A stretch of 64,000 nt of DNA from the NCBI RefSeq assembly GCF_901411515.1, contig NZ_CABDUX010000002.1:1426001-1490000 (forward strand). Direction: 5' to 3'. Position numbers and translations under genes: made by a program. The notes under the pieces are model-generated. The model made no database searches. It had not been told where the DNA came from and was given only the letters and a program-made list of their open reading frames with translations. The stretch's first letter is position 1. The number at the start of each line of letters is the position of its first letter. Shown piece by piece: positions 1 through 64,000 of the stretch. Origin of the DNA: Raoultibacter phocaeensis (GTDB taxonomy: Bacteria > Actinomycetota > Coriobacteriia > Coriobacteriales > Eggerthellaceae).

Positions 1-113
1 GTTTGCCCCTTGATGCTCGTCAGGCATTGGTCGATATACGTGCCGACGTTGTACGCCGGCACGACGACCGAAACAAGCGGTGCCATCGATCCCGGCGTAT
101 GATTATCCACCAT
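1..113 (-). CDS. Glycosyltransferase family 2, N-terminal fragment cut by window edge
   Basis: Reading leftward from an ATG at 113, the frame stays open to the window edge and encodes a GT-A nucleotide-sugar-binding start, with SVVVPAYNVGTYIDQCL near residues 15-31. This is the usual first strand and loop of family-2 glycosyltransferases. It begins 9 bases after the stop of the next glycosyltransferase, so it is the last visible member of the polysaccharide array. A purine-rich GGGGAAGATAGG lies upstream of the ATG. The acceptor and sugar cannot be told from the fragment. Confidence 0.8.
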   Translation of the reverse strand, partial: MVDNHTPGSMAPLVSVVVPAYNVGTYIDQCLTSIKGQ

Positions 114-121
114 ACTGCATC

Positions 122-1252
122 CTATCTTCCCCTCAGTCTCCTTGCAGCAGCGCCGAGAGCCACCCTAAGCCCTTCGTATTTCACATAAAACCGGAACAAC
201 GCAAGTGAGCCTGCTTCATGTGCCTTATTATAAGCCGTCTTTTTCTCGATTTGATAGTTATATTCGGCACAATACGCACGGGGATCGGCCATGATCTGTT
301 GCAGCGCATCCCACTCCTCGGGCCAAAACAATGTCTTGTCAAGCTCATCCAGACGTTCGGCTTCGCGGTACTCTGCGGCATACCGCTCAAGAAACGGCAT
401 CTGAAACTGCGGCGCCAAAAGAGAGAACGCAAAATTGAGATTATGCATCTTCTTGTAGTGGAACACACCGATGAAACGCTTCTCAAGCTCGGGGTTCGCA
501 GCGAGAAACTCGCGAATCCAAGCGTACTCGTCAGGCATGCAGAACACTTTGTTGTTCTGGTTGATCGAAGAAGCTGCGTTGTCTTGCCGATAGCAGTAAA
601 ACGCCTCGGGAAGCGCGTATATCCGTTTCGCCCAGCAAAACGTCTGGAACCAGAACCCGTTGTCCTGATACGACGCACCTGGACTCTCATGGTGCACGAT
701 ACGATGCTCGCGGATGAAATCGGTGCGATAGATGCCCGTCCAGTTGAGCATCTGCATGTTGAACACGTCGAGGTTTTCCGCAGGGTTCATGACCGCGTTG
801 TAGTACTCGTCGTGCGGCGTGAGCTTCTCTTCCCAGAACACGCGCTCGCCGTCATCGCCCGTCTTGAATTTCGTGAAGTCGGACCGCACGAAGTCGACGT
901 CGTGCTCGATTGCCGCCGCATAGAGCTTCTCGTACATGGTGGGACGGATGAAATCGTCGGATTCCACGATTCCGATGAACTCGCCGGTGGCCGCCTCCAT
1001 GCCCCTGTTCATGCTGTGACCGTAGCCGCCGTTGGGCTTGTCGATGATCACGACGCGCGGGTCTTTTGCGGCGTAGCGCTCGATGACGGCAAGCGTACCA
1101 TCCGTCGACCCGTCGTTTACGCAGATCGCCTCGATGTTCTCAAGTGTTTGGCCCAAAACGCTGTCGAGCACTTCGGGAAGGAAGGCTTCGACGTTGTAGC
1201 AGGGAATCACAACCGAAACGGCCGGACGAACTTCTGGGATGCTCTCGCTCAT
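122..1252 (-). CDS. Glycosyltransferase family 2
   Basis: A 376-residue cytoplasmic GT-A enzyme, expected to transfer a sugar from a nucleotide donor to a growing surface glycan. The N-terminus has SVVIPCYNVEAFLPEVLDS (about residues 13-31), then VNDGSTDGT, and the metal-binding acidic motif VESDDFI near residue 97. The C-terminal part (TFCWAKRIY and YCYRQDNAASSIN) resembles other GT2 enzymes of Gram-positive capsule clusters. Its ATG overlaps the stop of the upstream glycosyltransferase by four bases, which implies translational coupling. The exact linkage made is unknown. Confidence 0.9.
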   Translation of the reverse strand: MSESIPEVRPAVSVVIPCYNVEAFLPEVLDSVLGQTLENIEAICVNDGSTDGTLAVIERYAAKDPRVVIIDKPNGGYGHSMNRGMEAATGEFIGIVESDDFIRPTMYEKLYAAAIEHDVDFVRSDFTKFKTGDDGERVFWEEKLTPHDEYYNAVMNPAENLDVFNMQMLNWTGIYRTDFIREHRIVHHESPGASYQDNGFWFQTFCWAKRIYALPEAFYCYRQDNAASSINQNNKVFCMPDEYAWIREFLAANPELEKRFIGVFHYKKMHNLNFAFSLLAPQFQMPFLERYAAEYREAERLDELDKTLFWPEEWDALQQIMADPRAYCAEYNYQIEKKTAYNKAHEAGSLALFRFYVKYEGLRVALGAAARRLRGR

Positions 1253-2463
1253 CGGTGTTCCCCTTTCACGGGATCGCTTTGCTCAGACGAGCACCTGTTG
1301 ACATAGGGAAGCAGCGCCCCGCGATCCTTCGCGCGGCGCTGCGCATCGCTGTCCTGAGCCTTCATCTTCCCGATAAGCCAGTAGACCACATCGCCGACGG
1401 CCGATTTGAAGCCGCGCTTCTGCGCTTCGGCGAAGAAGGCCGTCACATAGCTGAGGCGCGGATGCTTTTCGTTTTCGCGCGGATTGCAGGGGGCGGCCCC
1501 GTCGAGCTCTCTCACCAAGCTTGCATACCTTTCATGGCAGTCGGGTATAAGCGTGAAGTATCCGACGCCATGGTGCATAAGCTCGATCTCGGGAAAACCG
1601 TCTTGCGAGAGCCTCTGGATAAGCTCGAGCCTCACCGCCCCCTCGGGAAGCGTTTCGATATTCCACAGCGTATAGTCGAACGCCCAGTTGAGAAATCCCC
1701 ACGACAGACGCTCATAGCGAACCGGCTCTTCCCTGAGCTTTTCTTTGAGAAGGCATATGCCCTCGTAGAAATCGGTTGGATTGGCCGTACGCGAATTCGA
1801 CACCGAACCGGAACGGTTCACCCGATGCCGTATGAGCACTTCGTCGAAGAAGCTGATGCGCTCGGCCAAAACGAGCGAAAGAAATACGAAATACAGATCT
1901 TCGCTGTTGTTCAACGCGGGAAACCGCAGGCTGTACTTTTCGATGAACGAACGCCGGTACAGTTTGTCCCACGGCCATCCGATGAATGCAGTCAGGATAT
2001 AATCGTTCATGTCGCCGCATGAGAAAGGGTCTTTCAGAGGTATCTGCTCCACCTTGGCCGTCCAAGGCGCCTTCGACACGGTTTGCGTGCAGTGATCGTA
2101 TTCGACCGAACGGCACACCACAATATCCGCATTCGTTTCTTTTGCGCGGGAAAAAAGCTTCTCGATCATGTCATGATCGTACAGATCGTCCGAGTCGAGG
2201 AGCATGACGTAATCGCCCGAAGCAAGATCGAGCCCGCGATTGCGGGATCGGGCCGGACCGACGTTTTCCTGCGTGAATACCGTCACCCGCCCATCATCGC
2301 GTGCGCACTGCTCGAGGATCTCAAGCGACGTGTCGGTCGAGCCGTCATCAATGCAGATCACTTCAAGATTCCGATACGTCTGCGACAAAACAGAGTCCAT
2401 GGTATCGCGCAAGCACGACTCCATGTTGTACACGGTCAGGATAACCGAAACTGTATCCGCCAA
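1249..2463 (-). CDS. Glycosyltransferase family 2
   Basis: A 404-residue GT-A fold transferase. SVILTVYNMESCLRDTMDS is near residues 5-23, IDDGSTDTS near 38-46 and the donor/metal site LLDSDDLYD near 91-99. The start is TTG: the frame opens at 2463 and a strong GAGGAG lies five bases before that TTG, with no better start nearby. The end overlaps the next gene by four bases (ATGA). The 110 bases upstream, before the next glycosyltransferase stop at 2574, form the only sizeable gap among these six genes and show no convincing promoter or terminator. Confidence 0.9.
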   Translation of the reverse strand: MADTVSVILTVYNMESCLRDTMDSVLSQTYRNLEVICIDDGSTDTSLEILEQCARDDGRVTVFTQENVGPARSRNRGLDLASGDYVMLLDSDDLYDHDMIEKLFSRAKETNADIVVCRSVEYDHCTQTVSKAPWTAKVEQIPLKDPFSCGDMNDYILTAFIGWPWDKLYRRSFIEKYSLRFPALNNSEDLYFVFLSLVLAERISFFDEVLIRHRVNRSGSVSNSRTANPTDFYEGICLLKEKLREEPVRYERLSWGFLNWAFDYTLWNIETLPEGAVRLELIQRLSQDGFPEIELMHHGVGYFTLIPDCHERYASLVRELDGAAPCNPRENEKHPRLSYVTAFFAEAQKRGFKSAVGDVVYWLIGKMKAQDSDAQRRAKDRGALLPYVNRCSSEQSDPVKGEHR

Positions 2464-2573
2464 ACCGGCTCCTCAATCCTCGACGATACGCTCAACAAGG
2501 GATGCAATTCCCTAGGGCTACGATAGTAGCAATACACGCGGTTCGTGACTAACGAAAATGAGGCAAGAAGCCT

Positions 2574-3704
2574 CTATTCCACCTTATCAGCATCTGGGCT
2601 TGCAGCTTTTCGCTTCGCAAACGATCCGAGGGCGCGAGCGGCTCCGATACAACCCTGCGCCCTGAGCCGTACGGCGAATTCACGCGCAAGGTGGCATGCG
2701 TAGGGGAACACGGGGAAGCTTTTCCCCTCGCACCCCGTCTGCTCTACGTAGAACCGCTTTTTCGCAGGTGAAAGCTTGGGATGGTCGAGCACGATATCGC
2801 GCTCCATCAAAGCCATGTCGTCGACAATCGCGCCTTTGACCCGCTCGCTTTCCCATCCGCCCTGGGCGATAACGTCGTCGATGTAGTTGAACCCCCGCTG
2901 GTAATGCGCCTGCCAGACCGCTCGATCGACCGTACCGTATGCGCGAAGGGCCTGCGTCATATCCTTCCACCGGACAAGCGGCATGACGAGCCGCTCTTCG
3001 GCGACTGCCGCACCGGTTTCGGGCGGAAGCTCGTTTCGGTAGCAGTAGTGCATCGCATCGAGATACACGATAGTCCGAGCTTGGCAGAGCGTATCGATGA
3101 GAAACGGGTTGTCGGCCCATCCCGCTCCGGGATACTCGTTGAACCTGATCCCGCATTCGACGAGAAATTCCCGTCGGTACAGCGCCGACCAGATGGCGGG
3201 GTGGCCCTCGAGGAGTACCGGCATCGCTTCGATGGCCTGGGGAGCCTTCGATGTGCTCAGCCGCTTGTACAGATAACCCGGCACCCTGCGCTCGGTTGCC
3301 GGATCGTCCCACGCAAGCACGTCGAACCACGCTTCCTTCACCACGTCGATGGGTTCAAAGAACGCTTCGGCAAACGACGTCAGGGCTTCGTACATGTCGG
3401 GAAGCAGGTAATCGTCTGGCTCGACGATGGCAACGTAGGTCCCCTTCGCCTGATCGATCCCCCGGTTGCACGTTGCCCCGTAGCCTTCGTTCGCCTTATC
3501 GATCACGCGGATGCGCTCGTCTTGGGCGGCGTGGCGCTTGATAATGGCAAGCGAGTTATCGGTCGATCCGTCGTTCAGGCAGAGTATTTCGATATCGCGC
3601 AGCGTTTGCGAGCGAATACTGTCAAGGCACTGATCGAGAAAGCGGCCCACGTTATAGATAGGAACGATAACCGACACGCACGGCGATGTTGATTCGAAGC
3701 TCAT
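2574..3704 (-). CDS. Glycosyltransferase family 2
   Basis: The open frame extends to 3851, but the supported start is the ATG at 3704, one base after the stop of the upstream glycosyltransferase. It gives a 376-residue protein beginning MSFESTSPCVSVIVPIYNV. Motifs are VIVPIYNVGRFLDQCLDS, LNDGSTDNS and the acidic VEPDDYLLPDMYEAL, closely matching the first gene of the array (VESDDFIRPTMYEKL), so the two may be paralogues. The C-terminal YCYRNELPPETGA is a matching acceptor-side motif. It should act in the cytoplasm on a lipid-linked or polymer acceptor; specificity is not readable. Confidence 0.88.
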   Translation of the reverse strand: MSFESTSPCVSVIVPIYNVGRFLDQCLDSIRSQTLRDIEILCLNDGSTDNSLAIIKRHAAQDERIRVIDKANEGYGATCNRGIDQAKGTYVAIVEPDDYLLPDMYEALTSFAEAFFEPIDVVKEAWFDVLAWDDPATERRVPGYLYKRLSTSKAPQAIEAMPVLLEGHPAIWSALYRREFLVECGIRFNEYPGAGWADNPFLIDTLCQARTIVYLDAMHYCYRNELPPETGAAVAEERLVMPLVRWKDMTQALRAYGTVDRAVWQAHYQRGFNYIDDVIAQGGWESERVKGAIVDDMALMERDIVLDHPKLSPAKKRFYVEQTGCEGKSFPVFPYACHLAREFAVRLRAQGCIGAARALGSFAKRKAASPDADKVE

Positions 3705-3705
3705 G

Positions 3706-4698
3706 CTAGCGCCCCATGATCTTTCCCAGTTTGGCAGCATCGACGCCGAAATAGTGCAGAGCCAGCGCTTTTCGGTAGCGCTTATCTGTAAGCTCGGCAT
3801 AGGAAGGATACCGCTCGTGCAGCCACGTGCGAAACGCTTTAGCACGTGCAAGCCCCTGTTTGCGATCCTTGTCGAAGATGAGCAGCACGTTGTAATGCGT
3901 GTTGATGACGAGCTGGATCTTGCGCGTCACATAGGCTTGAATCGCCGCGCTGAAAGCGTTTTCTTCATCGAACTGCAGCAGCTCCCTCACCACGGTTTCA
4001 TGATGACGGTAGCGCTTGACCCAGTTTTCGGCCGCAACGCTCTGGTTCGCGTTGCCGACGAGGTATTGGTATATCTCTATCGGGAAGAACGTAACCGTAT
4101 CGGCACGGCTCGTCGCCTTCACGATGTATTCGTAATCGACGTAGAAGATGTGCTCGCGAATGGCGATGCCGCTCGAACGCAGCAGATCGGTTTTCACGGT
4201 GAGCGTGTGGATGGTGATACAGGATTCGGTGTCCTCGCGATTGCATACCTCGGAAAACGACAGCTCGGTTCCGGTTTCGACGTACTCGGGCAAAAACACG
4301 ACGTCGCCTTGCATCGAGGCCATGTCGACCTCGCGTTTGACGTCGACGACTATGTCGGAATCGGCGGTTCGCAACCGCTCGAGCAGCAGCACGAGATTGT
4401 CCGTGTTGACCCAATCATCGCCGTCGACGATACGGAAATATTTACCCGTCGCATGCGCGATACCCGCGTTGATGCCCGATCCGTGCCCCCCGTTCTCTTT
4501 GTCGATAAGCGTGAATATCGACGGATGGGCGTCAACGAACCGCTGCGCGATCTCCTTTGTCGAATCGGTCGAGCCGTCATTTACGATGAGAACCTCGAGA
4601 TCGTCGGAAAAACGCTCATCGGCGAGCGAGTCCAGACCGCGCTCGAGATACGCTTCCACGTTGTAGCACGGCATGGCTATAGTGAGCAGCTTACCCAC
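3706..4698 (-). CDS. Glycosyltransferase family 2
   Basis: A GT2 enzyme with LLTIAMPCYNVEAYLERGLDS at the N-terminus, VNDGSTDST, then GSGINAGIAHATGKYFRIVDGDDW, where DGDDW is the metal/donor site. An ATG is available at 4749, but GTG at 4698 is the better start: AAGGAGG stands six bases before it, and this leaves only an eight-base overlap with the upstream stop. The protein is then 330 residues. Its middle region (CNREDTESCITIHTLTVKTDLLR) differs from its neighbours, which suggests a different acceptor. Confidence 0.87.
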   Translation of the reverse strand: MGKLLTIAMPCYNVEAYLERGLDSLADERFSDDLEVLIVNDGSTDSTKEIAQRFVDAHPSIFTLIDKENGGHGSGINAGIAHATGKYFRIVDGDDWVNTDNLVLLLERLRTADSDIVVDVKREVDMASMQGDVVFLPEYVETGTELSFSEVCNREDTESCITIHTLTVKTDLLRSSGIAIREHIFYVDYEYIVKATSRADTVTFFPIEIYQYLVGNANQSVAAENWVKRYRHHETVVRELLQFDEENAFSAAIQAYVTRKIQLVINTHYNVLLIFDKDRKQGLARAKAFRTWLHERYPSYAELTDKRYRKALALHYFGVDAAKLGKIMGR

Positions 4699-5704
4699 GG
4701 CTGCCTCCTTGTTCGCCACGCGATGCCGCCCGAAGCACTTTGAATTCAAGGCGGAGCAGACCTGGGCAGTGCTTGAGCTGCCATGCCGCGATCTTCTTGC
4801 CCGCCGACATCGGCGATTTCATCAGGCGAGCGTAGTTGTCCCCGAAATCGTCGAACAGTCGCGCCACCGTCGATTCCTCGTCGAGATCCGGGTCGGTCAC
4901 GCCGAACCGCGCCCACTTGATGAGCAGCGAGAACGAGCTTTTGGCGGCACGGTCCTGCGCAAGCGAAAGCACCTGCTCGCCTGCGCACGTTCGCAACGTT
5001 TCGACCATGATCCGATCGGCCTCGAGCAGATCGAGTCCGCGCGCATCGAGGCCGTTGTACGAAATGCTCCCGAGGTTCTGGAAATAGAAGTACTCCACAC
5101 GGCTCGATACCGCAACCCGCCTCGCCTGCGAGAGCAGCTTCGCGTTACCCACACGATCCTCGCAGGTGAGCCCCTCGGGAAAGCACGCAGGTCCGCATGC
5201 TTCGAACAAACGACGGCTGTAGATGCGGTTCCACACCGCGTACTCCTCTTTGACGAGCATGTCGGCAAGCGCCTCTTCCGAAGACAGCACCTGCACGGAT
5301 TCGACCCCGTTTTCCACGGTGCGCGGCCCAGAGCACAGCACGTACTGCACCTGCGCTGCATCGCTTTCGGTTTCGGTCGCTATGCGATAGAGCGTTTCGA
5401 ACAGGGTGGGCGCCGCCCAATCGTCCGCATCGACGAACCCGACGTAGGCACCCCTCGCCGCTGCAACTCCTGCGTTGCGCGCCGCAGAGACGCCGCGTGC
5501 CCGCTCATGGCGGATCACCTGCACGTTCTCGTGCGCAGCGGCGAATTCGTCGCAGAGACTCCCCGATCCGTCGGTCGAACCGTCGTCGACGAGGATCGCT
5601 TCGCAATCGCGAAACGTTTGCGCCTTGAGGGAATCCAGGCACCGTGGCAGATACGCTTCGGCGTTATGGATCGGTATGACGATGCTGACAGCGGGCTCGC
5701 CCAT
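4691..5704 (-). CDS. Glycosyltransferase family 2
   Basis: A 337-residue GT-A transferase and the first glycosyltransferase translated after the exporter genes. Motifs are SIVIPIHNAEAYLPRCLDS near residues 7-25, VDDGSTDGS, and GVSAARNAGVAAARGAYVGFVDADDW, whose DADDW holds the metal. The RGVSAARNAG stretch is typical of galactosyl and N-acetylglucosaminyl GT2 enzymes, but that is not enough to name the sugar. Its ATG lies one base after the stop of the ABC ATPase, so export and assembly genes are co-translated. Confidence 0.9.
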   Translation of the reverse strand: MGEPAVSIVIPIHNAEAYLPRCLDSLKAQTFRDCEAILVDDGSTDGSGSLCDEFAAAHENVQVIRHERARGVSAARNAGVAAARGAYVGFVDADDWAAPTLFETLYRIATETESDAAQVQYVLCSGPRTVENGVESVQVLSSEEALADMLVKEEYAVWNRIYSRRLFEACGPACFPEGLTCEDRVGNAKLLSQARRVAVSSRVEYFYFQNLGSISYNGLDARGLDLLEADRIMVETLRTCAGEQVLSLAQDRAAKSSFSLLIKWARFGVTDPDLDEESTVARLFDDFGDNYARLMKSPMSAGKKIAAWQLKHCPGLLRLEFKVLRAASRGEQGGSRG

Positions 5705-5705
5705 G

Positions 5706-6497
5706 CTATTCCCTCATCGACCGGTACGCTTCGCACACCTCTTCGACCGAGCCGTTCATGCGCAAGTGGCCTTTCTCGATCCAGATGGCCTTCTCGCATA
5801 CGCGTTCGACCTGTTCGATGCTGTGCGACACGAACAGAACCGTCGTGTTATGCTTTTCGATAAGCTCGCTGATGCGCTTCTCGCATTTTTCCTGGAAGAA
5901 CATATCGCCCACCGACAGCGCTTCGTCGACGATGAGGATATCGGGGACGATAACCGTAGCAACCGAAAACGCTACGCGCGCGATCATGCCCGAAGAGTAG
6001 TTTTTCATGGGAAGCTCGAGGAAATCCCTCACCTCGGCAAAATCGACGATCTCTTCGAAATGCTCGTCGATGTAGCGTTTCCGATACCCGAGTAAAGCGC
6101 CGTTGAGATAGATGTTTTCGCGAGCCGAAAGTTCCAGATCGAAGCCTGCTCCCAGCTCGATGAGCGGTGCGATGTTGCCGTTGATGCTGCAGGCACCCTT
6201 CGACGGCTCGAGCACCCCGGCGACGATCTTGAGCATGGTAGACTTGCCCGACCCGTTCGTGCCGACGATGCCGTAGACATCGCCCTTGCGGACCTCGAAG
6301 CTCACCTTATCGAGCGCAACGAATTCCTTGAAGAAGAGTTCGCGCCGCGCGAAGGCAATGAAGAATTCCTTCAAGCTGTTGAGTTGCTGGCTTGCCATGT
6401 TGAAGATCATGGTTACATCGTCGACCTTAACGGCAAGGTCGAGCGCATCCATTTCTTTGGGGTTTAAAGGCCGGACGCCTGTTTTGTTTTTTTTCAT
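5706..6497 (-). CDS. ABC transporter ATP-binding protein for polysaccharide or teichoic acid export (TagH/Wzt type)
   Basis: A 263-residue cytoplasmic ATPase that should energise flipping of a lipid-linked glycan across the membrane with the permease at 6516. Walker A GTNGSGKST is near residues 72-80, the family-typical degenerate signature NYSSGMIARVAFSVAT near 163-178, Walker B ILIVDEALSVGD, and the switch His in LFVSHS. The pair NYSSGM plus DEALSVGD is the hallmark of the Wzt/TagH/RfbE group rather than of import ATPases. It has no C-terminal carbohydrate-binding domain, as in short TagH-like forms. It is followed after one base by glycosyltransferases. Confidence 0.93.
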   Translation of the reverse strand: MKKNKTGVRPLNPKEMDALDLAVKVDDVTMIFNMASQQLNSLKEFFIAFARRELFFKEFVALDKVSFEVRKGDVYGIVGTNGSGKSTMLKIVAGVLEPSKGACSINGNIAPLIELGAGFDLELSARENIYLNGALLGYRKRYIDEHFEEIVDFAEVRDFLELPMKNYSSGMIARVAFSVATVIVPDILIVDEALSVGDMFFQEKCEKRISELIEKHNTTVLFVSHSIEQVERVCEKAIWIEKGHLRMNGSVEEVCEAYRSMRE

Positions 6498-6515
6498 AGC
6501 TGCAACCCTACACGT

Positions 6516-7292
6516 TTACACATAGAGGATGAATTTCTTCTGTGACTTGTTGAATACGACGATACCGACGGCGAGGGTGATCGCTCCCATCGCAAAGCAG
6601 AGCAGATTGCTTTCGAGGCTGGGCGTTTGCGCATAAAGGGCTATCTCGCGAAAGTACGTGACGAAGTGATACATGGGATTGAACTGCATGAGCACCTTCA
6701 TCCAATCGATCAGCATATCGAACGGGTAGAACAAAGGAGTCGCATAGGTCCAAGCCATGATTATGACACCCCAAAGATGGATGACATCGCGGAAAAACAC
6801 CGCAAGCGACGCGAGAATCAAAGCCAAACCCGTGCAAAACATAATCATGTACACGAGCAAAAGCGGGAGGAACAGAATGTTCCACGTCGGCGCAACTTGA
6901 AAGTACAGCATGACGATAACGACCGCAACGAGGGAGATGACGAAGTTGACGAGCTCGAAGATGACCTTTTCGAGCGGAAACACCATCTTGTTGATGCGGA
7001 TCTTTTTTATGAGCGAGGCCGAATCGAGAATCGACATCATGCCGCCGTTCGTGGCAGCCGACATGAAGTTGAAAAGCGTCGTTCCGAGAATGAGATAGAG
7101 CGGAAAGTTATCGATCCCCGCTCGAAAGATGAACGAGAACACCGCTGAAAGCACGATCATCATGAGCAATGGATTGAGTATGGACCAAACCACGCCCAAC
7201 ACGCTGCGGCGGTACTTGAGTTTGAAATCCTTCGTCACAAGCGATGCGAGGACGAACCCGTCTCGCTTGAAGTTGAAGTTCGCGGTATTCAT
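6516..7292 (-). CDS. ABC-2 type polysaccharide export permease (TagG/Wzm type)
   Basis: A 258-residue membrane protein with about six helices and the N-terminal amphipathic stretch before DFKLKYRRSVLGVVWSILNP, the conserved opening of ABC-2 glycan exporters. It should form the transmembrane channel for the ATPase encoded 18 bases downstream. PLFYPFDML and FNPMYHFVTYFREI near the C-terminus are also typical of Wzm/TagG proteins. It is the first gene of the export-plus-assembly operon; the 172-base gap upstream separates it from the DUF2142 gene. The ribosome site before the ATG at 7292 is weak. Confidence 0.92.
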   Translation of the reverse strand: MNTANFNFKRDGFVLASLVTKDFKLKYRRSVLGVVWSILNPLLMMIVLSAVFSFIFRAGIDNFPLYLILGTTLFNFMSAATNGGMMSILDSASLIKKIRINKMVFPLEKVIFELVNFVISLVAVVIVMLYFQVAPTWNILFLPLLLVYMIMFCTGLALILASLAVFFRDVIHLWGVIIMAWTYATPLFYPFDMLIDWMKVLMQFNPMYHFVTYFREIALYAQTPSLESNLLCFAMGAITLAVGIVVFNKSQKKFILYV

Positions 7293-7464
7293 ATATGCTG
7301 CAAGCCTTCGCTTTCATCCCGTTCATGCAACCGAATAACCAAGCAATGATAGCACGCACTGCTGCACCCTGCCGAGGTCTCCATGACTCCCACGTAAGCA
7401 GAACCCATCATCGAAACTTGCGCCGAAGCTTACATGTATTGCGCCGAGCTGCACCGAACCGACT

Positions 7465-8949
7465 TCACCAAAACCAGCGAATGACCGTCATGAGAGAAAA
7501 CGCGTTGATGGCGAGCATGGCGACGGCGAAAGCCGTCACTGGAATGCGGTCGAGCCTCGTCGGTCGCGAAAGCACGAGCGCATAGAGCAGAAGGAACGCC
7601 GGCGGGATGAAATACCGACCCTGAAGCCACGTGACGGCGCCTTCGGCCCCCATCCACAAGGCGGCAAATACTACGATTATCTCGAAAAGACCGACCGCAA
7701 CCAAGCAGATGCGCTCCCACCGTTTGAAGGCTGCCTTCTCATCGGCACTCGCAAAAGCTGCGAGAACGAGCAGCGCCAGAAACACCGTCCAAACCACCGG
7801 TACGCGCACGGTCGCACCTGCATCGACGTAGTTCATGTAGGGCCATCCGAGATTGCCGCCCGCGAACTGCCAGAGCATCGTTACGCCCTCCTGCGCAGTC
7901 GTGGCGCCGAGGGAACCGAAGAACGTATCCACCTGAAACGTACCGAGCAGCCGGGAGAGAGAATCGCCATAGCCCCGAAGAACGACAAATGCGACCGCTC
8001 CGATCATCAACGCGACGATGACAACGGGAAGGGCCTTCTTTACCGCTGTGCTCCGTATCTTCGGATAAAGGATGATAGCCGACAACAGCAAAGGCAGATA
8101 CACGTACTTGCACACCGCGACGAGCACGGCGAACGCGAACAGCACGAACCATTCCCGCTTCGGGAAATGCGATTCGCGCCCGAAACGCATCGCGATAAGC
8201 TGCACGAAGAAGCAGAGTATGGCGATATTGCACAGCGCATCGGCAGAGCACGATGCCTCCTGCTGAAGCAGCATGGGATTGAGCAAGAAGACGAACGCGA
8301 GCTTCTTACCAAACGGAAGCCGACCGATCATCCAGTAGCATGCAGCGAGATACAGTGCGGCGTTTGAAAGTCTCGCAACGAAAATCAGCACGTAGCCGTT
8401 GATGCCGAAAAGCTTCCCGACGGCAACGACCAGTGCGGGGGGAAGATAGTTGATCTCCGAATACGTCGACGCGCAGAACTCGGTTTCCTTGGTAAGGGAA
8501 TAATCGAAATCCAGAGCAAGAAAACCGCCGAGCGTTTGATAGGTGTCAATCCAAGCATACGCATCGAGCAGTTGCGCAGGCGTGGTGAGGGGGCAGGCAG
8601 ACCGATTGTCGAAGACTCTGTTGATATGGGTAAACTCATCGGGCACCGCGAAGGGCATCATGAAGAGAGCGAACCCCGCCAAAAGCGGCGTGGCAACCAG
8701 TATGAAAAGCGTTTGCTCCTTCTTGTGCGCCCTGCTCCAAAGCATGAAGAACAAAGCTGCCGCCGCAATGAGAAAGACGAGAGCAACGGCGGTCTCGAAC
8801 GTGAACCAACCATCCTGATAGTGATAGCAGATGGAAGCGAGCAGGCCCGCTTCCCCGATGATGACGAAAAGACCGTACAGCAGAAACTGGGCGACGTATA
8901 AGGATCTGCTTGTACCGAGCATCCGAGAATCCGCTTTCGTAAGAACCAT
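7465..8949 (-). CDS. DUF2142 family polytopic membrane protein
   Basis: A membrane protein of about 494 residues with eleven or twelve predicted helices. Its first loop has FAVPDEFTHINRVF, matching the PDE.aH signature of DUF2142, a family of GT-C-like proteins in surface-glycan loci thought to handle polyprenyl-linked sugars. The function is inferred only from that similarity and from the adjacent exporter. The open frame can start with TTG at 8979, but the ATG at 8949 is preferred; neither has a strong ribosome site. It is divergent from the acyltransferase at 9110. Confidence 0.8.
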   Translation of the reverse strand: MVLTKADSRMLGTSRSLYVAQFLLYGLFVIIGEAGLLASICYHYQDGWFTFETAVALVFLIAAAALFFMLWSRAHKKEQTLFILVATPLLAGFALFMMPFAVPDEFTHINRVFDNRSACPLTTPAQLLDAYAWIDTYQTLGGFLALDFDYSLTKETEFCASTYSEINYLPPALVVAVGKLFGINGYVLIFVARLSNAALYLAACYWMIGRLPFGKKLAFVFLLNPMLLQQEASCSADALCNIAILCFFVQLIAMRFGRESHFPKREWFVLFAFAVLVAVCKYVYLPLLLSAIILYPKIRSTAVKKALPVVIVALMIGAVAFVVLRGYGDSLSRLLGTFQVDTFFGSLGATTAQEGVTMLWQFAGGNLGWPYMNYVDAGATVRVPVVWTVFLALLVLAAFASADEKAAFKRWERICLVAVGLFEIIVVFAALWMGAEGAVTWLQGRYFIPPAFLLLYALVLSRPTRLDRIPVTAFAVAMLAINAFSLMTVIRWFW

Positions 8950-9109
8950 GGTATCCAATCCGCTCGCCGCCGTATACAAATCTGCTCGCCCAGAGAACAG
9001 GTAATGCTATTATGAGATTCTGATAGGATACCATACCGATATGCAACGCTCCATGCGGGCTTCGCAATGCCTCCGGTGGGGCTTTCACGTTATCTTTTCT
9101 GGGGGGATA

Positions 9110-10135
9110 ATGGCAAAACGAACACTGTACTTCGACCTGCTTACCATCGTATCGTGCTTTGCAGTCGTCTGCCTTCACTGCAACGCGCTCGTGCACTCGT
9201 TCGAGCCCACCCCCTCGTGGGACGCCGCGCTCGTCGTCGAGGTCGTCGCCTACTTCGCCGTTCCGGTTTTCTTCATGCTGACCGGTGCCAACAATATGCG
9301 CTATCGCGAAAAGTACGGCACGGGCGAGTTTCTCAAGCGGCGTCTCAAGAAGCTCGTCATACCGTTTGTCATCTGGTCGCTTCTCATCTATCTCCTTCAG
9401 CATGTCGTCGTAGCCCAACCGATCGATGCGACGATCGGCGGGTTTCTCACGAGCTTCATGGCCGGCACCATCGAACCCATCTACTGGTTCTTTTTCGCAA
9501 TCATCTCGCTGACGTTGGCGATGCCCGTCCTTTCGCTGCTCGCCGACCACCGAAAAGCACTCTGGTATCTGGTCGGGGTTTCGTTTGCCCTGATGTCGGT
9601 AGCGCCGCTTCTTTTCAAGGCGGTCGATCTTCCCTGGAATTCGTCGCTCAACCTCCCCGTAGCAGGGGGCTACGTCATGTACGCCGTACTCGGCTACCTC
9701 GTGGCAACCGGTGACGTCCCCAAGAAATATCGGATCGCCGTCTACGTTGCGGCAGTCGCCTGCCTGGTATTCCGCTACGCTTTCACCTACGTCGGTTCGT
9801 ACGAACTCGGCGCAACGGACAGAACGCTGTTCACCTATACGGCTTTCACCGCGGTACTACCGGCACTGGCGGTGTTCCTCTTGTTCAAACAGCACGATTG
9901 GAGCTCGCCGTTCTTCTCCAAGCACGCGCGCGCCATCACCGCGATATCCGGCTGCAGCTTCGGCATATACCTCATACACAAGATCATCCTCGACTACCTG
10001 ATCGTCGGATACCTGGATATCGGCTACGACCGGATCCTTTTGAGAATCGTCTGCCCGTTCGTCTTATATCTGGGCACCCTGGGAATCGTGTATCTCATAA
10101 AAAAGATACCCGTGATCAGAGGCATCGTTCCCTGA
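9110..10135 (+). CDS. Acyltransferase 3 family membrane protein (surface glycan O-acyltransferase)
   Basis: A 341-residue protein of about ten helices of the acyltransferase-3 (OafA/WecH) family, which acetylate or succinylate sugars of surface polymers. The N-terminal RTLYFDLLTIVSCFAVVCLH carries the conserved helix-one His, and YRKYGTG-like loop residues precede FLKRRLKKLVIPFVIWSLL, a characteristic R/K-rich junction. The start is the ATG at 9110, with GGGGGGAT directly upstream; the frame is open further back to 9041 but without a ribosome site. Its position suggests it decorates the glycan made by the divergent cluster. Confidence 0.88.
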   Translation: MAKRTLYFDLLTIVSCFAVVCLHCNALVHSFEPTPSWDAALVVEVVAYFAVPVFFMLTGANNMRYREKYGTGEFLKRRLKKLVIPFVIWSLLIYLLQHVVVAQPIDATIGGFLTSFMAGTIEPIYWFFFAIISLTLAMPVLSLLADHRKALWYLVGVSFALMSVAPLLFKAVDLPWNSSLNLPVAGGYVMYAVLGYLVATGDVPKKYRIAVYVAAVACLVFRYAFTYVGSYELGATDRTLFTYTAFTAVLPALAVFLLFKQHDWSSPFFSKHARAITAISGCSFGIYLIHKIILDYLIVGYLDIGYDRILLRIVCPFVLYLGTLGIVYLIKKIPVIRGIVP

Positions 10136-10185
10136 TTGCACGGTTCGCCCGAAAGAGAAGATCGCTTGGTGGCCTTCGCTTTGCA

Positions 10186-10223
10186 TAAAGAAAACGCGCG
10201 CACCGGTTTACGGATGCGCGCGT
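10186..10223 (-). terminator. Rho-independent terminator of the glucosaminidase gene
   Basis: On the minus strand the arms ACGCGCGCA and TGCGCGCGT pair over nine bases, with an inner CCG/CGG, and are followed by TTTTCTTT. It lies about 30 bases after the stop at 10253. On the plus strand there is no T tract, so it acts for the leftward gene. Confidence 0.85.
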
Positions 10224-10252
10224 CGTGCGGATAAGGAAATGGCTATCGAACT

Positions 10253-12283
10253 TTAGCGATACCGCGGCACGTCGAAGCGCAGGCCCGCCTTGTCCACCGG
10301 GATGCTGTTGTAGGTGTAGCAGTCGAACATGACGCTTGAGATGCCCGTCGCCCAGGTGCGGCTCGTGGCGTACTGATGCCATACCTCGCCTTTCAACACC
10401 GCCCGTTGCACATCCCATTTCATGCGGTACAGCGTGTTCTGCGGACCCGACACCGCGCCCGACGAAACCGTGGGCTTGTGGTAATTGGCCGAAATCCACT
10501 TCGCGGCGCCGAGGATGGCTTTCTTCGGCGTATTCCAGCCCTCCTTGATGGCCATGGAACGTCCGCCAGCCAAGGGAGAACCGTCGTAGGCACCGATGCC
10601 GAAGAAATTGTAGTACGTTCCCGCAGGGTACTTCTTTCCGCCGATCTCCGTCTTGCCGTCGTAGTAGTACCCCTTGGCGAGCGTCGACGTGCCCCACCCG
10701 CTTTCGAGGATCGCGTTCGAGAGCAAGTACACCTCGTTCATACCGTAGGTTTTCGCCGCTTCGACGAAGTACTCGCCGGTTCCCGCGAGCATGCCGTTTC
10801 TCCCGTTAGAAGTGCTCGCGATGAACGAATTCAGCTGCGAGGCCGAAACGATGCCCGAGTACCCGTCGGTCAAAACGGCGAACTGGTAGTACGACCGCGT
10901 GCCGAACGCGAAGTTGTTCGGGTCGAGGGATTCGAGCACTTGACTCTTGCTGTACTGGGGGTAGCCCTCCCCCGAAACTGCCTTAACCTCAAGATCGGCG
11001 AGCGCACTCAAGGAGATGCTGTAGTCGGTATACGCCACTCGCGCCAAGTTGAGAGCCGAGATGAGGGTAACTCGTGAAGTCGAGGAAACCGAAGGGGTAT
11101 CGCCGAAGAACTTCACGTAGCTGACTCCCGAACCCTTGAGCACACTTGTAGCGTAGCCGCACCACCCGTCGTCCACGAGCAGGAGCGGCGAGCGCTCCCT
11201 GCCCTGCAGCGCGCCGCCGCCGAGCGCGTCTGCCGGGTTCTGGCCCGTGGCGAACGCGGAGCCCTCCCAGGAGCCGAGGAAGCCGTTCTGGATCCCCCAC
11301 TTCGCGACGCGCGCGCTCGTGTCGTAGCGGTCGGCCCCCGCGAAGCGCTCGGTGCGCCCCGAGGCTGCCGCGGCGGCGGACTCGGCGGCCTTCGAGACCC
11401 GGTTCGTATCGCCCATGACGAGCGCCGTCGCGAACCCGCCGGCCGACGAGAGGGCGGCAAGCTGGTCGGCGTTGAGCGAGCAGGAGGCGTCGGCCAGGAA
11501 GACCGGGGCCTTGGCGCAGAACGCGACCGGCGAGGCCGACAGGGCGTCGGCGGGCGACACGCCCGAGGCGAGCACCACGGCGTCGGAGCCCCAGAGCACG
11601 CGGCCCTCGGGGTTCTTCGACGGGTCCGCCCCGTAGCGGTATATCTCCATCTGGGTGGCGTAGCGGTCCGCGCCCCCGAGGCGCTCGACCGCGATGCCCT
11701 TGGCCCCGATCGCGTCGGCCGCGGCGGCCGAGACCGCGTTCTCGTCGCCCACGACGACCACGTGCGACACGCCGAGCGAGGAGAGCGCCTGCGAGGCGGA
11801 CGCGTCGAGGCCCTCCTTGGGGGTGAGCAGCACGGGGCAGTCGAGCGCGCCGGCCAAGCTCGAGGCCGTGAGCGCGTCGGGCCAGCCGTAGCCGCCCGCC
11901 ACGACCGCGTAGCGCGAGCTCTGCCAGCCGTAAGTCGCCTGCAGGGCCGCGGTCTCGTAGCGGTTCGCGCCGGAGAACGGCCGCACCGCCCCTTGGGCGG
12001 AAACCTCGCGGGAATCGACCGACAAGGGGACGATCAAGGCATCTTGGGCTTCGCTATCCGATTCCGATAGTACGGAGGCGATCTCCTCGTCGGTTATCGC
12101 GCTCGCGAACGGCGTGCCTTCCGACTGCTCGTACGTCTCGCTTTGCCCAGCGTCTTCGGCGAAAGCGAGCGAGGGCATCAAGCCGACGGCAAGCATACAG
12201 GCAAGTGCAACACGCACGGATGCGCGCGCCATGCCACTGCGAAAACGGGACTGCTTTGCATTCGTTTGAGATTGTTTTTCCAT
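10253..12283 (-). CDS. Secreted glucosaminidase with three CWB2 cell wall-binding repeats
   Basis: A 676-residue secreted autolysin. A signal peptide (VRVALACMLAVGLMPSLAFA) ends near residue 42. Three CWB2 modules (starts FSGANRYETAALQ, LGGADRYATQM and FAGADRYDTSA) cover about residues 100-410 and should bind wall polymers. The C-terminus from about residue 480 is a LytG/Acm-type endo-beta-N-acetylglucosaminidase with the catalytic Glu in NAILESGWGTS and YYNFFGIGAYDG. The frame opens at 12412, but the ATG at 12283, three bases after the amidase stop, gives the signal peptide. Residues encoded by 11151-11977 are identical to those in the amidase. Likely role: glycan-strand cleavage in wall turnover. 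Confidence 0.93.
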   Translation of the reverse strand: MEKQSQTNAKQSRFRSGMARASVRVALACMLAVGLMPSLAFAEDAGQSETYEQSEGTPFASAITDEEIASVLSESDSEAQDALIVPLSVDSREVSAQGAVRPFSGANRYETAALQATYGWQSSRYAVVAGGYGWPDALTASSLAGALDCPVLLTPKEGLDASASQALSSLGVSHVVVVGDENAVSAAAADAIGAKGIAVERLGGADRYATQMEIYRYGADPSKNPEGRVLWGSDAVVLASGVSPADALSASPVAFCAKAPVFLADASCSLNADQLAALSSAGGFATALVMGDTNRVSKAAESAAAAASGRTERFAGADRYDTSARVAKWGIQNGFLGSWEGSAFATGQNPADALGGGALQGRERSPLLLVDDGWCGYATSVLKGSGVSYVKFFGDTPSVSSTSRVTLISALNLARVAYTDYSISLSALADLEVKAVSGEGYPQYSKSQVLESLDPNNFAFGTRSYYQFAVLTDGYSGIVSASQLNSFIASTSNGRNGMLAGTGEYFVEAAKTYGMNEVYLLSNAILESGWGTSTLAKGYYYDGKTEIGGKKYPAGTYYNFFGIGAYDGSPLAGGRSMAIKEGWNTPKKAILGAAKWISANYHKPTVSSGAVSGPQNTLYRMKWDVQRAVLKGEVWHQYATSRTWATGISSVMFDCYTYNSIPVDKAGLRFDVPRYR
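11151..11977. repeat. 827-bp near-identical block, copy 1 (CWB2 region of glucosaminidase gene)
   Basis: This stretch matches 12932-13758 base for base at an offset of 1781, apart from one difference (G at 11474, A at 13255), which is silent (CTC/CTT for Leu). The identity stops abruptly on both sides. The block is visibly richer in G and C at third codon positions than the flanking parts of the same genes. Confidence 0.97.
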
Positions 12284-12285
12284 GA

Positions 12286-14004
12286 TCAGCTCGCTATTCC
12301 CGACGCGATCGCTTTCGCTACAGCGTCTTTTCTCCCAAGGTAGGTACGTATGTCGGATGCGTTGTCGATGAAGCAAACCTCCAAGAGCACTGCGGGAAGC
12401 TCGCCCCCGCACACGGCGAATTCGGCATCCATCGTGCCGCGATCGCGAAGTCCCATGGCCTTAACGAGGCTCGGATGGACTTTCGCTTGCAAGTCTGCCG
12501 ATTTCCAATCAGCCCTGTAGGAATGGATGTAGGATTCGGTACCCGAGCCGCAGCTTGCGTTGAAGTGGATGGATACGAACAGATCGCACCCGCGATTGTA
12601 GGCATCGGTCTGGCGCAGCTTGTACCAGCCGCCTGTGTTGTTCACGTACACATCCATACCGTACTCGTTCTTGAGCTTTTTACCCACGCGATCGGCCAGA
12701 TCCTTGGTAAGCTCCCATTCGGTGAGCCCGTTGCCGGTCGCGCCGTAATCCATGACGCCGTTATTGCTCGAATTCCACCCGTGGCCCGCATCGATGTACA
12801 CCTTCAAGCCGGGTATGTCGGCATAGGTCATGCCGTTTATCGTATCGGCGATCTCCATGCGGATGGAGCCCGACACCGCATAGCGGTCGCCGAACACCTT
12901 GACCGACGACACGGTTTTGATGTTGGGCATGGCGTAGCCGCACCACCCGTCGTCCACGAGCAGGAGCGGCGAGCGCTCCCTGCCCTGCAGCGCGCCGCCG
13001 CCGAGCGCGTCTGCCGGGTTCTGGCCCGTGGCGAACGCGGAGCCCTCCCAGGAGCCGAGGAAGCCGTTCTGGATCCCCCACTTCGCGACGCGCGCGCTCG
13101 TGTCGTAGCGGTCGGCCCCCGCGAAGCGCTCGGTGCGCCCCGAGGCTGCCGCGGCGGCGGACTCGGCGGCCTTCGAGACCCGGTTCGTATCGCCCATGAC
13201 GAGCGCCGTCGCGAACCCGCCGGCCGACGAGAGGGCGGCAAGCTGGTCGGCGTTAAGCGAGCAGGAGGCGTCGGCCAGGAAGACCGGGGCCTTGGCGCAG
13301 AACGCGACCGGCGAGGCCGACAGGGCGTCGGCGGGCGACACGCCCGAGGCGAGCACCACGGCGTCGGAGCCCCAGAGCACGCGGCCCTCGGGGTTCTTCG
13401 ACGGGTCCGCCCCGTAGCGGTATATCTCCATCTGGGTGGCGTAGCGGTCCGCGCCCCCGAGGCGCTCGACCGCGATGCCCTTGGCCCCGATCGCGTCGGC
13501 CGCGGCGGCCGAGACCGCGTTCTCGTCGCCCACGACGACCACGTGCGACACGCCGAGCGAGGAGAGCGCCTGCGAGGCGGACGCGTCGAGGCCCTCCTTG
13601 GGGGTGAGCAGCACGGGGCAGTCGAGCGCGCCGGCCAAGCTCGAGGCCGTGAGCGCGTCGGGCCAGCCGTAGCCGCCCGCCACGACCGCGTAGCGCGAGC
13701 TCTGCCAGCCGTAAGTCGCCTGCAGGGCCGCGGTCTCGTAGCGGTTCGCGCCGGAGAAGGTTTTCATCATGGTACCCTCGACGACAGCCGTCGGAGCCGC
13801 CTCGGAAAGGGCTTCGACGCCGCCCTCGTCGTTCGGTGAAATAACCTCGCCGCTCTCGATGGCCGCTTCGATTTCCTCGTCGGAAAGAAGCGATTGGTCG
13901 CCCTCGACGAAGGCCCACGCCGGCTGCACGCCGAAGATAAGCGTGATCGCCACGGTGAGGGAAAGTGCAGCTGCTAAGAAGCCGCTTGTGCGTTTTTGTT
14001 CCAT
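12286..14004 (-). CDS. Secreted N-acetylmuramoyl-L-alanine amidase with three CWB2 repeats
   Basis: A 572-residue secreted autolysin. The signal peptide GFLAAALSLTVAITLIFGVQPAWA is followed by an acidic linker and three CWB2 modules, the same ones as in the neighbouring glucosaminidase. The Amidase_3 domain covers about residues 400-572: zinc ligands appear in YIDAGHGW, the Glu of LTEWELTKDLA and the His of SIHFNAS, with a catalytic Glu in VLLEVCFIDN. The start is the ATG at 14004 with GAGG upstream; the frame runs on to 14094 without one. It cleaves the MurNAc-L-Ala bond and complements the glucosaminidase encoded three bases later. Confidence 0.94.
   Translation of the reverse strand: MEQKRTSGFLAAALSLTVAITLIFGVQPAWAFVEGDQSLLSDEEIEAAIESGEVISPNDEGGVEALSEAAPTAVVEGTMMKTFSGANRYETAALQATYGWQSSRYAVVAGGYGWPDALTASSLAGALDCPVLLTPKEGLDASASQALSSLGVSHVVVVGDENAVSAAAADAIGAKGIAVERLGGADRYATQMEIYRYGADPSKNPEGRVLWGSDAVVLASGVSPADALSASPVAFCAKAPVFLADASCSLNADQLAALSSAGGFATALVMGDTNRVSKAAESAAAAASGRTERFAGADRYDTSARVAKWGIQNGFLGSWEGSAFATGQNPADALGGGALQGRERSPLLLVDDGWCGYAMPNIKTVSSVKVFGDRYAVSGSIRMEIADTINGMTYADIPGLKVYIDAGHGWNSSNNGVMDYGATGNGLTEWELTKDLADRVGKKLKNEYGMDVYVNNTGGWYKLRQTDAYNRGCDLFVSIHFNASCGSGTESYIHSYRADWKSADLQAKVHPSLVKAMGLRDRGTMDAEFAVCGGELPAVLLEVCFIDNASDIRTYLGRKDAVAKAIASGIAS
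12932..13758. repeat. 827-bp near-identical block, copy 2 (CWB2 region of amidase gene)
   Basis: Partner of 11151-11977 in direct orientation; 826 of 827 bases agree by line-by-line comparison. The spacing between copies (955 bases) contains the amidase catalytic domain, the gene junction and the glucosaminidase signal peptide. Recombination between the copies would fuse the amidase N-terminus to the glucosaminidase C-terminus and delete 1781 bases in frame. Confidence 0.97.
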
Positions 14005-14044
14005 TTCAGCCTCGTATACACTCGTTGGTAGCCGTTCGTGCGGG

Positions 14045-14050
14045 ATTATA
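14045..14050 (-). promoter_or_regulatory. Extended -10 promoter of the amidase-glucosaminidase pair
   Basis: On the minus strand TGCTATAAT gives a perfect TATAAT with the TGn extension, about 40 bases before the amidase ATG. No good -35 is seen at 16-18 bases, as expected for an extended -10 promoter. It lies in the 167-base gap after the mannose-1-phosphate guanylyltransferase gene, suggesting separate transcription. Confidence 0.6.
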
Positions 14051-14171
14051 GCATGTCCTTCGGATCGGGTATCGTAACGTTTCGCCACCAGCACTTCTTA
14101 TCAAGAGGCCGTCCATATCCCGAACCCTTCCGAATCTGGGTGCCCGAGAGGAACCGACGCGTGAAGGCAGC

Positions 14172-15527
14172 CTACTCCCAGTAAAACCCGAACCGCTCGA
14201 TATCGTCCTCAGTGAGCATAGGGCCGAGCTGTACTTCGACGATATGCAGGTCGGTGCGAGCCCTTACCCCGTGAAGCGATCCGTGGGAAATGCTGACGGC
14301 GTCGCCTCGTGCAACAGCACGGACCTCCCCGTCCACAACCACTTCGCCCGACCCGTCCACCACGGTCCATATCTCGTCGCGCAGCGTATGGCGTTGGTAG
14401 CTAATCTGCCGCCCTGCGGCGATCTCCAAGTACTTGGTGAGCGATTTGGTTCCCGAGTTGTACACGGAGTGGTCGAGCACGCGATATTCACCCCAGTTCC
14501 GGGATTCGCACATAGCCCGCCCCTCGGCCACCTGCTCGACATACGGCTTCATAGCCGCGCTTGCCTTTTTATCGGACACGAGGATTCCGTCGGGCGTCGC
14601 CACAATGACCGCATCCGGGATACCGAGGGCCACAAGCGGTATGTTGAGCTCGTTGACGATATGGGTGTTCGGGTTGCCGCTTCCGATCGCCCTTCCCGCC
14701 TGAGGGTCGCGCATCTCCTCGGTAAGGGTGTTCCACGTGCCGAGATCCTTCCACATGCCATCGTAGGCGATCACCGACACCGATTCCGCCTGCTCGACCA
14801 CCTCGTAGTCGAAGCTCTTCTTGGGAAACGATCCGTATTCGGCAGCAACTTCATCGTACGAAGTTGCTTCGGTGTACCGGGCCGCGATAGAGCGGATATA
14901 GCCTAATTTGAAAGCGAAAACACCGCAATTCCAAAGAGCGCCCTCGTCGATAAGGCGCGCAGCATCGCTCGAGGAGGGTTTCTCCTTGAATGCCCGCACG
15001 GCAACGGCACCGCCGGCACCCGTGCCCGAAGCTTTGCTGTCAGGCACGATATACCCGTACGATTCGGCGGGATGCGTCGGTTTCACGCCAAGAAGCACGA
15101 TGTCGGATTCGCCGCTGCGTACGGCCGCATCGAGCATCCCGATAAGCTCGAAATAGCCGTCGTCCACGTACGAATCGATGGGCATCACAACAATCGGCTC
15201 GTCGTCGGCAAGGTGCTTTTCAGAGTGCAGGTACGCACCTGCGAGCATAATGGCCGGAGCGGTATCGCGGCGCGACGGCTCTACAGCAACGCCGAAGTCG
15301 CCGTCAACCTGCGCGTATAGGGACGATACCTGCGAGGCGCTCGTTGCTATGACGATATCGCATGCGGGATCGGCCTTGCGTATCTGCGCGATAACGCGCT
15401 GCACCATCGATTGGGAAGCCCCGCTGTCGTCGCGCAGCACTTTGAGGAACTGCTTCGAGCGCGCTTCGTTGGAAAGGGGCCACAGCCGTGTGCCCGAGCC
15501 GCCCGACAAGAGGACAACGGTGCTCAC
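14172..15527 (-). CDS. manC: Mannose-1-phosphate guanylyltransferase with C-terminal cupin (mannose-6-phosphate isomerase type II)
   Basis: A 451-residue cytoplasmic enzyme making GDP-mannose from mannose-1-phosphate and GTP. The nucleotidyltransferase starts with VVLLSGGSGTRLWPLSNEARSKQFL reduced to its core signature GGSGTRLWPLS, followed by the substrate Lys in SKQFL. EPSRRDTAPAI and VMPIDSYV mark the same domain. The cupin part (about residues 350-451) has GRQISYQRHTLRDEIWTVVDG, usual for bifunctional ManC/XanB. The start is GTG at 15527, seven bases after the stop of the upstream gene. It supplies donor sugar to the glycosyltransferases around it. Confidence 0.93.
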   Translation of the reverse strand: MSTVVLLSGGSGTRLWPLSNEARSKQFLKVLRDDSGASQSMVQRVIAQIRKADPACDIVIATSASQVSSLYAQVDGDFGVAVEPSRRDTAPAIMLAGAYLHSEKHLADDEPIVVMPIDSYVDDGYFELIGMLDAAVRSGESDIVLLGVKPTHPAESYGYIVPDSKASGTGAGGAVAVRAFKEKPSSSDAARLIDEGALWNCGVFAFKLGYIRSIAARYTEATSYDEVAAEYGSFPKKSFDYEVVEQAESVSVIAYDGMWKDLGTWNTLTEEMRDPQAGRAIGSGNPNTHIVNELNIPLVALGIPDAVIVATPDGILVSDKKASAAMKPYVEQVAEGRAMCESRNWGEYRVLDHSVYNSGTKSLTKYLEIAAGRQISYQRHTLRDEIWTVVDGSGEVVVDGEVRAVARGDAVSISHGSLHGVRARTDLHIVEVQLGPMLTEDDIERFGFYWE

Positions 15528-15534
15528 GATGCCA

Positions 15535-16392
15535 TCACCGACCAACGATCCGGCGGTAGAGGCGTCGCACGCACCCGGGCTCGTCGGCAGGCTCAGAGGC
15601 TCGGCTCTGCGCTTCGCGCTCCTCGATCGCCTGTACCAACGTGCGCTCTTCTGAAGGATAGCGCTCGAAGAGGACTTTGAGGATGTCGTTGTTTCGCCCG
15701 CCGTTGAGGTTATCGATATACAAGCCGCCATCTTGCGTGCCGGGCACGTAGGTCAGGTTTTCGTTGCAGCCGGTACTGACTACGAAAACGCCGAGCCTCA
15801 ATTCGTTGACCATGAGCCACAAGTCGTCGGCCATAAGCGAGGTTTCACGAATGACAGCTTCATCGAACGTGGCCTCGTCGAACACATGCGGCGGATACAG
15901 CACGCCGCCGACCCCGGTCGCCAGAAGATCGCGCCTGGGGGTACCGCAAAGTGCCGACTGCTCGAACACCCAATCGCGGTACGGCGCCACCGCACCTTCC
16001 GCATTGCGGGTTACGATGTGCGTACGATTGGCGATAACCGCTTCGGGAAAACGGTAATGCATCTCAAGCAGCTTTTGCACGAGATCGAGCGGATAGACGA
16101 TGTCGTCGTCGACGGTGATAACGATATCATCGGGGTGCTCGCGCAATGCCCCGTAGTACTTAGTGTGGGGTTTGAGGCTTCGCGGCAGCCACTTGATCGA
16201 GAGTCCCGCCTGCACGGATTCTTCCAAGCACGCGGGCAGACCGTCAAAGCGCGACACCTCGTCTTCGGCAAGCCACAGCTCGATGCCATCGGGCGCCACA
16301 GTCTGCTTGAACAGGGGCTCGAGCGTTTGCGCAACGGCCTCGAACCTCGCAGGATACGAGGTAAGCGATACGATCACTCTCGGAAACGACAT
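15535..16392 (-). CDS. Glycosyltransferase-like GT-A protein with DDD motif
   Basis: A 285-residue protein opening with RVIVSLTSYPARFEAVAQT and carrying ITVDDDIVYPLDLV, an acidic GT-A metal site, near residues 91-104. This VSLTSYP...DDDI arrangement is found in putative glycosyltransferases of capsule regions rather than in canonical GT2 enzymes. It has no signal peptide or helices, so it is cytoplasmic. It is co-transcribed with manC seven bases downstream, and a mannose-containing product is a reasonable but unproven guess. GGGA lies five bases before its ATG. Confidence 0.75.
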   Translation of the reverse strand: MSFPRVIVSLTSYPARFEAVAQTLEPLFKQTVAPDGIELWLAEDEVSRFDGLPACLEESVQAGLSIKWLPRSLKPHTKYYGALREHPDDIVITVDDDIVYPLDLVQKLLEMHYRFPEAVIANRTHIVTRNAEGAVAPYRDWVFEQSALCGTPRRDLLATGVGGVLYPPHVFDEATFDEAVIRETSLMADDLWLMVNELRLGVFVVSTGCNENLTYVPGTQDGGLYIDNLNGGRNNDILKVLFERYPSEERTLVQAIEEREAQSRASEPADEPGCVRRLYRRIVGR

Positions 16393-16489
16393 GCACGTCC
16401 CTTCGACAAAAGCACGGATTCGGTCTTCCCCATTCTAACCGATTATGACCCGTGTCACAGAAAGCCCGCAGCTGAACGCGCGAAGGGCG

Positions 16490-18898
16490 CTACCCGAGGC
16501 GGGAAAGCACGGCAGCGCGCAGCGACGAGTTGAGCGTGTCGGTCGAGCCGAGCCAGTACACATGGTTCACCTGCCCCGACGAAGCCGCGGCATCGACGGC
16601 CGAATACGATCCGGAGTCGACGAGGAGCAGCACGGATCGCTTGCTAGCGCACAACGGTCCCCCGGCCAACGCATCGGGGAATTTCTTTCCCGTCGCGCAT
16701 GCGGCATTGTTGTATGAGAACCCTTTGCCCGACTGGGAGACAGTCCAATTCGCAATGGCAGCCGATGTGCCGTACCGATCGTTCGAATACGCGTTTCCCA
16801 CGCCCCCCGCCAGGCGGACGACTTCGAGCGAAGAGCCCTTGAGCGAGCTTTCCACCTTGCCTGACACCGAATCGGTGCTGCCCACGATGATGACGCGCTC
16901 GTAGGCGGCAAGTTCTTTGAGCATCGCCTTGCTCGGCGCCGTACCCGGGGCGATGAGGAACAATCCCGCATAGGAAGCCGCACAATACGGCGAAATCGAG
17001 AGCGCATCGGGGTAATTGTCGCTTCGTGCGATGACCGCCGTCGTTGCGCCGGCCCCGAGCTGAGAAACGGTAGAGCGGAGTCGCGCAGCCGTATCGAAGC
17101 GATCCGTTCCGCCGATGCGAACGCACGACGACACGAGACCGGATACGCTCGTCTGAACGCGCGATGAGAGCGAGTTTCGATCTCCGATGAGCACCGCCTG
17201 CTTGACGGTCGGCGTGCTTCGTAGGTAGCTCGAAACCGCCGACGACAGCGAGCCTGAATCGCTCATGAGGATGGGATAGCCGAGCGCGCCGGAAAGCGAC
17301 GAGGCAGCAAGCGCATCGGGGAAGTTGTCGGAGCGTACGATGATGACGCCGCCTGGGCCGCTTGGATACGCTTCCCGGGCAATGGCAACGCTCGTCGCTA
17401 CGCGGTCGGCTCCCGAGAGCTCGGTAGACGTGAGAGGTGTCGGTTGGGGCGGGTCCGGGTTCTCCGGAGGCTGTCCCGAGCCTAAGGCGATCGCGCGCGT
17501 GACGGCGCCGTACGCATTCACCTTCCCGTGGCCGTAGTACTGATCCCATCCCAGAGCCCCCGCGTCGGTAGCGGTATCGTAGAGGGCCTGCCGCACCTCG
17601 CTTCCCGAAAGATCGGGGTTCGCCGCGAACATGAGCGCGCATACCCCCGCCACGACAGGCGAAGCCATCGACGAGCCCGATTTCATGCCGTACGACCCGA
17701 CGCCGCTGTAGAGCGTACTATAGATGTTCGTACCCGGAGCGGCGATGGTCTTTCCCGGACCGTAGTCGGAACGCTTGTCGATCGTGCCGGAAGCATCGTA
17801 CCATGTCACCGAAACGACATCGCGGAGATCGGCGGGATAGGACGGCTGCGTGCCCTGAGGTTTGTCCCCCTCGTTTCCTCCTGCCGCCACAATCACGATG
17901 CCTCTGTCCGTAGCAACCGAAACGCTTGTGGCCAGAGCCTGGTCGTAAGCGTAGCCGCCCATGGAGATGTTGACGACGCGGATGTCGTTGAGCTCTCGGT
18001 TGTTGAAGTCCAGAATGTAGTCGAGCGCCTCGATGAAATCGGCCGTGGTGCTTTTCCCGGCGTACTGGCCGCTCGGATGCACGACGTTGATAGGGATCAC
18101 CTCGGCGTTGAAGGAAGAGCCCGCAACGCCTGTGCCGTTGTCTGCCTCTGCGGCGATGATACCTGCCACATGGGTTCCGTGACCGTAGCGGTCCTCTGCT
18201 GCATCCCTTCCCGTTTGGTTGGTGAAGGTGTTGTAGGCGCTTGCCAGGTTCAGGTTGTTCTTGAGATCTTGATGGTCGGTTTTGACGCCGCTGTCGATGG
18301 TGGCCACCCGAACGGCTTTGTTCGCCTTCGCGCTGTCCCAGGCACGGAATGCGTCGATGTCTTCGAGGTGCCACCATCGGCTCTCGGATTCCTGAAACAC
18401 CGGATCGTTGGGAACGTACTCGAACGAATACAGATAATTCGGCTGCGCGTAGGCAACCTCTTCGGCTTCCATGAGCTCGTCGACCTTCTGGGCAACCGAG
18501 GCGCCGTCCTCGACCGTTACGGCAACGGCGCTCTGGCCCCCGATCGCGGGCTCGTCGAGCGGTTCTATCGGCGCCACGCCCGCTTCGTCGAAGCGCTGCT
18601 CGACTTCGCTTGAGGCAGCCTCGGGCGCAAGCACGACGAGCACCTCGCCCTCGGCGTACGCAGTTCCCTCTGCAGCTTCGTCGACCTCGGCGGGCGCTTC
18701 TTCTGCAAGCAGCTCGGCCAGGGGGACTGCTGCCGATTCATCAGAAAGCGCCCCGCCCTCTTCCATAGTCGCTTGTTCAACAAGTGCGCGATCGGGTGAA
18801 ACAGGATCGGCCCAAGCGCTCTGCATACCCGAAAACCCGCCCCAGCAAGCAAGCGTCAAGGACAGGAGCAGGGCTATGGCGGGGCGAATTCTAACCAT
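16490..18898 (-). CDS. Secreted subtilisin-like serine protease with C-terminal CWB2 repeats
   Basis: An 802-residue exported S8 protease. The signal peptide (PAIALLLSLTLACWGGFSGMQSAWA) is followed by an acidic region and an inhibitor-type propeptide (AEGEVLVVLAPEAA to YAQPNYLYSFE). The catalytic triad is seen as Asp in VATIDSGVKTD (about 201), His in RYGHGTHVAG (about 241) and Ser in SGSSMASPVVAG (about 409). A proline-rich linker then leads to three CWB2 modules (LSGADRVATSVAIA, IGGTDRFDTAARL and LAGGVGN-YGTSA) for wall attachment. These modules are not part of the 827-bp block. AAGGAG precedes the ATG. It may mature or shed other surface proteins. Confidence 0.94.
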   Translation of the reverse strand: MVRIRPAIALLLSLTLACWGGFSGMQSAWADPVSPDRALVEQATMEEGGALSDESAAVPLAELLAEEAPAEVDEAAEGTAYAEGEVLVVLAPEAASSEVEQRFDEAGVAPIEPLDEPAIGGQSAVAVTVEDGASVAQKVDELMEAEEVAYAQPNYLYSFEYVPNDPVFQESESRWWHLEDIDAFRAWDSAKANKAVRVATIDSGVKTDHQDLKNNLNLASAYNTFTNQTGRDAAEDRYGHGTHVAGIIAAEADNGTGVAGSSFNAEVIPINVVHPSGQYAGKSTTADFIEALDYILDFNNRELNDIRVVNISMGGYAYDQALATSVSVATDRGIVIVAAGGNEGDKPQGTQPSYPADLRDVVSVTWYDASGTIDKRSDYGPGKTIAAPGTNIYSTLYSGVGSYGMKSGSSMASPVVAGVCALMFAANPDLSGSEVRQALYDTATDAGALGWDQYYGHGKVNAYGAVTRAIALGSGQPPENPDPPQPTPLTSTELSGADRVATSVAIAREAYPSGPGGVIIVRSDNFPDALAASSLSGALGYPILMSDSGSLSSAVSSYLRSTPTVKQAVLIGDRNSLSSRVQTSVSGLVSSCVRIGGTDRFDTAARLRSTVSQLGAGATTAVIARSDNYPDALSISPYCAASYAGLFLIAPGTAPSKAMLKELAAYERVIIVGSTDSVSGKVESSLKGSSLEVVRLAGGVGNAYSNDRYGTSAAIANWTVSQSGKGFSYNNAACATGKKFPDALAGGPLCASKRSVLLLVDSGSYSAVDAAASSGQVNHVYWLGSTDTLNSSLRAAVLSRLG

Positions 18899-19097
18899 CG
18901 GTATCTCCTTGCAACCGACCCGCCTTCAGAAAGCGGATCACGATGCGGACTTCGTATCCGCTCATTGTGCCATAGTTGCTTAGCTGGTTACCGTTTTGTT
19001 TCCGAAAACCGCACGAGACATCGACAAGCGCGCATGCATGCGACCCCGACGAACGCAGCCCACCAAACCCCAAAGAAGCGATCGACTCCGCAAAGGG

Positions 19098-21188
19098 CTA
19101 TGCATCCTCGGACAAAACGATCCGGTACAGTCGCATGTCACCCTCGGCAAGCACGATCTCGAATCCGGGCGTACTGTCGTCGATACGGTCAATGCCGAAC
19201 CAATCGTTGGCCTCGTACGAGAACAGGAAATGGTTCCCGTCATGCTTCCCATTCTGATCGAGCTGCAGCACGTACTCGGCTCCCAGCGAACGTACCGCGT
19301 CAGCCACGCTCGGATCGGAAGCGATCACATCGAGGCTGCGCCGAATGATCTTGCTCTCTTCGGATTCGGTTTCGCCGCCCCATCCCGATACGTAGCGTTC
19401 GTACACATTCACGTCGTTCGCACCGTACGCGAACACCGATCCGTCGTTCGGCTCGTTCAAGATGAGCGATCCTTCGGGCACCACGCGCTTTGCCTTCTCG
19501 ATGAACGCTATCTCTTCGACGCCGTAGAGCTTGGGGCCCGAGAGGCTGTAGGCCACATGGAGGAAATTATTCGAGGCGCTGAAGGCGGACGTGGGCCCTG
19601 GCTCTCCTTCCTGAAGATAGCCGGGGTAGTAGTTCACCGCAGCGAACGCCACCGCAACCGACACCGACATGCCGACCGAAAGCGCCTTGCCCGGCGCACC
19701 GCCTTTACGCACCCGTTGTGCGCCGCGTATAAGGGTGGCAGCGACCACCTGCAAACCAACGCTCGCCAACGGCACGCCAATCATGATCATGCCCGCCGTG
19801 ATGCGCAGCGCGTCGGTGTACCAGAATCCGGTGAGCAGCTGCTTGGGCAAACCCCCGAACGATGCGGCCGCAACGAAGAGAAAGCACATGATCGCATACG
19901 ATGCCGCAATCCATCGATACCCCTTGATCGTCAGAACGCGCACGAACCCGACTGCGACGACCATACCTAAAACGGCTTGGGCGACCGTTTCCTTCGATGA
20001 ATAGAGAAGCACGTGCGCGAGCGCCTGGGGCACATCCGAAAGCGGTTTCCACACATAGGATACGACCCCGCTCATGAACGGCGCATTGAACAGCCCGATC
20101 CATACCGCAGCTACGACGATGACGAACAGACCCACGAACAGAGCCTTGCATCTTAGCACGTGCGAACGGTTTCCATCCGCGCGCACCTCGCATGCCGAAC
20201 GTATCCGATCGATGCAGAAGGGAATCAAAAGCACCCCTGCCGAGAACACCGCATTGGGTTGCGAGAACACCAACGCGATCGACCCCGTGAAAAACAAACA
20301 GCCCGAAGCGATGCGCGCCCGCCGGTCAGTACCGATCGAAAACAGCGATACGAAGCAGAACAGAACCGCCGGAAGCAGTGAGAACGCGGTGAGGTTCGGA
20401 AGCAGGGGGCCCCACGCGAGGAGCTTCCAGGGAAACGCGATGAACGCAAGCGAGGTAAACGCACCGAAGAGAAGCACTTCTCGTCGTGCAGCGAACAGCT
20501 TTCTCATGAGCACGAACATGGAGCAGGGAAACACGATCGCGCACAGCATGAAGTTCACCGCATTCGCACCGAGCGCGACGGGCACGCCGAGCGCATCGAC
20601 GAGAAGCGTTGCGAGGCAATGCCATGCCGAGGGGTAGAACGCCGATCCCGAAAACGGGGGCTGAAACGAGGTGATGTTTTCGGGATAGAGCGTGCTCGAC
20701 ATCGAAGACCAGATGCCCGAGTCCAAAAACGCGCGGATCGTATTGATATGATGGACGTTATCGAACTCTTGCACGAACGACGCTGCGTCGTCGAACGTTC
20801 CCATGAACACGCACGAGGTCACGGCAATGCCGAGTGCCGCATACAGCGCAAGATACCGTGCATCCTGCACGCACGTGTTCTCGAAACGCGCCCCCGCGCC
20901 GTTTGGATCGGCCCCGAAAGCCGCCGCTTGCGGGCGAACGAGCACCCGGATCAAAGCGAACAGCAGAAGGGAGCACCCGAACACCGGCAAAACCACCGAT
21001 TCCCATGAGCTCGCTATACCGAAACGCTCGTAGGCGATGGGAAGAAGGCTGTACGCCACGATTGTGACGAGCGGCGCGCACGCAACCGACACAGCGTGCG
21101 GCAGCTTGAACGCCCGCAGGCACAGGTAGCCGGGAGCGTACAGAAACAGCACGCCCACCGCGACGGAAAGAAAGAACGTATCCCACAT
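19098..21188 (-). CDS. Large polytopic membrane protein, DUF6541-like
   Basis: A 696-residue protein with twelve or more helices and an extracytoplasmic C-terminal part of about 180 residues. The start MWDTFFLSVAVGVLFLYAPGYLCLRAF and the segment SFQPPFSGSAFYPSAWHCLATLL look like actinobacterial DUF6541 proteins, which have a GT-C transferase-like fold. I infer transfer of a lipid-linked sugar outside the membrane, in keeping with the GtrA gene upstream, but no catalytic residue can be assigned with confidence. A TATAGTATAG stretch about 60 bases before the ATG could be its -10 region. Confidence 0.7.
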   Translation of the reverse strand: MWDTFFLSVAVGVLFLYAPGYLCLRAFKLPHAVSVACAPLVTIVAYSLLPIAYERFGIASSWESVVLPVFGCSLLLFALIRVLVRPQAAAFGADPNGAGARFENTCVQDARYLALYAALGIAVTSCVFMGTFDDAASFVQEFDNVHHINTIRAFLDSGIWSSMSSTLYPENITSFQPPFSGSAFYPSAWHCLATLLVDALGVPVALGANAVNFMLCAIVFPCSMFVLMRKLFAARREVLLFGAFTSLAFIAFPWKLLAWGPLLPNLTAFSLLPAVLFCFVSLFSIGTDRRARIASGCLFFTGSIALVFSQPNAVFSAGVLLIPFCIDRIRSACEVRADGNRSHVLRCKALFVGLFVIVVAAVWIGLFNAPFMSGVVSYVWKPLSDVPQALAHVLLYSSKETVAQAVLGMVVAVGFVRVLTIKGYRWIAASYAIMCFLFVAAASFGGLPKQLLTGFWYTDALRITAGMIMIGVPLASVGLQVVAATLIRGAQRVRKGGAPGKALSVGMSVSVAVAFAAVNYYPGYLQEGEPGPTSAFSASNNFLHVAYSLSGPKLYGVEEIAFIEKAKRVVPEGSLILNEPNDGSVFAYGANDVNVYERYVSGWGGETESEESKIIRRSLDVIASDPSVADAVRSLGAEYVLQLDQNGKHDGNHFLFSYEANDWFGIDRIDDSTPGFEIVLAEGDMRLYRIVLSEDA

Positions 21189-21298
21189 ACAGCCCCCACC
21201 GCCCAGGCGCTCGGCTGGGCGTCGATCACAAACAACGAAGCTCTATACTATACCAAAAGAGCAGGCATGACGCACGGTTCGCGCGGCAAGTACCCTGC

Positions 21299-21694
21299 TT
21301 ATCTCTCGGTTCCTGCGTCGAGAAACAGTTTCCGAGTCACGAAATTCCACACCATAACGATTGCCGTCACGACTATCTTCGAGATCCGGTAATCGATGCC
21401 GAACACGTCGACACCAAGCCAGAGGCATACGTTGTTAATGAGAAGACCGATTACCGACAAGATGACGAAGAGGGCGAATTCCCGACGGCGGCTCAATCCT
21501 TCTTTGTGCGCGAATACGTAGCGCATCGATGCGAGGTAGTTGAACACCACGGACACCGTAAACGATATCGTAGCGCTGATGAGGTATTCTATGCCGAACA
21601 CTTCCGTGAGGAAAACGAGCAGGCCGTAATCGATGACGAAGGCAATAGCTCCGACGACGCCGAATTTCATGATCTGCGCGATGAGCCTGTTCAT
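21299..21694 (-). CDS. GtrA family small membrane protein
   Basis: A 131-residue protein with four helices, of the GtrA/DPMS family. KFGVVGAIAFVIDYGLLVFLTEVFGI is the family-typical first hairpin (core FxxVGxxxxxxDyxl), and FNYLASMRYVF and MVWNFVTRKLFLD complete it. GtrA proteins take part in moving polyprenyl-phosphate sugars across the membrane. Unusually, its ATG overlaps the stop of the hybrid histidine kinase by four bases, so the two are co-translated. The next gene downstream is the DUF6541-like protein, a plausible user of the flipped sugar. Confidence 0.92.
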   Translation of the reverse strand: MNRLIAQIMKFGVVGAIAFVIDYGLLVFLTEVFGIEYLISATISFTVSVVFNYLASMRYVFAHKEGLSRRREFALFVILSVIGLLINNVCLWLGVDVFGIDYRISKIVVTAIVMVWNFVTRKLFLDAGTER

Positions 21695-23922
21695 GACGCT
21701 GAGGTGTCCGACCCTTCCTTCTGTTTGAAAAACTCGTCCATTTTGTCATACACGCTCTGAATGGCAAGGGGTTTGCTGATATGGGCATCCATTCCACACG
21801 CAAGGCTCTCCCGCACATCCTCGGCAAAGGCGTTCGCCGTCATCGCGAAGATGGGCACCGAAGCCGCGTCGGGCCGATCTGTAGACCGTATCTCGCGCGT
21901 CGCCTCGTATCCGTCCATGACAGGCATCTGCACGTCCATCAGGATGAGATCGAAATGCCCTGCCCCCGACGAGCGAAACGCCTCGACCGCATCCTTTCCG
22001 TTGACGGCAGTCTCAACCGATGCGCCCGTCATCGCCATGAGCTCGGCTGCTATTTCTAGGTTGAGCTCGTTGTCCTCGACGATAAGGACCGTTCTGCCCG
22101 TGAAATCATGCGTCGCACGCCCGCCGTCTGTCGCGGGAGCATACGCCTCGCCGATGCCCGCGCTCATCGAACCGGAATGGTCCGCAAGCCCGTAGGGCAG
22201 CTCGACGGCGAAGGTGCTGCCCGCCCCCTGCACGCTGTCAACCGAAACAACGCCTCCCATCGCTTCGGCCAACCGCTTGGTTATGGCAAGTCCAAGCCCT
22301 GTTCCGCCGTGCATGCGCGCAACGTCAGCGCTCTCCTGCTCGAATGATCTGAACACCTTATCGATGTTCTCGGCGGCGATGCCGCATCCGGTATCGGTGA
22401 CCACAATCCGAAGCCATGGGCACTCGCCGCCCTTCTCGAGCTTCTCGAACCGCAGCTCCACGCGACCTCCCGGGGGCGTGAATTTGAACGCATTCGATAA
22501 AAGGTTGTAAACGATCTGGTTGATACGCAGGGAATCGGCTACGATGGCCTCGTCGACTTCACCGACGAGGATCGTCTCGTATTCGATGTCCTTCTCGCTC
22601 GCCTGCACCTGGAACACAGCCGTAATCGACTCGACAAGGCGTTCGAAATCGAATCGCTCGCGCTTGATCTCCAGCTTGCCGCTCTCGATTTTCGACATGT
22701 CGAGTATGTCGTTGATGAGCGAGAGCAGATGGTTCGACGACATCGTGATCTTTTGCAAGTACTCCCCCATTTTAGCCTCATCGCCGAGATGGTGGGTGGC
22801 AATATCGGTCATGCCGATAATGCCGTTCAAGGGCGTTCTAATCTCATGGGACATGCGCGAGAGGAAATCGCTCTTCGCCATGTTCGCATGCTGCGCCGCC
22901 GAAAACGCCCGCTCGGCGCGCTCCTTCTCTTCGAGAATCCTCTTTTCGTTCACCCGCGTCACGGTGTAGGAGAACAGCGCCGTCAAAGCGAGCACCCCGA
23001 GCACCGCAAACGACACGATCGCGACGTTGCGCATGAGCGTCGCGCTGAATGCACCGACCTGTTCGTCGATGACGTTGTACGGCACCGCCGTGTAGAGAAA
23101 CCAATCGGTGCCGGGAATGGGCGCGAGATAGAGGTACTCGTGCATCCCATCGAACACAAGCTGCGTAACGAACACCGATTCGGTCTCGAGCGCTTCACGG
23201 ATGTCGTCGAGCGAATGATCGCTGCCGAGTTCGGCATAGGAAGCGAACAGATCGAAGAGGTTGTCGTCAACCGGAGCGTTCGATGTTGCCGGCGAGTACA
23301 GAATGTAGGTTCCGTCTTTCGCAACGATGCTCGAATGCGAGTTTCCAATATGTCGGCTCATGACAAGCTCGCTGCCGAGCACCGACGTTTCGAACGACGC
23401 GATAGCTCCGATGAACACCGTATCCCCGTATTCAACCGGATCGACCGCATCGACGCACACGATATCGGATACCTCGAACGGCACGTCAGAGGATGCGAGC
23501 ATCGAAGGGCCGCCTTCGACGAGCGCAAGGATCGAAGCGGTATCGTACTCGCCATCCACATACCCGTCGGCAGAAAAGCATGCACCCTGATCATCGACTA
23601 GATAAAACGTTTCGAATCCAGTGATGCGCTTCTGTTCCGCAAGGTAGCTCATAAGCGCCGCCTCGTCCAACTCCCTAGGGCGAAGCGCCGTGACGATGGT
23701 GTCCATCTGAGCTATCTTGCTTTCCCTGCCCGCATCGAAATACGCAATCGTCTGCAAGCTCATCTCTTCGAGGTACATCTCGTTGATTTTTTCGATAGTT
23801 CGATCAGCGGCCTCGTTCGACGTCACCGTCACAAACGCCATGATGACGGCAAGCGTTGCCGCAACAGCTGCCGCAACGCCGGCAAACCGCCGTACGCTTT
23901 TGCGCTTCCTGTTTTCACCCAT
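21691..23922 (-). CDS. Membrane hybrid sensor histidine kinase with receiver domain
   Basis: A 743-residue signalling protein: helix one near residues 12-33, an extracytoplasmic sensor of about 260 residues (Cache-like in length and position), and helix two near 297-318. The HisKA phospho-acceptor His is in SRMSHEIRTPLNG (about 357). The ATPase has N and G boxes VTDTGCGIA and GGTGLGLAIT. A receiver near 610-735 carries LILMDVQMPVMDG, with the acceptor Asp near 662. The frame extends to 24186, but the ATG at 23922 has GGTGGAG upstream. No separate response regulator is encoded nearby, so output may go through an unlinked phosphotransfer protein. Confidence 0.93.
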   Translation of the reverse strand: MGENRKRKSVRRFAGVAAAVAATLAVIMAFVTVTSNEAADRTIEKINEMYLEEMSLQTIAYFDAGRESKIAQMDTIVTALRPRELDEAALMSYLAEQKRITGFETFYLVDDQGACFSADGYVDGEYDTASILALVEGGPSMLASSDVPFEVSDIVCVDAVDPVEYGDTVFIGAIASFETSVLGSELVMSRHIGNSHSSIVAKDGTYILYSPATSNAPVDDNLFDLFASYAELGSDHSLDDIREALETESVFVTQLVFDGMHEYLYLAPIPGTDWFLYTAVPYNVIDEQVGAFSATLMRNVAIVSFAVLGVLALTALFSYTVTRVNEKRILEEKERAERAFSAAQHANMAKSDFLSRMSHEIRTPLNGIIGMTDIATHHLGDEAKMGEYLQKITMSSNHLLSLINDILDMSKIESGKLEIKRERFDFERLVESITAVFQVQASEKDIEYETILVGEVDEAIVADSLRINQIVYNLLSNAFKFTPPGGRVELRFEKLEKGGECPWLRIVVTDTGCGIAAENIDKVFRSFEQESADVARMHGGTGLGLAITKRLAEAMGGVVSVDSVQGAGSTFAVELPYGLADHSGSMSAGIGEAYAPATDGGRATHDFTGRTVLIVEDNELNLEIAAELMAMTGASVETAVNGKDAVEAFRSSGAGHFDLILMDVQMPVMDGYEATREIRSTDRPDAASVPIFAMTANAFAEDVRESLACGMDAHISKPLAIQSVYDKMDEFFKQKEGSDTSAS

Positions 23923-23979
23923 AGTACTCCACCCGATAATCGTCGGATTCGCGCAAGCGAACCCGGGAATCCGCAGACT

Positions 23980-24007
23980 ATTGTAACATCTAACCTTTTC
24001 ACGTCGA
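23980..24007 (-). promoter_or_regulatory. Probable promoter of the histidine kinase-gtrA operon
   Basis: On the minus strand TCGACG and TACAAT are 16 bases apart, ending about 58 bases before the kinase ATG at 23922. Four of six -35 bases and five of six -10 bases match the sigma-70 consensus. Confidence 0.5.
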
Positions 24008-24139
24008 GTGCACACACCGTAAATGCTGTGGCGAAACGCCCGTTGAGAGCGCGCATGGGCCGCCGTTTGTGTACAATACGCTCTACGAAACCGACGCATC
24101 CGAGGAGCCGCCCGCAAGGCGGACGGAGGGAAGAGGGCC

Positions 24140-25102
24140 GTGAGAGAACCCGCAACGGGCGGCGCCGCGCGCATCGCCGTGCTCATACCGTGCTACAACG
24201 AGGCCGTGACGATCGGCAAGGTGGTCGACGACTTCAAACGCGAGCTGCCGGGCGCCGAGGTCTACGTCTACGACAACAACTCCTCCGACGGCACCGCCGA
24301 CATCGCGCGGGCGCACGGCGCGACCGTGAGGATGGAGCCCAGGCAGGGCAAGGGCAACGTCGTGCGCCAGATGCTGCGCGACGTCGACGCCGACTGCTAC
24401 GTCATGGTCGACGGCGACGACACCTACCCCGCCGAGGCCGCGCGCGCCCTCGCCGCGCCGGTGCTCGCCGACGAGGCCGACATGGTCGTGGGCGACCGGC
24501 TCTCCAACGGCACCTACGGCCAGGAGAACGACCGGGCCTTCCACGGCTTCGGCAACGACCTCGTGCGCGCGCTCATCAAGTGGATCTACGGCTTCGAGTA
24601 CTCCGACGTCATGACCGGCTACCGCGCGTTCAACCGCGTGTTCGCCAAGACCATGCCCGTGCTCAGCCCCTCCTTCGAGATCGAGACCGAGCTCTCGATC
24701 CACGCCGTCGACAAGCGCTGGCGCGTGGCGGAGGTGCCGGTGGCCTACCGCGACCGGCCCGAGGGCTCGGAGAGCAAGCTCGACACCTTCTCCGACGGCG
24801 CGAAGGTGCTCCTGACCATCGGCTCGCTGTTCAAGGACTACCGGCCGCTCGCGCTGTTCTCGTGGGTGGCGCTCCTTTTGTGCCTGCTCGGCCTCATCGC
24901 GGGCGTGCCCGTGATCGTGGAGTTCGCGCAGACGGGCCTCGTGCCGAAGCTCCCCTCGGCGCTCCTCGCCGTCGCCCTCGTGTTCGCGGGGCTTCTGAGC
25001 TTCTCGTGCGGTCTCGTCCTCGACACCGTGGTCAAGGGCAGCCGCAAGGCCTACGAGCTCGAGGTGACGAGGGTCTACGGGGAGATGCGGCGGGAGCCCT
25101 AG
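24140..25102 (+). CDS. Glycosyltransferase family 2, dolichol-phosphate-mannose synthase-like, GC-rich
   Basis: A 320-residue transferase. VLIPCYNEAVTIGKVVDDF, VYDNNSSDGTADIA and VDGDDTYPAEA give the GT-A donor site of polyprenyl-phosphate sugar synthases, and two C-terminal helices (about residues 233-255 and 268-292) anchor it. Such enzymes load a sugar onto undecaprenyl phosphate. The start is GTG at 24140 with GGAGGGAAGAGGG before it. Almost every third codon position is G or C, quite unlike the neighbours on both sides, which suggests recent transfer from a higher-GC relative. The product could be flipped by the GtrA protein encoded nearby. Confidence 0.92.
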   Translation: MREPATGGAARIAVLIPCYNEAVTIGKVVDDFKRELPGAEVYVYDNNSSDGTADIARAHGATVRMEPRQGKGNVVRQMLRDVDADCYVMVDGDDTYPAEAARALAAPVLADEADMVVGDRLSNGTYGQENDRAFHGFGNDLVRALIKWIYGFEYSDVMTGYRAFNRVFAKTMPVLSPSFEIETELSIHAVDKRWRVAEVPVAYRDRPEGSESKLDTFSDGAKVLLTIGSLFKDYRPLALFSWVALLLCLLGLIAGVPVIVEFAQTGLVPKLPSALLAVALVFAGLLSFSCGLVLDTVVKGSRKAYELEVTRVYGEMRREP

Positions 25103-25112
25103 AGCAAACCTT

Positions 25113-26042
25113 ATGCGCTCAAGTCCCCTGAAATACGCACTCATCGTCTTTCTTGCCGGCGCAAGCTACGGCATCATGGCCACAACGGTCAAGTTCGCCT
25201 ATCGGGAGGGCTTTGCGTGGACCCAGGTTGCCGCTAGCCAGGCCTGCTTCGGAGCGTTCATCTTCGCCGCCGTGCTCATCGTACGTCGCTTGTTCGGAGC
25301 TCGTCTGCAACGGCTGGGCCTGAAGCAGGTTCTCAAACTGCTCGGTCTGGGCATGACCACGTGCACGACCTGCTTGCTGTACAGCTTCTCGCTTACCATG
25401 CTTCCCGTGTCGGTTGCGATCACGCTGCTGTTCCAATTCACCTGGATCGGCATGGTCATCCAGATCGCAACGACCAGACGCGCGCCGAAGCCGGCCGAAA
25501 TAGCCGCTCTACTCGTCATCATCGGCGGCACGTTTCTCGCAAGCGGCGTGTTCGAGGCCGATCTGAACCCGAACCTCGATCCTCTCGGCATCGTATGCGG
25601 GTTGCTTTCGGCTGTAAGCTGTGCTGCGTTCGTGTACCTGTCGGGCAGGGTAGAAACCGCCGTCGCCCCCATCCAAAGAGGTCTCGTCGTCTGTTGCGGC
25701 GCATCGCTTCTCGCGCTTATCGCATGCCCCGATTACTTCGTCTCGGGCGCACTGCAGGCGGGCATTTGGAAGTACGGCCTCGTGCTCGGGTTCTTCGGAT
25801 TGTTCGCACCCGTCATCCTGTTCGGCATCGGCACGCCCCATCTGCCCGCAGGCGTATCCACCATCATGGCTTCGTCCGAACTTCCCGCAGCGATCCTCAT
25901 TTCGGTGTTCGTCTTGCAGGAGGCTATCAGCGCGCTGCAGGGCATAGGGGTCGTCGTCATCCTCGCAGGCGTGGTTATCTCACAACTTCCCAACCTTCTG
26001 CGCCGCGCTGATCGACCTCCGCGAAACTCTGTGGCACAATAA
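25113..26042 (+). CDS. EamA/DMT family transporter
   Basis: A 309-residue membrane protein with ten helices in two EamA repeats, the drug/metabolite transporter layout. Helix one reads YALIVFLAGASYGIMATTVKFAY, and PAAILISVFVLQEAISALQGIGVVVILAGVV near the C-terminus contains the usual conserved E of the second repeat's last hairpin. The start is ten bases after the previous stop, but codon use returns to the local style, so the two genes have different histories despite possible co-transcription. The substrate is not predictable. Confidence 0.9.
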   Translation: MRSSPLKYALIVFLAGASYGIMATTVKFAYREGFAWTQVAASQACFGAFIFAAVLIVRRLFGARLQRLGLKQVLKLLGLGMTTCTTCLLYSFSLTMLPVSVAITLLFQFTWIGMVIQIATTRRAPKPAEIAALLVIIGGTFLASGVFEADLNPNLDPLGIVCGLLSAVSCAAFVYLSGRVETAVAPIQRGLVVCCGASLLALIACPDYFVSGALQAGIWKYGLVLGFFGLFAPVILFGIGTPHLPAGVSTIMASSELPAAILISVFVLQEAISALQGIGVVVILAGVVISQLPNLLRRADRPPRNSVAQ

Positions 26043-26103
26043 GCGAAACGAAGTTGCACCCACCCGTTACAGAATCGAAGCCGAAAGGGAGCACGAAATC
26101 GCC

Positions 26104-26475
26104 GTGGCCCAGATCCATCTGAACATACAGCAAGAAATGGAGCTCATCCGGCTCATCGAGTTCGAGCGCGCGAAATCAGCCACAGCCGAAGGCCAGGGAC
26201 GGCGCTGCGCGTTTCCCCTCAAACCCGACGACCCGCTGCAAGCCGAGCTCATCTCGCTCGGCGCACTCGCCGTCGCAACGCAGACGCTGCCCGATGGCCG
26301 AGCCAACCCGATCGTCGCCATCACATCTGCCGGCTATACGTTCTTTACCGAAAAAGCCCGCAGGGAACGCGAGCTGCGCAGACAGCAGCGTCGCGACTAC
26401 CTGCTCGTGCTCATTTCGGGCGCGTTCGCCATGCTCTGCACCGTGATCGGTTTTCTCGTCGGCCGCATGGCGTAG
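26104..26475 (+). CDS. Small hypothetical protein with C-terminal membrane helix
   Basis: A 123-residue protein I do not recognise. The first 95 residues look soluble and helical at the ends (IQQEMELIRLIEFERAKSA, then ARRERELRRQQRRDY), and one helix (LLVLISGAFAMLCTVIGFLVG) closes the chain. The arginine-rich stretch before the helix predicts a cytoplasmic N-terminus. The start is GTG at 26104; the nearest purine-rich site (AAGGGAG) is about 17 bases upstream, longer than usual, so the start is uncertain. GC content and codon use match the locus. Confidence 0.65.
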   Translation: MAQIHLNIQQEMELIRLIEFERAKSATAEGQGRRCAFPLKPDDPLQAELISLGALAVATQTLPDGRANPIVAITSAGYTFFTEKARRERELRRQQRRDYLLVLISGAFAMLCTVIGFLVGRMA

Positions 26476-26479
26476 CCGC

Positions 26480-26512
26480 GAAAAACAAAACGAACGGGTA
26501 ATCCCGTCCGTT
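26480..26512 (-). terminator. Terminator of the tRNA-Glu gene
   Basis: On the minus strand a ten-base stem (AACGGACGGG with CCCGTTCGTT, one G-U pair, ATTA loop) is followed by TTGTTTTT. It begins 12 bases after the CCA end of the tRNA. Confidence 0.85.
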
Positions 26513-26523
26513 CAAATAAGCTA

Positions 26524-26598
26524 TGGTGCCCCCAACGAGAATCGAACTCGTGTCTCAGCCTTGAAAGGGCCGCGTCCTAACCTCTAGACTATGGGGAC
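26524..26598 (-). tRNA. tRNA-Glu (anticodon TTC), CCA end encoded
   Basis: Read on the minus strand, the cloverleaf is complete: acceptor GTCCCCA pairs with TGGGGGC (one U-G), the anticodon loop is CTTTCAA with TTC, the T loop is GTTCGATTC, and the 3' end ACCA is encoded. The length is 75 bases including CCA. Anticodon TTC reads GAA and GAG. A promoter and terminator flank it. Confidence 0.97.
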
Positions 26599-26639
26599 GG
26601 TTCTGCGCGCGATTTCGTTCCCGAAAAAGCAGCTTGAAC

Positions 26640-26668
26640 ATTATTGCAAAGCCTCATCGGGAATGCAA
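26640..26668 (-). promoter_or_regulatory. Promoter of tRNA-Glu
   Basis: On the minus strand TTGCAT and AATAAT are 17 bases apart; transcription would start about 35 bases before the tRNA 5' end. Four of six bases match at -35 and five of six at -10. Confidence 0.55.
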
Positions 26669-26768
26669 GAGAAAATATTCGAACTCATGCAATACGGGTT
26701 TTCACTGGTCGGCTCCGCCGTCTTCGCAGGTTCAACGGGCGAATGCGAACAAACCCGGCAGCCGTATC

Positions 26769-27200
26769 CTACGATTTCGCAGTGAACGAGTGCTTGCACT
26801 TGGGACAGGTCACTTTCACCGTCCCCTTCCCCTTCGGAACGCGCAGGCTCTGGCCGCACTGTTCGCAGCGGTAGATGCGATGCGTCGTATGGTATGCCTT
26901 CCATTCTTTGAAGCGAGCGTACGCGCTGCGCAGAGGCGCGGTGAGTTTCGTGCGGAGGCTCACGTAGGCGCGGTTCTCTTTGAAGCGGTTCGCCTTTTTG
27001 CGCGAGAACACGCGAAAATAGCAGTATGCGACGCCTGCGAACGCGCACGCCATGAGCACCTGGCTCGCAAGCGCATCGTTCACGAACACGCTGACAAGCA
27101 TGAACGCGAAGGCGACCGCAAGCGAAAAACGCGCAAGGTCGTCGGGGCCGTTGCGTCCGATCATGAACTGTTGGAATTTTCGACCGAGCTTCTGAAACAT
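26769..27200 (-). CDS. Small membrane protein with C-terminal zinc ribbon
   Basis: A 143-residue protein with two helices near residues 24-42 and 45-63, then a basic linker and a four-cysteine zinc ribbon: YRCEQCGQ near 111-118 and VTCPKCKHSF near 131-140. The ribbon is of the kind found in zinc-ribbon domain proteins of unknown function in Coriobacteriia. It probably sits in the membrane with the ribbon inside the cell. It is a single-gene unit between the tRNA and a LuxR-type gene; AAGG precedes the ATG. Function unknown. Confidence 0.8.
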   Translation of the reverse strand: MFQKLGRKFQQFMIGRNGPDDLARFSLAVAFAFMLVSVFVNDALASQVLMACAFAGVAYCYFRVFSRKKANRFKENRAYVSLRTKLTAPLRSAYARFKEWKAYHTTHRIYRCEQCGQSLRVPKGKGTVKVTCPKCKHSFTAKS

Positions 27201-27352
27201 AGGACCTTCCGAATTCTCTCAAGCGCGCGTGCGGGCGCGCGCTATGCCGAGTGTGCGCGCCCACCGCACTCGCACAGCATAGTGTAACCGCCGCCCGACT
27301 CGGCGGATCCACAAGCGCGCACCGTCACCCGATCGTTACACATCGTACTCCA

Positions 27353-28864
27353 TCAGGTGTACAGGCCGAGCATATCGATGAGTTCGTCACGCGAATGGAT
27401 ATCGAGCTTGCGGTAGATGTGGCGGATATGGGTCTTCGCGGTGCCGTTGGCGATGAAGAGCTCCTTTTCGATAGAGCCGACCGTCTTTCGCTGGGCGAGC
27501 AGGAGCAGCACTTCCTCTTCGCGCTGCGAAAGTCCGAACTGCTTGGCCAGGTCGTGGCAGCGGTTGGCAAGCTCCTGCTTCTTCACGATAACGCTGTCGC
27601 CTTCCTCGTCGTTTCCCCCGAGAAACGTGACACCCCACCTGCTCGAGAGCTCCTTTTCCGAGAACAGGATCATCGTCATCGCCACGACGAGCAGGATCAC
27701 GATCGCGTTGAGCATGAACTCGGAAGGCACGCTCGCAAACTCGAAGCCCGAAAGCGCAGCCTCCGTTTCGCGGCCGAGCAGGCTGAACAGCGCGCGCACG
27801 CCACGTTCGATGCCGAACAGCCAAATAGCCGAGATACCGTAGCGGTAGCTCATGTTCGCAAGGATGAGCATGATGAGGATGGAGAACGCCGTATACGAGG
27901 CGGTCACGCAGAAGTCGGCGGCGGCGCTGTTCAAGAACCCGAGGCTCGGCAGAACGAGGAACGCCGCCACCATGAGGGGAAGCGCCACACGGTAGATCGC
28001 CCCGAAGTCGAAGCGGCCGCCGCGGGCCACGATGCCGACGAACACGGCTAGCGCCACCGCAAGCGTGCCGAACGCCGAGTGGGGCCCGAACGATCCGGCG
28101 TACGTCGAGGATTCCTTGAGACCGTACGCGAACGCGTACACGGCCATGAGCAGCACCGGCTTCCATGGAAACGAGAAGGCGCCCCCGAGCGAGCGCGGCA
28201 GTTCGTTTTCGGGAAGCGAGCGAAACCCGAACGCAAGGCAGGCAAGCGACACGAACGGCATCGAAAGCGCGGCCGCGAAAAGCCACGGGTACAGAAACCC
28301 GCGGCAGATATAGAGGATCATCGCCGCGGCGATGATCGAGGCGGAGTAGTACAGGGCGACCCGTACGGGATTGAGGCAGCTGTAAAGCTCCGACCAGAAC
28401 AGGATCACGAGCGCGATGCCGAATCCGCCGAGGATCGCGGCGGGCGTCGCCGCGTACGGCGCAAGCTCGGGCACGTACATCGAGGCGAACACCATAACCG
28501 TTGAGACGGCAAGCGCAAGGCCCGCTATCCAGTGCAAAGAGCGCTTGCGGTAGAACACACCGAGCCTCCGCGCGCCGAACGCGCACGAGAACAGCGTCGC
28601 GATCATGGCGATGTCGAATACGTTGTGCCCAGCTAACGGCGCTGTCGGGAAGTCGACGAACGAGCCGACGAAGACGACTTCGATCCACGCACGGTACACG
28701 CCGAGACCGAGAAAGAACAACGGGATATGGGGCAGCCGGTCGATGATCCCGCCCGCTCGCTCAGGCGCATTCCCGTCCTCGGCGCATTGCTCGGCTTTTC
28801 GCTCTGTCACGGCATCGTCCCCTTGCTCGTACGTGAGATCGTGTGCTTTCCTACCGTTCGCCAT
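27353..28864 (-). CDS. LuxR-type regulator with twelve-helix membrane domain
   Basis: A 503-residue regulator. About twelve helices cover residues 45-405 and should sense a ligand in or across the membrane; the C-terminal helix-turn-helix (FGLSQREEEVLLLLAQRKTV to NGTAKTHIRHIYRKLDIHSRDELID) is a GerE/LuxR DNA-binding domain. This architecture is expanded in Eggerthellaceae, usually beside reductase genes. It is divergent from the Tat flavoprotein at 29109, its probable target. The start is ATG 28864; GTG 28810 has a better ribosome site (AAGGGG) and could be the true start. Confidence 0.9.
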   Translation of the reverse strand: MANGRKAHDLTYEQGDDAVTERKAEQCAEDGNAPERAGGIIDRLPHIPLFFLGLGVYRAWIEVVFVGSFVDFPTAPLAGHNVFDIAMIATLFSCAFGARRLGVFYRKRSLHWIAGLALAVSTVMVFASMYVPELAPYAATPAAILGGFGIALVILFWSELYSCLNPVRVALYYSASIIAAAMILYICRGFLYPWLFAAALSMPFVSLACLAFGFRSLPENELPRSLGGAFSFPWKPVLLMAVYAFAYGLKESSTYAGSFGPHSAFGTLAVALAVFVGIVARGGRFDFGAIYRVALPLMVAAFLVLPSLGFLNSAAADFCVTASYTAFSILIMLILANMSYRYGISAIWLFGIERGVRALFSLLGRETEAALSGFEFASVPSEFMLNAIVILLVVAMTMILFSEKELSSRWGVTFLGGNDEEGDSVIVKKQELANRCHDLAKQFGLSQREEEVLLLLAQRKTVGSIEKELFIANGTAKTHIRHIYRKLDIHSRDELIDMLGLYT

Positions 28865-28938
28865 TGTAGAGGATCATGCGCCTTTGACCAACCCGCCGAT
28901 CGTGCGCCCGAGGAACAACCGCATCGTTTTACCTGTTC

Positions 28939-28944
28939 ATTATA
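28939..28944 (-). promoter_or_regulatory. -10 element upstream of the LuxR-type gene at 28864
   Basis: A perfect TATAAT on the minus strand, 75 bases before the ATG, in the 244-base divergent region 28865-29108. The -35 region is poor (TTCGGT at 18 bases), as in promoters that need an activator. No long dyad like that at 41800-41861 is present here. Confidence 0.5.
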
Positions 28945-29108
28945 GGGTTATACGGAAGGATTACCGAAATCATCCCCCCGTGCTGGCTTTGGACGAATGA
29001 CAGGCGGCCTTTTCGTACGTACAGTTTTCCAAGGCGGACGAAAGCTCGCCGACAAACGGTTACGGCGCACGACATAGATGCGGGCGCCGCAGATTCAAGG
29101 AGGTATCC

Positions 29109-30767
29109 ATGGGAGGATCCGTTCGCACTTCAGGCGTTACGCGCCGCGACCTGTTCAAGTTCGGAGGCATTGCAGCAGCCGGCGTCATCAGCGCAGGAAC
29201 GCTTGCTTCGTGCAGTCCGAGCTCGAACACGGCAAATGCGGAAAACAGCGCAGCGCAGCCGTCCGAGGGCACCACGACGGCAGCCGGCCACACAAGAGAC
29301 GGCCTGCCGAGCTTTCTCAAAGCTCCCGCGCCCATAACCGACATCGCTGAAACCAAGGACTTCGACGTCGTCGTAGTCGGCGCGGGCGCCGCAGGCGTGC
29401 CCGCGGCGCTCTCCGCCGCAGAGGCAGGGGCGAAGGTCGCGCTCATCCAGAAGGAGGCGACCGCCATATCGCAGGGCAACACCGGCTCGGGCATCGATCT
29501 GTCGAAAAGCGATCCGGCTGATGTGCAGAACCTCGTCTCGGTGCTCATCGAAGAGGGCCAGCATCGCACGAAACGCGAGCTTCTGGAGCTTTGGGCGAAC
29601 CACGGCGGCGAAGCGGTGAAATGGGTCATCGAACGGTCTGCTGAAAGTGGCGGCCCCATCATCGACCAGGGAAGCCAGCAGCAGGCAGCCACTATCGCAA
29701 AAAACGGCTGGACCATGGAGTTCGTCACCTCGTTCGCAGGTCCGAAGCCCCTCACTGCGGGCGATGCCATGCGCGCGCTTGCCGAAACGGCCGAAAAGGA
29801 AGGCGTCGAGATCTTCTATTCGACCCCGGCCGAGCAGCTCGTGCGTGACGGCGATGCGGTCACGGGCGTCATCGCGAAGGGCTCGGGCGGATACATACAG
29901 TTCAACGCAAGCAAAGGCGTCATCATCGCCACGGGCGATTACCAAAACGACGAGGAGATGAGCTCGTATTACCTGCCCGACCTTGCAAACTTCACCCGCA
30001 AGCAGATGAACAAGACCGGCGACGGCCACAAGATGGTCATCTGGGCAGGCGGTGCCATGGAGCCGATCAACCACACGAAGATGCTCCACGACTTCGATGC
30101 GGGTCCTGCCTCCATGTGCGACATGCCGTTCCTCGCCGTGAAGAACGACGGCACCCGCTTCGTGAACGAGGTCGTGGAGATGTCGCTTCTCAACAATTAC
30201 CTGCGAAGCGCCGAGGATCAGGGCTGGTATTCGCAGATCTTCGACGCGAACTACATGGAGCAGGCGGCGGATTGGCCAGGCAAGCTCTACTCCCCCGAGG
30301 AGCTCGCGCTCTACATGCCCGAAGAGGACGTCGACCGCGACGGTGTGTTCAAAGACCTCATCCGCACCTTCAAGGCCGATTCACTCGAAGAACTCGCCGA
30401 GAAGCTCGAGATCACCGACGTGGCGGCATTCGTCGCCACCGTCGAGCGCTACAACGAGCTCGCCTCTGCTGGCGCCGACGAGGATTTCGGCAAGCCGACT
30501 CAGTATCTCAAGCCCATCGACACGCCCCCGTACTACGGCATTCACCGCTGGCTGCGCGTATCGGCCCTCTGCTCGGGTGTACAGGTCGACGAAAACCACC
30601 AGTGCCTCGATGCCGAAGGCGCGCCGATCGGCGGGCTGTACGCCATCGGCAACTGCTCGGGCGAATTCTACGGCGGCGTGGACTACCCCATGACCATTCC
30701 GGGCCTCTCGCTCGGCCGCTGCTACACCGAGGGCTACCTCGTCGGCCGAGCGGTCGCCGAACAGTAG
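29109..30767 (+). CDS. Tat-exported FAD-dependent reductase (fumarate reductase flavoprotein family)
   Basis: A 552-residue extracytoplasmic flavoprotein. The Tat motif TRRDLFKFGG is followed by a hydrophobic stretch and lipobox TLASC, so it is probably a lipoprotein. The FAD dinucleotide fold is VVVVGAGAAGVPAALSAAEAG (core GAGAAGVPAA, about residues 92-101). The capping and C-terminal regions (RYNELASAGADEDFGK, YAIGNCSGEFYGG and GLSLGRCYTEGYLVGR) match the fumarate/urocanate reductase group. It should reduce an unsaturated organic acid as a terminal electron acceptor; the substrate is unknown. AAGGAGG precedes the ATG, and the divergent LuxR gene is its likely regulator. Confidence 0.93.
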   Translation: MGGSVRTSGVTRRDLFKFGGIAAAGVISAGTLASCSPSSNTANAENSAAQPSEGTTTAAGHTRDGLPSFLKAPAPITDIAETKDFDVVVVGAGAAGVPAALSAAEAGAKVALIQKEATAISQGNTGSGIDLSKSDPADVQNLVSVLIEEGQHRTKRELLELWANHGGEAVKWVIERSAESGGPIIDQGSQQQAATIAKNGWTMEFVTSFAGPKPLTAGDAMRALAETAEKEGVEIFYSTPAEQLVRDGDAVTGVIAKGSGGYIQFNASKGVIIATGDYQNDEEMSSYYLPDLANFTRKQMNKTGDGHKMVIWAGGAMEPINHTKMLHDFDAGPASMCDMPFLAVKNDGTRFVNEVVEMSLLNNYLRSAEDQGWYSQIFDANYMEQAADWPGKLYSPEELALYMPEEDVDRDGVFKDLIRTFKADSLEELAEKLEITDVAAFVATVERYNELASAGADEDFGKPTQYLKPIDTPPYYGIHRWLRVSALCSGVQVDENHQCLDAEGAPIGGLYAIGNCSGEFYGGVDYPMTIPGLSLGRCYTEGYLVGRAVAEQ

Positions 30768-30835
30768 GCGCACAAGACGCACCATCGCCAACCCGTCGGG
30801 TGCTCGGCGATCCGAGCCGGCACCCGAAGCCATAC

Positions 30836-30879
30836 GGCCGCAGCTTCGCTTTTCCCTCCCTCGTAGCGAAGCTGCGGCC
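30836..30879. terminator. Perfect 15-bp hairpin between flavoprotein and glycosyltransferase genes
   Basis: GGCCGCAGCTTCGCT and its exact complement are separated by 14 bases. It starts 69 bases after the flavoprotein stop and ends ten bases before the ATG at 30889. There is no clean T tract (ATCTCT follows on the plus strand), so it may be a factor-independent terminator of a weak kind, or a structure that also affects translation of the next gene. Confidence 0.6.
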
Positions 30880-30888
30880 ATCTCTGCT

Positions 30889-32295
30889 ATGATGGTCGTC
30901 ATGGAAAACGACGCACACACTACGCAACCCCCCGAACCTCAGACCGCGCTCGCCGAAACGGAGTTTCCCGAGCTGTTCGCAACTCCCGTACCGGCGCAAC
31001 CCTGCGAACGGCCTGCAGACGACATATCCGAAGTCCCCCCTCGCCCTACCGTCATCGTCATGCACGCTTCGGTGGGATCGGGCCATCGCAGTGCCGCGAA
31101 TGCGACCGCCGAGGCGCTCCGCATCCTGCGCGACACCGACGACCCCGATCTGCTCCAGGGCATCGAGGTGCCTGAAGATCTCGACATCGAAGTGCTCGAC
31201 ATCCTCGAATTCGGTCGGCACGTCTTCGACGGCGACCATGCGGCGAGCCTGTTCACCGGCGCAACGCGGCCGCTCTACGACCTCACCTGGCGCTATACGC
31301 TCACCGGGCGGCTTCTGTGGGGAGGCGGCACCATTTGGTCGCACGTCAACTTCCCCAAGTTCACCGAGCATGTGCGTGAGAAGCAACCGCTCGCGATCAT
31401 CTGCACGCATATCACAGCGGCCAACGTCGCCGTGGGCGCGCGCATGATCACCGGTCAGCGCTACCCGATTCTGAGTATTCCGACCGACTACGAAACCGAG
31501 GGTCTCTGGCCTCACCGGACAACCGATCTGTTCTGCGTGGCAACCGAATCGATGGCAGAAACGCTGCGTCCCCGCAAAGTGCCCGACGACAACATCCTCA
31601 TCACCGGCATCCCCACGCGCGACGATTTCCGCAAAACCTACGACAAGGCCGAAACGCGCAGAAAACTTGATCTTCCCGAAGACAAGATGGTCGTGCTCGC
31701 CCTCGCAGGGGCCTACCTTCCCCGCCCCTACGTGCACTTCAGGGATACGCTCGACAAACTGCTTCCCTACCTGCACACCTATCCGTCCATGCACTTCGTG
31801 TTCATCGCGGGAAGCGATAAGCACTATGCCGAGCATATGCGCCAGCAATGCGCCGAGTTGGGCCTTTCGAACACGACTGTGCTCGGCTACGTGAACGAGA
31901 TGGCGGCGCTCATGGCCGCAAGCGATCTCGTGATCTGCAAATCGGGAGGCCTCACCGTAACCGAGTGCCTCTGCGCGCAGGTGCCCATGATCCTTTTAGG
32001 CCGCGCCTACGGACAGGAGAAGGCCAACGTCCAGATGCTCACCGCCGTCAGCGCCGCCATGCACGTGACCACCGCCCGCGAACTGCTGGAAAGCTTGCGC
32101 CACATCGCCAAGCACCCGCAGAGCACCCAGGCCATGCTCATCAACGGCGGCATCATCCGCCGCCCGAACGCCGCGCTCGATGTAGCGCGCGCGGCGTTTC
32201 GCCTCATCGAGAAATCGAGGGCAGGCGAGCTTGCCGAGCACCGCAAGCGCTTTTTATGGCTTTACTGGGGAAAGAAACCCGCACATATCCGCTAG
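30889..32295 (+). CDS. MurG/MGDG synthase-like glycosyltransferase (diacylglycerol glucosyltransferase family)
   Basis: A 468-residue GT-B enzyme. The N-terminal motif VIVMHASVGSGHRSAANAT is the GxGHxxAA signature of MGDG synthase/UgtP, which add sugars to diacylglycerol on the inner membrane face. The C-terminal donor half has VLGYVNEMAALMAASDLVICKSGGLTVTEC and the GGLTxxE core of the nucleotide-sugar site. A 45-residue acidic, proline-rich N-terminal extension is not seen in UgtP. The start is uncertain: ATGs at 30889, 30892 and 30901 all lack a ribosome site. It probably makes a glycolipid, perhaps the anchor for a lipid-linked polymer. Confidence 0.87.
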   Translation: MMVVMENDAHTTQPPEPQTALAETEFPELFATPVPAQPCERPADDISEVPPRPTVIVMHASVGSGHRSAANATAEALRILRDTDDPDLLQGIEVPEDLDIEVLDILEFGRHVFDGDHAASLFTGATRPLYDLTWRYTLTGRLLWGGGTIWSHVNFPKFTEHVREKQPLAIICTHITAANVAVGARMITGQRYPILSIPTDYETEGLWPHRTTDLFCVATESMAETLRPRKVPDDNILITGIPTRDDFRKTYDKAETRRKLDLPEDKMVVLALAGAYLPRPYVHFRDTLDKLLPYLHTYPSMHFVFIAGSDKHYAEHMRQQCAELGLSNTTVLGYVNEMAALMAASDLVICKSGGLTVTECLCAQVPMILLGRAYGQEKANVQMLTAVSAAMHVTTARELLESLRHIAKHPQSTQAMLINGGIIRRPNAALDVARAAFRLIEKSRAGELAEHRKRFLWLYWGKKPAHIR

Positions 32296-32309
32296 GAGGA
32301 AAGAAACCT

Positions 32310-33866
<1,557 letters not shown>

Positions 33867-33948
33867 CGGAGCCGGGCGGCGCATCGGCGAGGCTGGACTA
33901 AGCTGGCTCACAGCTGCGTTTCAGGCTGCACACGGACCCGAAAGCGCC

Positions 33949-34320
33949 CTACCCCATCGGATCTTTGTTCTGGTTGGCAGCGATTCGCATGACCCTGCCC
34001 AATATCCACACCAGCAGGAAGAATGCTGCAACCGACAAAACGGCGAGGAGCCAATCGGATTGGATCAGCCCGGCGAGTGCGAAAAAGCACGCTGCCGCCG
34101 CTGCAACCACGATGATCACCGCAAGGACCGCAACAACGAGCGTTCCCAGTATACGCGCGCTTCCGGGCGCCTCGCCCACCTGCCTCCGTACAGCGGTTTC
34201 TTCCGATTGTTCGGCACCGCCCGCTAGGCACAACCCATCCTGTTCGGCAGCATCGTCCGGCTCGCCTTTTTCAGCCGATCTGGAGGTTTCGTCCAAATCA
34301 CTGCTCTCTTCGTCAACCAC
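33949..34320 (-). CDS. Hypothetical protein with acidic N-terminus and two membrane helices
   Basis: A 123-residue protein I do not recognise. An acidic, disordered half (about residues 1-50) is followed by two helices, ILGTLVVAVLAVIIVVAAAAACFFAL and WLLAVLSVAAFFLLVWILGRV. The start chosen is GTG 34320, because AGGAG lies six bases before it; the in-frame TTG two codons earlier abuts the ribosome site. It follows the nuclease gene by 62 bases. No functional motif is visible. Confidence 0.6.
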   Translation of the reverse strand: MVDEESSDLDETSRSAEKGEPDDAAEQDGLCLAGGAEQSEETAVRRQVGEAPGSARILGTLVVAVLAVIIVVAAAAACFFALAGLIQSDWLLAVLSVAAFFLLVWILGRVMRIAANQNKDPMG

Positions 34321-34382
34321 GCGCAACTCCTGTCATGTTCACCTGCTGCCTCCTGCCTATCGAAAAGCTTAGCGCACCTCGG

Positions 34383-34994
34383 TCAGCTCCACGCCTGCGA
34401 TACGCCCCTCTTTTCACGAGCGGCCTCTTTTCCGAGCTCGCGGAGCACCTTGTCGTATGCGGTATCGGGAGCGTAGGATTTCGCGCGCGCGTAGCCTTCG
34501 CCCACGAGTATTGCATTGACCATGACCTCGGCGGCGGCGTGGTGGTCAAGCGCGCCGTCGGGCTCGTCGAGCCACACGTAGCGAAGCAGCCGATCGTACT
34601 GATCGCGATCCGATACGTCCTGCTCGAGATACACGACTGTCCGAGCAGGCAGGAGCTCATGCAGGTACGCAGAGGCAATGCGGCCCTCCTCGGTGTTGCG
34701 GCTCTCGTCGGATGCAACGCTTTCAGGAGCATCGATGCCGATGAGCCGCACTTTTTCCTCCGATCCGTCAAGGCGTTCGACCACCACCGTATCCCCGTCG
34801 ACCACCCGCACGATCTCGACCTGCTCGATTTCGCGCGACGAGGACTGCTGCGGATTCACCGAAACGTCGTCAGACGCTTGACTCCCACCGAAGGCAGATA
34901 ACGCGACACCTGCGACAAGGAAGAAGACGAGCGCGAGCAAAGCGGCAAGCTGCCGGCGGCGGTGCGCAGGCTCAGACGAAAGGCGAAGCCGCAT
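34383..34994 (-). CDS. Secreted or anchored thermonuclease (SNase family)
   Basis: A 203-residue protein. An N-terminal helix (LAALLALVFFLVAGVALSAFGG) acts as signal or anchor. The staphylococcal-nuclease fold follows: EIVRVVDGDTVVVER and EKVRLIGIDAPES hold the calcium Asp residues and the first catalytic Arg, DRDQYDRLLRYVWLD the second Asp and Arg, and GYARAKSYAPDTAYDKVL the C-terminal part. It should degrade nucleic acid outside the cell. Its ATG shares one base with the stop of the DUF1667 gene (TGATG), an odd coupling of a nuclease to a redox operon. Confidence 0.92.
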   Translation of the reverse strand: MRLRLSSEPAHRRRQLAALLALVFFLVAGVALSAFGGSQASDDVSVNPQQSSSREIEQVEIVRVVDGDTVVVERLDGSEEKVRLIGIDAPESVASDESRNTEEGRIASAYLHELLPARTVVYLEQDVSDRDQYDRLLRYVWLDEPDGALDHHAAAEVMVNAILVGEGYARAKSYAPDTAYDKVLRELGKEAAREKRGVSQAWS

Positions 34995-35365
34995 CAGGGA
35001 ATATCCTTGGTCGCGATAACCGCAATGCCCGTTGCGCAGACGTCCTCGATGAGCACCGCACCTGTCCGCACGGGGGCCTCAAGGCGCAGGGCGCGGATCG
35101 CTTCGAGAACCTCGGCGATCGATTCCTTGGGTACGGGCGATGCGGTTTTCACACTCAAAGGCTCGAGGCACCCCTTGGCGCACACGATCGCCGTAACCAT
35201 TCGCTCGGGCCGTATCGCCTCGTTCGCCGCGTATTCCTTACCCCGCGCACAGCTGTAGCCCGAAACGTCGGTCACGCAGCCGTCTTCGTCGATCGACACC
35301 TCGATCGAACATCCGAGCGGACAGCAGATGCAGGTATAGGTTCTCACTTCAGTTGCGAGCTGCAT
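34994..35365 (-). CDS. DUF1667 redox protein, partner of glycerol-3-phosphate dehydrogenase
   Basis: A 123-residue cytoplasmic protein with YTCICCPLGCSIEVS at the N-terminus and further cysteines in YSCARGKEY and VCAKGCLEP; these are likely iron-sulfur or metal ligands. DUF1667 proteins normally form the third gene of an operon with a GlpA-like dehydrogenase and a FAD/NAD oxidoreductase in anaerobes, as here. The ATG at 35365 has GAGG nine bases upstream and is preferred to an earlier TTG. It lies 64 bases after the fused dehydrogenase. I infer a role in electron transfer from glycerol-3-phosphate. Confidence 0.88.
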   Translation of the reverse strand: MQLATEVRTYTCICCPLGCSIEVSIDEDGCVTDVSGYSCARGKEYAANEAIRPERMVTAIVCAKGCLEPLSVKTASPVPKESIAEVLEAIRALRLEAPVRTGAVLIEDVCATGIAVIATKDIP

Positions 35366-35429
35366 CAGCAAGCACCTCTTTCATCGGCTGCAAAACGGCG
35401 TGCCGCGTTCTGCGCACATGCTCCTTGCA

Positions 35430-38327
35430 TCAGTCGGCACCTCCCCCCTCGACCATGGTTGCAGCACCTTTCGCACGCGGTGCCGAACCGTGGCTTGACT
35501 GCTTCGCCTCATCGCCGCTTTCGGCCCACACGCGCACAACCGGATAGCCGGCGACGTCTGAACCCTTGAGCTTGATCTGAACCATTTCAGCAGGAACCGC
35601 AACCATCGTCTTTGCCGTCTTCACCGCATGCACGGCTCCCGTATCATCGATGCCCTCCACGAAGAAACGCGGTGTGCGAAGCGTGCGCGCAACCCGAAAC
35701 GAAAGCGTTATCGCATCATCGGAAGCTGTGGCTGACGCTATGCGCTGAGGCACCGCGTAGCGCACGTTCTCGCCTGCGACGACCGAAGCATCTTTTCCAC
35801 GCAACACACCGGACGCGCCGCATGCGAACCGAGCCGCAGAGCGCCCCGCTATCTCGCCCTCGTCGGATGCATGGTCGACTAGATCGTGGACATGCAGCGC
35901 GTTGCCGCATGCGAAGATGCCCGCTACATCGGTTTCGAGGCCGTTATCAACCGAAGCGCCCCCGGTTACCGGATCGAGCGTCACCCCGGCAGTCTTCGCA
36001 ACCTCGTTCTCGGGAAGCAAACCCACCGATAAAAGCAACGTGTCGCATGCGATGCGGCGCTCGGTTCCCGGAATCGGGCGATGCGTTTCTTCGTCGACGT
36101 CGGACACGTACACGGCGCTCAAACGGCCTTCGCCCTCAAGACGGGTGACCGTGTTGCCCAAATACAGAGGAATGCCGTAATCGTCGAGGCACTGGACGAT
36201 GTTTCGCCGCAGGCCCGACGGATACGGCATGAGCTCGTAGACGCCGAGTACGTTGGCCCCTTGCGAAACGAGCCTGCGGGCCATAATGAGCCCGATATCG
36301 CCCGAACCGAGTATGACGACGTTTCTTCCCGGCAGGCAACCCTGCAGGTTCATGAAGTTCTGGGCGCTGCCTGCAGAGAACACGCCAGAAGGCCTCGAGC
36401 CCGCAACGTTCAAGGCACCGAGACCGCGCTCGCGGGAGCCGGTTGCAAGAACAACAGCCTTCGCCGACACGATACGCTCGCCTCCGCGCCCCACGGACAC
36501 CGCTTCGTACAGCCCTTCCCTGTTCGTTCTAAGCGAAAGCACCGTGGTGTCGCCAAGGACGTCGATCCCCGACTTCGCGAGTGCAGAAACCTCGCGAAGC
36601 GCGTACTCGGGGCCCGTCAACTCTTCGCCGAACCGATGGAGGCCGAACCCGTTGTGGATGCACTGCTTGAGAATGCCGCCGAGCTTCATCTCGCGATCGA
36701 CAAGGGCGACGCGCAGTGCTCCCTCGCGTGCTGCCGCCTTCGCCGCAGCGATGCCCGCTGCCCCACCCCCAACCACCACGACATCGTAGGGTTCACCAGC
36801 AGAGCAGAGGCGCTCCGAGCATGCAGAATTCGAGTGCGAAGGGGCTTGAGCACGGCACAGATCGAGATAATCGCCACGCGACGAAGCGACCACGGACGAG
36901 CCTAGCAGCCGCTTGTCGATGCGCTCCGGCGGCTGATCCGTCACCCGAGCCATGATCTTTACGATCTCGGGCGAGCAGAATCCTCCATGGCAGCGCCCCA
37001 TCATCGCCCGAGTGCGCCACTTGAGCGTATCGAGCGAATTCACGGGAAGAGGACTCGCAAACGCATCGGCAATCTCGGCTTCGGTCACGTTGCAGCATCG
37101 GCACACCACATGGCCGAAACGCGCGTCCCGTTCGATCGCTTGCGCCCGCTCGCTCTCGTCCATGAGGGAAAACGGCTTTGCGTGGGCGCGCGCAGGATCG
37201 AACGACTCGTTGGGCGCGGCGCCGAGGCGTGCGGCGACAGCGCGCGCGACATCGACAGCGACAGCCGGAGCCGAGGTGAGCCCTGGTGAATCGAAGCAGG
37301 CGATATTGAAGAACCCCGGCGCGTCGCACGCTTCGCCGATCACGAAATCGCCGCTTTCACCGCTTGCCCGTAATCCCGCGAAGTTCGTGATCATGCCGCG
37401 CATCGAAAGCTCGGGCCAGGTTTTCTTTGCCGCCTCGAGCACGAAGGCAAGGCCCTCGGCCGTCGTCGACACGTCGCTTTTGCTCGATTGAGCCACTGCG
37501 TTCGGGCCGACGAGCAGGTTGCCGTGCACGGTGGGCGTCATGAGCACGCCTTTGCCCGACGAAGAGGGAGCCTGGAACATCGTGCTCGTAAACGTATCTC
37601 CCATATCATCGTCGAACAGGCAGTATTCTCCGCGGCGCGGTGTTATGTGCAGCGCATGCGCGCTCACCTGGTTGTTGATCTCATCGGCGTACACCCCGGC
37701 GGCGTTCACCACCGATGCAGCCGTCACGCGCCCGCCCGCTTCGGTGACAAGCTCGTATCCTTGCCCGACATCGAGCGGCCGGACTGTGCGTACCCGTTCG
37801 CCGAAGAAGAACGATACCCCGTTTTCCGCAGCGTTCTCGGCAGCGGCGAGGGCAACTTCGTACGGATCGCAGATCGCCCCGGACGGGGCGAAGAGCGCGC
37901 CGAGCGCAAGACGGGATACGTGCGGCTCCTTCGCTCTCAGTTCGGCTTGCGAAAGCTCGCGCACGCCCGCGATGCCGTTTTCCCGCGCACGCTCGACGAG
38001 GCCGCGAACCGCCGCAAGTTCCTCGTCGGTGAACGCGAGTACGATAGAGCCGTTGTTCACGTAAGCGAATCCGAGCTCTTTGGCGAGTGCGGGATATTGT
38101 GCCGATCCTCGCGCATTGTAAAGGGCTTTGAGCGTACCCGGCTCAGGGTCGTAGCCGGCATGCACAATGCCGGAATTGGCCCTGGTTGCACCCGAAGCGA
38201 TATCGGTGCCTTCTTCGAGCACGGCAATCGAAAGGTCGAAGCGCGCCAATTCGCGCGCTGTACATGCGCCGGCTATGCCCGCACCGATCACGACGACGTC
38301 GTAGGAGGAATCGTGTAGTTTCATCAT
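35430..38327 (-). CDS. Fused anaerobic glycerol-3-phosphate dehydrogenase (GlpA-like) and FAD/NAD oxidoreductase (GlpB-like)
   Basis: A 965-residue protein joining two enzymes usually encoded separately. Residues 1 to about 490 are GlpA-like: FAD site [18 protein letters not shown], a DAO fold, then a [2Fe-2S] BFD-type domain with CRCC near 409 and CHGGFC near 447. After a 20-residue polar linker, residues from about 513 form a pyridine-nucleotide-disulfide-type oxidoreductase ([17 protein letters not shown], second nucleotide site [17 protein letters not shown]). It should oxidise glycerol-3-phosphate to dihydroxyacetone phosphate and pass electrons on. The frame has no break at the joint. 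DUF1667 follows. Confidence 0.92.
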
Positions 38328-38392
38328 GCCGCAAGCTTACTATTTCTTCCCGCTTGGCGGAAGGAGGAACATTCAATACCTAGAATCGCGTA

Positions 38393-38407
38393 TTGTAACC
38401 GTTACAA
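38393..38407. promoter_or_regulatory. Perfect palindrome TTGTAAC-C-GTTACAA in a divergent promoter region
   Basis: Seven-base arms with one central base lie between the dehydrogenase gene (starts 38327) and the NifX-like gene (starts 38429). The right-to-left -10 TACAAT (plus-strand bases 38392-38397) overlaps it, with a weak TTTCGT 17 bases further. It is a good operator candidate for the dehydrogenase operon; the regulator is not in the window by name. Confidence 0.55.
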
Positions 38408-38428
38408 GGTTGCCACGAAAGGAACGAT

Positions 38429-38797
38429 ATGAGGATTGCAGTCGCGAGCGAGGGCCTTGACGTTTCTCCTTATTTCGAACACTGCACCAGCTTCACCTTC
38501 TATACCATCGATTGCGGCATCATCGCCGAATGCCAGAATATGCCCAACCCGCAGCTGCCGTCCGGCAGTCTTGCATCGCTGCTCGTCGAACTCGAAGTCG
38601 ACGTGCTCATCGCCGGTTGCATCAAACGCACGTCGATCCATGCGCTCATGGAAGCGGATATCGAAGTCGTGTCGGGTGTCGTGGGCACAGCGCGCGCCGC
38701 CACCGAAGCGTATCTTGCCCAGACGCTCATCGGCTGCGACGAATGGTGCGATTACGACGATGAAAGCGATGTTGAACCCCAACTCGCCGAAGCGTAA
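38429..38797 (+). CDS. Dinitrogenase iron-molybdenum cofactor (NifX/NifB C-terminal) family protein
   Basis: A 122-residue single-domain protein: MRIAVASEGLDVSPYFEHCTSFTFYTID and GSLASLLVELEVDVLIAGCIKRTS match the PF02579 fold, in which members bind metal clusters. The tail (GCDEWCDYDDESD) is acidic with two cysteines. No nitrogenase genes are present, so this is one of the stand-alone members found widely in anaerobes, with unknown targets. GAAAGGAAC precedes the ATG. It is divergent from the glycerol-3-phosphate dehydrogenase and followed by a pentanucleotide array and a terminator. Confidence 0.85.
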   Translation: MRIAVASEGLDVSPYFEHCTSFTFYTIDCGIIAECQNMPNPQLPSGSLASLLVELEVDVLIAGCIKRTSIHALMEADIEVVSGVVGTARAATEAYLAQTLIGCDEWCDYDDESDVEPQLAEA

Positions 38798-38810
38798 ACG
38801 CAAAAAGCAG

Positions 38811-38870
38811 CCAAGCCAAGCCAAGCCAAGCCAAGCCAAGCCAAGCCAAGCCAAGCCAAGCCAAGCCAAG
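38811..38870. repeat. (CCAAG)12 pentanucleotide array
   Basis: Twelve exact CCAAG units fill these 60 bases, starting 13 bases after the stop of the NifX-like gene and ending 15 bases before a bidirectional terminator. Because the unit length is five, any change in copy number shifts reading frames by two or one bases, but no supported gene is read through it. Confidence 0.99.
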
Positions 38871-38885
38871 AGAATTCTCCCATAC

Positions 38886-38918
38886 AAAAAGCCCGGCACC
38901 ACTGGTGTCGGGCTTTTT
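38886..38918. terminator. Bidirectional rho-independent terminator
   Basis: A 14-16-bp stem (AAAAAGCCCGGCACCA with the opposite arm TGTCGGGCTTTTT, one G-T pair) with T tracts on both strands. It serves the NifX-like gene rightward and rplT leftward (stop at 38950). Confidence 0.95.
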
Positions 38919-38949
38919 AGATTACGCAAGCAGCACGTGTCGTGCCCGT

Positions 38950-39303
38950 TTACAGGGCCTTCTTCGCCACCTCGGTCACCGCAGCAAACGCAGCCGGGTC
39001 GTTCACGGCCATGTCGGCGAGCACTTTGCGGTCGAGCTGCACGCCTGCCTTCTTGAGGCCGTTCATGAGCACCGAATAGGAAAGGCCGTTAATGCGGGCG
39101 GCGGCATTGATGCGGGTGATCCACAAACGACGGATCTCGCGCTTCTTGTTGCGACGATCGCGATACATGTACTGAAGCGAATGCTGCACCTGCTCCTTCG
39201 CGGCACGGTAGGAACGGGATTTCGCACCGTAGTAGCCCTTCGCACGGTTGAGAACGGTACGGCGCTTCTTATGAGCGTTGACTGCACGCTTTACACGAGG
39301 CAT
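38950..39303 (-). CDS. rplT: Ribosomal protein L20
   Basis: A 117-residue basic protein with the L20 start [26 protein letters not shown] and [23 protein letters not shown] in the middle. It binds 23S rRNA early in 50S assembly. In other bacteria L20 also represses its own operon by binding the infC leader or the rpmI region. It is the last gene of infC-rpmI-rplT, 21 bases after rpmI, and ends at a bidirectional terminator. Confidence 0.99.
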
Positions 39304-39324
39304 TGTTCAATCCTTCCTGATCGA

Positions 39325-39522
39325 TTAGCGGAGTCCAAGGTTGCGCTCGACGACCTTCTTGTCGGCGGCGGATACTTCGGTCTCGTGGCGGAAATTGCGC
39401 TTGCGCTTCTGGCTCTTCTTCTCAAGAATGTGGTTGCGGCCCTGCTTCGAGCGCATGATCTTGCCGGAACCGGTAACGCGGAATCGCTTGGCGGTGCCGC
39501 GATGGGTCTTCATCTTAGGCAT
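39325..39522 (-). CDS. rpmI: Ribosomal protein L35
   Basis: A 65-residue basic protein: [22 protein letters not shown] is the conserved L35 start, followed by the Lys/Arg-rich core [13 protein letters not shown]. It is a structural component of the 50S subunit. Its ATG shares one base with the infC stop (TAATG), so it is translationally coupled to initiation factor 3, and rplT follows after 21 bases. Confidence 0.99.
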
Positions 39523-40091
39523 TATTCGTCGTCCTTTCCTTCTTCTTGCTTTTCAGCTTCCTTTTTCTTCTTCGCCGCTGCGGGCAGTGGCGCAATGAGC
39601 ATGTGCATGTTGCGGCCCTCCATCTTGGGCTGGCTTTCGATGACCGCTTGATCTTTCAAGTCATCCGCCAAACGCTCCAAGATCGTCAGCCCCTGCTCGG
39701 GATGCGCCATTTCGCGACCGCGGAACATGATGGTGATCTTCACCTTGTTGCCCGCATCGAGGAAGCGCAGCACGTGCTTTTTCTTGGTCGTGTAATCGCC
39801 CACGTCGATCTTGGGGCGGAATTTCATTTCCTTCGTTTCGATCTTGCTCTGGTTTTTACGGGCCTGTTTGGCCTTGATGGCCTGATCGTACTTGAACTTC
39901 CCGTAATCCATGATGCGGCATACCGGCGGTTCCGCATTCGGAGCGATCTCGACGAGATCGTAGCCCTGTTCGTCGGCGATCCGTTGAGCCTCGGAAACCG
40001 CGTAGATCCCGAGTTGCTCACCGTCGTAGCCGATCAGTCGGCATTCCCTGACAGTAATTTCTTCGTTGAGCCGTGGCTCCTGAGCAGCTAT
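39522..40091 (-). CDS. infC: Translation initiation factor IF-3, probable AUA start
   Basis: A 189-residue factor that prevents premature 50S joining and checks the start codon. The N-domain has [16 protein letters not shown] and the C-domain [23 protein letters not shown] and [14 protein letters not shown]. The start is best read as ATA at 40091: a perfect AGGAGGTGA ends eight bases before it, counted from AGGAGG, whereas the in-frame GTG at 40100 lies inside that ribosome site. A rare start is the classical basis of IF-3 autoregulation. The frame is open up to 40205 without support. A leader terminator lies upstream. Confidence 0.95.
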
Positions 40092-40126
40092 CGCGCTCAC
40101 CTCCTCTTTCTTGCGCTTGCGCGCAA

Positions 40127-40157
40127 ACAAAAAACCCGCAGGCGCAGGCCGCGGGTT
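40127..40157 (-). terminator. Leader terminator (attenuator) of the infC operon
   Basis: On the minus strand AACCCGC pairs with GCGGGTT, extended by an inner GGC/GCC with a bulge, followed by TTTTTTG. It ends about 30 bases before the infC ribosome site, so it must be bypassed for expression. In other bacteria L20 binding to this leader favours termination; that role here is inferred. Confidence 0.85.
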
Positions 40158-40362
40158 CGCATTCGATTTCGCACCGCTTTCGCGGCTTGTATCCAAGCAA
40201 CCCATCAGCAGCCGAAGCGCCGAACCAGGTGGGGGTTTGGGCCCCTCTTGAGTAATCAGCTTGCATACTTTAGCACATGTGCAAGCGATTGTGCGGATGT
40301 TTTTCCGAAAACGTAGGTTTCTGCACGAACAGGACGCCTGGGAACGCCCGAGGACAGAGAGC

Positions 40363-41757
40363 CTACCGATCGAACAGCGCGTCGAAATCTTTGCGGGAAT
40401 GCACGCCGAACTTGTCGTAGATCCGGCTGGAATGAGCGCGCACAGCCCCGTTCGAGATGAACAGCTCCTCGCTGATTTCGGTCGCGCTCTTCCCCTTCAC
40501 AAGCAAATGGAACACCGTCGTCTCGCGTGCCGAGAGACCCCTCGATGCGGCGATGTCCTCGAGCCGTTTTCGCTCGGCCGATTCGCCCTCGGGCTGAAAC
40601 CGCGAATAGTCGCGCTGGCTTCCCAAAAGCGGAACGAACACCGCGATGCCCGCCGCAAGCGTCGCCAAAATGGTCACCGTCACGAGGACGCCCCTGTTCC
40701 ACGACAGGTTCAAATGCATGAGCAGGATGGCAAGATCGGCCGCGATGAGGGCGAGGATGCGGATGCAGGATCCGGGCAGCATCGCTGACGTTCTGCTCCG
40801 ATACGCGTTCGAGCATACCATGGTGTACACCAAAAGGTCGAACGCCGAATACGCAGCACTCACCATCACCTGGGAAAACGAAAGGGATATCCCCAGAAAT
40901 TCGACACCGATGAGGCCCACCGTCATCAGCGGCAACGCGATCGCGTAGAGAATCGTACGGTCGAACCGATCACCCATCTTGAACGCGAGGATCAGGATGA
41001 CGAGAGAAGGCAGGAGGTTTCCCACCCCCGTCTCATGCGTCGAATGGGAAAGCTGCGTCGCACTGCCGCCCACCCCGTACGCGAAGGCGAACACGCACAC
41101 GAACAGAAACAGCATACCGTACCCGGAAAGGCCCTTGGCGCCGAGCCCCTCGCGAGGTCGGTCTTCGGCAATCGGGATGGCGCTGAAGCAAAACGATACC
41201 TGGACAAACGACGTGGCCGCCAGACAGATGATGACGAGCGTGCTCAAGAGCTCGTCGACTCCCGTGATGATCGGCAGCAATACGAAACGCGCTGCGAACG
41301 AGATCGCGAAAACCTGGATCACTTTCACAGGGGGTAGGCACCCGCAGAACTCGATCCATTGCCCGAACAGCATTCCCGCTCCCGCGCCGATAAGGACAAG
41401 GCTCGCGAGGATCGCCGTTTCGCCCGGATCGAGTCCGAGCACCACGCCAAGCGGAACCAAGCACCCGACCACGATGAGAGCGCTCGGCAAGATGAGCAGC
41501 ACGCTGCTCCTCCGATGTTTGTCGAAGCCGTAGCACAAGATGAGATAGACGATCAAACCCACGACTTTACCGACGTCGACAAGCAGAAAAAAACTTTCGC
41601 CGACGAACAGCGGCGGCACGCCCACCTGGGTAACCGTCGCATTGAACCATAGAGGCCATTCATGAGCGCATCGATAGATGCCCATGCCGATACCAGCATA
41701 GAAGATGAGCGCGTTTTTCCGAATGAACGCGAACAGCTTTTCGAGAAACCGATCCAC
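40363..41757 (-). CDS. LuxR-type regulator with twelve-helix membrane domain
   Basis: A 464-residue regulator. Around twelve helices (residues 15-390) precede a LuxR helix-turn-helix: RGLSARETTVFHLLVKGKSATEISEELFISNGAVRAHSSRIYDKF has the GerE core EISEELFISNGAVRAH. The start is placed at GTG 41757, nine bases after GGAGG; the frame also opens seven codons earlier with TTG. It is divergent from the Tat flavoprotein at 41983 and shares with it an elaborate operator region, so it probably autoregulates and controls that reductase. Confidence 0.9.
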   Translation of the reverse strand: MDRFLEKLFAFIRKNALIFYAGIGMGIYRCAHEWPLWFNATVTQVGVPPLFVGESFFLLVDVGKVVGLIVYLILCYGFDKHRRSSVLLILPSALIVVGCLVPLGVVLGLDPGETAILASLVLIGAGAGMLFGQWIEFCGCLPPVKVIQVFAISFAARFVLLPIITGVDELLSTLVIICLAATSFVQVSFCFSAIPIAEDRPREGLGAKGLSGYGMLFLFVCVFAFAYGVGGSATQLSHSTHETGVGNLLPSLVILILAFKMGDRFDRTILYAIALPLMTVGLIGVEFLGISLSFSQVMVSAAYSAFDLLVYTMVCSNAYRSRTSAMLPGSCIRILALIAADLAILLMHLNLSWNRGVLVTVTILATLAAGIAVFVPLLGSQRDYSRFQPEGESAERKRLEDIAASRGLSARETTVFHLLVKGKSATEISEELFISNGAVRAHSSRIYDKFGVHSRKDFDALFDR

Positions 41758-41799
41758 GAACAACAGCCTCCATCGCAACCGCGAGAATGCGCGGACAAT

Positions 41800-41861
41800 G
41801 CACGGATGATACTCGTTTTAAGCATCCTGCACAACGTTTAAGCACGTTTAAACATCCGTGC
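41800..41861. promoter_or_regulatory. Operator array and LuxR-gene promoter in the divergent region
   Basis: A 9-bp inverted repeat (GCACGGATG at 41800-41808 and CATCCGTGC at 41853-41861) encloses three direct CGTTTAA-type boxes at 41814, 41835 and 41845, 21 and 10 bases apart, that is on one face of the helix. The leftward promoter TTGTGC-17-TATCAT (plus-strand 41806-41834) is overlaid by these boxes. The layout fits binding by the divergent LuxR-type regulator. Confidence 0.65.
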
Positions 41862-41982
41862 GCACTTGCTTGGCAGTAGGGTGTGCTCGATTCGAACCCG
41901 TCGCTGTGCAGGCATTGAAAAAACCGTGCACCTGCAAAAGGGTCGAACGACCAGACTATACGTACGGAGGAAGGGAAGCATC

Positions 41983-43521
41983 ATGCAATCATCGAAACGA
42001 ACCCAGCTGGATCGACGCGGTTTCCTCAAGGGAGCCGCAGTCGGCGCGGCGGGACTGGCAGCATTCGGGCTTGCCGGCTGCGCGCCTGAGGCGCAAGGCG
42101 AAGCGGGCGGGCAGGCGGCGAAAGCACCAGAATCATGGGATCGCGAAGTCGATGTCGTCGTCATTGGCAGCGGCGGCTCGGGACTGTCGGCCGCTATCGA
42201 AGCTGCGGGGGCAGGGGCGGACACGCTCGTGCTCGAAAAGGGCAGCGTCGTGGGCGGAACGACCGCGCTCTCTGCCGGCATCACGCAAGCCGCAGGAACG
42301 GAATACCAAAAGAAGTTCACCGAATATCCGGACGACACCCCGGAAAACCACTTTAAGTGGTACATGGCGCTCGGCGAGGAGTGGGTCGACGAAGAGCTTG
42401 TGAAGGATTTGGCCTACGGGTGCCCTGAGGTTATCCGCTGGTATGTGGAGGATCTCGGTATCACGATCGGCGATTTTTCAGGCCAATCGCACGTGCCGTA
42501 TGCCGACGAGTACTACGCCGTGCGCATCCACCGTCCCGACGGCGAGGGCGCGGGTCTCATCGCGGCAATGAAGGCGAAGGCCGAAGGCAACGGCGCAGTC
42601 ATCGAAACCGGAACCGAGGTTACGCGTCTCATCACCGACGCCGAGGGAGCCGTCATCGGCGTCGAAGCCGAAACGAAAAAGGGCTCCGCTACGATCAAGG
42701 CGAACAAAGGCGTCGTCGTCGCCACGAGCAACATCGACCACAACACCGAAATGGCCCGCCAGTTCTGCCCGCAGCAGGTATGGGCGATGGAACTCGCCGA
42801 TTGTCTGAGCGCCCCCACCAATACCGGCGACGGCATCCGCATGGGCATGGAGATCGGTGCCGACATCCGCAACCTCGGAAGCGGCATGGACGCGATTCTC
42901 GACCTCAAGCTCACTTCGGGCAAAGACGCTTGGGGCCTCATCTTCGTGAACCAAGCAGGCACGCGCTACGTTTGCGAAGACGCGCACTACGCCTACAAAA
43001 CCCGCATGCAGTTCCAGATGGAGCGCTCGACGGGACACCCCTGCTACGCAGTCTGGGCCGAAAGCAACCTTGAGAACTGCCGTGCATGGGATGCAACCAC
43101 CATCAACGATGCGGTAGCCGACGGCACCGTTGTCGCAGCCGCTTCGATCGAGGAACTCGCGGCTGAGATCGGCGTCGACGCTGCGGGCCTCGCGAACACC
43201 ATCCAATACTGGAACGACGTCGTGGTTGCCGCAGGCGAAGACAGTCAGTACGGCCGCATCAGCGGATTCGAGCGCATCGAGGGCGCGACGTACTACGCGA
43301 ACCGCATGCGCCCCGAAATCATGGGGCCCTGCGGCGGTCTGCGCATCGACGTCGAGGCGCACGTGCTGCGCCCCGACGGCTCGCAGATCCCCCGCCTGTT
43401 CGCAGCGGGCCTGTGCACCGGCGGCTGGGTCGGGCCGTTCTACCCCGGGTCGGGCACGGCTATGGCCGCGAACGCGCACTTCGGAAGGAAGGCTGGGAGA
43501 AACGCCGCGGAGATGGCGTAA
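41983..43521 (+). CDS. Tat-exported FAD-dependent reductase (fumarate reductase flavoprotein family)
   Basis: A 512-residue exported flavoprotein. Tat motif LDRRGFLKGAAVG and lipobox GLAGC suggest an extracytoplasmic lipoprotein. FAD site: VVVIGSGGSGLSAAIEAAGAG (core GSGGSGLSAA, about residues 61-70) and KGSVVGGTTALSAG. The C-terminus AAGLCTGGWVGPFYPGSGTAMAANAHFGR closes the FAD site. WNDVVVAAGEDSQYGR is the usual end of the mobile capping part. The substrate is unknown and probably differs from those of the two other reductases, as active-site segments diverge. GGAGGAAGGG precedes the ATG at 41983; the earlier frame from 41866 has no signal peptide. Confidence 0.92.
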   Translation: MQSSKRTQLDRRGFLKGAAVGAAGLAAFGLAGCAPEAQGEAGGQAAKAPESWDREVDVVVIGSGGSGLSAAIEAAGAGADTLVLEKGSVVGGTTALSAGITQAAGTEYQKKFTEYPDDTPENHFKWYMALGEEWVDEELVKDLAYGCPEVIRWYVEDLGITIGDFSGQSHVPYADEYYAVRIHRPDGEGAGLIAAMKAKAEGNGAVIETGTEVTRLITDAEGAVIGVEAETKKGSATIKANKGVVVATSNIDHNTEMARQFCPQQVWAMELADCLSAPTNTGDGIRMGMEIGADIRNLGSGMDAILDLKLTSGKDAWGLIFVNQAGTRYVCEDAHYAYKTRMQFQMERSTGHPCYAVWAESNLENCRAWDATTINDAVADGTVVAAASIEELAAEIGVDAAGLANTIQYWNDVVVAAGEDSQYGRISGFERIEGATYYANRMRPEIMGPCGGLRIDVEAHVLRPDGSQIPRLFAAGLCTGGWVGPFYPGSGTAMAANAHFGRKAGRNAAEMA

Positions 43522-43535
43522 CGACCCAATGGATG

Positions 43536-43569
43536 CGAAACGAGGGGGCCATCCCGCCCCCTCGTTTCG
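43536..43569. terminator. 14-bp hairpin between convergent flavoprotein genes
   Basis: CGAAACGAGGGGGC and its exact complement flank the loop CATCCC, 15 bases after the stop at 43521 and 32 bases before the stop of the convergent gene at 43601. T tracts are short, but placement fits a bidirectional terminator. Just beside it ACAAGCTATCTGC is repeated at 43576 and 43596. Confidence 0.75.
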
Positions 43570-43600
43570 TGCGACACAAGCTATCTGCTTCCGCTACAAG

Positions 43601-45037
43601 CTATCTGCCTGCCTCTTGCGAAGCAGCGTCAACGGCAATGCGCCCGAAGACGTAGCCTTGACTCAGGCCTGACGTGTAGAGCAACCCTTCTCGAATCTCC
43701 GAGGATGCGCACACCTCACCGCAGGCAAAAAGACCCGGTATCGCTGTACCTTGCTCATCGAGCACGTGGGCGTGTTCATCGATATCAAGACCGCCGTACG
43801 AGTAGTAGATGCACGGTTCAATGCTCATTGCGTAGTAGACGGGACCGGTTATCGGAGCGAGGTACGTCTCCCTTCCGAAATCTTCATCGACGCCAGCTTC
43901 CATCATTTCGTTGTAGCGGGCGACCGTTGCCGGAAGCCCCGGCGCGTCGATCTCTTCAGCCAGCTCTTCGAGAGAGCTTCCCCCAAGAACAATGCCCTCG
44001 TCGAAATACTGTTCAAAAAGATCGTACTCCTGGCGGATGGTTTCATCGAACACATAATAGGCCCTGTGCTCAGGCTGTTTCATGCCGAGCTTTCCTGCAG
44101 TGTCGTAATGGGAATCTTCCGCATGGAAACGGTCACCGTCGATATTGACGACGATGCCAGGCGCGCTTGAGGGGGGAACCGACATGTCGGTCATGCTCTC
44201 GGTGCTGACAAAGTACGTATGCTCGCCAGCATCGAGAGCAAATGCAGCGGCTCCGATATCCTGAGCCATGATCAACCCGTCGCCTTCGGCTCCGGCACTC
44301 GATATAACGCGGACGCCTACGTAATCAGGCACGTATTCAGCCACCATTTCGGGATTGTTGGTAAAGCCCCCGGTAGCCAGAACGACTGCCGAACCCGTAT
44401 ACAGCTCACCTTCTGCGGTAGTCACGCCAACGACACGACCTTCTTCGACAACAAGGGTTTTCGCTGCGGTTTTCGTTCGTATGTTGACGCCCGCATCGAT
44501 GGCGATCTGTTTGAGGAACGCAATCAAGGCGCCCCCCGCTCCTTCCACGTTGTGGGCTCGCGTATCCCAATCCTCGATCGGTAAGAACCCTAAGCCCCTC
44601 GCATTGAGGTCGTCGACCATTTCTACCGCCCCTTCGTAGAGAATGCGGCAGAGAGGTTCGCCCTGCGAGGTGAACTGAGGATCGGGCAACTTCATGTACT
44701 CGATATAGGCGTTCACTGAATCGCCGCCGTAACCCTGCGTTTCCTGAAGCTTCGTACCCGGCGCATGAATCGTCCCGGCGCTCAGAGCCGAGTCGCCACC
44801 GACCATGGCTTCTTTTTCCAGGACAATTGCCGATTTACCCGTCTCTGCTGCCCTGATCGCCGCACCAAGACCGCCGACCCCTCCGCCAACGATGACGAAA
44901 TCAGCTGCTACCGATTTCGTGGCATTTTTTTCTGCTTCTTCTTTCGAACACGCGCTCAAGCCCCCGATCGCCATGAATGACGCTCCAGCAACGGCTGCGA
45001 GCTGAACGAAGTTCCTTCGAGTAAGATTTGCTTTCAT
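43601..45037 (-). CDS. Tat-exported FAD-dependent reductase (fumarate reductase flavoprotein family)
   Basis: A 478-residue exported flavoprotein, the shortest of the three here. Tat motif TRRNFVQLAAVAG and lipobox GLSAC; FAD site FVIVGGGVGGLGAAIRAAETG (core GGGVGGLGAA, about 49-58) and KEAMVGGDSALSAG. RYNEMMEAGVDEDFGRETYLAP and GLSQGYVFGRIA mark the fumarate/urocanate reductase group. It should accept electrons from a membrane donor and reduce an unknown organic acceptor outside the cell. GGGA precedes the ATG. The divergent LuxR-type gene at 45230 is its likely regulator. Confidence 0.92.
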   Translation of the reverse strand: MKANLTRRNFVQLAAVAGASFMAIGGLSACSKEEAEKNATKSVAADFVIVGGGVGGLGAAIRAAETGKSAIVLEKEAMVGGDSALSAGTIHAPGTKLQETQGYGGDSVNAYIEYMKLPDPQFTSQGEPLCRILYEGAVEMVDDLNARGLGFLPIEDWDTRAHNVEGAGGALIAFLKQIAIDAGVNIRTKTAAKTLVVEEGRVVGVTTAEGELYTGSAVVLATGGFTNNPEMVAEYVPDYVGVRVISSAGAEGDGLIMAQDIGAAAFALDAGEHTYFVSTESMTDMSVPPSSAPGIVVNIDGDRFHAEDSHYDTAGKLGMKQPEHRAYYVFDETIRQEYDLFEQYFDEGIVLGGSSLEELAEEIDAPGLPATVARYNEMMEAGVDEDFGRETYLAPITGPVYYAMSIEPCIYYSYGGLDIDEHAHVLDEQGTAIPGLFACGEVCASSEIREGLLYTSGLSQGYVFGRIAVDAASQEAGR

Positions 45038-45124
45038 GATGGTTCCCTTCTCCCTATTTTCCGACCCATCGGTCGCATCGAGGAAACCATCGGCTAAAAA
45101 AGAGCAGTACGCATCCCTTGGGCG

Positions 45125-45157
45125 AGGGTAAGCGGAAAATACCCTTGTTTTAGGTAT
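45125..45157. promoter_or_regulatory. Interleaved dyads in the divergent flavoprotein-LuxR region
   Basis: AGGGTA (45125-45130) and TACCCT (45140-45145) form one inverted repeat, and ATACC (45139-45143) with GGTAT (45153-45157) a second that shares its arm. They lie in the middle of the 192-base gap between the genes at 45037 and 45230, where an operator is expected. Confidence 0.4.
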
Positions 45158-45199
45158 GCGCGACGAGGACTTTCGATATGGCGCACGACGACATACCGA

Positions 45200-45205
45200 T
45201 ATAAT
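45200..45205 (+). promoter_or_regulatory. -10 element of the LuxR-type gene at 45230
   Basis: A perfect TATAAT 25 bases before the ATG, with CGGAGG as ribosome site in between. No acceptable -35 lies at 16-18 bases (TATGGC), so an activator is likely to be needed. Confidence 0.55.
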
Positions 45206-45229
45206 CGTGCTCGAACGATTCGGAGGCTA

Positions 45230-46648
45230 ATGAAACGCTTACGGGCAAACATAACATGGGAGGCCTGCGGCTTGGGGCTTTTTTGGGCATGGTGTTATTG
45301 CCTCTGGTTCGTTCCGAATTTGTATTCGAGCGGCACCGTCGTATCGCCGGGCCAGAATTACTCGTGGCTCGTCGTGCTCGGATCGGCTGCAGTAATTCAG
45401 TTTGCGGTGCCCGCATGCCTTAAAACGCGTCGACTGTCGTCGCATCCCTCACTGGCCTATCTCGTACCGACAATCACCTGCGTAGGCACGATTTGTATTG
45501 AGCTTACGAGTACCGTGCTTCCCCTCGAATGGCTATACTACCTCGGCGCAATTGCCTCTGGAGCATCTTCTGCACTCCTGTGGCATCTCTGGGGAGACTA
45601 CTATGCTGCAGCGAGAAACGACAACGCCGAGAGCATAGCCCTCGGTTTCGGAATAGTCGTTCTTTTTTCGGTCGTCATCACATCAATCTTGCCCCACGTG
45701 CTCTCAAACGCCTACGTCGCGGCAACACCGCTCGCATCGGGAGCAATCCTCGCAGGTGTAAAGATGCGGGCGAAAAAAGCAAACTATCCAACGCTTTTGC
45801 CGAAAGCAACAAGGAAGACAAGCAGAAGCGCCATTGCAAAAGTCTGCATGATCGCCTTTGCCGTCTGTGTTATCTGTACGTTCACTTGGGCGTCCATTCC
45901 GCTCGAAACCCTTCCCCTCAAAGACGATGCCATGTCGATCGGCGTCGCGGTAGGAGCCATCTTCATGATCGCAGCCGCGCTCCCGAAGCTCCTCTTCGAT
46001 GAACCCATGCCAACGGCAAAGATCCTCAGTTGGATGGTATTCCTTGCCGCCGTTGCATTGGCGCTTTCTCTTGTCGGCAGCGAAGAACTCGCATCCGCCT
46101 CCTACATCGTCAGCCTGGCTTCTTCAGTTGTCCTCGATGTTCTGCTCGCGACGTATTTTGTGGCTCTCGTCGTCAAAGGATACGTTGCCTCTTCGACCGC
46201 GTTCGGATACAGCGAAGGCTTCATTTGCGCGGGCATGCTTGTCGGTAACATGCTGAGAAACGGTCTCGCCTCATATGGACTGCTCGAAACCGATGATATG
46301 CTGTCTATCGGATTGTTGTTGATATGCGTACTTTTTGCGTTGCTCATACTGCTTAACGAACAGCGCCAAGGCATTCACGAAATTATGACCGCGCCACCCG
46401 TCGCCTCGGACATCGAGCGTAATTGCGCAGCGATTGCCGAGGAGTTCTCCCTATCGAGCCGCGAGTTCGAGATACTTGTCTTGCTCGGCCAAGGACACAC
46501 AGCCCAAAGCATCGCCAAAAGGATGGTCATCTCGCCCTTGACCGTACAGACGCACATCAAGCACATCTACCAGAAAATGGATATCCATAGTCGAACAGAG
46601 CTACTCGATTACATCAATCTCCAGAAAACGGAATTCAGCAGCCGATAA
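45230..46648 (+). CDS. LuxR-type regulator with twelve-helix membrane domain
   Basis: A 472-residue regulator with about twelve helices (residues 10-380) and a C-terminal LuxR domain: EFSLSSREFEILVLLGQGHTAQSIAKRMVISPLTVQTHIKHIYQKM, core SIAKRMVISPLTVQTH. The membrane part carries no transport motif that I can recognise and may act as a ligand sensor. It is divergent from the flavoprotein at 45037. AT content is a little higher than in the other two regulators. No clear terminator follows; 46649-46842 is AT-rich and shows nothing else. Confidence 0.9.
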   Translation: MKRLRANITWEACGLGLFWAWCYCLWFVPNLYSSGTVVSPGQNYSWLVVLGSAAVIQFAVPACLKTRRLSSHPSLAYLVPTITCVGTICIELTSTVLPLEWLYYLGAIASGASSALLWHLWGDYYAAARNDNAESIALGFGIVVLFSVVITSILPHVLSNAYVAATPLASGAILAGVKMRAKKANYPTLLPKATRKTSRSAIAKVCMIAFAVCVICTFTWASIPLETLPLKDDAMSIGVAVGAIFMIAAALPKLLFDEPMPTAKILSWMVFLAAVALALSLVGSEELASASYIVSLASSVVLDVLLATYFVALVVKGYVASSTAFGYSEGFICAGMLVGNMLRNGLASYGLLETDDMLSIGLLLICVLFALLILLNEQRQGIHEIMTAPPVASDIERNCAAIAEEFSLSSREFEILVLLGQGHTAQSIAKRMVISPLTVQTHIKHIYQKMDIHSRTELLDYINLQKTEFSSR

Positions 46649-46842
46649 GGGTATTTCGAAGCATGGTATATGCGATAAAGCCGAGTGCGTTGATAACGGA
46701 AATATTTCTTTTGGTTTCCAACCAGTTATGAAACAATTATTTCTGTTATGGGTAGAAAGCGAACAACGGTGATGCCGAGTTCTCGGACAGCGCTCGTCCA
46801 GATGGGCGACAATCCCTCACTCGGTTTCTCGCGCACAGGTTC

Positions 46843-47166
46843 TTAGTTCTTATCCTCGTACAGCTCGATCACCGCGCCGTCCTTCTCGACGAACGCGAGG
46901 CGCACGCCCGGGCCCGCATCCATCGGGCCGCAAATCGTACGGTCGGCATCTTCTACGTAGCGATCGAGGTCGTCGACCGCGTAGGCCACGTGCCACCGGC
47001 GATGCAGCTCCTCGGGAAACGGCGTGCCCTCTTCGAACTTGAGGTACTCGATTTTGTAGTCGTAATCGTCGACATCGGACACCCAGAATTTCATGTCCTT
47101 GTTATACGTCATGTTCGGTTTCTTCTCGGTAATCGGAATCCCGATGTGCATATACGTTGCAGTCAT
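46843..47166 (-). CDS. VOC/glyoxalase-like small protein
   Basis: A 107-residue protein with a vicinal-oxygen-chelate type fold: MHIGIPITEKKPNM at the N-terminus, HVAYAVDDLDRYVEDAD in the middle and GVRLAFVEKDGAVIELYED at the end, with His and Glu residues where metal ligands are expected. AAAGGG six bases before ATG 47166 fixes the start; an earlier in-frame ATG lies at 47181. It is the last gene of the dihydroxyacetone kinase operon. A role in removing methylglyoxal formed from dihydroxyacetone phosphate, or as sugar isomerase, is inference. Confidence 0.75.
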   Translation of the reverse strand: MTATYMHIGIPITEKKPNMTYNKDMKFWVSDVDDYDYKIEYLKFEEGTPFPEELHRRWHVAYAVDDLDRYVEDADRTICGPMDAGPGVRLAFVEKDGAVIELYEDKN

Positions 47167-47200
47167 AGTAAACCCTTTCAAATCGCTGGTCGGTACTGCG

Positions 47201-48043
47201 TCACTTCATCGAGAACAGCTCCATGGCGGCCTCGGCATCCGCCTGCATGGCTTCTGTTGCGGCATGCGCGAGCGTATGGAAGTACTTCGGGTGCTCTTCG
47301 GCCAGAACCCGTTCCACTCCGCGCACGCCCGCGTTGCTCATGTAGCTGAAGTAGTTGATCTTGCGGATACCGCATTCGATCGCGTGGCGGGTATCCCCAG
47401 CCGAGAGACCCGATCCTCCGTGCATCACAAGCGGCACGCCGCAGCGACGCTTCAGCTCGGCGATGCGATCGAAGTCGAGGTTCGGCTCGACTTTGTAAAA
47501 GCCGTGCACGGTGCCGACAGAGGCGGCGAGCGCATCGACGCCGGTCGCCGCCACGAAACGCTCCGCTTCGGTAGGGTCGGTGTAGACGTTCTCGCGCATA
47601 TCGTCGGCGTTTTCCAAACCCTCGTGGCCGGTTGTGAACCCGATTTCGGCCTCCACATCGACACCGCGCACGTGGCACATCTCAACTACTTTTCGCGTCA
47701 TGCGCACGTTCTCTTCGAACGGATCCTGGCTCCCGTCGTACATGATGGCCGTGAACCCGAGGCCGAGTGCCTTCTTCACATATTCCAGATCTTCGCCGTG
47801 ATCGAGCATCACGCACACCGGCACGCTCGCCTTCTCGGCGCACATCACCATGATCGGCCCGATCAGGCTGATCGGCGTTTCCGCCTCATGGAGCTGCGCA
47901 TGCTGGATGATCACCGGCTCGCCTCGCTTCTCGGCCGCGCCGATGGCGGCGAGGAGCAGTTCGAGATTCGGCGTATCGAACGCTGCGGCCGCGCATTCCA
48001 TGCGCTCGGCCCACGCGAGGACTTCTCTCATCGATGCGAGCAT
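47201..48043 (-). CDS. Class II fructose/tagatose-bisphosphate-type aldolase
   Basis: A 280-residue zinc aldolase. VCVMLDHGEDLEYVKKAL carries the first zinc His and the catalytic Asp, DVEAEIGFTTG a Glu of the active site, ASVGTVHGFYK the second His and VMHGGSGLSAGD the third His with the phosphate loop. Such enzymes join or split dihydroxyacetone phosphate and an aldehyde. Its gene begins four bases after dhaK, so the kinase product could feed it directly. The exact sugar (fructose, tagatose or another ketose bisphosphate) is not decided by the sequence. Confidence 0.9.
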   Translation of the reverse strand: MLASMREVLAWAERMECAAAAFDTPNLELLLAAIGAAEKRGEPVIIQHAQLHEAETPISLIGPIMVMCAEKASVPVCVMLDHGEDLEYVKKALGLGFTAIMYDGSQDPFEENVRMTRKVVEMCHVRGVDVEAEIGFTTGHEGLENADDMRENVYTDPTEAERFVAATGVDALAASVGTVHGFYKVEPNLDFDRIAELKRRCGVPLVMHGGSGLSAGDTRHAIECGIRKINYFSYMSNAGVRGVERVLAEEHPKYFHTLAHAATEAMQADAEAAMELFSMK

Positions 48044-48047
48044 GGCG

Positions 48048-49046
48048 CTACTTCTTCAGGTACGGCGTGGTGCAGGGCGCGTTCCACAGCCGCAGGAGCT
48101 CGTCGTCCATGCGGGCCATGAACATCTGGAAGCCCGCCTGCTCCTGCACGGTGAGCATCTCACCCACGAAGTTTGCTACAACCTCGATATTCTTCTTCTC
48201 AAGCTCCTTCACGGCCGCGCGGTACACAATGAGCTGCTCCATGAGCGTCGTCGCCCCCGAGCCGTTGATGATGAGCATGACCTTCTCGCCGTCTTCGATG
48301 CCGATGTCGGCGACCAGTGCATTCACCATAATGGCTGCCGTTTCATCGGCCGATTTCATCGGCTGGCGCCCGCCGCCTTCCTCGCCGTGCTGGCCCATGC
48401 CGATTTCCATTTCGTCGTCGCCGAGATCAGCGAGAAGCGCTCCTGTTTGGGGATGGGTCGCACCGCGCACGGCTACCGCAAGCGTGGCCATGCTGTCTGC
48501 GAAGCGCTGTGCGACGGCGGCGACTTCTTCGAGGCTTCTGCCTTCCGCAGCCGCAGCTCCGGCGATCTTGTAGGTGGGAATGCAGCCGACGAGGCCGCGG
48601 CGGTCGTCGGCGTTCTCGCGGGGAGCGTTCGAAACGTCTTCCTGCGTGACCACCTTCACCACGTTCAAGCCCTGTTTTTTACACTGCTTCATGGTCATAT
48701 TCCCCGTGAGCATGTCGCCTGCGTGGTTAAGCACGATGTAGAGCACGCCTTTGCCCTTGTCGGCGAGCTTGATGGCATCGACGCATGCCTGGGGGCCCGG
48801 AGCGGCGAACACATCGCCTACGACATCGATGTCGACCATTCCCTCGCCTACGAATCCCTCGATCGCCGGTTCGTGACCGCTGCCGCCTTGCGTCACAATG
48901 GTCACGCGGTCGGCATGCCCGAGCTTTTTGTTGATGACCATGTTCTGCTCGCCAAGCTCGATGATATCGGGGTTGGCCATCGCCAAGCCTTCGAGCAGTT
49001 CAGAGGTGAGGTTGTCGGGATCGTTGATGAACTTCTTCATCTTCAT
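48048..49046 (-). CDS. dhaK: Dihydroxyacetone kinase, substrate-binding subunit DhaK
   Basis: A 332-residue cytoplasmic subunit that binds dihydroxyacetone through a hemiaminal to a His. The N-terminus KKFINDPDNLTSELLEGL and TQGGSGHEPAIEGFVGEGM are standard, and EIGMGQHGEEGGG holds the covalent His. AGGAG precedes ATG 49046. It pairs with DhaL encoded 90 bases upstream. The PTS phosphodonor DhaM is not seen in the window, so the donor (phosphoenolpyruvate via DhaM elsewhere, or ATP) remains open. Related tetrulose kinases share the fold. Confidence 0.95.
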   Translation of the reverse strand: MKMKKFINDPDNLTSELLEGLAMANPDIIELGEQNMVINKKLGHADRVTIVTQGGSGHEPAIEGFVGEGMVDIDVVGDVFAAPGPQACVDAIKLADKGKGVLYIVLNHAGDMLTGNMTMKQCKKQGLNVVKVVTQEDVSNAPRENADDRRGLVGCIPTYKIAGAAAAEGRSLEEVAAVAQRFADSMATLAVAVRGATHPQTGALLADLGDDEMEIGMGQHGEEGGGRQPMKSADETAAIMVNALVADIGIEDGEKVMLIINGSGATTLMEQLIVYRAAVKELEKKNIEVVANFVGEMLTVQEQAGFQMFMARMDDELLRLWNAPCTTPYLKK

Positions 49047-49095
49047 GGTGCTTCTCCTGTCGATCGATGACGTGTCGGGCGCGCCCGAAAACGAA

Positions 49096-49116
49096 CCTGC
49101 CGCTCAAGGCGGCAGG
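49096..49116. other. 8-bp hairpin between dhaL and dhaK
   Basis: CCTGCCGC and GCGGCAGG surround a five-base loop in the 90-base gap. On the minus strand it is followed by TTCGTTTTC. It could be a weak partial terminator or a processing site that changes the dhaL:dhaK ratio. Confidence 0.45.
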
Positions 49117-49136
49117 ATGAAACCGAAGCAAGAAAC

Positions 49137-49772
49137 TCAATCCGCTTGAGCGGCCAGGTACCCTTCGTAAAGCCCGTGGATGAACAGCGAGGTGGAAACG
49201 GCACCCGCATCGGGCGTGCCGATGGTAGCCTCCTTGTAACTTTTCGCTCGGCCGAACTTCGACGCGTAGCGTTCGGAATCGCGTGCGCCGGCCGCGGCTC
49301 CGTCGCTTGCCGCTTCCAGAATGGCCTCGACGTCGTCGGCTGCATCAGCGGCAGCCCCGCAGGCGGGAATGAGCGCGTCCATCATGGTCTTATCGCCCAC
49401 CTGAGCCGTCGTGATGTCCTGCATCTCTGAAAGGCATCCGGAAAACATGCGCTTCACCGCATCGGGGCCGAGCTCGTCCTCGTCATCGTCGAGCTCATAG
49501 CCCAAGCCGCTGATGAGCGTACCGTACAACGGCCCCGCCGATCCGCCCTTTACCTCCATAGCCTTGCATCCGAGCGCATCGAGGAAGCTCCCGATGGGCT
49601 CGCTGTCCCATGCGGCTACCTCCTGGTCGATCAGTTTGGCTATCTTCGTCATGGTGATGCCGTGGTCGCCGTCGCCGAATTTCGAATCGATCTCGCTCAG
49701 AAGATCGCTTTCAGTTGCGAGCGCCTGCGCGCTTTCGGCGAGCATGGCCGACAGTATCCGCTTGTCGATCAA
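49137..49772 (-). CDS. dhaL: Dihydroxyacetone kinase, ADP/ATP-binding subunit DhaL
   Basis: A 211-residue all-helical subunit that transfers phosphate to dihydroxyacetone bound on DhaK. The metal-nucleotide site is SKFGDGDHGITM near residues 30-41, followed by KGGSAGPLYGTL (about 74-85) and DAGAVSTSLFIHGLYEGY near the end. AGGAGG lies nine bases before the ATG. It is the first gene of the operon dhaL-dhaK-aldolase-VOC and sits behind a clear promoter. No transcription factor for the operon is adjacent. Confidence 0.95.
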   Translation of the reverse strand: MIDKRILSAMLAESAQALATESDLLSEIDSKFGDGDHGITMTKIAKLIDQEVAAWDSEPIGSFLDALGCKAMEVKGGSAGPLYGTLISGLGYELDDDEDELGPDAVKRMFSGCLSEMQDITTAQVGDKTMMDALIPACGAAADAADDVEAILEAASDGAAAGARDSERYASKFGRAKSYKEATIGTPDAGAVSTSLFIHGLYEGYLAAQAD

Positions 49773-49809
49773 CGCGAACCTCCTCTTGGACGGTGTTTCG
49801 TCACATCGA

Positions 49810-49839
49810 ACTCTACCACGCGGCGTCAGGCGAGGTCAA
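49810..49839 (-). promoter_or_regulatory. Promoter of the dhaL operon
   Basis: On the minus strand TTGACC and TAGAGT are 18 bases apart and end 38 bases before the dhaL ATG. Five of six bases match at -35 and four of six at -10. Confidence 0.6.
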
Positions 49840-49866
49840 TCGGCGGTACCGGGCGTTGCATGCACG

Positions 49867-50910
49867 CTACGCGGCAGGCTCTTCAGCCGGCGGCTCTTCT
49901 TCGCCCGGCTCCTCGGTCACCTCGGCTCCCGGAGTTTCCAGATAGATGTAAATCTGCCGTATCGTGTCGGCGAGGTTGCCCGAAGCGTTCGCGAGCTTGT
50001 AGTCGTACATGAGCACGGCAGACCAGTTGTATTCGGTGCCGCCGATCTCGACGGTACCCGAGAACGAACACCGCTCCTGCACGAGCGTCGTGCCGTCCGA
50101 AGCGTACGTGGAGTACTCCGTCTTATCGTCCGGAAGCTCGACGGTGCCCGCATCAACCTGAATACCTGCTTCGCCGAGCGTCTTCTCCACGATGTTCTCG
50201 TTTTTGACCGCATCGGCAAAACTGAGCGATCCGAATCCGAGCGCTGACATGGCAGCGGAATAGCCCGTCATCACAATCGCGTCGTCCTCGTCGAGGCCGA
50301 GATACACCGTCGGCGTTCCGAGCCTTGAATCGGCCGGCTCGTCGGTGAGAGCGACGGTGAGCGAACGCTTGACGGGATTGCCCTCCTCGTTCACCTGCCG
50401 TTCGCTTGAAACGGTAGCTCCGCGCTTGAGCGTCTCCACCGCTTCGTCCTCGGTCATGCCCATGAGTGCGGAAAGATCGGGTACCTCGGTGGTTTTCGCC
50501 GTTGCCGTCGATGCATCTTGAGCTTCGTTTTGGGAAAGCGCGTCGACTTCCTGATCGCTTTGCTGCTGAGCCTGCTGGATCGCCAGATTCTGACTTTCCT
50601 CAAACAGGGTCCAGGTGAAGTACGCGAGCGCTCCGATGAGCGCAATGAGCAAGATGACCACGGCGATGAGCAGTCTGCGCATGCGCCGAGATTTTCTCTG
50701 CTGCGCCGTAAGTTCCGCCTTCGGCTTCTTGCTGCCGTGCCTACCCTGCGCCGCCGCTTGTTCGGCAACCACCATCTCGGTCTGCAGGGGCTCCTCGTTG
50801 TCGAAGAGCAACGGCGCGTCTACCTCGGGTTCGAGGCTTTCGACCGCATCGGGATACTCGTCTTCCAGAAATTCTTCCGTACGTTTGTCGGTTCGTGCAT
50901 GTTTCGGCAT
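49867..50910 (-). CDS. Membrane-anchored protein of unknown function
   Basis: A 347-residue protein. An acidic cytoplasmic segment and basic patch (QQRKSRRMRR) lead to one helix (LLIAVVILLIALIGALAYFTWTL, about residues 80-102), then a Gln-rich stalk and an outside domain of about 220 residues. VPDLSALMGMTEDEAVETLKRGATV looks like a single PASTA-type repeat, which would suggest cell-wall or muropeptide contact, but this is only a resemblance. The C-terminus is Pro/Glu-rich. AAGGAAGG precedes the ATG. The next gene, 50964-51368, encodes another single-helix protein. Confidence 0.7.
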   Translation of the reverse strand: MPKHARTDKRTEEFLEDEYPDAVESLEPEVDAPLLFDNEEPLQTEMVVAEQAAAQGRHGSKKPKAELTAQQRKSRRMRRLLIAVVILLIALIGALAYFTWTLFEESQNLAIQQAQQQSDQEVDALSQNEAQDASTATAKTTEVPDLSALMGMTEDEAVETLKRGATVSSERQVNEEGNPVKRSLTVALTDEPADSRLGTPTVYLGLDEDDAIVMTGYSAAMSALGFGSLSFADAVKNENIVEKTLGEAGIQVDAGTVELPDDKTEYSTYASDGTTLVQERCSFSGTVEIGGTEYNWSAVLMYDYKLANASGNLADTIRQIYIYLETPGAEVTEEPGEEEPPAEEPAA

Positions 50911-50963
50911 CGTGTAAACCTTCCTTGCGAACAGCGCGAAAAGCGCTCGAGGTCAGCGATATT

Positions 50964-51368
50964 CTACCGTAAGAACAGGTAGTAGACGACGAACCCGACG
51001 ATAAAGAGGAACACACACCCGATAACGGCCTTCTGCGTGTTCGACATGGGCTCGACGGTTTCGAGGTCTTCTTTGGTGGTTTCGCGGTAACGGGGTTTCT
51101 TTTGCCGCGGCGCGACAGGCTCGCTCTCCGTCTCAGCGGCCTCGGCGTTGCCCCCGGATGCCCGCTCGCTATCGGCTTCGATCGAAGGATCAAGAGCGAT
51201 ACCGGCTTTTCCATGGTAGTCGCCTTCGCGCAGGGCGCCTCCCTCATCGGCGCCTTCGGCCGGCTCGGACTGCTCGCCTTTGGCCTTGCGCACACCGGTT
51301 TGGATGACGATCTCTTCGTCGTCTCCGGCGTTCACCGATATGAGGGAATATGTATCGTCTCGGTCCAT
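50964..51368 (-). CDS. Small protein with acidic region and C-terminal helix
   Basis: A 134-residue protein I do not recognise. MDRDDTYSLISVNAGDDEEIVIQTGVRKAKG begins a long acidic, probably disordered part, and one helix (AVIGCVFLFIVGFVVYYLFL) ends the chain, giving a tail-anchored layout. The start ATG 51368 has AAAGGG five bases upstream; the earlier frame to 51476 lacks support. It lies between the FetAB-like genes and another anchored protein, with no motif that reveals a role. Confidence 0.7.
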   Translation of the reverse strand: MDRDDTYSLISVNAGDDEEIVIQTGVRKAKGEQSEPAEGADEGGALREGDYHGKAGIALDPSIEADSERASGGNAEAAETESEPVAPRQKKPRYRETTKEDLETVEPMSNTQKAVIGCVFLFIVGFVVYYLFLR

Positions 51369-51406
51369 GGGCACCCTTTCGCGTATAGAGCGATTATAGA
51401 TTGATT

Positions 51407-52201
51407 CTAAGCCCTGATGCCCTTGTCCAAATAATATCCATTGGCCGAGAAGCGCTTGCGATAGGTCGTGAAACACGCCATGACGATGGCGATGGTGTTG
51501 GCAGCTGAAAGCATGAGCATGACGACGATCTGGTACTTCGCCGCTGCAAGAGGATCGGCCCCCGCAAGCAGCTGGCCCGACATCATGCCAGGAATCGTCA
51601 CGATACCCGCAGCCGACATAGAGGCGAGCACCGGCGTCATACCCGCTCCGATTGCGGCCTTGAGCGACGGGAACGCAGCTTCGCGCGCGGTGGCCCCGAG
51701 CGCGACGAGCGTGAACATCTCGTCTGAGCGGGAGTCCATGTCTGAGAACAGCCGATCAATGGCCACAGCTATGGCAGACATGGCGTTTCCGATGATCATA
51801 CCTGCTATGGGGATGAGCTGCCGTGCGTTGTACCACGGATCGGCATGGATGACGCCCTCGACCACAATGAGCCCGACTGCAACCGACGAGACGAACAACG
51901 AGATGAACACAGCGAAGACGAGGCCCCTGACCTCGCTTTTAACACGCGATGTGGCAATCTGGGTGGCTGCGGAGATCATGAACACGAGCACGAGCAGCAC
52001 AAGCCACCACGTCTGCCACTCGAACAGGTATTTGAGCACGAACCCCGCAGCGAGCAGCTGCACGAAGCAGCGTACGATCGAAACGGCGATACGTTTGGTC
52101 TGGCCGAGTTCGAGCTTGTACGACACGAGGCCCGCCACGAGCATGAGCGCGCTCGCTGCGAAAAGCTCCAAGTAGCCGATATCGACGACGCCGGCGTCCA
52201 T
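51407..52201 (-). CDS. fetB: FetB-like ABC exporter permease (UPF0014)
   Basis: A 264-residue membrane protein with about seven helices. VSIVRCFVQLLAAGFVLKYLF and the cytoplasmic loop SRSDEMFTLVALGATAREAAFPSLKAAIGAGMTPVLASMSAAGIVTIPGMMSGQLL, with the conserved core TIPGMMSGQLL, identify the FetB/YbbM family, whose E. coli member exports iron with FetA. The ATG at 52201 shares a base with the fetA stop (TGATG). The frame is open far upstream only as a shadow of fetA. Iron as substrate is inferred from the family. Confidence 0.92.
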   Translation of the reverse strand: MDAGVVDIGYLELFAASALMLVAGLVSYKLELGQTKRIAVSIVRCFVQLLAAGFVLKYLFEWQTWWLVLLVLVFMISAATQIATSRVKSEVRGLVFAVFISLFVSSVAVGLIVVEGVIHADPWYNARQLIPIAGMIIGNAMSAIAVAIDRLFSDMDSRSDEMFTLVALGATAREAAFPSLKAAIGAGMTPVLASMSAAGIVTIPGMMSGQLLAGADPLAAAKYQIVVMLMLSAANTIAIVMACFTTYRKRFSANGYYLDKGIRA

Positions 52202-52914
52202 CAAAGCTCGCCTTCCTGCTGCGACTGGCTGCAACCAGTCGCACCGTCCGCCTTGCGATACGCAAGCAAGCCCCCCGAAAGCTCGAATGTCCCCGCAGCA
52301 AATCCGTCTGCCGCACGATGGCGAATGCGCATACAAGTCATACGAGGCCCCACGAGCGCTTTCGTGAGTCTGCCGACGGCGCACGCCGATTCGGCATCGA
52401 GCGCCGCATCGACCTCGTCGAGTAAGAGCACGGGCGGGCGCGTGGCGAACGCACGCAGAAGCGCCACGCGCGCCTGCTGGCCGCCCGAAAGCTGCGAAAC
52501 GTCGCGGGCGAGCCCGACATCGTGCAGATCGGCTTTGGAAAGCAGGTCGGATAGCTCGTCGTCTGACGGGACCGACTCGCCTGCATGCACCTTGAGCGTC
52601 CAGGGCAAAACGAGGTTGCGTCGTACGGTTCCCGCGACGAGCGCGGGCTTCTGCGGCACGAGGCACACGCGGCGGCGCCACAACGTCGCTGCCATGGAAT
52701 CGCTCGACACGCCGTCCAGAAGAAGCTCGCCTCGATCTCGCGCGAGCATGAGCGCGCATGCGCGCAGAAGCGTCGATTTGCCCGAACCGGACGGACCCAC
52801 AAGATCGTAGATCGTCTGCTCTTCGAGCGCGAACGAGACGCCGGAGAACAGCGGCACCCTCCCGCCGTCGCGCGGGTAGGACACCGACAAGTTTCTGACC
52901 TCGAACAACGCCAC
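52201..52914 (-). CDS. fetA: FetA-like ABC exporter ATP-binding protein
   Basis: A 237-residue ATPase with Walker A GPSGSGKST near residues 40-48, signature QLSGGQQARVALLRA, Walker B VLLLDEVDAALD, and a His in MRIRHRAADG near the switch position. It should energise FetB. The start is GTG at 52914, which has only a weak ribosome site and lies three bases after the stop of a 28-codon ORF, so its translation probably depends on ribosomes finishing that ORF. Confidence 0.9.
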   Translation of the reverse strand: MALFEVRNLSVSYPRDGGRVPLFSGVSFALEEQTIYDLVGPSGSGKSTLLRACALMLARDRGELLLDGVSSDSMAATLWRRRVCLVPQKPALVAGTVRRNLVLPWTLKVHAGESVPSDDELSDLLSKADLHDVGLARDVSQLSGGQQARVALLRAFATRPPVLLLDEVDAALDAESACAVGRLTKALVGPRMTCMRIRHRAADGFAAGTFELSGGLLAYRKADGATGCSQSQQEGEL

Positions 52915-52917
52915 GGT

Positions 52918-53004
52918 TTACTTCTGCCGCCTATTCCACCACCACGCGCCCACAAGCAGCGCGCAGAAGACGATGTCCGCGAATGCCGCCGCCGATCCGT
53001 TCAT
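52918..53004 (-). CDS. 28-residue membrane peptide with three consecutive Trp, coupled to fetA
   Basis: An ATG at 53004 preceded by AAAGGAC at good spacing opens a 28-codon frame ending TAA at 52918-52920, three bases before the fetA GTG. The peptide starts MNGSAAAFADIV, has one hydrophobic segment, then GAWWWNRRQK; the TGG triplets lie at 52936-52944. It may be a small membrane subunit with an aromatic belt at the interface and positive residues inside, or a leader peptide whose Trp codons tune fetA translation. The GAWWWN motif recurs in the trp leader peptide 1.8 kb upstream. Confidence 0.65.
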   Translation of the reverse strand: MNGSAAAFADIVFCALLVGAWWWNRRQK

Positions 53005-53104
53005 CGCACGTCCTTTCGCCCACGGTTCCTCGAAACGGTAAGGCTTTCAGTATAGCAAGGCCGATCGCCCCGCGAGCGCTCAGCCCCGTTTCGTTACCCT
53101 CAAA

Positions 53105-53197
53105 GAGCACAGAGGGACGGTCCTTTTGTGCTGTATCGATCTACGTCGCACTTTCGGATCGAGCAAGGGAGCACAAAAGGACCGTCCCTCTGTGCTC
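53105..53197. repeat. Perfect 28-bp inverted repeat, REP-like
   Basis: Arms at 53105-53132 and 53170-53197 are exact complements, 37 bases apart, each containing GGGACGGTCC followed by TTTTGTGCT on the left copy. The outer part CCCTCTGTGCTC is repeated again at 53199-53210. It lies between the trpB2 stop (53224) and the small ORF. It resembles dispersed extragenic palindromes; no transposase is next to it. It could also terminate trpB2 transcription, but has no T tract. Confidence 0.9.
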
Positions 53198-53223
53198 CCC
53201 CTCTGTGCTCCCCTCCAGCTCGG

Positions 53224-54609
53224 TTACTGCACGCCTGGGATACTCGGGATGGTGGCAAATCCTACCTCGAGCTCTTCGTCGGTTGGGATGTGGTCGGTCA
53301 TCTCGCCTCGGTTGAACGCATCGTAGGCGAACATGTCGAAGTAGCCTGTGCCCGTGAGGCCGAACAGGATCGTCTTGGCCTCGCCCGTCTCGGCGCAGCG
53401 TTTCGCCTCTTCCATGGCCTGGAAGATGGCATGGGCGCTTTCCGGCGCAGGCAGGATGGTCTCAAGCCGTGCGAACTCGACTGCGGCGGCGAAGATGTCG
53501 GTCTGCTTGACGGCCACGGCATCGAGGAAGCCGTCCGCCTTGAGCTTCGAGACGATCGGACTCATACCGTGATAGCGAAGGCCGCCCGCATGGTCGGGAC
53601 TCGGCAGAAAGCCGCTGCCGAGCGTGTACATCTTGGCGAGCGGGCAGGTTTGGCCCGTGTCGGCGAAGTCGTAGGCGTAGCGCCCGCGCGTGAGCGAGGG
53701 GCAGCTTGCAGGTTCGACGGCGATGAACCGCGTATCGGGATGGACTCCCTTGATCTTGTCGCGCATGAACGGCGCGATGAGACCGCCGAGGTTCGAGCCG
53801 CCGCCCGCGCAGCCGATCACGATGTCGGGGTACTCTCCGAGCTCCTTGAACGCCTCGTACGATTCGAGGCCGATGACGCTTTGATGCAGCACCACCTGGT
53901 TGAGCACCGAACCGAGCGTGTAGCGCCCTTTGTTTTCGGGAATGTTGAGCGCGCGCTCGACCGCTTCGGAGATAGCCGTGCCGAGCGAGCCGCTCGAATC
54001 GGGGTTCTGGGAGAGCATCTTCTTGCCGATCTCGGTCGTATTCGACGGCGAGGGCGTGACGTTCGCGTTGAACGTTTCCATGACGCTGCGGCGAAACGGC
54101 TTCTGCTCGTAGGAGCACTTCACCATGAACACATCGAGGTTGAGGCCGAAATGGTCGGCCGCCTCGGCGAGCGCGGTGCCCCACTGCCCCGCCCCGGTCT
54201 CGGTTGTGATGCCGTCGAGATCCTGCGCTTTCGCGTAGTAGGCTTGCGCGATGGCGGAATTAAGCTTATGCGAGCCTGAAGTGTTGTTGCCCTCGAACTT
54301 GTAGTAGATCTTAGCAGGCGTGCCAAGGGCTTTTTCCAGGTTGTACGCACGGCACAACGGGGAGGGACGGTATATCTTGTACATCTCCTGGACCGGCTCG
54401 GGGATGTCGAAATACGCAGTCTCGTCGTCGAGCTCTTGCGCCACAAGCTCGTCACAGAAGACTGGAGCGATATCCTCAGGCTTCGCGATCGCGCCGTTCG
54501 TCAAGCGCATCGGCTCGGGCGGCTCGGGCATGTCGGCGCGCAGGTTGTACCACTGCGTCGGAATCTGATCTTCTTTGAGGTACAGACGATGCGGTACTGC
54601 TTGTTCCAT
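53224..54609 (-). CDS. trpB: TrpB2-type tryptophan synthase beta chain
   Basis: A 461-residue PLP enzyme joining indole and serine to make tryptophan. The length and the start RLYLKEDQIPTQWYNLRADMPEP are those of the TrpB2 class. The PLP Lys is in NNTSGSHKLNSAIAQ (about residue 114), the phosphate loop is GCAGGGSNLGG, and ETGAGQWGTAL carries the catalytic Glu. No trpA or other trp gene is beside it, so indole may come from outside the cell, a plausible trait in the gut. Expression is controlled by the attenuator just upstream. Confidence 0.95.
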   Translation of the reverse strand: MEQAVPHRLYLKEDQIPTQWYNLRADMPEPPEPMRLTNGAIAKPEDIAPVFCDELVAQELDDETAYFDIPEPVQEMYKIYRPSPLCRAYNLEKALGTPAKIYYKFEGNNTSGSHKLNSAIAQAYYAKAQDLDGITTETGAGQWGTALAEAADHFGLNLDVFMVKCSYEQKPFRRSVMETFNANVTPSPSNTTEIGKKMLSQNPDSSGSLGTAISEAVERALNIPENKGRYTLGSVLNQVVLHQSVIGLESYEAFKELGEYPDIVIGCAGGGSNLGGLIAPFMRDKIKGVHPDTRFIAVEPASCPSLTRGRYAYDFADTGQTCPLAKMYTLGSGFLPSPDHAGGLRYHGMSPIVSKLKADGFLDAVAVKQTDIFAAAVEFARLETILPAPESAHAIFQAMEEAKRCAETGEAKTILFGLTGTGYFDMFAYDAFNRGEMTDHIPTDEELEVGFATIPSIPGVQ

Positions 54610-54716
54610 GACGGTTCCTTTCGTTTCGTTTCAACACGTACCTGCGCTTCGGTTTCGCCCTTGGTGCGCCCGCTTCGCGTGGTTGTGGTTTCCCGGCCAG
54701 CCTGCGTTCGCGCAAC

Positions 54717-54743
54717 AAAAAAGCTCCCGGATCACCGAGAGCT
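54717..54743 (-). terminator. trp attenuator terminator
   Basis: On the minus strand AGCTCTCGG pairs with CCGGGAGCT over nine bases (one G-U), TGAT loop, followed by TTTTTTG. It sits between the leader peptide and trpB, 107 bases before the trpB ATG, so readthrough is required for expression. Confidence 0.92.
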
Positions 54744-54770
54744 GTTCGTTTTGTATGTAAGCGAGAACAG
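54742..54770 (-). promoter_or_regulatory. trp antiterminator stem
   Basis: CTGTTC (plus-strand 54765-54770 read leftward) can pair with GAACAG (54742-54747). The second arm runs into the first arm of the terminator, so the two structures exclude each other, as needed for attenuation. Pairing strength was judged by eye only. Confidence 0.7.
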
Positions 54771-54788
54771 AAGCTTCGATAACCCGAA

Positions 54789-54875
54789 TTATTGCGTTCC
54801 GTTCCACCACCAAGCACCGTTCATCGACGCGCGTTGCGCGGTTGCGATGAGAGCGTTGTTCTTGATCGTGAACAT
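54789..54875 (-). CDS. trpL: trp leader peptide with three consecutive Trp codons
   Basis: A 28-codon frame from ATG 54875, with GAAAGG upstream, to TAA at 54789-54791. It encodes a peptide ending MNGAWWWNGTQ, with TGG TGG TGG at 54804-54812, four codons before the stop. A ribosome stalled there for lack of charged tRNA-Trp would leave the antiterminator free to form; a ribosome reaching the stop would favour the terminator. The peptide itself needs no function. Confidence 0.92.
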   Translation of the reverse strand: MFTIKNNALIATAQRASMNGAWWWNGTQ

Positions 54876-54902
54876 GCGAACCTTTCATTCGAGTTGCCGG
54901 TT

Positions 54903-54930
54903 AGTATAGCGCAGATGCCGAGAAACGCAA
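54903..54930 (-). promoter_or_regulatory. Promoter of the trpL-trpB unit
   Basis: On the minus strand TTGCGT and TATACT are 16 bases apart; the start of transcription would be about 20 bases before the leader peptide. Four of six bases match at -35 and five of six at -10. Confidence 0.7.
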
Positions 54931-54942
54931 GAGCGGCTGTGC

Positions 54943-54991
54943 GGAATATTCCCGTGGAATATTCCCTGGGAATTATTCCACGGGAATATAA
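54943..54991. promoter_or_regulatory. Array of GGAAT-ATTCC dyads upstream of the trp promoter
   Basis: GGAATATTCC occurs at 54943 and 54956, GGAATTATTCC at 54969 and a half site at 54983, 13-14 bases apart. The whole forms a 16-bp perfect inverted repeat (54946-54961 with 54974-54989) around TTCCCTGGGAAT. It ends 13 bases upstream of the -35, an activator- or repressor-type position. Confidence 0.65.
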
Positions 54992-55075
54992 ACCTATGGA
55001 AATGCCGAGAGCGAGGCGAAACCACAGGCTGCACCTCGGCAGCGTCAGAGGAACCCCGAGTCGGCCCCGAAACCG

Positions 55076-57049
55076 TTAGCGCTTCGCTCTTGCCCGCATA
55101 CGTCGATAAGCGAAACCGCCGGCAATACCGGCTGCGGCAAGCGCCAGCAGAGCCATGCCCGAAGAGACGGCGATATCGTCGCCGGCGCGAACGCGGGCGC
55201 CCCCGTTGCCGTCCGCGTCGGCGGTGTTGGTTGGGTCGGTGATGCCGGGGGCGATTTCCGCCGCCATGACCGTGAGCGTAAAGGCCTGTGCGGCGTCGGG
55301 TGTTACGCCGTTTCGAGCCGCAACGGTGAAACGGTATACGCCGACCGCGGTTTCAGGCGCTATCGCGAGTTCGCCCGTGGTGCCGTCCATGCTCACCCCT
55401 GCGGGCTCGCCGGACAACGAGAAGGCGGGTGCCGGGTTACCCGTGGCCGTTACCGAAAAACTGCCGCCGACGCCCTGCGTGACGCAGCAGCGATCAGCCG
55501 ACGTGATTACCGGAGCGCTGTCGATCGGAACCACCTCGGGCCGATAAAAGGTAATGGATAGCTTCGGAAGAGCCGAAAAACTTTCTTTTGCGACTATGTT
55601 GAACGGGAGGGAATACCCCAGGGCCGTAAGGTCGACGGTTGCCGGCTGCGAGGAGTCGTACGCAGATTCATCCCATGCAACCTCAGCATACACAGTCTGC
55701 GTTACGAATGAATATATTCCCGTGGCCTTGGCCGATATTGTATTCGGCAGCTGCGCGTCCACAAGGCTCGTGCCCATTGGAAGCCTCAGCGCAAGCTCGT
55801 CGTCGAAGCTTTTCAGGTAGTAGAGGTAGGCGTTTCCGCTCGGAACGCTTTCGCTATTGCGATGGCTGACCCCGTCGCCGTTCGCCCGAACGGAGAAATA
55901 CAGCGAGATCCGCCCTCTGCCGTCAAGGGGCGACAGGCCGTCGAAGAAGCTTTTCGCGATTTCCTGCATCCGGGAGGTTACGTCATAGGACGTATCGGTT
56001 CCGGTATAGACTTCTTCCGCCACATAGTTTTCCGCCGCGCTTCCATCGGGACGGTTCACGTAGAGCGTGTACGATACGGCATCCGAAGACGGATCCCACT
56101 TGGCAACGCCCCCGCTCCACCTGAGGTTCGTCGGCGGAGCTGCATCGGGGATCACCGGTGCGGAAAACGCCTTCAACTCCGGCCCGGCATCGCCGAAAGC
56201 CCAGAGGGACGGATCGAACCCCGGGAAATTGGCGGGATCTTTGATTTCCCGAGCGTCCAAGCCGGCCGTCCCCGGAGGAGACGGGTTAAAATCGCCGATG
56301 GCGAACACCGGCATGTTCGACGGGCCCTGTAAAAAACGAAGGGACTCGTATACGGGGCTGCCATCGCCAGAACCAACCAACGCGCCGGCAAAGGGATCTT
56401 GATCAGGTTGCGAATCGTTTGTTGTTTCCGCGTAGCAATAGGAAATCGTATTGTTGTCATCAAGAGCGCCCGCAATGCCGCCCAGCGCCGTCACGGCCGA
56501 CAGAGTCACCTGAGCGTAGCAGTTGCTCACCGTCGAATCGAACATGGTGGCGGCGATTCCGGCAGCCCAATCCCCGTGGGCCATGCCCGAGACACGACAA
56601 TTCTCGATTCTGCTAGCATCACAGTAGCCTACTAGAAGAGCCGCACCGTAACCTTCGTGGAAATTGTTGACAAAGGCCCCTTCGATGTTCAGGTTCTTGA
56701 GGGTCGCCCTGTACGTAGCCGAGAACAAACCCGCTTCTTCGTCGAAATCGGCAACATGCAGACCGCTGACGGTATGTCCGTTTCCGTCGAGCGTACCGCT
56801 GAAACCCCTGAAGGTAGGGTACTGCACCGCGCATAGGGGCTTCCAACTCTCACCCGTCAAATCGATGTCGTTCATAAGAACGTAATCGGCCGACGGGTTG
56901 TCTTCGATCGCCTTCAGCTCGGTAACGTTTCGTATTTCTATTGTTGCCTGTGGCGCGGAGGCATCCGCCAACGCAACGGCCGGTGAAAGCATCAACGATA
57001 ACGCGACCGCTAGGCAGAAAGCTCGCTTGATGATCTTGATTTGCTTCAT
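55076..57049 (-). CDS. Secreted surface protein with GLUG-like repeats and C-terminal anchor
   Basis: A 657-residue exported protein. The signal peptide (AFCLAVALSLMLSPAVALA) is followed by a right-handed beta-helix-like part with GLUG-type units (GFSGTLDGNGHTVSGLHV, AALLVGYCDASRIENCRVSG, GGIAGALDDNNTISYCYAE), a fibronectin-like segment near residues 310-420, and a putative Ig domain (PVITSADRCCVTQGVGGSFSVTATGNPAPAFSLSG, core GNPAPAFSLSG). It ends with a helix and RRMRARAKR, an LPXTG-less membrane anchor. Likely an adhesin or wall-facing structural protein. GGAGG precedes the ATG; the untranslated leader is unusually AT-rich. Confidence 0.8.
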   Translation of the reverse strand: MKQIKIIKRAFCLAVALSLMLSPAVALADASAPQATIEIRNVTELKAIEDNPSADYVLMNDIDLTGESWKPLCAVQYPTFRGFSGTLDGNGHTVSGLHVADFDEEAGLFSATYRATLKNLNIEGAFVNNFHEGYGAALLVGYCDASRIENCRVSGMAHGDWAAGIAATMFDSTVSNCYAQVTLSAVTALGGIAGALDDNNTISYCYAETTNDSQPDQDPFAGALVGSGDGSPVYESLRFLQGPSNMPVFAIGDFNPSPPGTAGLDAREIKDPANFPGFDPSLWAFGDAGPELKAFSAPVIPDAAPPTNLRWSGGVAKWDPSSDAVSYTLYVNRPDGSAAENYVAEEVYTGTDTSYDVTSRMQEIAKSFFDGLSPLDGRGRISLYFSVRANGDGVSHRNSESVPSGNAYLYYLKSFDDELALRLPMGTSLVDAQLPNTISAKATGIYSFVTQTVYAEVAWDESAYDSSQPATVDLTALGYSLPFNIVAKESFSALPKLSITFYRPEVVPIDSAPVITSADRCCVTQGVGGSFSVTATGNPAPAFSLSGEPAGVSMDGTTGELAIAPETAVGVYRFTVAARNGVTPDAAQAFTLTVMAAEIAPGITDPTNTADADGNGGARVRAGDDIAVSSGMALLALAAAGIAGGFAYRRMRARAKR

Positions 57050-57216
57050 GACGATCCTCCATGAACAGGTCGCGCGTACAGCAAAAATATATATCTATAT
57101 TGCTTGCAGTAACCAGTACAGTATACCCGCAAAAAGAGATGGGGCCTCGAGCGAGCTGACTGGAAGTGCGCGATACTGCGAGAAAAACTTGAAAATCCGT
57201 GATTGCGCCCCCACCC

Positions 57217-57261
57217 TTTACAAAACTAGCAATCGCTAGTATATTTGCTAGCAACTGCTAG
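57217..57261 (+). promoter_or_regulatory. TetR-gene promoter with two tandem operators
   Basis: TTTACA (57217-57222) and TATATT (57240-57245) are 17 bases apart. CTAGCA-N2-CGCTAG (57226-57239) fills the spacer and CTAGCA-N2-TGCTAG (57248-57261) follows the -10; they have the same geometry and are 22 bases apart, two helical turns. This strongly suggests autorepression by the TetR-type protein encoded next. Confidence 0.85.
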
Positions 57262-57306
57262 TTACAGCACCGAAACAACCATACCTCAGCCGAAAGGAGG
57301 TCCGCC

Positions 57307-57936
57307 ATGCCCCGAAACGCCAGTCGCAACACGAAAGCCGCCATCCTCGATGCAGCTATGCAGCTGTTTTCCGAACGGGGCTTCCGCTCCACCACCGTAC
57401 GCGACATCGCCGCCGAAGTGGGCATCAAGGACGCCTCGCTGTACAACCATTACCCGAGCAAGCAGGCCATCTTCGACGCCATCATCGAACAGGCGATCGA
57501 GAACATGGGCGGGGCCTTCCGCAGCCGCGGCGCGCTGTTCCTTACCACCGACGATCCGTCGGGCTACGGAAACATCCCGCTTGGCGCGCTCACCGAGAAA
57601 ATCGTGAGCACGTTCGAGTACCTGTTCACCGATCCCTACATCGTGCGGACGCGAAAACTCCTCGTCATCAACCAGTTCGAGAACCAGCGCACGATGGAAG
57701 TGTACCGCCTCATCTTTTCCGAACAGCCGCTTCGTTTGCAGGAAACCGTTTTCACGTACCTGATGGGCACAGGCGAGTTCAACCGCGCAGACGCCCGTCT
57801 GCTCGCACTCGAATTCTACGGACCCGTGTTCCTCATGTTGCACAACGGCACGCCGTGGTCCGAAGCACGCCCGATCATCGAAGCACACCTCGCCTCGTTC
57901 TACCTCTCTCACGCCTCGAAAAAGGAGCTCCCATGA
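57307..57936 (+). CDS. TetR family transcriptional regulator
   Basis: A 209-residue regulator. The N-terminal helix-turn-helix is TKAAILDAAMQLFSERGFRSTTVRDIAAEVGIKDASLYNHYPSKQ, with the recognition core IKDASLYNHYPSK; the C-terminal 150 residues form a ligand-binding part of no recognised subfamily. AAAGGAGG lies before the ATG. Two operators inside its promoter point to autorepression, relieved by an unknown ligand. Its stop overlaps the flavodoxin-like gene by four bases, so the operon responds as a unit. Confidence 0.94.
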   Translation: MPRNASRNTKAAILDAAMQLFSERGFRSTTVRDIAAEVGIKDASLYNHYPSKQAIFDAIIEQAIENMGGAFRSRGALFLTTDDPSGYGNIPLGALTEKIVSTFEYLFTDPYIVRTRKLLVINQFENQRTMEVYRLIFSEQPLRLQETVFTYLMGTGEFNRADARLLALEFYGPVFLMLHNGTPWSEARPIIEAHLASFYLSHASKKELP

Positions 57937-58478
57937 AACCCGTCGTCGTCTACTGCTCGCAAACCGGACACACCGAACGCTACGCCCGGTGGCTCGCCGA
58001 AGAACTCGGATGCGAAGCGATCCCCCTCAGCAACCGAAACACCGTGCGAATCGACGATTTCGATACCGTGATCTTCGGAAGCTGGTTTCATGCCGCATCG
58101 ATTCCCGGCTCGAAATGGCTCAAGCAGCAGATAGCCGCCCATCCCGACAAGCGCTTTGTGCTGTTTGCCACCGGAGCAAGCCCCATGCCCGAGCAAGGAG
58201 GCTCGGCCGAAGAAATCGAGGAGGCGTTTCGTCGCACGTTTCCCTCGAGCGAGTATCCCGATCTGCCGTGGTTCTACCTGCGCGGCGGTTTCTCAATGGA
58301 AAAACTCGGTGCTGTCGACCGCACGCTCATGAAGCTGTTCTTCAAGCGCACCTCCAAGCTTGCCGAAACCGATCCGAAGGCCGCTGAGGCGGACGCGGAC
58401 ATGCGCGCTGGCTTCGACGGGACCGATCGAACCTACCTCGAACCGCTGCTCACCCACATCCGCAACCTCAGCGCCTAG
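57933..58478 (+). CDS. Flavodoxin-domain protein
   Basis: A 181-residue cytoplasmic protein. VVVYCSQTGHTERYARWLAEEL is the FMN phosphate loop of the flavodoxin_5 group, which includes HemG-like protoporphyrinogen oxidases; FGSWFHAASIPGSKWLKQQI and FATGASPMP are the second and third flavin loops. The start is the ATG at 57933, overlapping the TetR stop, with AAAGGAG upstream. It may act as an electron carrier or quinone/porphyrinogen-type oxidoreductase under TetR control; its substrate is unknown. Confidence 0.87.
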   Translation: MKPVVVYCSQTGHTERYARWLAEELGCEAIPLSNRNTVRIDDFDTVIFGSWFHAASIPGSKWLKQQIAAHPDKRFVLFATGASPMPEQGGSAEEIEEAFRRTFPSSEYPDLPWFYLRGGFSMEKLGAVDRTLMKLFFKRTSKLAETDPKAAEADADMRAGFDGTDRTYLEPLLTHIRNLSA

Positions 58479-58518
58479 CCTTATGCAAGATACGAAAGCA
58501 ACCGAGATCGGAGCATCG

Positions 58519-59106
58519 ATGAGCGCATTCTTCGTGCCGGAACAACCTGAGACCGACAAAGACTGCGACACACGCAACGCCGAACCCCATTGCGAGCTGC
58601 GTTCGAAAGACGATCGCAAGCCGCACCGTTACGAACAGCGTCCCCGAACCGACTGCGAGCAGCACCGCTTTGCCGACCGCGAGCCGCGATTCAAAGTCGA
58701 TATCGCCCTGCACATCATCTGCGCCCTGAACGGCGTGTGCGCCGCTGTCTTCGGGGCGATCATGATGATAGGGGCAGACGATGCGCCCCTGGGCCTTTCG
58801 GAACTTTTGCCGCTCATCCAAACGATGCCGCTTCCCGCCTTCATGACCGAAAACCTCTTCTGGCCGGGTCTTGCCCTCCTGCTCGTAAACGGCGTTGCCA
58901 ACCTCGTTGCCGCCTCGCTGTTTTTCGTTCGACCCCGCCTGGCGCGAAGATGGGCCCTAGCCGCAAGCATCTTACTTATCTGCTGGTGCGCGTTCGAGAT
59001 GCTGTACTTCCCGAACGCCGCCTCAATCGTCTACCTGATCGTCGGAATCGTGCAAGCGGCGCTTGCCTTGGCATCTCGCTTAGAGGATTCGGTGCTCCGC
59101 CGATAA
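58519..59106 (+). CDS. Four-helix membrane protein of unknown function
   Basis: A 195-residue protein. A charged N-terminal tail of about 60 residues, rich in Asp, Arg, His and Cys, precedes four helices (IALHIICALNGVCAAVFGAIMMIG, LFWPGLALLLVNGVANLVAASLFF, WALAASILLICWCAFEMLYF and IVYLIVGIVQAALALASRL). The start at 58519 has GGAG five bases upstream; an in-frame ATG at 58483 lacks one. It is the third gene of the TetR operon, 40 bases after the flavodoxin gene. No family is recognised. Confidence 0.65.
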   Translation: MSAFFVPEQPETDKDCDTRNAEPHCELRSKDDRKPHRYEQRPRTDCEQHRFADREPRFKVDIALHIICALNGVCAAVFGAIMMIGADDAPLGLSELLPLIQTMPLPAFMTENLFWPGLALLLVNGVANLVAASLFFVRPRLARRWALAASILLICWCAFEMLYFPNAASIVYLIVGIVQAALALASRLEDSVLRR

Positions 59107-59764
59107 ACCGACGTACGCCCGCCCGGAGCACCGATGCGCCAGATGGCCGTCAGGTGCCATGCTGGGTCGTGTTAATATTGAGCGGCGGAGCCCCCAAAAG
59201 CCCAATAATTGTCGCTGTGAAGGGTTTCGTAACGCATTACCGATACAAACAGATTCCTCGATACCGATAACCCCTGTTCACCAGCTCATTGGTTCCTCGG
59301 TGCATGCGTCAGCCTACCGTTTGCGCATCCCGTCGACCCTTTATAGTCCGCCGAACGCTTCACAACGGCGGTTTTTGGGCTTCGGGCGGCCTTCCGCCGC
59401 TGAACCGCCGCCGGGACATGCCCGCGCCCCTCGCTGATCCCTTGTGCCGATTCTGGTTTGACAGCGGGCTTTGGCGGACATCATAAGTCGCCGCCACCAA
59501 GTCGGCTTCGGCTGCCCCGAAGAGGGCACTAGCCCAGCAAAGACGGCGATCGTAACCGGTTCGCAACGGTTCCGATGGTGATCCGCGAACCCCGCGTCAG
59601 CACTGTCGCATTCGCGGTATCATAGTCGACGATACACGAACAAGCGCGTCCTACCCGACTCGCCCGATCGGCCCGATCGGCTCTCGACTGACAGCTTGAG
59701 CCCTGAAAGCCGCACGAGCGACGTTCGCACGTTCTGCGCATCCAATAGAGAAAGGCAGCGAACT
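59107..59764. other. 658-bp intergenic region, GC-rich and full of short dyads
   Basis: No convincing gene is seen. CGGCGGTT (59366-59373) pairs with AACCGCCG (59403-59410) around an inner GCGG-CCTT-CCGC, and CTTCGG-CTGCC-CCGAAG lies near 59506-59522. Frames through 59341-59566 are Arg-, Gly- and Ser-rich with no ribosome site. It may hold a structured RNA or a dispersed repeat; a promoter-like TATCAT near 59618 could serve the peptidase gene. Confidence 0.4.
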
Positions 59765-62668
59765 TTGGCACCCGAAAACGATCTCGCAACCGGCACGAGC
59801 CTGCAGGGATTCACCGTCGAATCCGCAGAAGAGCTCGAAGAAATCGACGGCAAAGCTTTCGTACTCCTCCATGAGAAAAGCGGAGCCAAGCTGCTCTACT
59901 TGCAAAACGACGACGAGAACAAGGCCTTCTCGATCGCTTTCAAAACACCTCCCGCCGACTCCACGGGCGTATTCCACATCCTGGAACACTCGGTCCTCTG
60001 CGGTTCGCGGAAGTTCCCCGTGAAAGAACCGTTCGTCAACCTCATTAAAAGCTCGATGCAGACGTTTCTGAACGCGATGACGTTTTCGGACAAGACGATG
60101 TACCCGGTCGCAAGCACCAACGAGCAGGACCTGCTGAATCTCATGGACGTCTACCTCGACGCGGTGCTTCACCCGGCCATCTACGAAAAGCGCGCTATCT
60201 TCGAGCAGGAGGGGTGGCACTACGAGCTCGACGAAACAAGCGAGGCCCTCAAATACAACGGCGTCGTCTACAACGAGATGAAAGGCGCGCTTTCCGATCC
60301 CGATTCGGTGCTCTACAACGCGCTTTCGGCGGCGCTCTTCCCCGACACCGCCTACGCGTTCGAATCGGGTGGCGATCCGGCCGTCATTCCCGAGCTCACC
60401 TACGAGGCGTTCCTCGACGAGCATGCGCGCCACTACCGTCTCGACAACAGCTACATCGTGCTCTACGGCGATATGGACGTTCGCCGCGTACTCGCCTTTC
60501 TCGACGAGAACTACCTGAGCGAGGAGCAGAAACCCGTAGGCAACCCGAATCCGCTTACGCTCCAGGCTCCCGTTTCAAATCTTGATGTGGTAAAGAAGAT
60601 GGAAACCGCGCCCGAAAATGCCGCCATGGGGCTCGGCTACGTAGTCGGCACGTCCGCCGATCGTCTGCGCGTGATCGCCACTGACATCCTCGCCGACGTG
60701 CTTCTCGGCTCGAACGAAGCGCCGCTCAAAAAGGCGCTCCTCAAAGCCAACATTGCCGACGATATCGACGGCTACCTCATCGACGCGCAGCTGCAGCCGG
60801 CGTTCTACATCCTCACGAAGGGTGTGAAGCCCGGCACCGCCGAGCTGTTTCGCGAAACGGTCGAGAACACCTGCCGCAACCTCGTCGAAGGCGGCTTCGA
60901 CCGCGAGCGCATCGAAGCCTCGCTCGCCCGTGCCGAGTTCATGCTGCGCGAACGCGATTTCGGAACCGCAGACGGCGTGGTGCTGGCCATGAGCGCGATG
61001 TCGGGGTGGCTCTACGACGATTCCATGGCCACCGACTACCTGCGCTTCGAAGACGCGTTCGCCGAGCTTCGCCGCCGTATGGAGCAGGGGTATTTCGAGG
61101 ATCTGCTGCGCGAAATCGTGCTTCGCAACGACCATAGGGCACTTGCCGTACTCGAACCGGTCGAAAGCCTCGACGAAACCTGCGAAGAAGCGCGCCTTGC
61201 CGCCATCCGCGCCGATATGAGCGACGATGACCTCGAAGCCGTTAAAAACGAAGTCGCCGAGTTGAGAAGGCTCCAGGAAAAGCCCGATTCGCCCGCCGCC
61301 TTGGCAACGTTGCCGCTGCTCACGCTCGACGACATAGCCGACCCGCCGGTGGAACCCGCTTGGGAGCTCATCGAATCGACGCCGTATCCCTGCTTGTACC
61401 ACGAAGCGCCCACACGAGGTATCGATTACGTATACACCTATTTCGATATGGGCAGGCTGGCCTTCGAGGACCTTCCCTACGCAACGCTTGCCGCGATGCT
61501 GCTCGGCAAGCTCGACACCCGCGAGCACACGGCCGAAGAGCTCGACAAGCTCACGCAGACGCACCTGGGCAGTCTGCGCTTCTTCGTCGACGTGTACACA
61601 AGCGAGAAAGACGGCTCGATCGCACCGAAGTTCGTCATCGCAACTAGCTCGCTTTCCGAAAACATCGAGCATGCAGTTGCGCTCTCACGCGAAATCCGGT
61701 GCGAGACCCGTTTCAACGATAAAGATAAGATCCGCGACGTGCTCACCCAGACGAGGATTCGCATGGAGCAGGCCTTCGCCACCGCAGGAAACTCCGCGGC
61801 GCTGCTGCGCTGCGCATCGTACGTTTCGAAATCGGCGCTCGTGCGCGAGCGGCTGAGCAATGTCGATTTCTATCGGTTCTTGAAAGGTGTCCTCGCACAC
61901 TTCGATACGGACTTCGAAGCAACGGTCGAGCGCATCGAAGACGTAGCGGCACGCCTATTTGCAGCCGACGGCACGATCGTGAGCTTCACGGGTGCGCCCG
62001 AGGATCGGGATCGGTTCTGGGAGCTCGCAGGTACCATGGACCTGCCTGAAGCGAACGCTCCGCGCGTGCTCGCCGTCCCCGAGCCTAAGGTCGGAAACGA
62101 GGCGTTCGTGGTTCCCGCCGATGTGTGCTTCGCCGCGAAAGGCTACGATGCGAAGCTTCTCGGCATCGGCTTTGAGGGAAGCTGGCAGGTTGCCGCGAAG
62201 GCGATCTCCTACGACTACCTCTGGAACGAGGTGCGCGTGAAGGGCGGCGCGTACGGCGCGGGCTTCAGGGCGCTTCGCTCCGGCACGATGCAGTTCTACT
62301 CGTATCGCGACCCCAACCTCGATGAAACGATCGCTCGCTTCGACGGCGCAGCAGCATGGCTTTCGGCGTTCGACCCCGACGAAGCCGAGATGCGCGGCTA
62401 CATCATCAGCTCGATTGCGGGCATGGACGCCCCTGCGAAACCGCGCGATATCGCCCGGCGCCAAGACGGCGACTTCTTCTGCGAACGGCCGCTGGGCTAT
62501 CGCGAAAAAACTCGCGAGCAACTGCTCGAGACGACACCCGAAAGCCTGCGCGCTAAAGGCGGCGAGCTTGCCCGCGTGAGCGCCGAAGACGTGCGCTGCG
62601 CGTTCGGTAACCGAAGCATCATCGAAAGCTCCGTCGCCGAATACGCAATCGTCGACCTACTCGGTTGA
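59765..62668 (+). CDS. M16C family zinc metallopeptidase (presequence protease/insulinase-like)
   Basis: A 967-residue cytoplasmic peptidase of four M16 half-domains folded as a clamshell. The inverted zinc motif HxxEH is in TGVFHILEHSVLCGS (about residues 80-94), and the distal Glu ligand is expected in YNGVVYNEMKGAL. KSSMQTFLNAMTFSDKTMYPVAS is a second M16C signature. The start is TTG 59765 with AAAGG nine bases upstream; the frame opens earlier at 59696 without a ribosome site. The length is right for the family (about 970). It degrades peptides that enter the chamber; no operon partner is evident. Confidence 0.92.
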   Translation: MAPENDLATGTSLQGFTVESAEELEEIDGKAFVLLHEKSGAKLLYLQNDDENKAFSIAFKTPPADSTGVFHILEHSVLCGSRKFPVKEPFVNLIKSSMQTFLNAMTFSDKTMYPVASTNEQDLLNLMDVYLDAVLHPAIYEKRAIFEQEGWHYELDETSEALKYNGVVYNEMKGALSDPDSVLYNALSAALFPDTAYAFESGGDPAVIPELTYEAFLDEHARHYRLDNSYIVLYGDMDVRRVLAFLDENYLSEEQKPVGNPNPLTLQAPVSNLDVVKKMETAPENAAMGLGYVVGTSADRLRVIATDILADVLLGSNEAPLKKALLKANIADDIDGYLIDAQLQPAFYILTKGVKPGTAELFRETVENTCRNLVEGGFDRERIEASLARAEFMLRERDFGTADGVVLAMSAMSGWLYDDSMATDYLRFEDAFAELRRRMEQGYFEDLLREIVLRNDHRALAVLEPVESLDETCEEARLAAIRADMSDDDLEAVKNEVAELRRLQEKPDSPAALATLPLLTLDDIADPPVEPAWELIESTPYPCLYHEAPTRGIDYVYTYFDMGRLAFEDLPYATLAAMLLGKLDTREHTAEELDKLTQTHLGSLRFFVDVYTSEKDGSIAPKFVIATSSLSENIEHAVALSREIRCETRFNDKDKIRDVLTQTRIRMEQAFATAGNSAALLRCASYVSKSALVRERLSNVDFYRFLKGVLAHFDTDFEATVERIEDVAARLFAADGTIVSFTGAPEDRDRFWELAGTMDLPEANAPRVLAVPEPKVGNEAFVVPADVCFAAKGYDAKLLGIGFEGSWQVAAKAISYDYLWNEVRVKGGAYGAGFRALRSGTMQFYSYRDPNLDETIARFDGAAAWLSAFDPDEAEMRGYIISSIAGMDAPAKPRDIARRQDGDFFCERPLGYREKTREQLLETTPESLRAKGGELARVSAEDVRCAFGNRSIIESSVAEYAIVDLLG

Positions 62669-62806
62669 AATACGCCTCGTGCGCGCACGGTGTTACGCCT
62701 TTTGCGCGCGCGGACGCCAGATTCGCTCTGATCGGCTAAAATCACGTGCCCGCCTTCGCATTTAACGGTAGAATATGCCCGTGAAACTTAAATGCCGGTT
62801 TGATGC

Positions 62807-62852
62807 TTGACGGCGGTTGCCCGCAATGTTACTTATTGAGTATCAAATAGTA
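62807..62852 (+). promoter_or_regulatory. Probable promoter and operator of the SUF-like operon
   Basis: TTGACG (62807-62812) is 17 bases before TACTTA (62830-62835). An imperfect 23-base dyad, TACTTATT to AAATAGTA (62830-62852), covers the -10, as expected for a repressor such as an Rrf2-type iron-sulfur sensor; that identity is a guess. Confidence 0.4.
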
Positions 62853-62870
62853 CGAGAGACGGAGTAAAGC

Positions 62871-63647
62871 ATGTTAGAGATCAAGGACCTCGTCTTCGAA
62901 GTCCCCGTTTCGGAGGGTTCGAGCGAGAAGAAGCGCATCATCGACAAGCTGTCCCTTTCGATCGCCGATGACAAGTTCACGGTCATCACCGGCCCCAACG
63001 GCGGCGGCAAATCGACGCTCGCCAAACTCATCATGGGCGTGGAGGTACCCACGTCGGGCACCATCGTATTCGACGGCACCGACATCACCGAGCTTCCCAT
63101 CGACGAGCGCGCAAAGCTTGGAATCGGCTACGGATTTCAGCAACCGGCCCGCTTCAAGGGCATGAAGGTGAAAAAGCTCCTCGACATCGCCGCAGGCAAG
63201 AAGCTCCCGATGCTGTCATGCAACGAGTACCTTTCGAAAGTCGGCCTATGCTCGGCAAACTACCTCACCCGGGAGGTCGACAAGAACCTTTCGGGCGGCG
63301 AAGTCAAGCGCATCGAGATCGCTACGATCCTTGCGCGCGATCCGAAGCTCGCCATCTACGACGAGCCCGAGGCGGGCATCGATCTGTGGAGCTTCGATCG
63401 GCTGACCGAAACGTTTCGCGACATCCACGAAGCGCGCGACGGCCGCTCGATCGTGATCATTTCGCACCAGGAGCGTATCATCCAGCTCGCCGACGATATC
63501 GTCTGGCTCAAGGATGGACAGGTTGAGGCACAAGGACCCGCCGAAGAATTGATCCCCCAGCTCGGCCTCATGGCCAAGGACAACCCCGTCTGCAGCTTCA
63601 CGCAGCCCCCCGAGCTTCATCTGACCGAAATCCCGACGACGTGCTAA
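62871..63647 (+). CDS. sufC: SufC/SmsC-type iron-sulfur cluster assembly ATPase
   Basis: A 258-residue cytoplasmic ABC-type ATPase without membrane partner. Walker A GPNGGGKST (about residues 42-50), Q-loop GYGFQQPARF, signature NLSGGEVKRIEIATIL, Walker B LAIYDEPEAGIDLW and switch His IISHQER. SufC drives conformational change in the SufB/D scaffold during cluster building. Its sequence (EPEAGIDLWSFD, VKRIEIATI) is nearer to the minimal archaeal/anaerobe form than to E. coli SufC. GGAG lies before the ATG, and a SufB-like gene starts 31 bases after it. Confidence 0.93.
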   Translation: MLEIKDLVFEVPVSEGSSEKKRIIDKLSLSIADDKFTVITGPNGGGKSTLAKLIMGVEVPTSGTIVFDGTDITELPIDERAKLGIGYGFQQPARFKGMKVKKLLDIAAGKKLPMLSCNEYLSKVGLCSANYLTREVDKNLSGGEVKRIEIATILARDPKLAIYDEPEAGIDLWSFDRLTETFRDIHEARDGRSIVIISHQERIIQLADDIVWLKDGQVEAQGPAEELIPQLGLMAKDNPVCSFTQPPELHLTEIPTTC

Positions 63648-63678
63648 GCGCCGCCTGAACGACAATAAGGAGTACATC

Positions 63679-64000
63679 ATGGCAGTCGATCTTTCCCCCA
63701 TCGACGAGGGGCTGCTTGCAGAGATTGCGAACATCCACGGCATGCCGAAAGGCGCCTTCAACATCCGCAAGGACGGCGAGCTCGTCGAGCGCCACTCGTC
63801 GGCTAATATCGAGATAGCAACCAAAACCGATAATCCCGGCATCGACATCCACATCAAACCCGGCACCAAAGGCGAAACTGTCTACATTCCCGTTATCGTC
63901 ACGCAAGCGGGTCTGAAAGACGTCGTCTACAACACGTTTTACATCGGCGACGACTGCGATGTCACCATCATCGCCGGCTGCGGCATCCACAACGAAAGCC
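63679..64000 (+). CDS. SufB/SmsB-type iron-sulfur scaffold, cut by window end
   Basis: From ATG 63679, after AAGGAG, the frame stays open to the window edge (107 codons). It reads MAVDLSPIDEGLLAEIANIHG, then SANIEIATKTDNPGIDIHIKPGTKGETVYIPVIV and YIGDDCDVTIIAGCGIHN, whose core DVTIIAGCGIHN is typical of SufB/SufD beta-helix scaffolds. The protein starts directly with the core domain and lacks the long N-terminal part of E. coli SufB, which fits the single-scaffold minimal system (SmsB). The C-terminal cluster ligands lie beyond the window. Confidence 0.85.
   Translation, partial: MAVDLSPIDEGLLAEIANIHGMPKGAFNIRKDGELVERHSSANIEIATKTDNPGIDIHIKPGTKGETVYIPVIVTQAGLKDVVYNTFYIGDDCDVTIIAGCGIHNES

Follow-up and report, generated by a model that had tools for sequence, protein, structure and literature searches.

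The window, a 64,000-nucleotide stretch of the Raoultibacter phocaeensis genome, carries a trpB2 gene that stands outside any trp operon, which raises the question of what such an isolated gene is for and how the cell decides when to express it. The first-pass annotation had proposed ribosome-mediated attenuation of the stand-alone gene and salvage of indole by the cell. We find that the Trp codon run, the placement of the leader stop, compensatory changes among relatives and the gene context all support such control. Very probably, the leader is a ribosome-mediated attenuator that responds to charged tRNA-Trp and has a single target, a stand-alone TrpB2, which most likely converts scavenged indole and (phospho)serine to tryptophan.

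The trpB2 product passes the cut-offs of the NCBIfam models NF009057 and TIGR01415 (652 vs 366 bits and 546.5 vs 518.9 bits), but at 128 bits does not reach the cut-off of 392 bits of the ordinary-TrpB model TIGR00263. Its closest solved structures are the tryptophan synthase beta chains 6hul_B, 4qys_B and 6hte_B, far ahead of ordinary TrpB chains, and the GSHK-N region, which holds the PLP lysine, is conserved between it and these relatives. It is the sole TrpB homologue in its own genome (3.86 Mb, 99% complete). Family searches of this genome, on which the absence of pathway genes rests, gave no match to TrpA, TrpC (IGPS) or TrpE; the only match in the TrpE search, at C1:1224909, is an isochorismate synthase. 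We also considered tryptophanase as an internal source of indole, and the genome has no TIGR02617 match. The same pattern extends through the family, where 27 of the 30 genomes with both attenuator and trpB2 have no trpA and 29 have no IGPS. Two genomes keep trpA and IGPS (G135 and G136), and their trpB2 genes (L097 and L096) are leaderless. From its gene content the host appears unable to synthesize tryptophan de novo. Because the genome is without TrpA, IGPS, TrpE and a second TrpB, indole salvage is the best reading of trpB2, as had been proposed; gut neighbours may supply the indole. TrpB2 proteins have high affinity for indole (as discussed in PMC11917138), indole salvage through TrpB has been demonstrated in gut Bifidobacterium (PMC11085991), and the relative Eggerthella lenta ceases to grow in defined medium once tryptophan is left out (PMC10234575). 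Salvage is probably not the cell's sole source of tryptophan and is possibly secondary, since the genome also encodes a TrpP-like ECF S component (L212, C1:87087-87563) with a T-box in front that carries AAATGG in its specifier region.

T-boxes also occur on trpB2 itself. In 22 family members a T-box motif lies 5' of trpB2 instead of the attenuator, and the Rfam model confirms it in those scanned; among clostridial relatives, 7 of the 10 scanned have a T-box before trpB2. In all six T-boxes inspected the specifier position reads UGG. A UGG T-box on the same gene is an independent indication that tRNA-Trp control of trpB2 is maintained. This bears on the possibility that the main job of TrpB2 is not indole salvage and that the enzyme instead consumes serine or phosphoserine, or uses some other indole-like acceptor, with the attenuator being real and Trp-specific all the same. 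Phyletic patterns had led to the proposal that TrpB2 acts as a serine deaminase (discussed in PMC1854888), and the presence of the TrpP-like importer would fit it. However, TrpB2_o enzymes are reported to have poor serine deaminase activity (PMC1854888), the gene is under Trp-responsive control in nearly all relatives, by attenuator or UGG T-box, and co-occurs with Trp transporters, which points to Trp supply, and IGPS is missing almost throughout the attenuator-bearing genomes. We consider this alternative improbable.

All the parts of the attenuator are present (Table 1). Every part is encoded on the minus strand of the window, a strand that the first-pass annotation left unstated when it listed the promoter, the 28-codon leader with its TGG run and the terminator followed by trpB.

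Table 1 Features of the trpB2 locus, with positions in the window.
Feature	Position	Strand	Basis
Sigma-70-type promoter TTGCGT-16-TATACT (TTGCGT 54930-54925; TATACT 54908-54903)	54903..54930	minus	sequence; -10 recurs in relatives
Segment 1, AACUCGAAU; putative RNA 5' end, immediately 5' of the Shine-Dalgarno sequence	54887..54895	minus	MFE fold and swap test
Leader-peptide Shine-Dalgarno sequence GAAAGG	54881..54886	minus	GAAAGG-like in most relatives
Leader peptide ORF MFTIKNNALIATAQRASMNGAWWWNGTQ, 28 codons + stop	ATG 54875 to TAA 54789	minus	Trp run kept in relatives
Sensor, Trp codons TGG TGG TGG	54804..54812	minus	WWW (WW in L004, L010, L012) across attenuators found
Segment 2, UCGGGUUAUCGA, antiterminator 5' strand	54776..54787	minus	directly 3' of leader stop
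Antiterminator apex, incl. CTGTTC (54770-54765) / GAACAG (54747-54742)	54742..54770	minus	stalled-state fold
Segment 3, UCGGUGAUCCG, antiterminator 3' strand	54728..54738	minus	covariation
Intrinsic terminator AGCTCTCGG-TGAT-CCGGGAGCT + T6 (hairpin 54743-54722)	54717..54743	minus	terminator scan; covariation
trpB2, 461 aa (Shine-Dalgarno GAAAGG 54622-54617)	53224..54609	minus	NCBIfam match

A TATA[CG]T-like -10 element is found at a comparable distance in most relatives; a generic promoter scan scored the TTGCGT-16-TATACT promoter under its threshold. From the promoter we would place the RNA start at about 54896. The leader peptide ends in GAWWWNGTQ, and among relatives its N-terminal part diverges while the Trp run is conserved. 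The stop codon (54791-54789) lies just before the start of segment 2 at 54787, and the Trp codons lie 17-25 nt upstream of segment 2; assuming a ribosome footprint, this geometry would let a terminating ribosome cover segment 2 and a Trp-stalled one leave it free. Folding of the minus-strand leader RNA, which the first-pass annotation had suggested as a check, yields the alternative stems and is 3.6 sd better than dinucleotide shuffles; the plus strand of the same region has no structure better than shuffles. An Rfam scan of the window returned only a tRNA, with no T-box (RF00230) upstream of trpB2 and the element itself under the threshold of all Rfam families. A covariance model of the element has exactly one match in the 3.86 Mb of its own genome (E=2.2e-18). 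Just upstream of the promoter, at 54946-54989, is a near-perfect 21-nt inverted repeat, ATATTCCCGTGGAATATTCCC / GGAATTATTCCACGGGAATAT, which occurs once in the genome and is operator-like in appearance.

The same layout occurs 5' of trpB2 in 35 related loci of the class Coriobacteriia, giving 32 distinct attenuator sequences including that of the window. An intrinsic terminator with a T run is present in every one of the 32, and it covaries: 98.3% of cells are paired, and there are 27 two-sided changes where shuffles give 7.8. Segment 3 comprises the distal part of the terminator 5' arm, the loop and the first bases of the 3' arm, and its duplex with segment 2 is long and stable in 32 of 32 distinct sequences. 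In a swap test on 19 divergent sequences, segments 2 and 3 reached -18.8 kcal/mol with their own partners and -14.3 kcal/mol when partners were exchanged; not one of 20,000 permutations did as well as the own partners (p=5e-5). A registered alignment of the two segments agrees, with 89.8% of cells paired and two-sided changes in 8 of 12 pairs; here the register was picked by pairing, a bias that the swap test lacks, making it the cleaner of the two. The full antiterminator hairpin of the window, folded in the stalled state with the final terminator arm not yet made, comes to -20.9 kcal/mol. The antiterminator had been annotated as the CTGTTC/GAACAG stem, which indeed exists but is only the apex of the longer segment 2/segment 3 stem. 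As sole antiterminator we rejected it, since the number of its 6 pairs that form ranges from 0 to 6 among the aligned sequences and it is not conserved alone; its overlap with the terminator is just 2 nt. The proposed mutual exclusivity of antiterminator and terminator holds for the segment 2/3 stem, with the backing of covariation. Alignment of relatives thus bears out the annotated switch, with the Trp codons conserved, the leader stop adjoining segment 2 or lying past its start, compensatory changes in the stems and no loss of segment 2/3 pairing in the relatives examined.

Segment 1 pairs with segment 2 in the MFE fold, and this partner covaries with segment 2 across relatives; in the swap test, own partners reached -12.8 kcal/mol vs -10.0 for swapped ones (p=5e-5). 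We also tried as segment 1 the region adjoining the Trp codons and rejected it: this control region of the leader ORF pairs with segment 2 no better than chance (p=0.90). Two observations count against the attenuator reading: a few relatives (L106, L111) have a weak segment 1, and the Slackia-type trpB2 genes (L006, L096, L097) have no leader at all.

The covariation also bears on whether the leader might act mainly through translation or through Rho, with polar termination following leader translation, and not through a 2:3 / 3:4 switch. Rho-dependent leaders have been suggested for cys operons in other actinobacteria (PMC1262725), and the antiterminator here is one that we infer; however, a perfect intrinsic terminator with a T run in 32 of 32 sequences and a mutually exclusive stem that covaries make this route very improbable. 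That a short Trp-run ORF merely happens to lie near a terminator has a negligible chance of being true: short ORFs are common and there is a second WWW leader close by (53004-52918) that has no terminator, but conservation, covariation and the single genomic match refute it.

For the attenuator, we infer ribosome positions and the direction of the response as follows. When Trp-tRNA is plentiful, the ribosome would reach the leader stop and cover segment 2, allowing the terminator to form and keeping trpB2 off. With Trp-tRNA in short supply, it would stall on the UGG run ~20 nt short of segment 2, which could then capture segment 3, blocking the terminator and allowing trpB2 to be transcribed. 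In a leader that is not translated, segment 1 would sequester segment 2, and the terminator would form by default, again leaving trpB2 off.

The second WWW leader, MNGSAAAFADIVFCALLVGAWWWNRRQK, lies on the minus strand at 53004-52918, with its own TATACT-type promoter and GAAAGG Shine-Dalgarno sequence, and stops 3 nt short of the GTG (52914) that starts a gene for a FetA-like ABC ATPase. It has neither terminator nor segment 2, and its peptide is closer to the trpB2 leaders of other genera (e.g. G065) than to the window's own. It could be the remnant of a former trpB2 arrangement, or else a leader whose Trp codons influence how the transporter is translated. Between trpB2 and this leader, at 53200-53105, are two inverted copies of AGCACAGAGGGACGGTCCTTTTGTGCT, which look like a small repetitive hairpin element. 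In another genome (G068; L177 / L222) an attenuator with a leader ending in GAWWWNKKH (model match of 41.9 bits) lies directly 5' of a FetA-like gene; this genome has trpA and IGPS and is without trpB2, which was apparently lost with the attenuator left behind. We rejected a Trp leader as a general feature of FetAB-like genes, finding it only in the window, without a terminator, and in G068.

Across the class, the covariance model has matches in 169 of 398 genomes. Those inspected outside trpB2 are mostly before ECF operons whose S component matches Pfam TrpP or before NSS transporters; one of the two S components scanned falls just below the Pfam TrpP cut-off. Trp-run leaders in front of TrpP-like ECF and NSS transporter genes fit Trp specificity. 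Two weak matches, L179 (before a glutamine-synthetase-like ORF) and L180, have no proper leader, and we judge them to be false positives. WWW leaders precede NSS-type sodium-dependent transporters at L175 and L178 (G103 and G100), and in G103 a second match lies before a TrpP-like gene just downstream. In G069 (L088 / L149) the attenuator match is ~1.4 kb upstream of trpB2, there seems to be an insertion between leader and gene, and the trpA match is in pieces, with a stop inside it.

How the two sensors are distributed can be followed on a TrpB2 tree. The attenuator-bearing genes are not monophyletic (p-AU 3e-56) and at least four sensor changes are needed; attenuators are nested in T-box clades in Olsenella (L010/L012) and in G101 (L111). 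On this tree one sensor has given way to the other several times, with horizontal transfer of gene plus leader as an alternative to exchange in place. T-boxes scanned in the class score 44-90 bits (74 for that of L212) and would be missed at threshold, the Rfam gathering score being 93. From the two leaders, one cell appears to use both sensors, a T-box on import and the attenuator on salvage. We tentatively raise the idea, somewhat doubtful as it stands, of a Coriobacteriia Trp-acquisition regulon of TrpB2, a TrpP-type ECF importer and an NSS importer, in which T-box and attenuator, two unrelated tRNA-Trp sensors, are interchangeable and the host imports first and salvages only when ribosomes stall. 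That the T-box and the attenuator have different starvation thresholds is speculation.

The mechanism is ordinary, indeed classical; what is new is the target, the shifted segment 1 and the family-level exchange with T-boxes. The leader shares with E. coli trpL the logic of segments 1-4 and the tandem Trp codons. Whereas segment 1 of trpL overlaps its Trp codons, the partner of segment 2 here lies upstream of the Shine-Dalgarno sequence, away from the Trp codons. Among actinobacteria, trp leader-peptide attenuators have been described for the trp operons of Corynebacterium and Streptomyces and for S. avermitilis trpS2 (Seliverstov et al. 2005, PMC1262725, the Trp section of which is limited to these two genera). 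Like those, the present element has a run of 2-3 UGG codons, a GC-rich terminator with a T run and a mutually exclusive antiterminator in an actinobacterial host. In contrast to those trp operons or trpS, the target here is one trpB2 gene whose genome lacks the remaining pathway; segment 3 has the terminator loop at its centre, and segment 1, which covaries, lies in the 5' UTR before the Shine-Dalgarno sequence. Trp T-boxes (RF00230) have been noted in Dehalococcoides (Wels et al. 2008, PMC2494555), where they precede trpE and trpB-like genes; they too sense tRNA-Trp charging and have trpB2 as a target in the window's relatives and in Clostridia, but bind the tRNA directly with no leader peptide, unlike the window's trpB2 locus. 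Exchange of T-box and leader peptide is known at hisS (Naville and Gautheret 2010, PMC2965389) and in his operons (PMC9413887), where similarly two RNA sensors of one amino acid swap on orthologous genes; here, by comparison, the gene serves salvage, several exchanges fall in one family and class, and both kinds of sensor occur in one genome. In the open literature, with most subscription papers outside its coverage, our searches turned up no account of an attenuator, either on a stand-alone trpB2 or in Coriobacteriia.

The covariance model can be used to annotate leaders that Rfam misses. Since this one gene carries a T-box in some relatives and an attenuator in others, the group provides a natural experiment on the replacement of one tRNA sensor by another. 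Indole is an abundant gut signal and a toxin precursor, and these widespread gut actinobacteria, apparently without Trp synthesis of their own, seem able to feed it into protein synthesis under Trp starvation.
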